DNA of 38,254 nucleotides from Oscillospiraceae bacterium. Lineage in GTDB: Bacteria; Bacillota; Clostridia; Oscillospirales; Ruminococcaceae. Every line of letters starts with the position of its first letter. Positions within the stretch are counted from its first letter, which is position 1. This document shows positions 1 to 38,254 of the stretch, piece after piece. The notes below the pieces were generated by a model. That model was not told where the DNA came from, did not search any database, and saw nothing but the letters and a program-made list of their open reading frames with translations. Made by a program: the position numbers and the translations under genes. Where the stretch lies: NCBI GenBank assembly GCA_022508925.1, contig JAFLUF010000005.1, forward strand, positions 1-38,254. The letters are read 5' to 3'.

Positions 1-54
1 ACCTATGACCCTCTGCTTGTAAGGCAGATGCTCTCCCAGCTGAGCTAAACTTCC
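1..54 (-). tRNA. tRNA-Val (UAC), 5' part, cut by the window edge
   Basis: Read on the minus strand, the sequence starts with a 7-nt acceptor strand (GGAAGTT), then TA, a GCTC D-stem, a D-loop with GGGAGAGC, and the anticodon arm TCTGC-CTTACAA-GCAGA. The central triplet of the 7-nt anticodon loop is TAC, which reads valine codons. The T-arm, 3' acceptor strand and CCA end lie beyond position 1. A good promoter sits about 40 bases upstream. The valine identity rests on the anticodon alone. Confidence 0.9.
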
Positions 55-92
55 GTTAAATCAAAATAGTAAAAGCGTTTAACGCACCTATT

Positions 93-121
93 ATTCTACA
101 ACTTTTTTCAAAGTTTGTCAA
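93..121 (-). promoter_or_regulatory. Promoter of the tRNA-Val gene
   Basis: On the minus strand: -35 TTGACA (116-121), 17-bp spacer, -10 TAGAAT (93-98). It faces the tRNA. The short palindrome GCGTTTAACGC at about 75-85 would fold in the pre-tRNA leader. Confidence 0.75.
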
Positions 122-189
122 TAGTTTTTTTCAATCCGTAAAAATTGAGCAATTCTATACAATTTTGTCCGAATTTCGGAAAATTATTC

Positions 190-218
190 ATCAAAATTCT
201 ACAAATAATCGTTATAAT
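190..218 (+). promoter_or_regulatory. Possible promoter of the DUF378 gene
   Basis: A perfect -10 TATAAT lies at 213-218, about 68 bases before the TTG start. The hexamer 17 bp upstream is a poor -35 (ATCAAA). The rest of the AT-rich stretch between the tRNA and this gene (55-285) holds only the tRNA promoter. Confidence 0.4.
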
Positions 219-285
219 TTACCTCGCATAAAGCTTTGATTACATCAAATAATAACGCTGAAAAGCTTGATAAGGAGGGATCATT

Positions 286-492
286 TTGGACAAGCTTGCT
301 CTTACGCTGCTTATAATAGGCGGTCTTAACTGGGGTCTTGTGGGAATTTTCCGATTTGACCTTGTAGCGTGGCTGCTTGGCGGACAGACCTCGGTTTTCA
401 GCCGAATAGTATACGTTATTGTCGCTCTCGCGGCAATCTGGGCTATTCCAATGCTTTTCCGCGGCAGAAAAACAACCGCCGCCGAAGTATAA
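286..492 (+). CDS. DUF378 family small membrane protein
   Basis: This 68-residue protein is almost entirely two hydrophobic segments (about residues 4-26 and 38-58) followed by a short basic tail (FRGRK). The opening with 'LLIIGGLNWGLVG' is the hallmark of the DUF378 family (YuzA-like proteins), small membrane proteins of unknown function common in Firmicutes. The start codon is TTG, chosen because a strong AAGGAGG ribosome binding site lies just upstream. It stands alone on the plus strand and ends at a symmetric terminator shared with nadA. Family assignment is from memory of the motif; no biochemical role can be given. Confidence 0.85.
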   Translation: MDKLALTLLIIGGLNWGLVGIFRFDLVAWLLGGQTSVFSRIVYVIVALAAIWAIPMLFRGRKTTAAEV

Positions 493-495
493 TCG

Positions 496-526
496 ATCGG
501 AGCAAAAGAAATTCTTTTGCTCCGAT
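496..526. terminator. Bidirectional intrinsic terminator between DUF378 gene and nadA
   Basis: A near-perfect inverted repeat, ATCGGAGCAAAAGAA against TTCTTTTGCTCCGAT, sits between two converging genes. It is flanked by a T-rich run on the plus strand; on the minus strand the U-tract is weaker. It probably ends both transcripts. Confidence 0.75.
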
Positions 527-540
527 TTCTTATTAAATTT

Positions 541-1452
541 TTAATTTCCAAGTTTCAGCATTTCGTCAATGCACTTTTTAGCTTTAAGCCTCTGCTCTTC
601 GTCCATCGTTATCTCAAAGCCGCTTCTTCCCTCGAGAGTATGAAGCACATCGGCGATAGTCGTAACCTTCATATTGTGGCAAACGCAGTCCTTTGAAAGC
701 GGGTGAAACAGCTTTTCGGGGTGCTGTATTCCGAGGTGCTGGACTATGCTGTTTTCCGTGCCGATGATAAACTCCTCCGCGTCGCTTTTCGCCGCATAGT
801 CCATAATTTCCGTGGTGCTTCCGACAAAGTCCGCGAGAGCCACCACCTCGGGCTGACACTCGGGATGAACAAGAAACAGCGCGCCGGGGTGAGCCGCTTT
901 AGCCGCCTTTGCCTCCGCCGCCGTAAGCTTTGCGTGAGTGGGACAGCCGCCGCTTATAAGCTTTATCTTCTTTTCGGGGATCTGCTTCTTTACATAATCG
1001 CCGAGGTTGCAGTCGGGAATGAACAGGATATTGTCCGAGTCGAGCTTTTTTATGATCTTTACTGCCGATGATGACGTAACGCACACATCGCACAGCGTTT
1101 TAAGCTCGGCGGTGGTGTTTATGTACGCCACCACCTTGTGGTCGGGATATTTTTGTTTAAGCTGTAACAGCATATCGGGGTCGAGCTGCTCAGCCATAGG
1201 ACAGCCCGCCTCCTCGCGCGGGATAAGCACGCGCTTTTCGGGCGAGAGTATCTTCACCGTCTCCGCCATAAAGCGCACTCCGCACATTATTATCGTTTTG
1301 TTTTTAGCAACCGCGGCTTTTTGCGCGAGACCGAAGCTGTCGCCGACATAGTCAGCGATTTCAAGTATATCGTGCGTCTGATAGCAATGAGCGAGAATAC
1401 ACGCGTCGTTTTTCTCCTTAAGCTCGATTATCCTTTGCTGAATTTCGTTCAT
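541..1452 (-). CDS. nadA: Quinolinate synthase A
   Basis: NadA condenses iminoaspartate with dihydroxyacetone phosphate to quinolinate in de novo NAD synthesis, using a [4Fe-4S] cluster. The 303-residue length matches the short form of the family. The three likely cluster cysteines are C84 (EAGCPMAEQ), C170 (SGGCPTHAK) and C256 or C258 (KDCVCHNMK). The start is supported by GGGAGG 5 bases upstream of the ATG. It is the last gene of the minus-strand run and stops at the shared terminator. nadB and nadC, the usual neighbours, are absent from the window, so the aspartate oxidase or dehydrogenase partner must lie elsewhere. Confidence 0.96.
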   Translation of the reverse strand: MNEIQQRIIELKEKNDACILAHCYQTHDILEIADYVGDSFGLAQKAAVAKNKTIIMCGVRFMAETVKILSPEKRVLIPREEAGCPMAEQLDPDMLLQLKQKYPDHKVVAYINTTAELKTLCDVCVTSSSAVKIIKKLDSDNILFIPDCNLGDYVKKQIPEKKIKLISGGCPTHAKLTAAEAKAAKAAHPGALFLVHPECQPEVVALADFVGSTTEIMDYAAKSDAEEFIIGTENSIVQHLGIQHPEKLFHPLSKDCVCHNMKVTTIADVLHTLEGRSGFEITMDEEQRLKAKKCIDEMLKLGN

Positions 1453-1470
1453 AATGCCTCCCGATTTAAA

Positions 1471-1599
1471 TTATCCCGCCATCTTTGACATGACAGTCAG
1501 AATTATTATAGCCGCAAGCGAAGCGCCGAGGATTATCCAGTTTCGTATTATCGTGCGCTCGAGGCGGTTGTTATTATCCTTTTTGAATTTCTTAGCCAT
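1471..1599 (-). CDS. Small membrane peptide of 42 residues (not in ORF track)
   Basis: A short open frame lies between the purine phosphorylase gene and nadA. It begins MAKKFKKDNNN, a charged N-terminus, followed by one hydrophobic segment (about residues 21-39, 'WIILGASLAAIIILTVM'), and ends after GG-poor MAG. The ATG sits one base past the phosphorylase stop codon, and the GGGAGA within the end of that gene serves as ribosome binding site, so translation is probably coupled. nadA follows 18 bases after its stop. The compact fit between two operon genes and the charged-plus-one-helix composition argue for a real single-pass peptide. No family is recognised. Confidence 0.6.
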   Translation of the reverse strand: MAKKFKKDNNNRLERTIIRNWIILGASLAAIIILTVMSKMAG

Positions 1600-1600
1600 A

Positions 1601-2437
1601 TCATTCTCCCGCGATCTCGGTGATAGCCGCCGTTACAAGCTTTCTGAACATCGGCGCGGCTTTGTCCGCAGTTTCCTGGACCTCCTGGTGCGAAAGCGGA
1701 TTTGCGGAAATTCCCGCGGCAAGGTTTGAAATGCACGAAATGCCGCATATCTCCATTCCCATGTGGCGCGCCGCCATTGCCTCTACGGCAGTGGACATTC
1801 CCACCGCGTCCGCGCCGAGTCGTCCGTAGGCGCGTATCTCAGCGGGAGTTTCGTAGTTCGGTCCCGTGGTCTGGATATACACTCCGCGAACAAGAGGCAC
1901 GCTTACTTTCGCGGCGGTGTTTTCAATTATTGTACGCAATCTCTTGCTGTAGACCTCGCTCATATCGGGAAATCTCACGCCAAGCTCCTCAATGTTCGCG
2001 CCGATAAGCGGACTTGGCACAAGCGAGCTTATGTGGTCGGTTATCAGCATAAAATCTCCCGCGTGAAATGACGGGTTTATTCCGCCCGCGGCGTTGGTGA
2101 GAAACAGCGTTTTCGCTCCCATAAGCCCCATAAGGCGCGTCGGAAGAACAACGTCCTGTACCGAGTATCCCTCATAATAATGCACTCTGCCCTGCATAAC
2201 AACGACAGGAACGCGCTTTTCTCCGCAATATCCGAAAACAAAACGCCCCTTATGCCCCAGCACGGTGCTTATCGGAAAGCCCTCTATCTCGCCGTAATCG
2301 AGTGTTTCCTTTATTTCAAGAGTGTCGCAGAAATCGCCTAAGCCGCTGCCTAAAATAAGCGCAAGCGAGGGCTTGAAGCTTATTTTCTTTTCGACCTGAT
2401 CGTGGCATTTCATCAACTTTTCGTAAACTTCGTTCAT
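1601..2437 (-). CDS. punA: Purine nucleoside phosphorylase (inosine-guanosine type)
   Basis: The enzyme splits inosine, guanosine and their deoxy forms with phosphate into base and (deoxy)ribose 1-phosphate in purine salvage. At 278 residues it fits the trimeric, 6-oxopurine-specific family. Visible family motifs are the phosphate-binding 'LILGSGLG' near residue 28, 'GRVHYYEGY' and 'LTNAAGGIN', with 'GADAVGMST' near the base-binding region. The start is supported by AAAGGA upstream. It lies directly after the histidine kinase gene with 2 bases between and is followed by the 42-residue peptide. The nearby ahcY releases adenosine, so both genes touch nucleoside turnover; a direct pathway link is inference. 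Confidence 0.95.
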   Translation of the reverse strand: MNEVYEKLMKCHDQVEKKISFKPSLALILGSGLGDFCDTLEIKETLDYGEIEGFPISTVLGHKGRFVFGYCGEKRVPVVVMQGRVHYYEGYSVQDVVLPTRLMGLMGAKTLFLTNAAGGINPSFHAGDFMLITDHISSLVPSPLIGANIEELGVRFPDMSEVYSKRLRTIIENTAAKVSVPLVRGVYIQTTGPNYETPAEIRAYGRLGADAVGMSTAVEAMAARHMGMEICGISCISNLAAGISANPLSHQEVQETADKAAPMFRKLVTAAITEIAGE

Positions 2438-2439
2438 GG

Positions 2440-3576
2440 TTATTTTTTCCTTTCGTCGCGTTTGGTCTGAGTGTTTGTGTTATTGTTGTCAGCGGGCAGG
2501 ATCACCGTAAAGGTCGTTCCCTCTCCCAACACGGAGGAGACCGATATCCTTCCGCCGCTGAGTTCAACTATCTTCTTCACAAGCGAAAGTCCGAGTCCGT
2601 TTCCCTTTGACGCGTGAGAACGGTCCGCCTGATAGAATTTCTCGAAAATATGCGGCAGGGCTTCTTCGGAAATACCGCAGCCGCTGTCGGAGATATCCAC
2701 GGTTATCTGCCCGTTTTGCCGCTTTAATGAAACGTTTATGCTCCCTCCGCTCGGAGTGAATTTTACGGCGTTATCGAAGAGATTATGCCATACATGAGAC
2801 ATAAGCTGCTCGTTGAAATAAAACTGCGCTTCGTCCATCTCGCTCATATTAAGCTCGATGTTTTTTCCGCTCCAGACAGGCTCAAGACTGAGCATACAGT
2901 TTCTTAACTGCTCGTCGAGAGAGTACCGCTTTTTATCTTCGATAATTCCCTTGTTGTCAAGGCTTGTGAGAAGCTGTGTATTTGCCGCGAGAGAGGACAG
3001 ATATTCCGCCTCTTCAAGAATTATCCTTGAAAACTCGCGCCGCTGTTCTTCGGTTATGTCGTCGTCGCAGAGCTGACGCGCAAAGCCGCTTATCGACGAA
3101 AGCGGCGTTTTGAACTCGTGAGAGAAATTCGACACGAAGTCGTTTCTGAACAGCTCGGTATTCGCAAGCTCGGCGGTCATTATGTTAAAGTCGGAGATAA
3201 GCCTCTGAAGCTCCTTTAAGGTGTGACGTGTAAGAAAATCGTCCTCGTCTACCTTTACGGTATAATCGCCGTTTCTCACGCGCCTTGTCGCTTTTGTAAG
3301 GCTCGAAAGGGGCTTTAGGATAGTGTTTGTAACAAAAAACGCCATTATCGCGCCTATCAGTATACTCGCGCCCACAGAGCCTATTACGGTGGAAATATCC
3401 GCCGCGCCGTCGGTGACAAATCCGATAACGATAGTAGAGGTAAAGGTGAGAACATCGGAAGCGACGATTATCAGAAGCGTAAAGATCATCATCTTCATTC
3501 CGAGACGGTTTACTCTCTCAAACGGCTTGAACATATGCTTAAGCCGCTGCTTTAATTTTTTAAACGCCCGTTTCAT
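2440..3576 (-). CDS. Membrane sensor histidine kinase
   Basis: Two transmembrane segments enclose a very short outer loop (about residues 27-50 and 60-85), followed by a HAMP linker, a dimerisation domain with the phosphoacceptor H-box 'NFSHEFKTPLSS' and a HATPase domain with an N-box ('WHNLFDNAVKF'), 'DSGCGI' and 'GNGLGLSLV'. The tiny sensor loop suggests it reads a membrane or intracellular signal. The ORF track begins at GTG 3588, which overlaps the regulator's stop codon, but AGGAG then has no spacing. ATG 3576, 12 bases on, has the same AGGAG at about 11 bases and is my choice. It pairs with the response regulator just upstream. Confidence 0.93.
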   Translation of the reverse strand: MKRAFKKLKQRLKHMFKPFERVNRLGMKMMIFTLLIIVASDVLTFTSTIVIGFVTDGAADISTVIGSVGASILIGAIMAFFVTNTILKPLSSLTKATRRVRNGDYTVKVDEDDFLTRHTLKELQRLISDFNIMTAELANTELFRNDFVSNFSHEFKTPLSSISGFARQLCDDDITEEQRREFSRIILEEAEYLSSLAANTQLLTSLDNKGIIEDKKRYSLDEQLRNCMLSLEPVWSGKNIELNMSEMDEAQFYFNEQLMSHVWHNLFDNAVKFTPSGGSINVSLKRQNGQITVDISDSGCGISEEALPHIFEKFYQADRSHASKGNGLGLSLVKKIVELSGGRISVSSVLGEGTTFTVILPADNNNTNTQTKRDERKK

Positions 3577-3584
3577 ATTTACGG

Positions 3585-4268
3585 TCACTCCTGCTGCGTC
3601 CTGACCTCGGCTTTATAACCAAGACCTCTTACGGTCGTTATTGAAAAATCCTCGTTATCGTGAAAGCGCTCTCTGAGACGGTTTATGTGTACGTCTACCG
3701 TTCTTGCCTCGCTGTCCGAGCCCATTTCCCAGAACTCCTCCATAAGCGCCGTTCTTGTAAAGGTTTTTCCCGGAAAGGACAGGAGCTTGAACAATATCTG
3801 AAACTCCTTTCGCGGAAGAACCGCCACCTCGCCGTTTACACTGACCGAAAACGCCCCGTAATCAAGCTCGGTTTTCCCGACGGTTATCTTCTGCTCCTCG
3901 GCTATTTTGCTCCTTCTGAGCAAAGCCTTTATCCTTAAGATCATCTCGACCTCGTCTACGGGCTTGGTCATATAATCGTCCGTTCCGAGCATAAAGCTTT
4001 TGTGGATATCGGCGGTGTTGTCCTTGGCGGTTATTATCAGTACGGGCAGGGTGCTTCCACTGTCGCGGAGAGCCTTAAGCGTATCCCACCCGTCCATTTT
4101 CGGCATCATAAGGTCTAACACCATAAGGTCGATGTGCGTGCTTTCGATTATCTCAAGCGCCTTTTCGCCGTTTTCGGCGGTGTACGCCTTAAAGCCGTTT
4201 TTCTCAAGCGTATATTCAAACAGCCGCCTGATGTTTGCCGTATCGTCTGCTACAAGTATGTTGAACAA
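3585..4268 (-). CDS. OmpR/PhoB-family response regulator
   Basis: A receiver domain (residues 1-118) carries the acidic pair D8/D9, phosphoacceptor D52 ('VLDLMMP'), T80 and K102. A C-terminal winged-helix DNA-binding domain follows (about 128-222), with 'RTVDVHINRLRERF' and 'TTVRGLGYK'. It is the partner of the histidine kinase that follows it. The start is TTG, preceded by a G-rich GAGGGGGTGGAGG ribosome binding site. Only 38 bases separate it from the upstream kinase-like gene, and no convincing promoter was seen there, so it is probably read through from ahcY or from a promoter inside that gene. The signal sensed is unknown. Confidence 0.95.
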   Translation of the reverse strand: MFNILVADDTANIRRLFEYTLEKNGFKAYTAENGEKALEIIESTHIDLMVLDLMMPKMDGWDTLKALRDSGSTLPVLIITAKDNTADIHKSFMLGTDDYMTKPVDEVEMILRIKALLRRSKIAEEQKITVGKTELDYGAFSVSVNGEVAVLPRKEFQILFKLLSFPGKTFTRTALMEEFWEMGSDSEARTVDVHINRLRERFHDNEDFSITTVRGLGYKAEVRTQQE

Positions 4269-4306
4269 ACCTCCACCCCCTCGGACTTTCTTTCAAATGC
4301 TTTGTG

Positions 4307-4828
4307 TTATTTTAAGATATTATGTGTTTCCGCGGTGTAATCATCTTGAATAAGAATATAGTCAAGCTTGTATTCAATACAGTTTTTCAGATAATACCGG
4401 TTTTCACTGAGCGTTGTTTCAAGCGTTAAATCGTTATCGTCAAGCCGCTGTTCAATGACATTCGCGTACTTTACGATATCGTCAAAATGCGCGCGGATAT
4501 AATTTTCGCTGAAAACCAGACAAGTGTATTTTATTTTGCTCAGATACTTTTTGTCAAGATCCTTTTTCCAATCGAAAGGGATATAACAGCCCTCGACAAT
4601 AAGATCCTGCTCGTTCTCTATTGCCGTCTTTATTATTTCCCTTACGATGTTCCAGAGATATTCCGTAAGCTCTTTGTCGTCATAAGGCGTGAGACTTGTA
4701 TTTCCGCTGCGTATCAAGCCCATTTTCAAAAGGTCAATTGAAAGATACGGATATTTATACCGCTCAAGAAGCTTTTGCGCCAAGTTTGTTTTTCCGGTAT
4801 GAGAAGCGCCCGAAATCAATATTATCAT
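4307..4828 (-). CDS. P-loop nucleotide-binding kinase-like protein
   Basis: This 173-residue protein starts with a Walker A loop, 'ISGASHTGKTNLA' (residues 5-17), in the manner of small nucleotide or sugar kinases and AAA_33-type proteins. A hydrophobic strand ending in an acidic residue ('DLIVEGCYIP') could serve as Walker B. No substrate is evident. Its ATG overlaps the stop of the preceding gene by 4 bases (ATGA), so the two are tightly coupled. Both look more A+T- and lysine-rich than their neighbours, which may indicate acquisition as a pair. Function beyond ATP or GTP binding is not known to me. Confidence 0.75.
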   Translation of the reverse strand: MIILISGASHTGKTNLAQKLLERYKYPYLSIDLLKMGLIRSGNTSLTPYDDKELTEYLWNIVREIIKTAIENEQDLIVEGCYIPFDWKKDLDKKYLSKIKYTCLVFSENYIRAHFDDIVKYANVIEQRLDDNDLTLETTLSENRYYLKNCIEYKLDYILIQDDYTAETHNILK

Positions 4829-5286
4829 GAGTTGAACATTTTTACCGAGGAGTCGAGCATTTCATCAACATAATCGCCGTCGCTCATTGTCGCGAAGAAA
4901 AGAATGTCCTCCCGCTTGAAGCCGTTTTTGCTGAAGATATCGTCGGGGAGCTGTTTGATATTTTTCTCCAAAACAGTAAGCAAGGTCAGCGCAAAATCCC
5001 ATTTTTCATCGGACGCGCTGAGTAAATCAATATCCTTGGTATTATCAACCATATCAACCAGCGGCTGATACAGAAAATCGGGGTTGCTTCCGTTTTCCCA
5101 ATCATAATACTCGTCTATATCATGAGTGTAGTCCCACGACAGGTACATACCGTAAAAATCGTCCGTGGTTATAAAACCGATAGCGCAGGCTTTTTTTCGC
5201 TTTGCTTTTTTCAGTATCTTGCCTATTTCTTTCGGCAGATTTTCGGAGCAAGCAATATCGAATTTTTCAAATCTTGAAATATCCAT
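4825..5286 (-). CDS. DUF4303-like protein of unknown function
   Basis: A soluble acidic protein of 153 residues without signal peptide or membrane segment. The middle ('GFITTDDFYGMYLSWDYTHDIDEYYDWENG') has the pattern I associate with DUF4303-type proteins, which often sit beside polymorphic toxin or immunity genes; this is a tentative memory-based match. Translation starts at ATG after AAAAAGGAAATAAAAC. It lies 29 bases downstream of ahcY and overlaps the P-loop gene by 4 bases. No toxin is visible nearby, so an immunity role is not supported here. Confidence 0.6.
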   Translation of the reverse strand: MDISRFEKFDIACSENLPKEIGKILKKAKRKKACAIGFITTDDFYGMYLSWDYTHDIDEYYDWENGSNPDFLYQPLVDMVDNTKDIDLLSASDEKWDFALTLLTVLEKNIKQLPDDIFSKNGFKREDILFFATMSDGDYVDEMLDSSVKMFNS

Positions 5287-5315
5287 GTTTTATTTCCTTT
5301 TTAACATAGTTTCGA

Positions 5316-6563
5316 TTACTCGTTTAAGTACGCTATCTGCTCGGGAGTGAGTTTGTCAATGGTTATTCCCCACGCGTTAAGTTTTCTTTCCGCAACCTTC
5401 TGGTCGATCTCCTTCGGAACATTGAAGGTCATAGAGCCGCCGTTTTTCTTGAGCTGTGCGCCGTTTTTCGCGATGTACTCCGCCGAAAGCGCCTGGATAG
5501 CAAAGCTCATGTCCATGATCTCCGCGGGGTGTCCGTCGCCCGCCGCGAGATTTACGAGTCTGCCCTCGGCGATAACGAATATCGTGTTTCCGTTTTTCAG
5601 CTTATAGCCCATTATGTTGTTGCGGGCAAGATAGCTGTCGACCGCTATCTCGCGGAGCTTCGCCATATTTACCTCTACGTCGAAATGTCCCGCGTTGCAG
5701 CAGATAGCGCCGTCCTTCATGTTTACAAAAGCCTGCTCGCCGATAACGTCGTTGCAGCCCGTAACAGTAACGAAAAAGTCGCCTGTTTTCGCCGCCTCAT
5801 TCATCGGCATAACCGTAAAGCCGTCCATGACAGCTTCCATAGCCTTTATCGGGTCGATCTCGGTTACGATCACCTTCGCTCCCAGACCCTTTGCGCGCAT
5901 AGCCACGCCCTTTCCGCACCAGCCGTAGCCCGCGACAACCACATACTTTCCCGCGACGATAAGATTTGTCGTGCGGTTTATGCCGTCCCAGACGGACTGA
6001 CCCGTGCCGTAGCGGTTGTCAAAAAGGTGCTTGCAGTCCGCGTCGTTTACGAGCGCCATGGGGAACTTCAGCTTTCCCGCGCCGTCCATCGCTTTCAGGC
6101 GGATAATGCCGGTAGTAGTCTCCTCACAGCCGCCGAGAACGTTTTCAATAAGCTCGGGCTTTTCGGTGTGGATATAGTTTACCAGATCGCCGCCGTCGTC
6201 GATGATTATGTTCGGTCCCGCGTTTATCACGCTCGCGATGTGGCGGTGGTATTCCTCGTCGGTGGAGTTATACCACGCGTAAACGTTAAGTCCGTCATGT
6301 ACCAGCGCCGCTGCCACATCGTCCTGAGTAGACAGGGGATTAGAACCCGTGACATACATCTCAGCTCCCCCTGCCGCGAGAACTTTGCACAGATACGCGG
6401 TCTTCGCCTCGAGATGAACAGACAGCGCGACTTTCATTCCCTTAAAGGGCTTTGTCTGCGAGAAATCGCGCTCTATACCGTTTAACAGCGGCATATTTCT
6501 TTTTACCCAGTCGATCTTGCGTTTTCCGCTTTCCCAAAGTTTTTCATCTCTGATTTCGCTCAT
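5316..6563 (-). CDS. ahcY: Adenosylhomocysteinase (S-adenosylhomocysteine hydrolase)
   Basis: AhcY reversibly hydrolyses S-adenosylhomocysteine, the product of methyltransferases, to adenosine and homocysteine with bound NAD. The 415-residue length fits the bacterial/archaeal short form. Visible hallmarks are 'MPLLNGI' near the N-terminus, 'HLEAKTAYL', the NAD-binding glycine loop 'GYGWCGKGVA' and the C-terminal 'NLAAGDGHP'. The ATG follows AAAGGAATTTATT. It is the first gene of the minus-strand run and faces away from the SOD-like gene across only 43 bases, so at least one of the two promoters must overlap the other's coding start. Many Clostridia use the Pfs/LuxS route instead. Confidence 0.97.
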   Translation of the reverse strand: MSEIRDEKLWESGKRKIDWVKRNMPLLNGIERDFSQTKPFKGMKVALSVHLEAKTAYLCKVLAAGGAEMYVTGSNPLSTQDDVAAALVHDGLNVYAWYNSTDEEYHRHIASVINAGPNIIIDDGGDLVNYIHTEKPELIENVLGGCEETTTGIIRLKAMDGAGKLKFPMALVNDADCKHLFDNRYGTGQSVWDGINRTTNLIVAGKYVVVAGYGWCGKGVAMRAKGLGAKVIVTEIDPIKAMEAVMDGFTVMPMNEAAKTGDFFVTVTGCNDVIGEQAFVNMKDGAICCNAGHFDVEVNMAKLREIAVDSYLARNNIMGYKLKNGNTIFVIAEGRLVNLAAGDGHPAEIMDMSFAIQALSAEYIAKNGAQLKKNGGSMTFNVPKEIDQKVAERKLNAWGITIDKLTPEQIAYLNE

Positions 6564-6606
6564 AATAAATTCCTTTCATGAATATATTTTTCCGAGGTGA
6601 TTTTAT

Positions 6607-6990
6607 ATGTCAAAATTTGCATATATTGAAAACGAGCGCCCCGTTTTGTCCGCAAAGCTTCGCGGAACGGACGGATACGAAAATGTTGTCGGCGAGGTTC
6701 TGGTGCACAAGCTCGAAAACGGGCTGTGCCTTTGCGCAAGCTTTTCGGGTCTCCCAGCTTCGCAGGCTCTGCCGTTTCATATCCACGAGGGCACAAGCTG
6801 TGAAAACGCGGGAGGACATCTTTTAGAGCTTCCCGATATTATGTCAGACCGAAACGGCGAGGCTTACGCGCATTATTGCTTTGACAGGCTGAACTTGTCG
6901 GAAATATCCGAACACGCGATCATGCTGCACGTCAGGAAAAACGGCGAAGAGCCGGCGATCGCCTGCGGAGTTCTTAAGCACGTGCTGTAA
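6607..6990 (+). CDS. Cu/Zn superoxide dismutase-like protein lacking the zinc loop
   Basis: The 127-residue protein keeps the pattern of the SodC fold: 'PFHIHEG' (H58, H60), 'GTSCENAGGH' (C65, H71), 'IMLHVR' (H108) and 'IACGVL' (C120). These match the four copper-ligand positions and the conserved disulphide pair of Cu/Zn superoxide dismutase. The stretch that normally carries the extra zinc ligands is gone: GGH runs straight into 'LLELPDI'. The arginine that usually precedes 'xACGV' is replaced by alanine (EPAIACGV). There is no signal peptide, unlike typical bacterial SodC. GAGGTGAT supports the ATG. Dismutase activity should not be assumed; a metal-binding or structural role is equally possible. 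Confidence 0.75.
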   Translation: MSKFAYIENERPVLSAKLRGTDGYENVVGEVLVHKLENGLCLCASFSGLPASQALPFHIHEGTSCENAGGHLLELPDIMSDRNGEAYAHYCFDRLNLSEISEHAIMLHVRKNGEEPAIACGVLKHVL

Positions 6991-7055
6991 ATAACGCAGT
7001 CGTGGCGGTGTTATATCCAAACATTAAACCATCACGACCATGTCATAGCCGAGTA

Positions 7056-7688
7056 TCAGCCCTTTACTACCGCAAGTGAATTCACTACTCTTTCAAGCTC
7101 GTCCTGAAGACCGCTGTAAAACAGCGTAAACAGGATATCACAGCTTCCGAACAAAAACAGGTTTCTGTTTGTTATAGCCGAAAGCGCGGGGACATATCCG
7201 TAGACATAGCTTTTAAACCACTCGGCGTCGTATGCCGGAACGGGCTTTTTGCTTTTTACAAGCCTTTGTATCTCCTCGAAATCGTCGACGATTATGTTTT
7301 CAAAATTTGCCGCGCCCTTTTCGCAAACGGTATCGAAGATAGTTTTTATCTGCTTGTCGTTAAGACTTCCCCCGCTTGTTTTTATGTTTTTAAGCTCGGG
7401 CAGTCTCACCGCAAACGAATATACCATAAGAGATAAGACCCGCTCGTACTCGGGAGAGTTCATCTCCTTACAGCGCTCCTTGTCGAGCTTTATCCCGGTG
7501 TTGTAAAGCGCGGTGGTGTCGGTTATGTTTTTAAGCGCTATCTTGAAAATATCCTTTACGCTTACGTTGTAAAAATCCCTGTCGGAGATCAGATAGACAT
7601 ATTTTACGGCGTTGAAAAGCGAGACTCCCGCTTTTACCACCGTTTCCGAGATCATTGTATAGGCTGTGCGTTCACTTACAAATTCCAC
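7056..7688 (-). CDS. Uncharacterised 210-residue protein at the end of the pyr operon
   Basis: I do not recognise this protein. It is mostly helical in appearance, without signal peptide or clear transmembrane helix; a mildly hydrophobic patch lies near the C-terminus ('NRNLFLFGSCDILFTLF'). The start is GTG with AAGGAAGGG about 11 bases upstream. It follows tcdA after 27 bases on the same strand and is the last gene before the convergent SOD-like gene, so it is probably the distal gene of the pyrimidine operon. The 65-base gap beyond it holds only a weak hairpin (GTCGTG...CACGAC), not a clear terminator. Confidence 0.75.
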   Translation of the reverse strand: MEFVSERTAYTMISETVVKAGVSLFNAVKYVYLISDRDFYNVSVKDIFKIALKNITDTTALYNTGIKLDKERCKEMNSPEYERVLSLMVYSFAVRLPELKNIKTSGGSLNDKQIKTIFDTVCEKGAANFENIIVDDFEEIQRLVKSKKPVPAYDAEWFKSYVYGYVPALSAITNRNLFLFGSCDILFTLFYSGLQDELERVVNSLAVVKG

Positions 7689-7715
7689 TGTACTTATTGC
7701 CCTTCCTTAATAGTA

Positions 7716-8438
7716 TTAACTCTCTTGCTGTTTGGGTCCTTCCGAAAGCAGATCCTTTACAACTTCCGCCGCTATGATTATCCCCGCTGCCGCGGGTGCA
7801 AACGCGCAGCTTGCGGATATTTCGCTGCTTGTCTTTGAAAGCTCGGTCGAAAAAACCACCTTAAGCTTTTCTATCCCGCGGTTTCTCAGCTCATGGCGAA
7901 ACACCCTTACCGCGGGGCTTACGCTCGTCGAAAAAATATCGCAGACCTTAAAGCTCATCGGACTGAACCTGCCTTCGGTGCCCATAGAGCTTATAAGCTT
8001 AACGCCAAGCCTCTCGCATATCTCCGCCAGAAGCACCTTTGCCGCCGTGTCATCCATAGCGTCTATGATATAATCGTACTCGGAAAAATCAAACGCTCCC
8101 GCGCTGTTTTCGTTAAGAAAAAGCGGATATTTCCGCAGTATTATCTCGGGGCTGATGTCTGAAAGACGCGCGCCGAGAGCCTCGGTTTTAAGCATTCCCA
8201 CCGTACTGTGCAAAGCGGCTGTCTGCCTGTTTATATCCGAAAGCGAAACCTTGCCGCCGTCGATGAGGTCGATGGCTCCTATCCCGCTTCTCGCCAAGGT
8301 CTCCGCGGCATAGCCTCCCGCTCCTCCAAGACCGAAAACCGCTACTTTCACCTTGCACAGCTTATCGATAGCTTCTTCGCCCAGAAGCGCGGCTGTTCTT
8401 GATAATTCTTCCGCCACTTGTATCATTCTGTTCACCAC
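7716..8438 (-). CDS. tcdA: tRNA threonylcarbamoyladenosine dehydratase (TcdA-like, ThiF/E1 family)
   Basis: TcdA uses ATP to cyclise t6A37 of tRNA to ct6A. The protein has the E1-type adenylation fold: 'VFGLGGAGGYAAE' nucleotide-binding loop (about residues 34-46), 'INRQ' with the ATP-contacting arginine, 'YIIDAMDD' and a crossover region 'LISSMGTEGRF'. The segment 'RVFRHELRNRGIEKLKVVFS' closely follows the TcdA/YgdL pattern. In place of the 'TSVCP' I remember from relatives it has 'TSVSP'. The frame starts at GTG 8438, overlapping pyrD by 7 bases; GTG 8435 or ATG 8426 are alternatives. Its place in a pyr operon is probably incidental. Confidence 0.85.
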   Translation of the reverse strand: MVNRMIQVAEELSRTAALLGEEAIDKLCKVKVAVFGLGGAGGYAAETLARSGIGAIDLIDGGKVSLSDINRQTAALHSTVGMLKTEALGARLSDISPEIILRKYPLFLNENSAGAFDFSEYDYIIDAMDDTAAKVLLAEICERLGVKLISSMGTEGRFSPMSFKVCDIFSTSVSPAVRVFRHELRNRGIEKLKVVFSTELSKTSSEISASCAFAPAAAGIIIAAEVVKDLLSEGPKQQES

Positions 8439-9346
8439 GGCTGTACCTGTCCGACAATTTCGGACAAGGACTTTATCTCGTTTTCTTCCATATATTCTTC
8501 TATCCCGTCTATTACTTTAAGCGGAGAATACGGGTCGGTAAATATCGCTGTTCCCATCTGCACCGCCGACGCTCCCGCAAGCATCATCTCGATAGCGTCC
8601 TCCGCGGTTGAGATCCCGCCCATGCCGATTATCGGTATCTTTACCGCCTTATAACACTGCCATACCATTCTCACCGCTACGGGGAAAACCGCGGGTCCGC
8701 TCAAACCGCCCATGTTGTTTTTAAGAATGGGTCTGCGCGTCTTTACATCTATTCTCATTCCCAACAGCGTGTTTATAAGCGAAACGCAGTCCGCACCCTC
8801 GGCTTCCGCCGCTTTTGCTATCTCCGTAATATCCGTAACATTAGGCGTAAGCTTTACGATAAGCGGTTTTTTCGTGGCTCTGCGTACAGCCGAAGTGACC
8901 GAAGCCGCCCCCTCGCGCGAGATGCCCCACGAGGCCCCGCCCTGCTTTACATTCGGACAGGAGATGTTAAGCTCTATCATATCAACGTCCGACGCGTCCA
9001 ATACCTCAGCCGCCGCGACATAATCGTCAATAGTCGCGCCCGCGACGTTTGCAATGATCACGTTTCCCTCTTCCTTCAGGGTAGGGAGATAGTATTCCAC
9101 AAAGCCGTGAACGCCGATGTTCTGAAGTCCTACCGAATTTAAAATTCCCGAATAGCTTTCGGCAATTCTCGGCGGAGGATTTCCGAGCTTCGGCTCAATG
9201 GTCATACCCTTGCACGAGATGCCGCCGAGCTTTGACAGCGGGTAAAGGTCGGTATAGCATTCGCCGTTTCCGTAGGTTCCGGAGGCGGCGATAACGGGAT
9301 TAGGAAACTCGACTCCCGCGATCTTTACGGACATATCAACCACCAA
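8432..9346 (-). CDS. pyrD: Dihydroorotate dehydrogenase B, catalytic subunit
   Basis: PyrD oxidises dihydroorotate to orotate with FMN, the fourth step of UMP synthesis. In class 1B the electrons pass to NAD through PyrK. The 304-residue TIM barrel shows 'NPVIAASGTYG', 'ELNISCPNVKQGG' with the catalytic cysteine region, 'VKLTPNVTDI', 'GGLSGPAVFPVA' and 'IIGMGGI'. The reading frame overlaps pyrK by 11 bases. An AGGAGGTG lies 6 bases before TTG 9346 and 9 bases before GTG 9343; ATG 9334 is a third option. The overlap with pyrK fits coupled translation of the two subunits in equal amounts. Confidence 0.97.
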   Translation of the reverse strand: MVVDMSVKIAGVEFPNPVIAASGTYGNGECYTDLYPLSKLGGISCKGMTIEPKLGNPPPRIAESYSGILNSVGLQNIGVHGFVEYYLPTLKEEGNVIIANVAGATIDDYVAAAEVLDASDVDMIELNISCPNVKQGGASWGISREGAASVTSAVRRATKKPLIVKLTPNVTDITEIAKAAEAEGADCVSLINTLLGMRIDVKTRRPILKNNMGGLSGPAVFPVAVRMVWQCYKAVKIPIIGMGGISTAEDAIEMMLAGASAVQMGTAIFTDPYSPLKVIDGIEEYMEENEIKSLSEIVGQVQPW

Positions 9347-10109
9347 GCTTCACCTCCTCGGCATTAAATACAGGCCCGTCCTTGCAGACGCGCGCATAGT
9401 GCTCCTCGCCGTTTCTTACGGTCATACACGAGCATACAACACAAGCTCCCACTCCGCAGCCCATGCGCTGTTCGAGCGAAACCTGACACGGCACGTCATA
9501 CTGTTCGCAGGTCTTTATGATCGCCTTTATCATAGGCTCGGGACCGCACGCGCACACCAGCGCGTAATTTCCGCTTTTCAGCTCTTCTTCAAGCGGAGAA
9601 GTCACGACTCCATGCACTCCCACGCTTCCGTCGTCGGTGCAGAGGATCGTTTTCGTACCGAATTCCTCAAACTCGTCGTTGAGGATAATTCTCGTATAAT
9701 CTCTAAAGCCGAGTATCGCCGTACACAGCGAGCTTGTTTCGCGGGCTATCTCAAGCAGCGGCGGCACTCCTATCCCTCCGCCTACGACGATTATTTTCTT
9801 CCCTTCGGGAATCTTAAAGCCCCGTCCGAGAGGCGCAAGAACGTCGAGCGAATCACCCTCGGAATGCTGTGCGAGAGCGTACGTTCCCTTTCCCCTTACC
9901 TCAAACACAAACCTCAGCGTTCCGCGCTCTCTGTCAATTTCACAGATAGAGATCGGCCGACGAAGCGTAAAGCCGGGGATACCGATATTGGCGAACTGCC
10001 CCGCCTCGGCCTCGTCCGCAAGCTCGGGCGCGTCGATTATTACCGAGTAAATTCCCTTTGCGAGAGTGCGCTTTTCAATTATGGGATATTTTCCGCAAAA
10101 AAAACTCAT
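9336..10109 (-). CDS. pyrK: Dihydroorotate dehydrogenase B, electron-transfer subunit
   Basis: PyrK is the FAD and [2Fe-2S] subunit that passes electrons from PyrD to NAD+. The 257 residues show an FAD-binding barrel with 'LRRPISICEID', an NAD domain with 'VVGGGIGVPPLLEIA', and a C-terminal cysteine cluster 'MGCGVGACVVCSC...RVCKDGP', giving the four iron-sulphur ligands. ATG 10109 overlaps the stop of the preceding membrane-protein gene by 4 bases, and its own end overlaps pyrD by 11, so the three genes are translationally linked. Confidence 0.97.
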   Translation of the reverse strand: MSFFCGKYPIIEKRTLAKGIYSVIIDAPELADEAEAGQFANIGIPGFTLRRPISICEIDRERGTLRFVFEVRGKGTYALAQHSEGDSLDVLAPLGRGFKIPEGKKIIVVGGGIGVPPLLEIARETSSLCTAILGFRDYTRIILNDEFEEFGTKTILCTDDGSVGVHGVVTSPLEEELKSGNYALVCACGPEPMIKAIIKTCEQYDVPCQVSLEQRMGCGVGACVVCSCMTVRNGEEHYARVCKDGPVFNAEEVKLGG

Positions 10110-10657
10110 TTCTTCTCCTTCTTTTCATCAGCCTCTGCAACGTCGGAGCTTATGAAAACAGTATTGCTTTTTTTATTATCCGTCTTTGTAAGCGAGGTTA
10201 TTCTGTGCGCCGAAAAGCGGATTATTATAACTAATATCAGCGCGCAGAGAACAAACGTAACGCTGAAAAAGCTCTTTTCCAGACCCAACAGCCGCTCTTC
10301 GACGATAAACTCCGCCTCTATCGCCGAAAACAGAAGCGGGAGCTTGCAAAGAGAGACCGCAAACACAAACCAATCAAACACGCTCTGCGCGTTGTCTTTG
10401 GTTATATTATACTTCTCAAAACGGCGGCTTTTAAGGGTCACAACAATGTAGATCAAAATAACCGCCGCGCATACCGCGGGAAAGACCCACAGCGAGATAA
10501 GGTCCATCCGAGCCATTTCAAGCTGAATTTCCGGGTGAGCCGAAGAAAAGCTTGCCGCCGAGATAGCCGAAAACGCCGCCATTGCGAGGGAAATAATATC
10601 GCTGATGATCCGCGCGGGCTTAAAGGAATATTTTACAGTATGATTTCCGATCTTCAT
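10106..10657 (-). CDS. Uncharacterised membrane protein inside the pyr operon
   Basis: The 183-residue protein has about four hydrophobic segments (near residues 17-37, 53-73, 93-113 and 130-148) and a charged, lysine/glutamate-rich tail ending in EKKEKK. No family is recognised. It is embedded between carB (3 bases away) and pyrK (4-base overlap), so it is co-translated with the pyrimidine genes. It could be an unrelated insertion into the operon, a transporter-like or anchoring protein, or a genuine part of the pathway; the sequence does not decide this. Confidence 0.8.
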   Translation of the reverse strand: MKIGNHTVKYSFKPARIISDIISLAMAAFSAISAASFSSAHPEIQLEMARMDLISLWVFPAVCAAVILIYIVVTLKSRRFEKYNITKDNAQSVFDWFVFAVSLCKLPLLFSAIEAEFIVEERLLGLEKSFFSVTFVLCALILVIIIRFSAHRITSLTKTDNKKSNTVFISSDVAEADEKKEKK

Positions 10658-10660
10658 TTC

Positions 10661-13600
10661 TTAAATTTTAGTAATATCCACAAGCTCTACGCCGTCAATG
10701 CTTCTGTTCGCTTCGAGACAGTCGAGCAGAGCGCTTGCGGTATCTATCGCCGTAAGGCAGACGATAGAACGTTCTACCGCCTTTCTCCTCATTCTCACGC
10801 TGTCGAGCGAGGGCTTTCTTCCGGTTTCCGAGGTGGACACAACATAGCTCACCGCGCCGCTTTCAAGCAGGGAGATAACGTTCGGCTGCTGCTCTTCGTG
10901 TATTCTGTAAACGTGGTTTGCGGCTATCATGTTTCTGTTTAACACAGAAGCCGTACCGCCCGTCGCGTAAACGGTAAAGCCGAGGTCCTCAAATCTTGAG
11001 GCAATTTCTATGATCTCGTTCTTATCGCTGTCGCGCACGGAGATAAGAACTCCGTATGTTCCGTCGGGAGAATCGGGATTTTTGCCGTCGCTCGGGTGGC
11101 AGAACTTATAGCCCGCCGCCGTAAGACCCTTGTAAATTGCTTCGCCGAATGTCTTGGCTATTCCGAGGCATTCGCCCGTAGACTTCATTTCGGGGCCGAG
11201 CTGATTGTCAACATCGTGCAGCTTTTCAAAGCTGAACACGGGGACTTTTACCGCCACATACTCGGCGTTGGGATAAAGTCCGCTCGTATAGCCCATGTCC
11301 TTCAGCTTTTTGCCGAGGATAATCTTTGTCGCGAGGTCTACCATAGGCACGCCCGTAACCTTGCTGATATACGGCACTGTTCTCGAAGAGCGCGGATTTA
11401 CCTCTATTACATAGACCTCGTGGTTGTAAACAACGTATTGGATATTTACAAGACCGATAACGTGCAGAGCCTTCGCTAACTTTTCGGTGTAGTCTATTAT
11501 TACCTTCTTTATGTGCGGCGTAAGATTCTGCGAGGGATAAATGGAAATACTGTCGCCGCTGTGGATTCCCGCGCGCTCGACGTGCTCCATAATACCCGGT
11601 ATTACAAAATCCTCGCCGTCGCAGATAGCGTCTACCTCTACCTCCGTGCCCATCATGTACTTGTCTATAAGCACGGGATTTTCAAGCTCGTGCGAGGTGA
11701 TTATCGCCATATATTCCGAAACGTCGCTGTCGCCGTGTGCTATTATCATATTCTGTCCGCCAAGAACATATGACGGACGGAGCAGAACGGGATAGCCGAG
11801 TTTATTCGCGGCTTTGAGCGCTTCCTCTGTCGTAAACACCGTTTCTCCCTGCGGACGGGGAATATTGCACTTTTCGAGCAGCTCGTCAAACAGCTCTCTG
11901 TCCTCCGCCGCGTCAATGTCTGCGGCCTGTGTTCCGAGGATACGCACTCCCATTTCCGTGAGGTGTTTCGTAAGCTTTATCGCCGTCTGACCGCCGAACT
12001 GCACCACGCAGCCATATGGCTTTTCCGTTTCGATAAGCGCCTCGACGTCCTCTTTGGTAAGCGGGTCGAAATACAGGCGCGTGCCCGTGTCGAAATCGGT
12101 GGAAACAGTTTCGGGGTTGTTGTTGCAGATGATAGCCTCGCAGCCCTCTTCTTTCAGCGTCCATACGCAATGAACGGAGCAATAGTCAAACTCTATTCCC
12201 TGTCCTATTCTGATAGGACCGCTTCCGAAAACGATGACCTTTTTCTTATCCGAGGGGTGCTGTTCGATAAATTCCTTTGCCTCGTTTTCCTCGTCGAAAT
12301 CGTTGTAGAAATAAGGGGTATCAGCCGAAAACTCCGCCGCGCAGGTATCGACCATTTTATAAACGGCGAGCCTGCGGCTTATGTTCCTGTCCGCGAGCTT
12401 CTGCCCCGAAAGTCTCTCGATCGTGCTGTCAAGATAGCAGTACTTTTTCGCGAGGTCGTATTTTTCCTGGGTAAGCCCGCCCTCCGCTAAAAGCTTTTCA
12501 AGCTCGGCGAGGTTTTTCAGCTTTGCGATAAACCACTTGTCTATTTTCGTTATGTCGTGGATATCATCAACGGATATCCCGCGCTTGAGTGCCTCAAACA
12601 CGCAAAACGCCCTGTCAACATCAACATCATACAGCTTTTCGCGCACCTGCTCGTCCGAAAGCTCGGTAAACTCGCGCTTTGTGAGTGTGTCCATGCCAAG
12701 CTCTATCGAGCGCACAGCCTTTATCATTCCCGCCTCGAATGAGGGCGCGATAGCCATGATCTCGCCCGTCGCCTTCATCTGAGTACCAAGCGTTTTCTTT
12801 GCGTAAACAAACTTGTCAAACGGCCACTTCGGGAATTTTACCACAAGATAATCAAGAGCAGGCTCAAAGCAGGCGTAGGTCTTTCCCGTCACTTGATTTA
12901 TTATCTCGTCGAGCGTATATCCCACCGCGATACGCGCCGCGACCTTGGCTATCGGATAACCCGTCGCCTTGGACGCGAGCGCCGACGAGCGCGACACACG
13001 CGGGTTTACCTCAATTACCGCGTACTCAAAGCTGTCGGGCTTTAACGCGAACTGACAGTTACAGCCGCCCTCAACCTTAAGCGCCTGAATTATATCCAGC
13101 GCGGCGGTGCGGAGCATCTGATATTCTTTATCCGCAAGCGTAACGGTAGGAGCTACTACGATAGAATCTCCCGTATGTACTCCCACAGGGTCGAAGTTTT
13201 CCATAGAGCATACGGTGATAACGTTGCCCTTGCGGTCGCGCATTACCTCAAACTCTACCTCTTTCCAGCCCGAGATGCACTTTTCCACAAGTATCTGAGT
13301 TATCGGCGAGAGTCTCAGTCCGTTTGTCGCTATTTCGTGAAGCTCCTCGCGCGTCTCCGCGATACCGCCGCCCGTGCCGCCCAATGTAAACGCGGGGCGC
13401 ACTATCACGGGATAGCCTATCTCCTCCGCGAACGCCATTGCGTCCTCAAGGTTTTCAACGACCTTTGAGGGAATACACGGCTGTCCTATCTCCTCCATTG
13501 TATCCTTAAACGCCTGTCTGTCCTCGGCTTTGTGGATAGTCTCGGGATTGGAGCCTAACAGCTTTACGCCGTGCTCTTCAAGATATCCGCTCTCGGCAAG

Positions 13601-13903
13601 CTGCATAGAAAGCGTAAGTGCTGTCTGTCCGCCCAGGTTTGAAACAACGCTGTCGGGCTTTTCTATCTCAATAACGCGCTTTACAACGTCCAGCGTGAGC
13701 GGCTCTATATATATCTTGTCCGCCATGTGCTTGTCCGTCATTATCGTCGCGGGGTTGGAGTTTATCAGCACGACCTCGAGTCCCTCCTGTTTGAGGGCGC
13801 GGCACGCCTGCGTTCCCGCATAGTCAAACTCCGCAGCCTGACCTATAACGATAGGACCCGAGCCGATTACCAAAACCTTTTTTATATCACTTCTTAACGG
13901 CAT
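10661..13903 (-). CDS. carB: Carbamoyl-phosphate synthase large subunit
   Basis: CarB makes carbamoyl phosphate from bicarbonate, two ATP and ammonia supplied by CarA, for pyrimidine and arginine synthesis. The 1080 residues give the standard two homologous halves. Each starts with a nucleotide/biotin-carboxylase-like domain ('VLVIGSGPIVIGQAAEFDY' and 'VIVFGSGPIRIGQGIEFDY') and an ATP-grasp core ('VRPAFTLGGTGGG', 'LRPSYVLGGQNM', 'EVNPRVSRSS', 'EVNPRSSRT'). The final 130 or so residues form the allosteric MGS-like domain ('VYATGGTA'), the site where UMP or PRPP act in relatives. carA lies 39 bases upstream. Confidence 0.99.
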   Translation of the reverse strand: MPLRSDIKKVLVIGSGPIVIGQAAEFDYAGTQACRALKQEGLEVVLINSNPATIMTDKHMADKIYIEPLTLDVVKRVIEIEKPDSVVSNLGGQTALTLSMQLAESGYLEEHGVKLLGSNPETIHKAEDRQAFKDTMEEIGQPCIPSKVVENLEDAMAFAEEIGYPVIVRPAFTLGGTGGGIAETREELHEIATNGLRLSPITQILVEKCISGWKEVEFEVMRDRKGNVITVCSMENFDPVGVHTGDSIVVAPTVTLADKEYQMLRTAALDIIQALKVEGGCNCQFALKPDSFEYAVIEVNPRVSRSSALASKATGYPIAKVAARIAVGYTLDEIINQVTGKTYACFEPALDYLVVKFPKWPFDKFVYAKKTLGTQMKATGEIMAIAPSFEAGMIKAVRSIELGMDTLTKREFTELSDEQVREKLYDVDVDRAFCVFEALKRGISVDDIHDITKIDKWFIAKLKNLAELEKLLAEGGLTQEKYDLAKKYCYLDSTIERLSGQKLADRNISRRLAVYKMVDTCAAEFSADTPYFYNDFDEENEAKEFIEQHPSDKKKVIVFGSGPIRIGQGIEFDYCSVHCVWTLKEEGCEAIICNNNPETVSTDFDTGTRLYFDPLTKEDVEALIETEKPYGCVVQFGGQTAIKLTKHLTEMGVRILGTQAADIDAAEDRELFDELLEKCNIPRPQGETVFTTEEALKAANKLGYPVLLRPSYVLGGQNMIIAHGDSDVSEYMAIITSHELENPVLIDKYMMGTEVEVDAICDGEDFVIPGIMEHVERAGIHSGDSISIYPSQNLTPHIKKVIIDYTEKLAKALHVIGLVNIQYVVYNHEVYVIEVNPRSSRTVPYISKVTGVPMVDLATKIILGKKLKDMGYTSGLYPNAEYVAVKVPVFSFEKLHDVDNQLGPEMKSTGECLGIAKTFGEAIYKGLTAAGYKFCHPSDGKNPDSPDGTYGVLISVRDSDKNEIIEIASRFEDLGFTVYATGGTASVLNRNMIAANHVYRIHEEQQPNVISLLESGAVSYVVSTSETGRKPSLDSVRMRRKAVERSIVCLTAIDTASALLDCLEANRSIDGVELVDITKI

Positions 13904-13942
13904 AGATATCTCCTTTGTGTTTTATTATGTTCTACACTTTGC

Positions 13943-15040
13943 TCATGCCTTGTTTTCTTCCATAAGATTTATAAACTCATCGAAAAGATACGACGTATCG
14001 TGCGGCCCTCCGCACGCCTCGGGGTGGAACTGCACGGTAAACGCGGGCGCGTTTGTATATCTCACGCCCTCGCAGGTGCCGTCGTTGCCGTTGATATGCG
14101 AGACCGCGCCGACTTCCGCGGGCACGCTGTCTCCGATGACCGCGTAGCCGTGGTTCTGAGAGGTGATGTATGTCTTATCCCGCGCGATGTCCTTTACGGG
14201 CTGATTTCCGCCGCGGTGACCGTATTTGAGCTTTTCGGTCTTGGCGCCGTTTGCGAGCGCCAAGAGCTGATGTCCCAGACATATCCCGAACGTCGGTATT
14301 TTCGCCGAAACAAGCTCGCGCAGTGTTTGTATCGACCCTACATTGTCCGCGGGGTCGCCGGGGCCGTTTGACAGCATTATGCCGTCGGGATTTGCCGCCT
14401 TTATCTCCTCGGGAGTCGCGTTGTACGGCATTACCGTGACATTACAGCCGCGCTTTACAAGCTCCCTGCGTATGTTGTACTTATAGCCGTAATCCATAAG
14501 AACAACATTGTACTTCGCGTTTTCGGCGGTGAAAATTTCCTTTTCCTTTACCGAAACTTTAGGCACGACCTCGCCGACCTTATACGCCTTTATTTCTTTC
14601 AAAAGCTCGTCCTTGTCGAACTCGCCGCTTATTATCGCTCCGTTCATAACGCCGCTTTCGCGGATAATCCTCGTAAGGCGGCGCGTGTCGATATCACATA
14701 TCCCTATAATGCCGAACGATTTTAGGTAGCTGTCCAGATCTCCCTCACAGCGAAAGTTTGACGGGACCTCGCAGTACTCTCTCACGATATATCCCGAAAC
14801 TGCGCTTGTTTTGCTTTCGGGGTCGATATTATTCACGCCGTAATTTCCTATCAGCGGAAAGGTCTGCGTAACTATCTGCCCGCAATAGCTCGAGTCGGTA
14901 AGGGTCTCCTGATAGCCCGTCATCGCCGTTGTAAAGACTATCTCGCCGACTGTCTTTCCCTCCGCGCCGAAGCCCTTTCCCTCGAAAACCGTTCCGTCGG
15001 CAAGGATCAGCGCCGCTTTTCTTTTGTTCTCAAAAATCAT
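13943..15040 (-). CDS. carA: Carbamoyl-phosphate synthase small subunit
   Basis: CarA is the glutaminase that feeds ammonia through a tunnel to CarB. The 365 residues match the family. The N-terminal CPSase domain shows 'ALILADGTVFEGKGFG' and 'TTAMTGYQE'. The C-terminal class I glutamine amidotransferase has the nucleophile elbow 'FGICLGHQLLALA' and the His/Glu pair in 'VQFHPEACGGP'. The start has GGAGGAACAAA upstream. It sits between pyrF and carB in the same operon. Confidence 0.99.
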   Translation of the reverse strand: MIFENKRKAALILADGTVFEGKGFGAEGKTVGEIVFTTAMTGYQETLTDSSYCGQIVTQTFPLIGNYGVNNIDPESKTSAVSGYIVREYCEVPSNFRCEGDLDSYLKSFGIIGICDIDTRRLTRIIRESGVMNGAIISGEFDKDELLKEIKAYKVGEVVPKVSVKEKEIFTAENAKYNVVLMDYGYKYNIRRELVKRGCNVTVMPYNATPEEIKAANPDGIMLSNGPGDPADNVGSIQTLRELVSAKIPTFGICLGHQLLALANGAKTEKLKYGHRGGNQPVKDIARDKTYITSQNHGYAVIGDSVPAEVGAVSHINGNDGTCEGVRYTNAPAFTVQFHPEACGGPHDTSYLFDEFINLMEENKA

Positions 15041-15093
15041 TTTGTTCCTCCGGTATTGAGAATTTCCCGCCCGTTTATCTCTCTGTTATGTAT

Positions 15094-16032
15094 TTACTCC
15101 TGCTCGGCTGTTATCTTTCCGACAAAGCCCATTATCTCGTCGCGCATACGGATAGCCTCGCGGCGCGCCGCCAGAGCGTACTCGCGCTCGTCGCACTTTT
15201 CCTTCTGATACGCGCACATAATTCCGCGCGAGCTGTTTACTATACCGCCAAGCCCGTTTTTATCAAACGCCGCGGCGATGTCCTTTGCCGTCGCTCCCTG
15301 CGCTCCATAGCCGGGAATTAGGAAAAACGTGTGCGGAAGAATTTCTCTCAGGCGCTTTATCTGCTCGGGATATGTCGCTCCCACAACGGCTCCCACGCCG
15401 CTGTAGCCGTACACTCCCGGAAGCTCCTCGCCCCACTTTTCGCACATTTTTCCCATATACTCGTAGATCGGTATTCCGTCCACAAGCTTATCCTGAAGCT
15501 CGCCGCTTGACGGATTTGAGGTTTTCACAAGCACGAAAATTCCCTTGTCGTTTTCAAGACAGGTCTTTATCAGCGGCTTTATCCCGTCGCTTCCGAGATA
15601 ACCGTTTACCGTCAGCGCGTCGCCCAAAAACGGCTCGTGCTCCTCCGCGCCTACCTTCACTTTGCCGAGATGCGCCGCGGCGTAGGCTTCCATGGTCGTA
15701 CCGATATCGTTGCGCTTTCCGTCGGTTATCACGTACATTCCCTTTTGGCGCGCGTATTCCTGGGTTTTATACAGCACCTTCATTCCAAACGGGCCGTACA
15801 TCTCATAGTACGCCGCCTGCGGCTTTACCGCGGGAACTATATCGCAAAGCGCGTCGATAAGCCCCTTGTTGAATTCAAGCAGCGCCTTTGCCGCGCCTTT
15901 CAGCGTCTCGCCGTATTTTTCAAAGCACTTTTCCCTGATATACTCGGGAACATAGTCGAGCTTAGGGTCAAGTCCCGCGACGGTGGGATTCTGCGTCTGC
16001 TCGATTTTTTCGATAAGTCTGTCAAGTGACAT
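15094..16032 (-). CDS. pyrF: Orotidine 5'-phosphate decarboxylase (type 2)
   Basis: PyrF decarboxylates OMP to UMP, the last step of the pathway. The protein belongs to the longer type 2 family: 'TVAGLDPKLDYVP' near the N-terminus and the active-site block 'VITDGKRNDIGTTMEAYA' with the catalytic D-K-x-x-D pattern. The ORF track begins at TTG 16056, but that would place the AAAGGA ribosome binding site inside the gene. ATG 16032 ('MSLDRLIEKIEQ') has that site 8 bases upstream and gives 312 residues, the family's usual length. It follows pyrC after 33 bases. Confidence 0.96.
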   Translation of the reverse strand: MSLDRLIEKIEQTQNPTVAGLDPKLDYVPEYIREKCFEKYGETLKGAAKALLEFNKGLIDALCDIVPAVKPQAAYYEMYGPFGMKVLYKTQEYARQKGMYVITDGKRNDIGTTMEAYAAAHLGKVKVGAEEHEPFLGDALTVNGYLGSDGIKPLIKTCLENDKGIFVLVKTSNPSSGELQDKLVDGIPIYEYMGKMCEKWGEELPGVYGYSGVGAVVGATYPEQIKRLREILPHTFFLIPGYGAQGATAKDIAAAFDKNGLGGIVNSSRGIMCAYQKEKCDEREYALAARREAIRMRDEIMGFVGKITAEQE

Positions 16033-16065
16033 AAGTTCCGTCCTTTCTGTGTTCAATAATTTTTG

Positions 16066-17340
16066 TCAGGCATTGTCCTCGTAAACGATCTCCCCGTCAA
16101 CTATCGTCATCTTCACTCTGCCTTTAAGCGTCATTCCTTTAAAGCAAGTGTTCTCCGACTTCGAGTGCAGCTTTTCGGGGTCTACTTTCCATTCCTCGTT
16201 CAGATCGACCACCGCGATATCCGCAGGCTCGCCCGCCGAAAGGCTTCCGCCCGATATCCCGAGTATCCTTCGGGGATTTACGCACATAAGCCTTACTATC
16301 TTGCTCAACGACACCTTCTCTGTGTGATAAAGCGCGGTAAGCGTAGCCGCAAGCGAAGTCTCAAGACCGATAACGCCGTTGGGCGCGGTTTCAAAATCCG
16401 CTTTTTCCTCGGGAGCGTGCGGCGCGTGGTCTGTAACTATACAGTCCACCACGTCGGCGCATATCGCCTCAATTACCGCCTCAACGTCCGCCTTTGTCCT
16501 CAGCGGCGGATTCATGCGATAGTCCGCGTCGCGCTTTCTCAGCTTTTCGTCTGTCAGCATGAAATAGTGCGGAGCCGTCTCGCAGGTCACCATTACCCCT
16601 TGGTCCTGTGCTGTCTTTATCAGCCTCAGACTCGTGGCTGTGGAAACATGGCAGATATGTACCGGCATTTCAAGGTCGCCCGCCAATACAAGCTCCCTTG
16701 CCGTTGAGATATCCTCGGACAGCCTGTGCATTCCCTTTACGCCGAGCAGCTTTGAGACCTCGCCGCTGTTCATTATGCCGCCGTCTATTATGTCTAAATC
16801 CTCGCAGTGAGAAACCACTCTCAACCCCGCATAGTGTGCCTTTACAAGCGCCTGAGCCATAAGCCGCGCGTTTCTCACGGGCTTTCCGTCGTCCGATACC
16901 GCCACGCACCCGGCCTTTTTGAGTGCCTCAAAGTCGCACAGCTTTTCTCCTTTAAGCCCCTTTGTTATACAGCCCGTGGGATAGACCTTTATCTTTGCCT
17001 GCTTTGCTTTTTGCAGGATATATTTAACGGTTTTTATGGTGTCAACAGGCGGCGTTGTATTAGGCATACACAGCACCGCCGTTACTCCGCCCGCCGCCGC
17101 TGCCTCCGAGCCGCTTATGATGTCTTCTTTGTGGGTCTGTCCCGGGTCGCGGAAATGAACGTGCATATCGCATATTCCCGGAATAACCGCCTTTTTTTTG
17201 CAGTCCACCGTTTTGTCGGCTTTATCCCTGATGTTCTTGGCGCGCTTTACAATAACGCCGTTGTCGATAAGCAGATCGCAAACGCCCTCAAATCCGTTGG
17301 CGCTGTCAACAACATATCCGTTTTTCAGCAGAAGCGACAT
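16066..17340 (-). CDS. pyrC: Dihydroorotase (class I)
   Basis: PyrC cyclises carbamoyl aspartate to dihydroorotate. The 424-residue amidohydrolase shows the metal-binding 'DMHVHFRDPGQTHKED' (about residues 58-73), 'MPNTTPP', 'HCEDLDI', 'HICHVST' and the catalytic aspartate in 'IVTDHAPHAPEEK', typical of the long Gram-positive class. The ATG follows AAAGGAGAGCTT. It is the first gene of the pyr operon, about 100 nt downstream of the predicted transcription start and behind an attenuator-like leader. pyrB, often just upstream in Firmicutes, is missing here. Confidence 0.98.
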   Translation of the reverse strand: MSLLLKNGYVVDSANGFEGVCDLLIDNGVIVKRAKNIRDKADKTVDCKKKAVIPGICDMHVHFRDPGQTHKEDIISGSEAAAAGGVTAVLCMPNTTPPVDTIKTVKYILQKAKQAKIKVYPTGCITKGLKGEKLCDFEALKKAGCVAVSDDGKPVRNARLMAQALVKAHYAGLRVVSHCEDLDIIDGGIMNSGEVSKLLGVKGMHRLSEDISTARELVLAGDLEMPVHICHVSTATSLRLIKTAQDQGVMVTCETAPHYFMLTDEKLRKRDADYRMNPPLRTKADVEAVIEAICADVVDCIVTDHAPHAPEEKADFETAPNGVIGLETSLAATLTALYHTEKVSLSKIVRLMCVNPRRILGISGGSLSAGEPADIAVVDLNEEWKVDPEKLHSKSENTCFKGMTLKGRVKMTIVDGEIVYEDNA

Positions 17341-17352
17341 AAGCTCTCCTTT

Positions 17353-17400
17353 TCAAATCAAACCCTGTTGTATAAAATAAAAGCCGCAGCAAAGCGGCAC
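17353..17400 (-). CDS. Possible pyr operon leader peptide (15 residues)
   Basis: On the minus strand a GTG start has GGAG 9 bases upstream and opens a 16-codon frame, MPLCCGFYFIQQGLI, that reads straight through the attenuator hairpin and its U-tract. It stops 12 bases before pyrC, just ahead of the pyrC ribosome binding site. This layout resembles the leader of the enteric pyrBI attenuator, where a ribosome close behind RNA polymerase stops the terminator from folding. An in-frame extension runs upstream to a GTG near the predicted transcription start. It is too short for coding statistics, so the call rests on placement alone. Confidence 0.35.
   Translation of the reverse strand: MPLCCGFYFIQQGLI
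17371..17399 (-). terminator. Attenuator-like terminator in the pyr leader
   Basis: The leader RNA contains GCCGC-UUUGCU-GCGGC followed by UUUUAUUUUA, an intrinsic terminator only about 30 bases before pyrC. A copy of its 3' arm, GCGGCUUU, lies earlier in the leader (RNA at 17436-17429) and could pair with the GCCGC arm instead, giving an antiterminator. The stem is only 5 bp but all G-C. I did not find the PyrR anti-antiterminator consensus I know from Bacillus. Confidence 0.6.
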
Positions 17401-17450
17401 AACACTAATCTCCGATAATATAGCGCGCAAAGCCGCAATTACCACTCTTT

Positions 17451-17479
17451 ATTATAATATATTTACGCCGTCTTGTCAA
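17451..17479 (-). promoter_or_regulatory. Promoter of the pyr operon
   Basis: A consensus promoter: -35 TTGACA (17474-17479), 17-bp spacer, -10 TATAAT (17451-17456). Transcription should start near 17444, giving a leader of about 104 nt. The -35 box is preceded by AAATCCCC, the same upstream octamer as in the ylxM promoter. Confidence 0.88.
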
Positions 17480-17493
17480 GGGGATTTTTACTT

Positions 17494-17528
17494 TTAGAGG
17501 TTAGAAGTAAGAAGTTAGAAATTAAAAC
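17494..17528. repeat. Tandem 7-bp repeat, TTAGAAG family
   Basis: Five consecutive heptamers: TTAGAGG, TTAGAAG, TAAGAAG, TTAGAAA, TTAAAAC. They lie just upstream of the pyr promoter, between it and the lipoprotein gene's terminator. The 7-bp period is shared with the TAATTCG repeats elsewhere in the window, but the unit is different. Confidence 0.65.
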
Positions 17529-17569
17529 CCGATACTGACTTTTTGTTTCTGCTCCCCCGATTGCTAATA

Positions 17570-17592
17570 AAAACGCTCCCGAAAAGGGAGCG
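17570..17592 (-). terminator. Terminator after the lipoprotein gene
   Basis: On the minus strand CGCTCCC-TTTTC-GGGAGCG is followed by TTTTTA. It lies about 12 bases after the lipoprotein stop codon and ends the 18611-17605 unit, insulating it from the pyr promoter. Confidence 0.8.
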
Positions 17593-17604
17593 CTTTGTAA
17601 AATA

Positions 17605-18279
17605 TCAAAAATCAAACGCGGGGTCGGGAGCGATCGACGGATCAACCATTACAATTTCGGGAAAACCGTCATAAGTAGCCGAGCCGTATTTTTTCAAAAG
17701 CGGCTTTGCAAGATCAAGCTTTATCTCCTCAACTGTCATATCCGCGTATTTCTCGGGAATATGGGCAATGCCCTCATAGCAAGAGCTGTTCCAGACAGGA
17801 ACAACACCCCACTCGTTGCTGAATGCCGCCATATCAAAATCCTCTGAAATAACGTAAACGTCTATCCTGATTTCCTTTACGGCTCCGTTTTCAAACTCGG
17901 TCTCCTGAAGCACACGATAGGTGTCATATTCACTTGCTACCTTAAACAAATTGCCGTCTTCGCTGTCGTTTAATCCCCACGCGGGAACAGGACAGGTAGA
18001 AAGACATATCCCGTCGTTTACGCTCGGATCAGAATTTTCCGACTCGCCTTCTGAAGAAGAATCCTCTGTCTCCCGCTTGTCATCCGAGTTTTCCGAACTC
18101 TCCCCGCCGTTTGCGGAGACATCGGAAGAACCGCCCGTGTTTTCAGCCGACGAGTTCTGCGGGACAGAATTTTCAGATGAAGAATTTTCCGTGCCCGACG
18201 GGTCTTTTGCATTGTCAGCACAGCCCACGAGCATCGCCGCGCCCGCCGCAAGAATAAATGCAAGAATTATCTTTTTCAT
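17605..18279 (-). CDS. Predicted lipoprotein of unknown function
   Basis: The first 20 residues are a lipoprotein signal peptide with lipobox 'LVGC' (C20). A low-complexity Ser/Glu/Asn/Asp-rich linker follows (about 21-85), typical of wall-spanning spacers. The C-terminal part (about 90-224) looks folded ('RIDVYVISEDFDMAAF', 'YEGIAHIPEKYADM') but matches no family I know. A cysteine pair (GICLSTCPVP) opens it. The ATG has AAGGAGAACGGC upstream. It follows the NVDTG gene by 53 bases and probably shares its promoter. Confidence 0.85.
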   Translation of the reverse strand: MKKIILAFILAAGAAMLVGCADNAKDPSGTENSSSENSVPQNSSAENTGGSSDVSANGGESSENSDDKRETEDSSSEGESENSDPSVNDGICLSTCPVPAWGLNDSEDGNLFKVASEYDTYRVLQETEFENGAVKEIRIDVYVISEDFDMAAFSNEWGVVPVWNSSCYEGIAHIPEKYADMTVEEIKLDLAKPLLKKYGSATYDGFPEIVMVDPSIAPDPAFDF

Positions 18280-18332
18280 GCCGTTCTCCTTAGAAGCCGT
18301 CCGCAGGTCTTAACCGTTCTTTTGTCTATGTA

Positions 18333-18611
18333 TTATGACTTCTTGCGGGAAATAACCACAACAGCTCCCGCGAGCGTAATTATTCCGACAACCGCCGCTA
18401 CGCTTCCGATACCGGTGTCAACGTTTGACACTTCGCCGTCATTTACAACAACAACGGATTGTACGCTGAGCTCGTCTGTCTGCGCGGAAATCTCTTCGAT
18501 ATTTGCCGAATTATCGCTCTCCACAACCGCCGAGCCGTTCTCCGAAGCAGACGCACATACTGTCAGCGAGCAGAAAACCGCCGCCGCAGTGATCAGGTGC
18601 TTTATTTTCAT
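18333..18611 (-). CDS. Small secreted protein with NVDTG sorting-like C-terminus
   Basis: The ORF track starts at 18794, but the promoter -10 lies at 18766-18771, downstream of that start. ATG 18611 has CGGAGG at good spacing and opens a clear signal peptide (MKIKHLITAAAVFCSLTVCASA). The 92-residue product has a short Ser/Glu/Val-rich middle and ends in NVDTG, a hydrophobic helix and RKKS. That tripartite end is the layout of sortase substrates; NVDTG resembles class B motifs such as NPQTN and NVQTG. Without a sortase gene in view, a simple membrane anchor is also possible. Function unknown. Confidence 0.75.
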   Translation of the reverse strand: MKIKHLITAAAVFCSLTVCASASENGSAVVESDNSANIEEISAQTDELSVQSVVVVNDGEVSNVDTGIGSVAAVVGIITLAGAVVVISRKKS

Positions 18612-18717
18612 AAAAATCCTCCGAAAAGCAATTGATATAATCGACTTTATAAAATGGTAAGATTTTGTGAACAGTAAGGGTGATTTTGTGGATAGAAGCT
18701 TAATGAGATCAATAACC

Positions 18718-18753
18718 GGCTTTAAAACGATCATGCCCGATCGTTTCAAAGCC
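18718..18753 (-). ncRNA. Stem-loop in the 5' UTR of the NVDTG gene
   Basis: The predicted transcript begins near 18759. Right behind this start is GGCTTTGAAACGATC, a short loop (GGGCAT) and GATCGTTTTAAAGCC, a 15-bp stem with one mismatch. A further ATGAG...CTCAT pairing may extend it. The stem leaves about 105 nt before the start codon. It could stabilise the mRNA or bind a regulator. No known riboswitch fold was recognised. Confidence 0.5.
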
Positions 18754-18765
18754 TCATGTATTTTT

Positions 18766-18794
18766 ATTATACTATAATTTACCTGAAATTTCAA
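18766..18794 (-). promoter_or_regulatory. Promoter of the NVDTG gene and lipoprotein
   Basis: -35 TTGAAA (18789-18794), 17-bp spacer, -10 TATAAT (18766-18771), minus strand. It gives a leader of about 148 nt and fixes the ATG at 18611 as the start. Confidence 0.8.
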
Positions 18795-18934
18795 TCGGCA
18801 TTTTCAACACATTTTTAAATTTGCTCGGAGAGAATTCGACAATTTTTACAAATATTTTTACTGTGATACAAAACTCAATAAACGCACAATTAGTCTCAAA
18901 CTGTGTAGTTTTACGTTTCTTTTCGGCGCAAAAT

Positions 18935-19054
18935 TAAAGCCCCCGAAGGCGAGCCGCCTTTGGCAATCCGTCTCACTTGTGAAACGTTTGCCAAAGGCTG
19001 TTGCTCGATTCGTGCGATACTTCTGTATCGCACCTTCCTTAAACGGAGGCTTTA
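18935..19054. repeat. Structured repeat element, copy 1
   Basis: This 120-bp element fills much of the 323-base gap between the NVDTG promoter and the NPDTG gene. The outer arms TAAAGCC-C-CCG and CGG-A-GGCTTTA close it. Inside, plus strand, are AAGGCG-AGC-CGCCTT, or alternatively GCCTTTGGCA...TGCCAAAGGC, the latter capped by TCAC-TT-GTGA, and then a perfect 9-bp hairpin GTGCGATAC-TTCT-GTATCGCAC. A diverged copy with compensatory changes lies at 29509-29617. On the minus strand it begins about 63 bases after the NPDTG stop codon, so it may lie in that gene's 3' UTR. The remaining flanks, AT-rich, show nothing else. Confidence 0.8.
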
Positions 19055-19117
19055 GCTTATGATATCCAAATACGTCAGCCAAGCTTGAGCGTTTTTACGG
19101 ACAAGCCTGAGATTTTT

Positions 19118-19684
19118 TTAGCCGCGGCGCTTGTTTGCCGTAACTGCCACTCCGAGCGCACCGAGAACTGCCATTCCGGCTATATAGCCGAAAGAAATAC
19201 CCGTGTCGGGGTTACCGCCCGCGGCGCCTTCCATATAAGCTCCCGAGAGGCTGTCGTCGGAGCTGTCCGTGTCGTCCTCATCATCGTCATCATCGTAGTC
19301 ATCGTCGTCATCGTCTGACGATATCAGATAATCACCGTCGTAGTACTCGGTTTTATCATATCCGTAAAAGTTTTCCGAATCGTTGTAATCGGATCCGAAC
19401 GAGGAATTCGATTCATCATAATCTGTCATGCCGTGATCTGTCATGCCGTGGTCCGTGCCGGTCATTCCATATCTGTCATCCGAGCCGCCGGTAAGACCGT
19501 CCGCGATATCGCCCGCCGCGTCGCCCACGCCGTTTGCTATATCCTCAGCCACGCCCGCGGCGCCGTCAACTATATCCTCTGCCGCGCCGGCTATACCGTC
19601 AACAATGCCCTGCGCGCCTGCCGAAGCCGAAAACGCCAAAATACACAAAGCGCCTAAGACACAAGCCGTTATATTTTTAAACAT
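19118..19684 (-). CDS. Acidic repeat surface protein with NPDTG sorting-like signal
   Basis: The 188-residue protein has a signal peptide (to about residue 24), then four 11-residue units (IVDGIAGAAED, IVDGAAGVAED, IANGVGDAAGD, IADGLTGGSDD). Three near-copies of GMTDH follow, then a Tyr/Asp/Ser region and an almost pure aspartate tract (about 125-145). The C-terminus has NPDTG, a hydrophobic helix and NKRRG, a sortase-type layout. The acidic tract could bind calcium, which is inference. GGAGAAACAAG precedes the ATG. It has its own predicted promoter. Function unknown; wall-exposed protein is the best guess. Confidence 0.8.
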   Translation of the reverse strand: MFKNITACVLGALCILAFSASAGAQGIVDGIAGAAEDIVDGAAGVAEDIANGVGDAAGDIADGLTGGSDDRYGMTGTDHGMTDHGMTDYDESNSSFGSDYNDSENFYGYDKTEYYDGDYLISSDDDDDDYDDDDDEDDTDSSDDSLSGAYMEGAAGGNPDTGISFGYIAGMAVLGALGVAVTANKRRG

Positions 19685-19725
19685 CTTGTTTCTCCAATCT
19701 CTGCAAATTAAATTTACGCAAACAG

Positions 19726-19769
19726 ATCCGCGACGGTTAAATTAAAATTTTCCAATGTCTGTCGCGGAT
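19726..19769 (-). ncRNA. Inverted repeat at the 5' end of the NPDTG mRNA
   Basis: ATCCGCGAC (19726-19734) and GTCGCGGAT (19761-19769) are perfect 9-bp complements separated by 26 bases. They begin about 8 bases after the predicted transcription start, so they would form a G+C-rich hairpin at the mRNA's 5' end. They could instead be an operator. Confidence 0.5.
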
Positions 19770-19783
19770 TCTTTGCGCGTTAT

Positions 19784-19812
19784 ATTATCTGCATCAAAGG
19801 TAAAAATATCAG
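19784..19812 (-). promoter_or_regulatory. Probable promoter of the NPDTG gene
   Basis: -35 CTGATA (19807-19812), 17-bp spacer, -10 GATAAT (19784-19789) on the minus strand. Weaker than the other promoters; placement upstream of the hairpin is reasonable. Confidence 0.5.
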
Positions 19813-19836
19813 CAGAGAAATTTTGCTTCGGGTAAT

Positions 19837-20328
19837 TTACAATTCAGGAGTTTTTTTCACAAATTTCATAAATCTTATGTTTTTACCGTTGGTTTCAAGC
19901 ATCTCCGAGCATTCGACAAGCTCCCAGTTTTTGTCATTTTCAATGTCATAAAAGAAAACGTCGCCGCCGAAGCTGTCGTAGACGCGCGTGATGATCGCCT
20001 CGCCGCAATATGGCAAAAGCAGTTTGTATATCTCCCCGCCGCCTATCACGAAAACCTTTTTATCAAGCGTTTTTACATAAGACAGCATTTCTCCGACATC
20101 GTTAAAAACAGTCGCGCCCTCGATTTGCGATGAATTTCGCGAAAGCACGATATTCTCTCTTCCGGGCAGGGGTCTTTTCGGAAAGCTTTCATAGGTTTTT
20201 CTTCCCATAACCACCGCCGCGCCTTTGGTCGTCTCGCGGAAATGCCGCATATCAAGCGGCAGGCTGTACAAAAGCCCGCCGTTTTTTCCGATCGCGAAAT
20301 CGTTGTCCATCACTAAAATAATCGTCAT
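19837..20328 (-). CDS. folA: Dihydrofolate reductase
   Basis: FolA reduces dihydrofolate to tetrahydrofolate with NADPH and is the trimethoprim target. The 163 residues show 'AIGKNGGLLYSLPLDMRHF' with the catalytic acid (LPLD), 'VVMGRKTYESFP' with the NADPH-binding loop, 'PGRENIVLSR' and 'VFVIGGGEIY'. The tryptophan that often precedes the LPxD motif is a tyrosine here. thyA, the frequent partner, is not adjacent; the gene stands alone behind its own promoter among surface-protein genes. Confidence 0.97.
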   Translation of the reverse strand: MTIILVMDNDFAIGKNGGLLYSLPLDMRHFRETTKGAAVVMGRKTYESFPKRPLPGRENIVLSRNSSQIEGATVFNDVGEMLSYVKTLDKKVFVIGGGEIYKLLLPYCGEAIITRVYDSFGGDVFFYDIENDKNWELVECSEMLETNGKNIRFMKFVKKTPEL

Positions 20329-20361
20329 AATTGTCCCTCGTTCTTAAAATGTTATACATTG

Positions 20362-20390
20362 ATATTAACATAATTTACGGAAAATTTCAA
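20362..20390 (-). promoter_or_regulatory. Promoter of folA
   Basis: -35 TTGAAA (20385-20390), 17-bp spacer, -10 TAATAT (20362-20367), minus strand, about 30 nt before the folA start. The rest of the gap to the VWA gene (20391-20501) shows no clear plus-strand promoter. Confidence 0.75.
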
Positions 20391-20501
20391 GAGGGATTAC
20401 AGTCGGTAAGAAAAATCTGCAACCTTTTTTCTGTTCGCTCGGTATTATTGTCAGAAGGAAGATTTGCTCAAAAAATTAACATAAAGAAACGAGGAATCAA
20501 C

Positions 20502-21785
20502 ATGAAAAAATTTACGGCATTATTCGCGGCAATTGCGGTAATACTCACCGCCTCGGGCTGCTCGTCCGAGAACATGATATTTGACCCCGAGGACATTATC
20601 AACGGATTTACGGATATTGCTCCGGAATTGGGCGCGGGCTTTGGCTTAGGCGCGGCAGCGGGCGCCGACGGTCACTCGGGCGGCGCGGCTGACGCGGGAG
20701 AGGCGTTATATGATTATGACACGGCGCCCTCGGCTTCGTTTATCGAAACCCCCAAAAACGAAGGCTCGGAGAATTTCATTCAGCCGCAGGCGGGGCTTCT
20801 CACGGGCGGCGAATGGAACGACAACGCACACTGGAGCGACTGGCTCGCGCTTTACCGGAACCGCGAGGACTGGAACAGTTATAAGACAAGCTGGAGAATA
20901 GGCTGGGACGAGAGGATATGCGTTAAAGTGACCGCCAACGGTCAGCCCCTCGAAGGCGCAAAGGTTTACTGCCCGACCGCGAAGATTTCTTCCGTAACGG
21001 ACAACAAGGGCACGGCTTATCTGTTTTTCAGCTCCGTCGAAGATGTTGAAAGAACTATCACCGTCGAATACAACGGCGAGACGAAAACAATTGACCAGCT
21101 TCAAATTTCGCAGGGCGGGGAGGTTTCCGTTGAATTTGACAGCGCGGCAGACCGCGAAAAGTCGCTTGACCTTATGATAGTCTGCGACACGACAGGCTCT
21201 ATGAGCGACGAGCTTGAATATCTGAAAACCGAGCTTTCGGAGATAATCAGGCGCATAAAAAATGAAAACGCGGATCTTCCGACAAGGGTCTCGGTCAACT
21301 TCTACCGTGACGAGGGCGACGAGTATGTTGTCCGTCCGTTTGATTTTACGACCGATATAAACACGGCGGTCTCTCAGATAAGTATGCAGAGCGCCTACGG
21401 CGGCGGGGATTTCCCCGAGGCTGTTCACTCCGCGCTTAACAACGCCGTAAACGAGCATGACTGGAATAAAGATTCGGTAAAGATAATGTTTCTTGTGCTT
21501 GACGCTCCCGCGCACAGTGACGCACAGATAATCGACAGTCTCAACAAGTATGTGGCGAAAGCGGCGGAGATGGGTATAAGGATAATCCCCGTAGCTTCAA
21601 GCGGAATTGACAAGTCTACCGAATATCTTCTGCGCGCTATGGCTATACAGACAGGCGGCACCTACACCTTCCTTACCAACGACAGCGGCATTGGCGGCGA
21701 CCACCTCGAACCCACCGTAGGCGCGTATAACGTCGAAAAGCTCGGGGATATGATGGTGAGGATCGTGGGAGAATACCTTTCATAA
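20502..21785 (+). CDS. Lipoprotein with von Willebrand factor A domain
   Basis: The ORF track starts at 20331, but ATG 20502 has GAGGAATCAAC upstream and opens a lipoprotein signal peptide with lipobox ending at C20 (ILTASGC). The 427-residue product has a Gly/Ala-rich linker, a small beta-rich domain (about 135-215; 'VKVTANGQPLEGAKVYC' resembles carboxypeptidase-regulatory-like domains) and a VWA domain (about 222-427). The metal-ion site is seen as 'DTTGSMS' (D229-S235), with 'GGGDFPEA' as the likely third motif. It is probably an outer-surface ligand-binding or adhesion protein. It is the only plus-strand gene in this region and has no plus-strand neighbours. Confidence 0.88.
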   Translation: MKKFTALFAAIAVILTASGCSSENMIFDPEDIINGFTDIAPELGAGFGLGAAAGADGHSGGAADAGEALYDYDTAPSASFIETPKNEGSENFIQPQAGLLTGGEWNDNAHWSDWLALYRNREDWNSYKTSWRIGWDERICVKVTANGQPLEGAKVYCPTAKISSVTDNKGTAYLFFSSVEDVERTITVEYNGETKTIDQLQISQGGEVSVEFDSAADREKSLDLMIVCDTTGSMSDELEYLKTELSEIIRRIKNENADLPTRVSVNFYRDEGDEYVVRPFDFTTDINTAVSQISMQSAYGGGDFPEAVHSALNNAVNEHDWNKDSVKIMFLVLDAPAHSDAQIIDSLNKYVAKAAEMGIRIIPVASSGIDKSTEYLLRAMAIQTGGTYTFLTNDSGIGGDHLEPTVGAYNVEKLGDMMVRIVGEYLS

Positions 21786-21787
21786 AA

Positions 21788-21817
21788 TGCGTAATTCGTA
21801 ATGCGTAATTCGTAATT
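21788..21817. repeat. Heptamer array TAATTCG/TAATGCG, left arm
   Basis: Four 7-bp units alternating GTAATTC and GTAATGC directly after the VWA gene. A matching array in the opposite orientation lies at 21872-21905, so the two flank the terminator as a long imperfect inverted repeat. Confidence 0.8.
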
Positions 21818-21831
21818 ATTATTGATGATAA

Positions 21832-21859
21832 AACGCGCTCGGTATTTTCCGAGCGCGTT
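21832..21859 (-). terminator. Terminator after pcrA
   Basis: The 11-bp stem AACGCGCTCGG/CCGAGCGCGTT is followed on the minus strand by TTTTATC, so it serves pcrA. The plus strand lacks a good U-tract, but the hairpin may also stop the VWA transcript. Confidence 0.75.
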
Positions 21860-21871
21860 CTGTCATTATAG

Positions 21872-21905
21872 CGATTACGAATTACGCATTAAGCATTACG
21901 AATTA
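21872..21905. repeat. Heptamer array, right arm, overlapping the pcrA stop codon
   Basis: Units ATTACGA, ATTACGC, ATTAAGC, ATTACGA on the plus strand, the inverse of the left arm. The last codons of pcrA (Asn-Ser-stop) are read from within the array, so the repeat has supplied the current end of the gene. Confidence 0.8.
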
Positions 21906-24256
21906 ATCTTCGTCATTCTTGCGTAATTTCTCATCACGGCTTTTTCGCCTATCTGATCGAAATTGACCGTGACCATCGCGTCGTTGCCCATTTGCTTTAT
22001 CTTTGTCACGACTCCCTCGCCGAACTTCGAGTGGCGCACCCTGTCGCCGACGGCGATATTTTCCGCCGCGCCCTGCGCTGCGGGCGTTTTGAGCTTTTCC
22101 GACTGCTCCTTTAAGAAGCTGTGCGCCTTGGGCTTTGAAAACGACGAAAACTCCCTTGAAAACGCGGGAATTTCCTCCGTCAGTTCGCAAAGCTCCTCGG
22201 GGATCTCACGCGCAAAGGTCGAAAGCTTGTTCGCGCTGGTTCTTCCGAAAAGCATACGGTAGTTTGTATGGGTTATGTACAGTCTCTCTTTCGCGCGGGT
22301 TATCGCGACATACGCGAGCCTGCGCTCTTCCTCCATTTCGCTCGGCTCGCCTATGCTCATCATCGACGGGAAAACATTGTCCTCTGCCGCGACCATAAAC
22401 ACCGTCGGAAACTCAAGTCCCTTTGCGCTGTGCATCGTCATAAGCGAAACGCGGTCAGACTCTCCGTCGTAGCTGTCAATATCGGAAACCAGCGCCGTCT
22501 GCTCGAGAAAATCGGGCAGAGCCGCGTCGGGCTGTTCGTTCATAAGCGAAACGGCGTTTGATTTAAGCTCCGCGATATTTTCAATGCGCGGCACACCCTC
22601 GTCGCCCTGCGCTTTAAGCATATCAATATAGCCTGTTTTCTCCGCCACCGCGTCAATAAGCTCGTCAAGCGGAAGCGTGTCTGCAAGCTCGTCAAGCTCG
22701 TCGAAAAGATTAGCCGCCGCTTTGAGAGCGTTTGCTTTTCTCGACAGCGTTTCATATTGCGCCGCGTCGCGGCAGACTTCGATCGGGTCTATGTTCAGCC
22801 CCTCCGAAACACGGATTATTTCCTCTACAGTCGCGTCGCCTATACCGCGCTTTGGCTCGTTTATGACTCTCCTGAACCTCACCGCGTCATACGGGTTGTT
22901 GATGATAGCGAGGTAGGACAAAATGTCCTTTATTTCCTTGCGGTCGTAAAAGCGCAGTCCGCCCACCATTTTGTACGGTATCTTCTGCCGTGTAAGCGCC
23001 GTTTCCACGCTTCTTGACAGCGCGTTTGAACGGTAAAGCACGGCGAAATCCGAGTATTTCGCGCCGCTTTCCACCTCTTCGGAAATTATATCGGCAATTC
23101 CCTTTGCCTCGCTCTGCTCGCTCGAATATTTTCGTATCTGAATTTTCCCGCCCTCGCCAAGCTCGCTCCAGAGCTTTTTGTCCTTGCGGCGGGAGTTGTT
23201 TTTTATGACCGCGTTTGCGGCGTTTAAGATATTTTCGGTAGAACGGTAGTTCTGCTCGAGCCTTACCACGGCGCAGTCTTTATACTGCTTTTCAAAATTG
23301 AGAATGTTTTCAATCGTCGCTCCCCTGAAGCGGTAGATAGACTGATCATCGTCGCCCACGACGCACAGATTTGCGTTTTCTCCAGCCAAGAGCGAGACTA
23401 AGCGGTATTGCGCGACGTTTGTGTCCTGATACTCGTCTACCATTATGTATTTGTAAAGATTCCTGTAATGCTCCAGAGCGTCGGGAAAGCTTTCAAACAG
23501 CTCTACCGTAAGAAAGATTATGTCGTCGAAATCAACGGCGTTTGCGTTTTTAAGCGCGCTCTGATACTCTCGGTAGACCTGCGCCACAAGCTTTTCGATA
23601 TAATCAGAGCTGTCCGCATGGTCCTTCGCGTAATCCTCAGCCGAAACAAGCCTGTCCTTAAGCGACGAAATACGGTTTTTGAAAACCTTTATGCCGACAG
23701 CCTTTTCATCTATGTTCAGGCGCTTCATGATATCCTTTAAAAGCCTTTTTGAATCATCGTCGTCGTAAATAGTAAATCCCGAGCGATAGCCGAGCTTTTC
23801 GATCTCGCGGCGCAGAATTTTTACGCACGCCGAATGAAAGGTCGAGGCGTTTATTTTGTCCGCTTCTTCTCCGAGCATCTGCGAAAGTCTTGCGCGAAGC
23901 TCTCCCGCCGCCTTGTTTGTAAACGTGATAGCTAAGATGTTCCACGGCTTTACGGGATTTACGGCGATAATTTCCGCAAGTCTTGCCGCGTTTTCGGGAG
24001 TTTTCTCCAGCTTCGGAAAATCGGCTAAAAACCGCTCCTGTTCGGGAGAAAGCCCGCGTATTTCCTCGGCGTGATATGCGTTTCCGAAAAGCGTCATATT
24101 CGCTATCCTGCTGACAAGCACGGTGGTCTTTCCGCTGCCCGCGCCCGCTATGATAAGCTGAGGTCCGTTTACGCGGAAGATAGCCTTTTTCTGCATATCG
24201 TTCGCGCGGGAAAAAAAGCTTTCAAGCGCCGCCCTTTTAAGTTCTGTGTAGTTCAA
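21896..24256 (-). CDS. pcrA: ATP-dependent DNA helicase PcrA/UvrD
   Basis: A superfamily 1A 3'-5' helicase for excision repair and removal of replication and recombination blocks. Motifs in order: Q-motif region with 'NDMQKKAI', Walker A 'GAGSGKT' (about 37-43), 'AITFTNKAAGELRAR', Walker B 'VDEYQDTN', 'VGDDDQSIYRFRGA', 'EQNYRST', 'VSLMTMHSAKGLEFPTVF' and 'RRLAYVAITRAKERL'. The 786-residue length is usual, and the C-terminal Tudor-like segment ('GDRVRHSKFGEGVV'), which contacts RNA polymerase in PcrA, is present. The start is TTG, with GAGG 6 bases upstream overlapping the SPFH stop codon, so the two are coupled. Confidence 0.97.
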   Translation of the reverse strand: MNYTELKRAALESFFSRANDMQKKAIFRVNGPQLIIAGAGSGKTTVLVSRIANMTLFGNAYHAEEIRGLSPEQERFLADFPKLEKTPENAARLAEIIAVNPVKPWNILAITFTNKAAGELRARLSQMLGEEADKINASTFHSACVKILRREIEKLGYRSGFTIYDDDDSKRLLKDIMKRLNIDEKAVGIKVFKNRISSLKDRLVSAEDYAKDHADSSDYIEKLVAQVYREYQSALKNANAVDFDDIIFLTVELFESFPDALEHYRNLYKYIMVDEYQDTNVAQYRLVSLLAGENANLCVVGDDDQSIYRFRGATIENILNFEKQYKDCAVVRLEQNYRSTENILNAANAVIKNNSRRKDKKLWSELGEGGKIQIRKYSSEQSEAKGIADIISEEVESGAKYSDFAVLYRSNALSRSVETALTRQKIPYKMVGGLRFYDRKEIKDILSYLAIINNPYDAVRFRRVINEPKRGIGDATVEEIIRVSEGLNIDPIEVCRDAAQYETLSRKANALKAAANLFDELDELADTLPLDELIDAVAEKTGYIDMLKAQGDEGVPRIENIAELKSNAVSLMNEQPDAALPDFLEQTALVSDIDSYDGESDRVSLMTMHSAKGLEFPTVFMVAAEDNVFPSMMSIGEPSEMEEERRLAYVAITRAKERLYITHTNYRMLFGRTSANKLSTFAREIPEELCELTEEIPAFSREFSSFSKPKAHSFLKEQSEKLKTPAAQGAAENIAVGDRVRHSKFGEGVVTKIKQMGNDAMVTVNFDQIGEKAVMRNYARMTKINS

Positions 24257-24264
24257 TGTTTACC

Positions 24265-25122
24265 TCACTCGCTGTCAGTATCTCCGAGAGCCACAAAGGG
24301 ATTGACATCGCCTCCGACTACCTGAGGAAGCTCGCCGTTCCATCTTTGTATCTTGAGATAGTCGATATATCTCGGGCTGTTCTGAAGCTGCTCCTGTACG
24401 GTCTTAATGGCGTAAGCCTCGGCGTCCGCCTTGATTTTCTGCGAGTCTGCCTCCGCCTGTGCCGCGATGACCTTCTGCTTGGCTTCCTCTTCCTTTTCGG
24501 CAGTCTTATTCTGCATTTTAAGAGCGTCCTGCGCGGCTATTACCTTGTCCTGGATAGACTGCTCAAACGCCGCGTCAAACGAAAGGTTTTCGATAGCGAA
24601 AGCCGTTACGATTATACCGCTCGGCGCGAGAGTATCTCTGAGTGATTCATAAATCGCGTTCTGAACCTCCGAGCGCGTCTGGACCAGATCCTCGGCCTTT
24701 ACCTTTCCTATCTCGTTTTTAGCTATCTTCGCAACATTCGGGACCAACAGCTTTGTTTCCACGTTTGAGATCCCGATATTTCTGATGATATCCGAAAGCT
24801 TTGTTCCGTCGTAATAATAGTTCATCTTAAGCGAAAGCTCGTCGACCGTCTGCGTGTCGCTTGTATAGGCGTTGGTCTGTATCGAGTATATCTGCTCGCG
24901 CGTGTCTACCTGCTGAATTTCCTCGATAAAGGGAAGATGAAAATTAAGTCCCGCCGAAAGGTCGCTTCCGACAATTCTTCCGAACTGATATTTTACTCCG
25001 ATAAATCCCTCGTTTACAACCGTAAAGCAGTTGAACAGTACCAGCACCAGCAAAACCGTTATCACCGCCGCAAGGGCAATGGTAGCGTAATTCATTTTTC
25101 CGTTCTTTTTATCTTCAGCCAT
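24265..25122 (-). CDS. SPFH/prohibitin-family membrane protein
   Basis: A 285-residue protein with one N-terminal transmembrane helix (about residues 11-33), then an SPFH/band 7 domain ('TVVNEGFIGVKYQFGRIV' to about 190) and a long Ala/Glu/Lys/Gln-rich coiled coil (about 190-250, 'EEEAKQKVIAAQAEADSQKI'). This is the standard prohibitin or HflK/C-like layout, which forms membrane rings or scaffolds for proteases and lipid domains. No NfeD or FtsH gene is adjacent, so the partner is unknown. It sits between the activase-like gene and pcrA, very likely on one transcript. Confidence 0.88.
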   Translation of the reverse strand: MAEDKKNGKMNYATIALAAVITVLLVLVLFNCFTVVNEGFIGVKYQFGRIVGSDLSAGLNFHLPFIEEIQQVDTREQIYSIQTNAYTSDTQTVDELSLKMNYYYDGTKLSDIIRNIGISNVETKLLVPNVAKIAKNEIGKVKAEDLVQTRSEVQNAIYESLRDTLAPSGIIVTAFAIENLSFDAAFEQSIQDKVIAAQDALKMQNKTAEKEEEAKQKVIAAQAEADSQKIKADAEAYAIKTVQEQLQNSPRYIDYLKIQRWNGELPQVVGGDVNPFVALGDTDSE

Positions 25123-25176
25123 TTTTTATTTCCTCCGTTTGTCAGTTGTACTTTTACTTTTGTCTTTTATGCCGGC

Positions 25177-25206
25177 GCAAGCTCTGCTGCTTTCAGCAGA
25201 GCTTGC
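25177..25206 (-). terminator. Strong intercistronic hairpin after the activase-like gene
   Basis: A perfect 13-bp stem, GCAAGCTCTGCTG/CAGCAGAGCTTGC, with a 4-nt loop lies 7 bases after the stop codon. Neither strand has a proper U-tract, so this is not a standard intrinsic terminator. It may protect the upstream mRNA from 3' decay or partly reduce expression of the SPFH and pcrA genes. Confidence 0.5.
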
Positions 25207-25212
25207 GTGATA

Positions 25213-28200
25213 TTATGCGTTGATCAGCTCGGAATATTTGTCGTTTATACTGAATTCCGCCGCGACCGATTTCCTGCTTATGCCCTCGTTTGCAAACGCC
25301 TGAGTAAGCATAAGCTTTATTCTGTTGACCTGATTTACCTCCGAGGCTCCCGGGTCGAAATCCACCGCCACGATATTGCTTTCGGGGTGCTGGCGGCGAA
25401 GCTCGCCGATAACGCCCTTTCCCGTCACATGATTTGGCAGGCACGCAAAGGGCTGCATACAAACGATGTTAGGCACGCCCTCGCGGATAAGCTCGAGCAT
25501 CTCCGCCGACAAAAACCAGCCTTCTCCCGCGATGTTTCCGTTGGAAACAATGGGAGTTACGCTTTCCATCATTTCAAAGATATCGCCGGGGCTTCCGAAT
25601 TTAGTTCCCTTTACCGCCTTGCGATAGCTGCCCTCCATAAATCTGAACGCCTTTATCACCGCGTTCTGGACGGTCCTTTTAAGCCTCGTGCTGTATAACA
25701 GCTTGTATTTAGTGACCCCGTGAGAGCAGATGTAGTAGAAAAATCCCATGAGGTCGGGCACGACGACCTCGCAGCCCTCGTTTTCGAGCAAGCCGATTAT
25801 GTCGTTGTTCGCGACAGGGTGGAATTTTACGAGAATTTCCCCGACAAGTCCGATCTTCGGCTTCTTTACATCGCGCACGGGAAACTCCGAAAACTCCTTT
25901 ACGATGTTTCTTACGTTTTCATTAAATCGCGGAAGCGAGGTAGATTTAAGCTCGTCGCGGAGATATACTCGCCATTTTTCATAAAGCGCGTTTGCCGAGC
26001 CTTTTTCAACCTCGTACGGTCTGACCTTGTACAGACACCTCTGCAAAACGTCGCCGTAAATTATACTCATAAACGCGCGTATCGCCATTCCCGCGCTGAT
26101 CTTAAAGCCGCTCTGTTTTTCAAGCCCGACAACATTCAGCGATATAAGCGGAACGTTGTCATAGCCAGCGTCCTTAAGCGCTTTTTTGAGCATTCCGACG
26201 TAGTTTGTAGCTCGGCAGGCTCCGCCCGTCTGGGTTATCATCACCGAGGTGTTTTCCAGATCGTACTTGCCGCTGTTGAGCGCGTGGATAAGCTGACCGA
26301 CGATGAGTATGGACGGATAGCACGCGTCGTTGTTTACATACTTTAATCCCTCGTCGACCACCGCCTTCGAGCAGTCGCGCAGAATTACTATGTTATATCC
26401 CGTGTGTATAAACGCCGCCTCGAGCAGATCGAAGTGTATCGGCGCCATCTGCGGGCAGAGAATGGTATGCTTTTTACGCATTTCCTCGGTAAACTCGGGC
26501 TGTCTTATGTAGCCGACGTGTCCGCGCACGGGCTTATACTGATGTCTCGCGCGCTCGTCAACCACCGAGATAAGCGAGCGCAGGCGAATCCTCGCCGCGC
26601 CGAGGTTGTTTACCTCGTCTATCTTCAGACAGGTATACAGCTTTCCGAAGCTGTGCAGAATTTCCTGTACCTCGTCGGTAGTTACCGCGTCAAGTCCGCA
26701 GCCGAAGGAGTTTAGCTGTACAAGCTCGAGACAGTCGTTTACTCCGACAACGTGTCCCGCGGCGTAAAGTCTGGTGTGATACGTCCACTGGTCGACTACG
26801 CGGATAGGTCTTACTACCTTTTCAAGATGCGCTATGCTGTCCTCTGTCAAAACCGCAAAGCCGTATCCCGAAACCATTTCGGGCAGTCCGTGGTTTATCT
26901 CGGGGTCTACATGATACGGTCTTCCCGCAAGCACTATCCCGCGTTTTCCGTTTGCTTTCAGAAATTCGAGCGTTTCCTCGCCCTTTCTGCGCATCTCCGC
27001 CTTAAACTCCCTGTCCTCGGCATACGCTTTTTCAAGCGCCGCCTTTATCTCGCCTTTGGTTATTTTAAGCTCGGGGAGACTCGCGGAAAATTCCTCAAAC
27101 AATCTTTCCGCCATTCGCTTTTCGTGGAAAATGGGCAGAAACGGATTCAAAAACTTTACGCTTGTGCGTAATTCGGGTACGGAGTTTTTGATGACCTCGC
27201 TGTATGTAGCCACAACGGGGCAGTTATAGTGGTTGTCGCCGCCGTTTTCGTTTTCCATTTCATACGGCATCGAGGGGTAGAAAATAAGCTTTACGCCGTC
27301 GTCAATAAGCGCCTGGATATGTCCGTGCGCCAATTTCGCGGGATAGCACACGCTCTCGCTCGGCATGGTTTCAATGCCCATGTCATAGATAGCTCTTGAC
27401 GACTTCGGCGAGAGCTTTACCGAAAAGCCAAGCTCGGTAAACAGCTTGTGCCAGAAGGGATAATTCTCGTACATTCCGAGTACGCGCGGAAGCCCTATCA
27501 CGCCGCGCTTTGCCTCACCCTCGGGCAGACACTCTCTATCAAACAGCAGATGATATTTATAGTCGTAAAGATTAGGCAGCTTTTCTTCAGCCGAAACATT
27601 TCCCGCTCCGCGCTCACAGCGGTTGTTGCTTATGTACCGTTTGCCGTCGGGGAATTTCGTAATTGTAAGCAGACAGTTGTTCGAGCATTTTCCGCAGCGC
27701 GCCGCGGATTTTTCGACCTTAAAGCTTTCCAAACTGTCAAGAGAAGCGATGGTGCTTCCCTTTCCGTCGTCGCGCTCAAGCGCAACAAGCGCCGAGCCGT
27801 ACGCTCCCATCAAGCCCGCCTTGTCGGGGCGAATGACATTTTTCCCGACAATAAGCTCAAACGCGCGCAAAACGCTGTCGTTCATAAACGTTCCGCCCTG
27901 AACGATTATCTTTTTGCCCATTGATTGGGTATCTCTCAGCTTTATTACCTTAAACAGCGCGTTTTTGCAGACGGAATAGGACAGACCAGCCGAGATATCC
28001 GCAACGGTCGCGCCCTCTTTCTGCGCCTGCTTTACGCGGGAGTTCATAAACACCGTACAGCGCGAGCCGAGGTCTACGGGATTTTCCGCGGAGAGTCCAA
28101 GAACGGCAAATTCCGCACTGGTCATTCCGAGAGCGTTTGCGAAATTCTCGATAAACGAGCCACACCCCGACGAGCACGCCTCGTTCAGCAGAATGCTTTC

Positions 28201-29496
28201 GATCTCGCCGTTTTTAACACGCATACATTTCATATCCTGACCGCCGATGTCGAGTATAAACTCCGCTCCCGGCAGTATCCTGTCCGCGGCTTTATAGTGA
28301 GCCATGGTCTCTATCTCACCGAAATCCGCCCCGAGCGCCGCCTTTATAAGATGCTCGCCGTAGCCCGTCGTGCAGGTTTTCGCGATATACGCGCCCTTGG
28401 GCATAAGCGGGTAAAGCTCTTTTAAAATGCCTATCACGGATTTCAAAGGGTCGCCGTGGTTGCTGTCATAATGAGAGTACAATATCTCCGCGTTTTTGCC
28501 AATAAGAACCGCCTTTGTGGTGGTAGAGCCGGCGTCAATTCCCAGATAGCACTCGCCCTCATAAGAGCCGAGGTCCGCCACGGGAATTACGGATTTAGCG
28601 TGACGAGCGCGGAAATCCCTCAGTTCTTCTTCGTTTTCAAAAAGCGGAGCAAGGCGCTCGACTTCGTTGAGCTGATTATCCGAAAGCGCGTTTCCTCTTT
28701 CGCAAAGCTCGTCTATCGGAAACTCCTCCGCCTCGTCCGAAAGCGCGCAGCCCATTGCCACGAAAAGATTGGCGTTTTCGGGGAAGATAACGTTTTCGGG
28801 CTTTAAGTCAAGCGTTTCGATAAAGCGCTGTCTCAGCTCCGAAAGATAGTGCAGGGGTCCTCCTAAAAACGCCACGTTTCCTCTTATCGGCTTTCCGCAG
28901 GCAAGCCCGCTTATGGTCTGATTTACCACCGACTGGAAAACCGACGCGGCGATGTCGCTGCGCTTTGCGCCCTCGTTAAGCAGCGGCTGAATGTCGCTTT
29001 TCGCGAAAACTCCGCAGCGCGAGGCTATCGGATAAATTGTCGTGTGGTTTTTCGACAGCTCGTTAAGTCCGCCGATATCGGTATTCAACAGCGCCGCCAT
29101 CTGGTCTACAAACGCGCCCGTGCCGCCCGCGCAGGAGCCGTTCATTCTCTGCTCGAGTCCGCCCGTAAGGTATGTAATTTTGGCGTCCTCTCCGCCAAGC
29201 TCTATCGCGACGTCGGTTTCGGGAATAAGCGCCTTTATCGCGGCAGTCCCCGCGGCGACCTCCTGAGAAAACGGAATTCCGAGCCATTTGGACACGGAAA
29301 TTCCGCCCGAGCCAGTGACCGCGACAAGCGCGCGTTCTCCCTTAAGCTCAGTGCCTACCTCGTTTAAAATATCCGAAACTGTTTTTCTTATATCGGAAAA
29401 ATGTCTCTGATAGCGGCTGAAAACAAGCTGTTTGTTCTCGTCAAGCACAGCCGCCTTTACTGTTGTCGAACCTATGTCAAGCCCTACGCGTTTCAA
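25213..29496 (-). CDS. Giant 2-hydroxyacyl-CoA dehydratase activase-like protein (two ASKHA ATPase domains)
   Basis: The 1427-residue protein fuses two BadF/BcrA-type ATPase domains, opening 'VGLDIGSTTVKAAVL' (residue 4) and 'YLGIDAGSTTTKAVLI' (near 317), each with a cysteine-bearing segment ('NGSCAGGTGAF' and 'NEACSSGCGSF'). A Cys motif (CGKCSNNCLL) near 615 precedes a DUF2229-like region and a C-terminal part like the dehydratase D component ('GGACRATNYVG', 'NNDACYPS'). Small homodimeric activases of this family drive ATP-dependent electron transfer through a [4Fe-4S] cluster. Proteins of this size are common in Clostridia but their substrate is unknown to me. The start is TTG with GGGGAG 12 bases upstream, touching the structured repeat. 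Confidence 0.9.
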   Translation of the reverse strand: MKRVGLDIGSTTVKAAVLDENKQLVFSRYQRHFSDIRKTVSDILNEVGTELKGERALVAVTGSGGISVSKWLGIPFSQEVAAGTAAIKALIPETDVAIELGGEDAKITYLTGGLEQRMNGSCAGGTGAFVDQMAALLNTDIGGLNELSKNHTTIYPIASRCGVFAKSDIQPLLNEGAKRSDIAASVFQSVVNQTISGLACGKPIRGNVAFLGGPLHYLSELRQRFIETLDLKPENVIFPENANLFVAMGCALSDEAEEFPIDELCERGNALSDNQLNEVERLAPLFENEEELRDFRARHAKSVIPVADLGSYEGECYLGIDAGSTTTKAVLIGKNAEILYSHYDSNHGDPLKSVIGILKELYPLMPKGAYIAKTCTTGYGEHLIKAALGADFGEIETMAHYKAADRILPGAEFILDIGGQDMKCMRVKNGEIESILLNEACSSGCGSFIENFANALGMTSAEFAVLGLSAENPVDLGSRCTVFMNSRVKQAQKEGATVADISAGLSYSVCKNALFKVIKLRDTQSMGKKIIVQGGTFMNDSVLRAFELIVGKNVIRPDKAGLMGAYGSALVALERDDGKGSTIASLDSLESFKVEKSAARCGKCSNNCLLTITKFPDGKRYISNNRCERGAGNVSAEEKLPNLYDYKYHLLFDRECLPEGEAKRGVIGLPRVLGMYENYPFWHKLFTELGFSVKLSPKSSRAIYDMGIETMPSESVCYPAKLAHGHIQALIDDGVKLIFYPSMPYEMENENGGDNHYNCPVVATYSEVIKNSVPELRTSVKFLNPFLPIFHEKRMAERLFEEFSASLPELKITKGEIKAALEKAYAEDREFKAEMRRKGEETLEFLKANGKRGIVLAGRPYHVDPEINHGLPEMVSGYGFAVLTEDSIAHLEKVVRPIRVVDQWTYHTRLYAAGHVVGVNDCLELVQLNSFGCGLDAVTTDEVQEILHSFGKLYTCLKIDEVNNLGAARIRLRSLISVVDERARHQYKPVRGHVGYIRQPEFTEEMRKKHTILCPQMAPIHFDLLEAAFIHTGYNIVILRDCSKAVVDEGLKYVNNDACYPSILIVGQLIHALNSGKYDLENTSVMITQTGGACRATNYVGMLKKALKDAGYDNVPLISLNVVGLEKQSGFKISAGMAIRAFMSIIYGDVLQRCLYKVRPYEVEKGSANALYEKWRVYLRDELKSTSLPRFNENVRNIVKEFSEFPVRDVKKPKIGLVGEILVKFHPVANNDIIGLLENEGCEVVVPDLMGFFYYICSHGVTKYKLLYSTRLKRTVQNAVIKAFRFMEGSYRKAVKGTKFGSPGDIFEMMESVTPIVSNGNIAGEGWFLSAEMLELIREGVPNIVCMQPFACLPNHVTGKGVIGELRRQHPESNIVAVDFDPGASEVNQVNRIKLMLTQAFANEGISRKSVAAEFSINDKYSELINA

Positions 29497-29508
29497 TTTA
29501 AAAAATCA

Positions 29509-29617
29509 CTCCCCAAAGGCGAGCCGCCTTTGGCAGTCCGTCCCGCACGCGGAACTTCGCCAAAGACAGATGCTCGAATGATATGCTACTTCTGTATAGC
29601 ACGCTCTTTAAGTATGC
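29509..29617. repeat. Structured repeat element, copy 2, in the 5' UTR of the activase-like gene
   Basis: It matches copy 1 over about 100 bp with the same order of parts: AAAGGCG-AGC-CGCCTTT, GGCAGTCCGT, the stem CCGC-AC-GCGG (TCAC-TT-GTGA in copy 1), GCCAAAG, the spacer ATGCTCGA, and a hairpin with the same TTCT loop and GTATAGCAC arm. It lies between the predicted transcription start (near 29637) and the TTG start, and the GGGGAG ribosome binding site forms its downstream edge on the minus strand. CCAAAGGCG can pair either with the upstream CTTTGGC or with the downstream CGCCTTTGG, so two exclusive folds are possible. Confidence 0.8.
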
Positions 29618-29643
29618 CATTCTGTTTTTAACGTTCACTACAT

Positions 29644-29672
29644 ATTGTAGCATATTTTTGCTTAAAAGTCAA
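29644..29672 (-). promoter_or_regulatory. Promoter of the activase-SPFH-pcrA unit
   Basis: -35 TTGACT (29667-29672), 17-bp spacer, -10 TACAAT (29644-29649), minus strand. The predicted leader of about 140 nt carries the structured repeat. Confidence 0.8.
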
Positions 29673-29713
29673 CAAGCAATAATTTGAAAAAATTGTGAAA
29701 ATCAGACAAAAAC

Positions 29714-29740
29714 AGCAAAAACTCCGCCCGAAGGCGGAGC
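29714..29740 (-). terminator. Terminator after khpA
   Basis: On the minus strand CTCCGCC-TTCG-GGCGGAG, a stable UUCG-type tetraloop hairpin, is followed by TTTTTGC. It ends the ylxM-ffh-rpsP-khpA transcript. Confidence 0.88.
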
Positions 29741-29757
29741 TTCTTTCTGACAAAGCC

Positions 29758-29994
29758 TCAGTCGATCTCTACCGAGATCTTCTCGTTTACGCGAACCGCG
29801 CCCGCGCGCATAACAGTGCGGATAGACTTTGCTATTCTGCCCTGCTTTCCGATAACTCTTCCCATATCGTCTGCTCCGACGTGGAGATGATAAACGACAA
29901 CGCCCTCTTCGTTTGGCTCGTCAACCGTGACTACCACTGCGCTCTTATCCTCTACAAGAGCCGCGGCGATAGTGATAAGAAGTTCTTTTAACAT
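29758..29994 (-). CDS. khpA: KH-domain RNA-binding protein KhpA
   Basis: A 78-residue single KH domain with the GxxG loop 'VIGKQGRIAKSIR'. KhpA binds RNA, often with KhpB/Jag, and affects cell length and division in Firmicutes. The usual place, directly after rpsP, is kept. The ORF track starts at 30069, but the extra 25 residues (NNYELRIKHYALLKW) are a translation of the heptamer repeat. ATG 29994 ('MLKELLITIA') has AAGGAT close upstream and is the family's normal start. rimM and trmD, which often follow, are absent. Confidence 0.95.
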   Translation of the reverse strand: MLKELLITIAAALVEDKSAVVVTVDEPNEEGVVVYHLHVGADDMGRVIGKQGRIAKSIRTVMRAGAVRVNEKISVEID

Positions 29995-30016
29995 ATCCTT
30001 GCCCTTCCATTTTAAC

Positions 30017-30050
30017 AATGCGTAATGCTTAATTCGTAATTCATAATTAT
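30017..30050. repeat. Heptamer array TAATGCG/TAATTCG, second locus, left arm
   Basis: Units AATGCGT, AATGCTT, AATTCGT, AATTCAT and AATTAT on the plus strand, between khpA and the rpsP-side terminator. An array in opposite orientation lies at 30147-30185. Confidence 0.8.
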
Positions 30051-30058
30051 TTTTGAAC

Positions 30059-30092
30059 AAAAAACGCAATTACACGGCGGCTGTGTGTAATT
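30059..30092 (-). terminator. Terminator-like hairpin between rpsP and khpA
   Basis: On the minus strand AATTACAC and GTGTAATT form a stem around a 9-nt loop, followed by GCG and six Ts. It would stop part of the rpsP transcript before khpA. A second pairing, GCGG...GTGTG with CACAC...CCGC (about 30077-30114), overlaps it and could compete. Confidence 0.55.
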
Positions 30093-30146
30093 CTAAACCG
30101 TCCGACCACACAATCCGCTTTGCAAAAACGTAATGATTATAAATTT

Positions 30147-30185
30147 AATTACGCATTACGCATTACGAATTACGAATTACGAATT
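30147..30185. repeat. Heptamer array, second locus, right arm
   Basis: Five to six units (ATTACGC twice, then ATTACGA three times) running to within 10 bases of the rpsP stop codon. It is inverted relative to the 30017-30050 array, as at the pcrA locus. Confidence 0.8.
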
Positions 30186-30194
30186 GATTTTCTC

Positions 30195-30425
30195 TCAGCC
30201 CTTAAGCAGACGCTTAACGGTATCTGTAGGCTGTGCGCCCTTTTTGATCCACTCTTCAGCCTTTTCCTTGTTGATGTTTACAACAACGGGCTCTTTGGTG
30301 GGGTCATAATAACCGATCTCCTCGATAAAACGACCGTCTCTCGGATAGCGGCTGTCCGCAACGACTACGCGGTAGAACGGAGCCTTCTTAGCGCCCATTC
30401 TTCTCAGTCTGATCTTAACTGCCAT
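30195..30425 (-). CDS. rpsP: 30S ribosomal protein S16
   Basis: S16 is a primary-to-secondary binding protein of the 30S subunit body. The 76 residues show the typical start '[26 protein letters not shown]' and 'EEIGYYDP'. The ORF track adds 13 residues; ATG 30425 with GAAAGGAG 10 bases upstream is the true start. Order ffh-rpsP-khpA is conserved in Firmicutes, here interrupted by a membrane-protein gene. A small hairpin (CAAGC-UUUU-GCUUG at 30462-30475) and a lone TATAAT lie just upstream, possibly a weak internal promoter. Confidence 0.98.
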
Positions 30426-30489
30426 TCGGATTTTTCTCCTTTCAAAAAATATTATATAAATCAAGCAAAAGCTTGTTTTACACCGAAAT

Positions 30490-30876
30490 TTATATCAGAA
30501 ACAGCATAAGTCCCGCCATAAATACCGCAAACACGGACATGATTATGTTTGCCGCCGCGCTTGTCCGAGGGTCCTTGTCGTCCTCTTCGATATGCTTAAG
30601 CCATACCGCGTTTGCCGCGGCGTTTATTACGGCAACCGCAACGGCGCTCCAAAGCCCCGCCTTTATCCCGAACGCGAGCCATATTTCCCCGACTATACCC
30701 ATCGCGAAAAATATCACGCCGACAGTTGTCAGCTCATAAGGCGAATAAATGCCGCGGGGATTATAGAATACCGCGTCTTCGTTTTTCCAATCCCATATTC
30801 CCTTGTGCTTTAACACCTGCGATATGACTATCATAGTCACCCCGACAAGCAGCAATACCAAGAAAATGATGTTCAT
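30490..30876 (-). CDS. Small integral membrane protein between ffh and rpsP
   Basis: The 128-residue protein has about four hydrophobic segments (near residues 2-20, 48-68, 73-93 and 107-128). A polar loop after the first carries '[19 protein letters not shown]'. I do not recognise a family. GAGGAACGGCATAT precedes the ATG. It lies 29 bases after ffh and 64 bases before rpsP on the same strand, so it is expressed with translation and secretion genes. The link may be only positional. Confidence 0.8.
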
Positions 30877-30905
30877 ATATGCCGTTCCTCAATACCCTTT
30901 AAGCC

Positions 30906-32261
30906 TTACATTCCCGGGAATCCGCCCATACCGCCCATGGGGAAGCGGGGCAAGCGTTTCTTTTTGCCCTTTCCGGTAAAGCCCATCTGCTTCATTACCT
31001 TCTGCATCTGCTCAAACTGTCTCAAAAGCTGGTTTACCTCTTCTACCGACGTACCCGAGCCCGCGGCGATCCTGCGCTTTCTCTTAGCGTCAATGATGGA
31101 GGGCTTTTCGCGTTCGCGCTTGGTCATTGAGGAAATAATGGCCTTTGTATGCGGCATTTTCTTTTCGTCAATGTCCTCGTCCTTCACCTTTCCCGCAACG
31201 CCCGGTATCATATTGAGCAGACTTTTTATGTTGCCCATTTTTTCTATCTGCTCAAACTGAGCGTACAGGTCGTTTAAGTCAAACTTGTTTTCCTCAAGCT
31301 TTTTTACGGTCTTCGCGGCTTCTTTTTCGTCAAACGCCGTCTTCGCCTTGTCGATAAGCGTAAGCACGTCGCCCATTCCGAGAATACGCGACGCCATTCT
31401 GTCGGGATAAAACGGCTCGATGTCCTCGGGCTTTTCGCCTATTCCCGCAAACTTTATCGGCTTTCCCGTAATAGCAAGCACCGTAAGCGCCGCACCGCCT
31501 CTTGTGTCGCCGTCGAGCTTTGTCAATACAACGCCCGTTATGTCGAGCGCCTCGTTAAAGCTTTCCGCAACGTTTACCGCGTCCTGACCCGTCATCGAGT
31601 CGACAACAAGCAGGATTTCGTTGGGGCTTGTTTTTTCCTTTATGTTTTTAAGCTCGTCCATAAGCGTTTCGTCTATGTGCAGACGACCCGCCGTATCGAG
31701 CAGAACGGTGTCAAATCCCTGGTCTTTCGCGTACTTAATTCCGTGCTCGGCTATCTCAACGGGGTTTCCCTGACCTTCCTCGAAAACGCGCGCGCCGACC
31801 TTTTCTCCGACGATCTTAAGCTGTTCGATAGCCGCGGGGCGGTAAACGTCGCACGCGACCAAAAGCGGTCTGCGGTTCTGTCCCTCAAGCCACTTTGCGA
31901 GCTTTGCGCAGTGGGTGGTCTTACCCGCTCCCTGAAGTCCGCACATCATAATAACGCACGGCGGCTTTGACGGGAAATCGAGCTTTGCGGTAGACGTGCC
32001 CATAAGCTCGATAAGCTCGCCATGGACAATGTCGATGACCTGCTGCGCGGGCGTAAGGCTTTCCATAACCTGCGCGCCGAGCGCCTTTTCGCTTACCTTG
32101 TTTACAAAATCCCTCGCGACTTTAAAGCTTACGTCCGCGTCCAAAAGCGCCATTCTTACCTCGCGCATCGCGTCCTTTATATCCTTTTCGGTGAGCTTTC
32201 CGTGGTTTTTAAGCTTTCCGAAAACGTTATTAAGCTTTTGCGAAAGTCCCTCAAAAGCCAT
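30906..32261 (-). CDS. ffh: Signal recognition particle protein Ffh
   Basis: Ffh is the GTPase of the signal recognition particle, binding 4.5S RNA and nascent signal sequences and docking on FtsY. The 451 residues show the N-domain helices, the G domain ('GLQGAGKTTHCAKLA', 'DTAGRLHIDE', 'TKLDGDTRGG') and a Met-rich M domain ending in 'MGGMGGFPGM'. The ORF track starts at 32372, but those 37 extra residues overlap the ylxM gene in another frame. ATG 32261 ('MAFEGLSQKL') has AGAGGTG upstream. ylxM precedes it by 31 bases. Confidence 0.98.
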   Translation of the reverse strand: MAFEGLSQKLNNVFGKLKNHGKLTEKDIKDAMREVRMALLDADVSFKVARDFVNKVSEKALGAQVMESLTPAQQVIDIVHGELIELMGTSTAKLDFPSKPPCVIMMCGLQGAGKTTHCAKLAKWLEGQNRRPLLVACDVYRPAAIEQLKIVGEKVGARVFEEGQGNPVEIAEHGIKYAKDQGFDTVLLDTAGRLHIDETLMDELKNIKEKTSPNEILLVVDSMTGQDAVNVAESFNEALDITGVVLTKLDGDTRGGAALTVLAITGKPIKFAGIGEKPEDIEPFYPDRMASRILGMGDVLTLIDKAKTAFDEKEAAKTVKKLEENKFDLNDLYAQFEQIEKMGNIKSLLNMIPGVAGKVKDEDIDEKKMPHTKAIISSMTKREREKPSIIDAKRKRRIAAGSGTSVEEVNQLLRQFEQMQKVMKQMGFTGKGKKKRLPRFPMGGMGGFPGM

Positions 32262-32292
32262 TGCACTCACCTCTTGTCTGCAGTTTGTCGGC

Positions 32293-32640
32293 TCACATCG
32301 CCTCTTCGATCTCCGAAAAAATCTCCAGAAGCTCGGACACTTGTTCGTTATTCTCGCCTGAACTCTCGGCAATCGCGCTTACGACTGTTCTCGCCCGTTT
32401 GATCTTCTCCGAAACGAGCTTAAGCCGCCTCGCGTTTCCGAGAGCGTCCTCAAGCTCCCTCAGCCGCTTTTCGCCCTTTTTCCGCGCGTCGTTTGCGGCG
32501 GGGCGTGAGATACCGCCCATCTCCTCGGCGATCTCGGACAGCGACAGGTCGGAATTGTATTTCAAGTCAACCGCCTCTCGCTGATTTTTAGAGAGCAATT
32601 CTCCGTAAATATCCAGCAGAAGCGCATAATTTTCGTCCAT
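32293..32640 (-). CDS. ylxM: YlxM-family helix-turn-helix protein
   Basis: The 115-residue protein has a sigma-70 region 4-like helix-turn-helix (about residues 18-65; 'KNQREAVDLKYNSDLSLSEIAEEMGGISRPA'). The UPF0122/YlxM family is nearly always found before ffh and is thought to affect SRP assembly or expression. The remaining helical tail is poorly conserved. It is the first gene of the unit and has a consensus promoter 44 bases upstream. Confidence 0.92.
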   Translation of the reverse strand: MDENYALLLDIYGELLSKNQREAVDLKYNSDLSLSEIAEEMGGISRPAANDARKKGEKRLRELEDALGNARRLKLVSEKIKRARTVVSAIAESSGENNEQVSELLEIFSEIEEAM

Positions 32641-32683
32641 AAGTTACCCTGTATCATAAAAATGCTTTACACCGACAAAAGCT

Positions 32684-32712
32684 ATTATAACAAATAAAAT
32701 CCGATTTGTCAA
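32684..32712 (-). promoter_or_regulatory. Promoter of the ylxM-ffh-rpsP-khpA unit
   Basis: -35 TTGACA (32707-32712), 17-bp spacer, -10 TATAAT (32684-32689), minus strand. AAATCCCC precedes the -35, as in the pyr promoter. Confidence 0.88.
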
Positions 32713-32750
32713 GGGGATTTATGAAATTTCCCAAAATTTTAAAAAACCGC

Positions 32751-32779
32751 TTTTCAAACCGCTTATAATGTGGTATAAT
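32751..32779 (+). promoter_or_regulatory. Extended -10 promoter for the 213-residue protein, lepA and hemW
   Basis: TGGTATAAT at 32771-32779 is an extended -10 box about 32 bases before ATG 32811. The -35 is weak (TTTTCA). Two direct copies of AAACCGCTT (32744-32752 and 32756-32764) surround the -35 and might be a protein-binding site. A second TATAAT lies at 32764-32769. Confidence 0.65.
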
Positions 32780-32810
32780 TCAAATGTATTTACTTAAAGA
32801 AAGGTTATTT

Positions 32811-33425
32811 ATGTCAAAATTAAAGGAAATTTTCTTAAAGCTATTGCCGATGCTGATAGTTCTCGTGTCAACGGGGCTTTTCATGTTCGCGATAAAATTG
32901 GTTATCGGCATTTTCTACGACCCGAAGGACACGGTCTACGAAAAGACATACGGCGGCGAAAAATTTGTCGTTGTACAGTGTTATCAGAATCCGTCGAGCC
33001 ACTATTACGTGCTTTCGGGTGATTTTTCGTACAACGCCGACAATTACAAAAACGTAGCGTCCGAACACGACAGGGCGCATATGAAGGACAGCCCCATCGC
33101 TATTTTCACGCTTAACGAAACGCCGCTCGACATGGAAAAAACGACCGTGAAAACGCTTTTTGAGGGAAACGGACTTATCGCGCTACAGTTCGGGGAATTC
33201 GTTATTTACAAGCTCGAGGGAGAATACGGCGTGTTCGCGCCGCTGAGAGATTATAAGGAAAGCGCGACCAAGCGCAAAAACGATCTGTATGTGGTAAGAC
33301 AGCTTTTAAAGGAAGAACGCTATAAAAATTTCGACCTGCCGGCTTGGGAGACCGAAGAGGATTTTCTGAATGATCTCGAGAAAATAGAATGGCATCTCGA
33401 CGCGGAATACGCCGAAGATAATTAA
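32811..33425 (+). CDS. Membrane-anchored protein of unknown function upstream of lepA
   Basis: ATG 32811 follows AAAGAAAGG; the ORF track's 32784 start lies too close to the -10 box. The 204-residue protein has one N-terminal transmembrane helix (about residues 11-34) and a soluble domain rich in Tyr, Asp and Lys ('KFVVVQCYQNPSSHYYVLSG'), probably outside the cell. There is no lipobox and no recognised family. lepA follows 14 bases later, with its AAGGAG overlapping this gene's stop codon, so the genes form one unit. Confidence 0.82.
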   Translation: MSKLKEIFLKLLPMLIVLVSTGLFMFAIKLVIGIFYDPKDTVYEKTYGGEKFVVVQCYQNPSSHYYVLSGDFSYNADNYKNVASEHDRAHMKDSPIAIFTLNETPLDMEKTTVKTLFEGNGLIALQFGEFVIYKLEGEYGVFAPLRDYKESATKRKNDLYVVRQLLKEERYKNFDLPAWETEEDFLNDLEKIEWHLDAEYAEDN

Positions 33426-33439
33426 GGAGAACGTAAATA

Positions 33440-35251
33440 ATGAGCGAGTATCTTGATAAAATACGAAACTTCTGCATAATTGCGCATATCGACCACGGAA
33501 AATCCACGCTTGCCGACCGTATCTTAGAGCAGACCGAAACGGTGGCTTTAAGGGATATGGAAGAGCAATTGCTCGACAATATGGACATCGAGCGCGAGCG
33601 CGGAATTACCATAAAAGCGCGCGCGGTGCGTCTGAAATATCACGCGGACGACGGGGAGGACTATATCTTCAACCTCATCGACACTCCCGGTCATGTTGAC
33701 TTCAACTACGAGGTGTCGCGCTCGCTGGTCGCCTGCGAGGGGGCTGTGCTTATCGTTGACGCGTCGCAGGGAATAGAGGCGCAGACGCTCGCCAACACCT
33801 ATCTTGCCGTGGAAAACGACCTCGAAGTAGTACCCGTCGTAAATAAGATCGACCTCCCCTCCGCTCACCCCGAGGAGGTAAAGCGCGAGATAGAGGACGT
33901 TATCGGGATAGAAGCGATGGACTCTCCCGAGATCTCCGCGAAAATGGGAATAAATATCCACGCGGTCATGGAGGAAATAGTAAAGAAAATTCCCGCGCCC
34001 AAGGGCGACACCGAAGCGCCGCTGAAAGCGCTTATCTTCGACAGCTATTACGACAGCTACAAGGGCGTCATCGTCTACGTCCGCGTAAAAGAGGGCTGTG
34101 TAAAGCCGGGAGATAAGATCAGAATGATGGCGTCGGGCGCTGAGTTTACCGTAGTCGAAACGGGATATATGGGAGCCACCGAGCTTGTTCCCGCAAGCGG
34201 GCTTAAGGCAGGAGAGGTAGGCTATATTTCCGCTTCTATAAAATCCATTGGCGACACAAAGGTGGGAGATACCGTTACAAACGCGAACAATCCCGCCGCC
34301 GAGGCTCTCCCGGGCTACCGCGAGGTAAGCCCCATGGTATTCAGCGGAATTTACCCCGCCGACGGCGCTAAATACGGCGATCTTCGCGAGGCGCTCGAAA
34401 AGCTCCAGCTCAACGACGCGTCGCTGTCGTATGAACCCGAAAGCTCCATTGCGCTCGGCTTTGGCTTTCGCTGCGGATTTTTGGGACTTCTGCACATGGA
34501 TATAATTCAGGAGCGAATTGAACGCGAATATAATCTCGACATAATCACCACAGCGCCGTCTGTTGTGTACAAGATAGAAATGACGGACGGCTCGACCGTG
34601 ATGATAGACAACCCCACCAACTACCCCGACACAACGCTCATTGCCAAGAGCTATGAGCCTGTGGTAAACGCGCACGTTTATTCTCCGTCTGATTATGTCG
34701 GTTCTATCATGGAGCTTTGTCAGAACAGACGCGGCGTTTTCAAGGACATGAAATATATCGACGAAAAACGCGTGGACTTACACTACGAGCTTCCGCTGAA
34801 TGAAATAGTATACGACTTTTTCGACGTGCTTAAATCACGCACGCGCGGCTACGCAAGCTATGATTATGAGATGAAGGGCTTTGCGCCGTCAAAGCTTGTA
34901 AAGCTGGATATTATGCTAAACGGCGAGGTTATAGACGCGCTTTCGTTTATTATCCACGCCGACAGCGCCTACGAGCGCGCCCGCAGAATGGCAGAAAAAC
35001 TGAAGGAGCATATCCCGCGCCAGCTTTTCGAGGTGCCGATACAAGCGTGCATAGGCGGAAAGATAATCGCGCGCGAAACGATAAAGGCGCTCAGAAAAGA
35101 CGTTCTGGCAAAGTGCTACGGCGGCGATATAACACGAAAGAAAAAGCTGCTTGAAAAGCAGAAAGAGGGCAAAAAGCGTATGCGCCAATTCGGCACGGTA
35201 GAGGTCCCGCAGGAGGCGTTTATGGCAGTCTTAAAGCTTGAGGACGACTGA
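33440..35251 (+). CDS. lepA: Elongation factor 4 (LepA GTPase)
   Basis: LepA is a ribosome-bound GTPase thought to aid 30S biogenesis and back-translocation under stress. The 603 residues show G1 '[10 protein letters not shown]' (about 15-24), '[10 protein letters not shown]', '[12 protein letters not shown]', 'NKIDLP', domains II and III, and the LepA-specific C-terminal domain ('[43 protein letters not shown]'). hemW starts on the last base of its stop codon. Confidence 0.99.
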
Positions 35252-36309
35252 TGCGCGGGCTTTATATACACGTTCCGTTCTGCGCGAAAAAATGCCCTTA
35301 CTGTGATTTCTATTCGCTTCCGATCTCAGTGCAAAAAGCCGGGGAATACAAAAACGCGGTCATTCGGAATTTGTCGAAGTACAGCAAAGAACAATTTGAT
35401 ACAGTCTATTTCGGCGGAGGAACTCCCGCGCTTATCTACGATAAGATCAAAGAAATTCTCGGCGCGGTAAATTTCACAGAAAACGCGGAAATTACTGTAG
35501 AATGCAACCCCGAAAGCGCGGACGAAACCGTTCTGCGCGAGCTGAAAAACGCGGGAGCAAACCGCCTTTCGTTCGGTGTTCAGTCGCTTGACGAGAGCGA
35601 GCTTTCCGCTCTCGGAAGAACGCATTCCGCGCAAAACGCAATAGACGTTATCTTGCTTGCTAATTCGCTCGGCTTTGAAAACATCTCGGCGGATATAATG
35701 CTCGGCGTTCCGAATCAGACGCTTGATTCTCTCGAAAAAACGATAGAAGAGCTTTGCGGTTTGCCGATAACGCACGTTTCGGCGTATATTCTGAAAATAG
35801 AACAGAACACGGTTTTCGGGAGAAAAACGGACGAAATTGAGTTACCGGACGAGGACTTGCAGTCCGAACTTTATCTGCGCGCGGCCGAACTGCTTGAAAG
35901 CCGCGGATTTACGCAGTATGAGATAAGCAACTTCGCGAAAGCGGGCTTTGAAAGCAGGCATAATCTGAAATATTGGCGCGCGGAGGAATACGTCGGCATA
36001 GGTCCGTCGGCGCATTCATATCACAACGGAAAACGCTTCGCGGTTTCGAGAAATCTCGCGAAATTCCTTGAAGATAATTTTCAGCATGAAGAAATTACCG
36101 ACGAATCTCCCGACAAAGACGAGGAAAAAATCTTGCTGGGGTTAAGGCTTTGCGAAGGTCTTGAACTTTCGGAGAAGTTGTCGGAGAAAATAAAAAGGCG
36201 GTTGGTTTTAATTCCGCGGGAATATTACAAGCTGAGCGACAACAGGCTTTCGCTCACCCCGCACGGGTTTCTTGTTTCAAACGAGATAATAGCGACATTG
36301 TTAAAATAA
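35251..36309 (+). CDS. hemW: HemW-family radical SAM protein
   Basis: HemW resembles coproporphyrinogen III dehydrogenase HemN but acts as a haem chaperone in studied bacteria. The 352 residues show the radical SAM motif CAKKCPYC (C11, C15, C18), 'YFGGGTPALI', 'ECNPES', 'LSFGVQSLDE' and 'GVPNQT'. HemN carries an additional cysteine right after this motif (CxxxCxxCxC); here the motif continues with D-F, matching HemW. The gene overlaps lepA by one base (TGATG), the common lepA-hemW pair of Firmicutes. Confidence 0.95.
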   Translation: MRGLYIHVPFCAKKCPYCDFYSLPISVQKAGEYKNAVIRNLSKYSKEQFDTVYFGGGTPALIYDKIKEILGAVNFTENAEITVECNPESADETVLRELKNAGANRLSFGVQSLDESELSALGRTHSAQNAIDVILLANSLGFENISADIMLGVPNQTLDSLEKTIEELCGLPITHVSAYILKIEQNTVFGRKTDEIELPDEDLQSELYLRAAELLESRGFTQYEISNFAKAGFESRHNLKYWRAEEYVGIGPSAHSYHNGKRFAVSRNLAKFLEDNFQHEEITDESPDKDEEKILLGLRLCEGLELSEKLSEKIKRRLVLIPREYYKLSDNRLSLTPHGFLVSNEIIATLLK

Positions 36310-36337
36310 AAACCCTTTGGTTTTCCAAAGGGTTTTA
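36310..36337. terminator. Bidirectional terminator between hemW and dgkA
   Basis: AACCCTTTGG-TTTT-CCAAAGGGTT has A-rich sequence on the left and TTATTTTT on the right, so it works for both converging genes. It overlaps the last codon of dgkA. Confidence 0.88.
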
Positions 36338-36787
36338 TTTTTCCTTTCTTCTCGGAAATATCACAAATATAGCCATCAGCACAAGTACTGCCGCAAGTAT
36401 CACGATACGCAAAGGCTCGGAGAAAAAATTTAAAATTTCCGAAAACTTTTCTTCTCTCCAGAACAAGCTCACTCCGACAGCGACGGCGAAAACCGAAATT
36501 ATAAGCGAGCCGCCCGCCGCGCAGTCCTTGCATTTTCGGATAAGCTCGTCCTTTTCGCCGCAGACCTTGTCCGCAAGCCGCTCGACGCTTGTGTTTACCG
36601 CTTCGATGCTTAAAACCGCGCCGACGGTCAGAAACATCACCGCCCATTCCGCCGCGGATAATTCATAAAACCTCGCCGCGAAGAAGATCACAAGCGCGCC
36701 TATGCAGAGCATTATTTTGAAATTTCTGCCCTTTGCCGCTTCAACAATTCCTCTTGCGGCGCAGTAAAAGCTCCTGAAAAATCTCAT
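36335..36787 (-). CDS. dgkA: Undecaprenol/diacylglycerol kinase (DgkA family)
   Basis: A small integral membrane kinase; Gram-positive members phosphorylate undecaprenol to recycle the wall lipid carrier. The 150 residues carry the family block 'EAVNTSVERLADKVCGEKDELIRKCKDCAAGGSLI' with the catalytic glutamate and metal site. There are three core membrane helices plus a fourth at the C-terminus ('IVILAAVLVLMAIFVIF') that extends beyond the usual length of about 125. ATG overlaps the ybeY stop by 4 bases (ATGA). phoH-ybeY-dgkA is a conserved order. Confidence 0.95.
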   Translation of the reverse strand: MRFFRSFYCAARGIVEAAKGRNFKIMLCIGALVIFFAARFYELSAAEWAVMFLTVGAVLSIEAVNTSVERLADKVCGEKDELIRKCKDCAAGGSLIISVFAVAVGVSLFWREEKFSEILNFFSEPLRIVILAAVLVLMAIFVIFPRRKEK

Positions 36788-37254
36788 CTTGTTATCCCCA
36801 ATTTTTCGAGGACCCTCTCCTGTTTTTCAAACATTTCCGTTTCTTCCTCGGGAGTTTCATGGTCATACCCGAGCAGATGAAACAGTGAATGGGTTATCAG
36901 AAACGCGACCTCGCGCTTAAGCGAATGCCCGTATTCCTCGCTCTGCGAAACGGCTTTTTCAAGCGAGATGACGATATCCCCAAGCAATATCGCGTCGTTA
37001 TCGCAGTTTACCTCAAAGCCGTTTTCATCGCCAAGCGGAAAGGAAAGCACGTCGGTTTCGCAGTCGATATCGCGGTGTATTCTGTTTAATTCGCGTATAC
37101 TTTCATTATCGACAAACGTCACCGAAACCTCCGCGTCGTCCTCTATTTCCTCTTCAACAAGAGCCTCCCTCGCGCAGGCTTCGATAAGCTCTTCGGCTGA
37201 AAAATCGAGCGTGATCTTATCTTGCTCGTCGCTGAGATCAATGTAGATTTTCAT
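36784..37254 (-). CDS. ybeY: Endoribonuclease YbeY
   Basis: YbeY is a zinc-dependent RNase needed for 16S rRNA 3'-end maturation and ribosome quality control. The 156 residues carry the metal motif HSLFHLLGYDH (H122, H126, H132) and 'DVLSFPLG'. It follows phoH by 32 bases and overlaps dgkA by 4. Confidence 0.97.
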   Translation of the reverse strand: MKIYIDLSDEQDKITLDFSAEELIEACAREALVEEEIEDDAEVSVTFVDNESIRELNRIHRDIDCETDVLSFPLGDENGFEVNCDNDAILLGDIVISLEKAVSQSEEYGHSLKREVAFLITHSLFHLLGYDHETPEEETEMFEKQERVLEKLGITR

Positions 37255-37286
37255 AAACGCTCCTTAACGGTTGTTCTTTTCTTGCG

Positions 37287-38254
37287 CTATCTTTTTCTCC
37301 TATCGCGCCTGACGCTATTATAAATAACTTCCGAATGCTCCGCATACGCTCTTACGATATCCTGAACCAGCCTGTGACGCACAACGTCCTTTTCGGTAAA
37401 TAAATTCTGACCTATATCCTCTACGTTCTTCAGTATTTTCAGCGCCTCTACAAGTCCCGATTTTTTAGCCTCGGGCAAATCGATCTGGGTTACGTCTCCC
37501 GTTATTACCATTTTGGAATTGAACCCAAGGCGCGTCAAAAACATCTTCATCTGCTCGCGGGTGGTGTTCTGCGCCTCGTCGAGAATGATAAAGCTATCGT
37601 CGAGAGTTCTTCCGCGCATATACGCCAAAGGCGCGACCTCAATAACCCCGCGCTCGTGAAGCTTCGCGAAGCTCTCCTGCCCGAGCATCTCAAAAAGCCC
37701 GTCGTAAAGAGGTCTTAAATACGGGTCGACCTTGTTCTGCAGGTCTCCCGGAAGAAATCCGAGCTTTTCTCCCGCCTCTACCGCGGGGCGCGTAAGGATT
37801 ATCCGCTGGACTTGCTTTTGTTTGAGCGCGCTCACCGCAAGCGCCACCGCAAGATAGGTCTTTCCCGTGCCCGCGGGACCCACTCCGAAAGTAATGGTGT
37901 TTTTGCGGATAAGGTCGCAGTATTTCTTCTGCCCGACGGTTTTCGGCTTTATTGGCTTTCCCGCGTATGAAACGCACACGCAGTCTCCCGATACCGCCGC
38001 TATTTCTTCTTCGTTTCCTTCGTTTACCATTGCGATAGCATACCTCACCTGCTGTTCTTCGATGGCTTCTCCGCGCGCGAAATAACCGCACAGCGTTTTT
38101 ACCGCCTTTTCGGCTTTCGCGACGGATAGCTCGTTTTCGCCCGTTATCTTCACCTCGTCGCCGCGCGAAAATATTTTAACCGAAAACGCCCTTTGTATAA
38201 GGTTTATATTTTTGTCAAAGTCTCCGAAAACCGCGCTTATCTGCTCCGCGCCGT
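37287..38254 (-). CDS. phoH: PhoH-family ATPase (PhoH-like, YbeZ type), 5' end beyond the window
   Basis: The ORF track begins at GTG 38153, but the frame stays open to the right edge. The extra 33 residues ('AVFGDFDKNINLIQRAFSVKIFSRGDEVKITG') match the N-terminal part of the family, so the true start lies beyond 38254. The protein shows a KH-like N-terminal region, Walker A 'GPAGTGKTYLA', 'LTRPAVEAGEKLGFLPGD' and Walker B 'FIILDEAQNTT'. It is a predicted RNA-linked ATPase, usually co-expressed with YbeY as here. Confidence 0.96.
   Translation of the reverse strand, partial: GAEQISAVFGDFDKNINLIQRAFSVKIFSRGDEVKITGENELSVAKAEKAVKTLCGYFARGEAIEEQQVRYAIAMVNEGNEEEIAAVSGDCVCVSYAGKPIKPKTVGQKKYCDLIRKNTITFGVGPAGTGKTYLAVALAVSALKQKQVQRIILTRPAVEAGEKLGFLPGDLQNKVDPYLRPLYDGLFEMLGQESFAKLHERGVIEVAPLAYMRGRTLDDSFIILDEAQNTTREQMKMFLTRLGFNSKMVITGDVTQIDLPEAKKSGLVEALKILKNVEDIGQNLFTEKDVVRHRLVQDIVRAYAEHSEVIYNSVRRDRRKR

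What the first reader, a model, noticed from the sequence alone, without database searches (positions are those of the whole stretch)
18935..19054. Two-copy structured element with compensatory changes (copy 1)
Copies at 18935-19054 and 29509-29617 share the same ordered parts. The TCAC/GTGA stem of copy 1 is CCGC/GCGG in copy 2: two pairs changed on both sides (T-A to C-G, A-T to G-C). The identical TTCT loop sits on a hairpin in both copies, though copy 2 has lost two bases from one arm. Selection on structure, as RNA or as a mobile palindromic element, explains this better than plain repeat decay. I do not know it as a named RNA family.
Basis: partly seen in the sequence, partly recalled or inferred. 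Interest (0 to 1): 0.72.

Follow-up and report, generated by a model that had tools for sequence, protein, structure and literature searches.

The report
Mobile DNA repeat inside terminator hairpins
The two look-alike structures belong to a family of about forty 95-base mobile DNA repeats in this Oscillospiraceae genome, and about half of the single copies sit in the tip (loop) of a transcription-terminator hairpin, an insertion target I could not find described for any small repeat.

Summary
The two copies belong to a dispersed family of ~94-96 nt units: 42 model matches in this 2.18 Mb genome, 40 in a sister species, 12 of 43 congeners positive, and related units in another genus. The claimed compensatory changes are confirmed: the same two pairs co-vary across the family, and the left-end (P2) and apical (P5) hairpins co-vary beyond shuffled and slid controls. 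No Rfam family matches. It is the host's own intrinsic terminator, different at each locus, with the element in its loop. Of 91 solo copies, 48 have flanks that pair above the 95th percentile of a mismatched-flank null (about 4.5 expected). At seven loci one of two sister species has the empty terminator. Orientation relative to the terminator is not fixed, and units also form head-to-tail tandems. So this is most likely a miniature non-autonomous mobile palindromic element. It works like a REPIN or MITE, but no Y1/RAYT, IS1182-type or IS110 transposase explains it in the copy-rich genomes, and no longer element shares its ends. The mobilising enzyme is unknown. A host RNA function remains possible but is not required.

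The parts
18946..19042 (-). Copy 1 of the mobile unit (TT-AAGG...CGCCTT read on the - strand)
   Evidence: CM score 104.2 bits; 100% BLAST match and ~40 relatives in the genome
18935..18945 (.). One arm of the host terminator stem around copy 1 (TAAAGCCCCCG on +)
   Evidence: Inverted repeat I2; stem differs at other loci
19044..19054 (.). Other arm of the host terminator stem around copy 1 (CGGAGGCTTTA on +)
   Evidence: Inverted repeat I2
19012..19033 (-). Left-end hairpin P2 of copy 1 (GTGCGATAC-AGAA-GTATCGCAC)
   Evidence: Inverted repeat I4; covariation
18970..18985 (-).
   Evidence: Two-sided changes at the same pairs across the family
18956..18998 (-). P4 arms of copy 1 (GCCTTTGGCAA / TTGCCAAAGGC) around P5
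   Evidence: Inverted repeat I1; 5' arm drifts in the family
18946..18960 (-). Right-end hairpin of copy 1 (AAGGCG-GCT-CGCCTT), alternative to P1/P3/P4
   Evidence: Inverted repeat I5; kept in diverged relatives with other letters
29516..29611 (-). Copy 2 of the mobile unit, in a 5' leader, absent from sister genome G011
   Evidence: CM 79 bits; G011 comparison
29540..29555 (-).
29581..29602 (-). Left-end hairpin P2 of copy 2, slipped pairing with a larger loop
29644..29673 (-). Probable promoter (TTGACT-17-TACAAT) upstream of copy 2, conserved in G011
   Evidence: Read directly from the sequence; conserved in L278

Best explanation
It is a miniature (~94-96 nt) non-autonomous mobile DNA element with two conserved hairpin-bearing ends. 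The left end is AAGGAG plus a hairpin with an AGAA loop; the right end is AAGGCG-GCT-CGCCTT. It inserts, in either orientation, at a TT dinucleotide in the apex loop of host intrinsic-terminator hairpins. Shown: dispersed copies, conserved ends, empty versus filled terminators, loop location, both orientations, head-to-tail tandem units, covarying hairpins. Inferred: an enzyme acting in trans recognises the folded ends and the extruded target hairpin (single strand or cruciform). Also inferred: because the element folds compactly, the host terminator can still close around it, which would make insertions nearly neutral and allow spread.
For: 42 matches in own genome, 40 in G011, 20 in G013, 13 in G012, 10 in G028; 12 of 43 congeners by BLAST. 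Empty sites: three G000 loci empty in G011 (L004, L007, L012) and four G011 loci empty in G000 (L182 at 96% flank identity, L169 at 90%, L168, L153); window copy 2 is absent from G011. Outer stems: 48/91 solo copies above the 95th and 38/91 above the 99th percentile of mismatched flanks; the outer stem closes around the element in the MFE fold of 48/49 (this strand) and 47/49 (other strand). 93/109 copies adjoin a gene 3' end, median 31 nt. No preference for the T-tract side (20 versus 22). Tandem junction CGCC-TT-AAGG. Covariation score and two-sided cells above all 500 shuffles on both alignments. Left-end and right-end matches pair ~95 nt apart, apart from a few truncated copies.
Against: No mobilising enzyme was identified: Y1, DUF772/IS1182-type and IS110 are absent from G000, G012, G013 and G028; G011's single IS200 has unrelated ends. 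Movement was never observed directly. About half of solo copies, window copy 2 among them, show no clear flanking terminator stem. All genomes are drafts, so an autonomous copy may be missing from the assemblies. Some empty/filled pairs differ in several loop bases, so the exact junction (TT duplicated, or part of the element) is not settled.
Confidence: 0.8

Rival explanations
1. A REPIN in the strict sense: an inverted pair of REP sequences moved in trans by a RAYT (Y1 HUH) transposase.
For: Same anatomy as REPINs described in PMC3116915: conserved left and right ends, variable spacer with compensatory changes, extragenic location, tandem clusters, a stable long fold and an alternative multi-hairpin fold. 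No target duplication beyond TT.
Against: No Y1_Tnp (PF01797) match in G000, G012, G013, G003, G016 or G028, while the E. coli control rings. The one Y1 gene in G011 has different ends. The two ends are not inverted copies of one REP.
Confidence: 0.12
2. A functional structured RNA (3' UTR or leader element) kept by selection for a host role, for example terminator modulation, mRNA stabilisation or protein binding.
For: Real covariation in P2 and P5, with G-U far commoner than A-C in P2 (199 versus 51), so one strand is preferred. The hairpin plan recurs with different P2 and P5 sequence in another genus (L139). Copy 2 lies in a 5' leader next to the ribosome-binding site.
Against: Species-specific presence at compared loci. 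Both orientations relative to genes: codirectional gaps 36 sense to 19 antisense, partly orthologous pairs. Opposite orientations at the same terminator in sister species (L008/L078, L173/L242). P4 prefers A-C over G-U, the reverse of P2. No Rfam match. A strand-specific ssDNA intermediate would give the same G-U bias.
Confidence: 0.13
3. Stem-loop-replacing transposition of the IS1272 (IS1182 family) kind.
For: IS1272 targets inverted repeats of unrelated sequence, without target duplication (PMC5678879).
Against: IS1272 removes the target stem-loop; here the stem is kept and only the loop is interrupted. DUF772 transposases are absent from the copy-rich genomes.
Confidence: 0.04
4. Plain repeat decay with no selection on structure.
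For: P3 and the foot of P4 show few or no two-sided changes and up to 31 of 51 unpaired cells in one pair.
Against: Covariation exceeds every shuffle and the slid versions. Related units in another genus keep the fold with different P2 and P5 sequence.
Confidence: 0.05

Closest known systems
REPINs / REP-RAYT systems (PMC3116915; PMC2817692)
   Same: Miniature extragenic palindromic mobile units with conserved ends, variable middle with compensatory changes, and tandem clusters.
   Different: No RAYT/Y1 gene in most carriers, ends are not two inverted REPs, and the target is the loop of intrinsic terminators.
MITEs of bacteria (reviewed in PMC10969869), with pneumococcal BOX, RUP and SPRITE (PMC3049150)
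   Same: Short non-autonomous intergenic repeats that can fold in transcripts; SPRITE is called terminator-like.
   Different: Here the terminator belongs to the host locus and surrounds the element. Terminal inverted repeats are short and imperfect, and no autonomous parent with matching ends was found.
IS1272 stem-loop-replacing transposition (PMC5678879)
   Same: Target chosen by palindrome shape and not by sequence.
   Different: IS1272 deletes the target stem-loop and carries a transposase gene; here the stem remains and there is no gene.
IS1397, ISKpn1, IS621, ISPpu9/10 insertion into REP palindromes (PMC1525189)
   Same: Insertion inside extragenic palindromes.
   Different: Those recognise REP sequences; here the terminator stems have unrelated sequences, and the element is ~95 nt without a gene.

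Membership tests
REPIN / REP-RAYT | Two conserved ends around a variable, hairpin-forming spacer | tested here: met
   Left and right ends conserved, middle hairpin variable with compensation.
REPIN / REP-RAYT | RAYT (Y1 HUH, PF01797) gene in the genome, flanked by the same repeats | tested here: not met
   No PF01797 match in G000, G012, G013, G003, G016 or G028; control E. coli positive; G011 Y1 ends unrelated. Draft genomes limit this.
MITE (non-autonomous derivative of a DDE insertion sequence) | Terminal inverted repeats shared with a longer autonomous element | tested here: not met
   End-pattern scans of four genomes found only ~95-nt pairs of ends and a few truncated copies.
MITE (non-autonomous derivative of a DDE insertion sequence) | Target-site duplication | tested here: inconclusive
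   At most a TT dinucleotide, which can equally be read as part of the element.
IS1272-type stem-loop replacement | Target stem-loop lost on insertion | tested here: not met
   Stem arms retained on both sides.
IS110-type element | DEDD transposase (PF01548) in carriers | tested here: not met
   Absent from G000, G011, G012, G013 and G028; one weak partial match in G016.
Known Rfam RNA family | Score above a family's gathering threshold | tested here: not met
Cis-regulatory or small RNA | Transcription and an effect on gene expression | not testable with these tools
   No transcriptome data were available.

The most novel reading that the evidence does not exclude
An undescribed class of miniature mobile element whose target is the shape of intrinsic terminators (the apex loop of a terminator hairpin), moved by an enzyme outside the usual hairpin-handling families (Y1, IS110, IS1182), and whose own fold is kept because it lets the host terminator go on working.
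Probability: 0.3. Interest if true: 0.75.

Novelty: new variant of a known kind. Interest (0 to 1): 0.55.

Why it matters
If right, terminators are a safe harbour for a small mobile DNA: insertion in the loop leaves the stem and T-tract intact, so the element can spread without breaking genes. It gives a clean system, with empty and filled sister loci, for asking what recognises hairpin loops in DNA and how much extra structure an intrinsic terminator tolerates. It also warns that covariation in repeated palindromes can look like a regulatory RNA.

Tried and rejected
Rfam on the window, on copy 1 at a permissive threshold and on eight related loci: nothing relevant. Viral contigs, phage and plasmid collections: no match. 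IS200/IS605 (Y1) as mover: absent from most carriers, ends unlike. IS1182-type and IS110 transposases: absent from copy-rich genomes. Autonomous parent with the same ends: none in four genomes. A transposase beside the tandem arrays: open frames next to eight array or repeat loci were read by eye only and none looked like one. Strict orientation with respect to transcription or terminator polarity: not found. A TTAA target duplication: fits L169 only; the general pattern is TT. RNAalifold on a gapped alignment gave a weak consensus, so the structure was set by hand and counted. Paper searches for elements that insert into terminator loops found no match.

Full report
WHAT WAS CLAIMED. A two-copy structured element at 18935-19054 and 29509-29617, with compensatory stem changes, either an RNA or a mobile palindromic element.

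CHECK. Both copies are there and align over ~100 nt, while their flanks do not. The exchange of TCAC/GTGA for CCGC/GCGG is real. On the - strand copy 1 folds at -65.6 kcal/mol (z -9.3) against -57.7 on + (z -7.7); copy 2 folds at -42.5 (z -3.5) against -27.6 (z -0.8). Rfam release 15 has no relevant match (related loci).

EXTENT. A BLAST search of the own genome gave 58 rows; about 40 distinct copies remain after opposite-strand self-matches of the palindrome are set aside. A covariance model gives 42 matches in G000, 40 in G011, 20 in G013, 13 in G012 and 10 in G028, and a few in other congeners (12 of 43 genomes positive by BLAST). Across 199 genomes of the family only G000 and two genomes of other genera rose above threshold, the second marginally (stricter filters, few candidates scored per genome). 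Phages, plasmids and viral contigs have none.

ANATOMY. Read on the strand that folds better, a consensus-like unit is TT-AAGGAGCGTGCGATATAGAAGTATCGCACG-ATTCGAGC-AACAACCTTTGACAACGTTCCACGTGTGGAACGTATTGCCAAAGGCGGCTCGCCTT. It has a left-end hairpin (P2, AGAA loop), an apical hairpin (P5), a long pairing between the CCTTTGRCAA and TTGCCAAAGG arms (P4), a short CGAGC/GCTCG pairing (P3) and AAGG/CCTT ends (P1). The 3' end can instead form its own hairpin AAGGCG-GCT-CGCCTT. Divergent relatives keep both ends and the length but change the middle hairpin, and some have AAGGC-ATT-GCCTT at the right end. L139 and L137 in another genus keep the layout with different P2 and P5 letters; L139 also has a terminator stem around the unit.

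COVARIATION. On 51 copies: 12 pairs with two-sided change, 47 such cells against 24.4 +/- 3.7 in shuffles (0/500), covariation score 0.177 against 0.153 (0/500) and 0.04-0.08 for slid partners. On the wider model-fitted set of 109 distinct rows: 179 cells against 71, score 0.218 against 0.152 (0/500). The signal is in P2 and P5; P3 shows almost none and the foot of P4 is often unpaired. In P2, G-U outnumbers A-C 199 to 51 (one pair is mostly U-G), so this strand is the favoured one; in P4 and P5 together it is 129 to 179, because the 5' arm of P4 has drifted. Shuffles ignore relatedness and the second alignment leans towards the model, so this is good but not final evidence.

THE OUTER STEM IS THE HOST'S TERMINATOR. 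At other loci the same position holds an unrelated stem, often with an A-tract before and a T-tract after: AACGCGCTCGGA/TCCGAGCGCGTT, AAACCGTGCCTGCCG/CGGCAGGCACGGTTT, AAAAACCGCTGTCG/CGACAGCGGTTTTT. For 91 solo copies the flank-to-flank pairing score reaches the 95th percentile of mismatched flanks in 48 cases and the 99th in 38, where about 4.5 and 1 are expected. The element lies at the apex, usually with 0-3 unpaired bases on the left and 0-5 on the right. In 48 of 49 loci with a clear stem the minimum-energy fold still closes the stem around the element, and in 47 of 49 on the opposite strand. 93 of 109 copies adjoin a gene's 3' end, median 31 nt from the stop codon by a simple coding-score gene caller.

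EMPTY SITES. Joined-flank queries found uninterrupted terminators. G000 loci L004, L007 and L012 are empty in G011, and L007 is also empty in G012, G030, G033, G034, G037 and G040. G011 loci L182 (96% flank identity), L169 (90%), L168 and L153 are empty in G000. Clearest case, L169: CCTCCT-TT-AATAAGGAGG empty, CCTCCT-TT-[AAGG...CGCC]-TT-AATAAGGAGG filled. L012 fits the same rule. The extra TT may be a two-base duplication or part of the element. At L153, L168 and L007 the loop bases differ more. Window copy 1 is also filled in G011 (L032). Window copy 2 is absent from G011, where the promoter and start region are otherwise conserved. Presence/absence is most simply insertion; loss was not excluded locus by locus with a tree.

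ORIENTATION AND TANDEMS. Codirectional gaps have 36 sense and 19 antisense copies, convergent 22, divergent 9 (some are orthologous pairs, so the sense bias is weak). T-tract strength shows no side preference (20 versus 22). At two terminators the sister species carry the element in opposite orientations (L008/L078; L173/L242). Tandem arrays of two to four units meet as CGCC-TT-AAGG.

MOVER. Left-end and right-end matches in four genomes belong to ~95-nt units, apart from a few truncated or contig-end copies. Y1 transposases are missing from G000, G012, G013, G003, G016 and G028, and the one in G011 has unrelated flanks. DUF772 and IS110 transposases are missing from the copy-rich genomes too. 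Draft assemblies lose insertion sequences, so this is a caution, not a proof of a new enzyme.

INTERPRETATION. The anatomy and behaviour are those of a REPIN-like miniature mobile DNA (PMC3116915), but the RAYT requirement was tested and not met. IS1272 also aims at stem-loops but replaces them (PMC5678879). REP-targeting insertion sequences recognise REP palindromes (PMC1525189). Insertion into the loop of sequence-unrelated terminators was not found in the papers searched. Host RNA function cannot be excluded, for copy 2 in particular: it lies about 20 nt upstream of the start codon of a BadF/HgdC-like gene (named from general knowledge of the sequence; not scanned here) and next to its ribosome-binding site, downstream of a TTGACT-17-TACAAT promoter.

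LIMITS.

Noticed in passing
window 21786-21905 and 30017-30185: A second dispersed palindromic repeat of AATTACGAATTACG / AATTCGTAATGCGTAATTC units, with inverted copies about 84-96% complementary.
   Followed up: no
flank of L169 (query 1378-1453): A repeat around AAAAACCTTTCTGTAGAAAGGTTTTTCCCC has dozens of matches in G000, G011 and G012; it looks like a repeated terminator-like unit.
   Followed up: no
flank of L174 (query 2102-2180): Another dispersed repeat, around CGACCATTCGCATTTGACGCGAATGATATC...CATACTAAAGGAACC, in G000, G011 and G012.
   Followed up: no
L008 versus L078; L173 versus L242: At the same terminator, sister species carry the element in opposite orientations; at L008/L078 the stem sequence differs as well.
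   Followed up: partly
L242 (G000:C82:42499-42916, same contig as the window): A decayed or chimeric copy with rearranged ends inside a longer stem.
   Followed up: no
window 1-54: A tRNA gene cut by the window edge.
   Followed up: no
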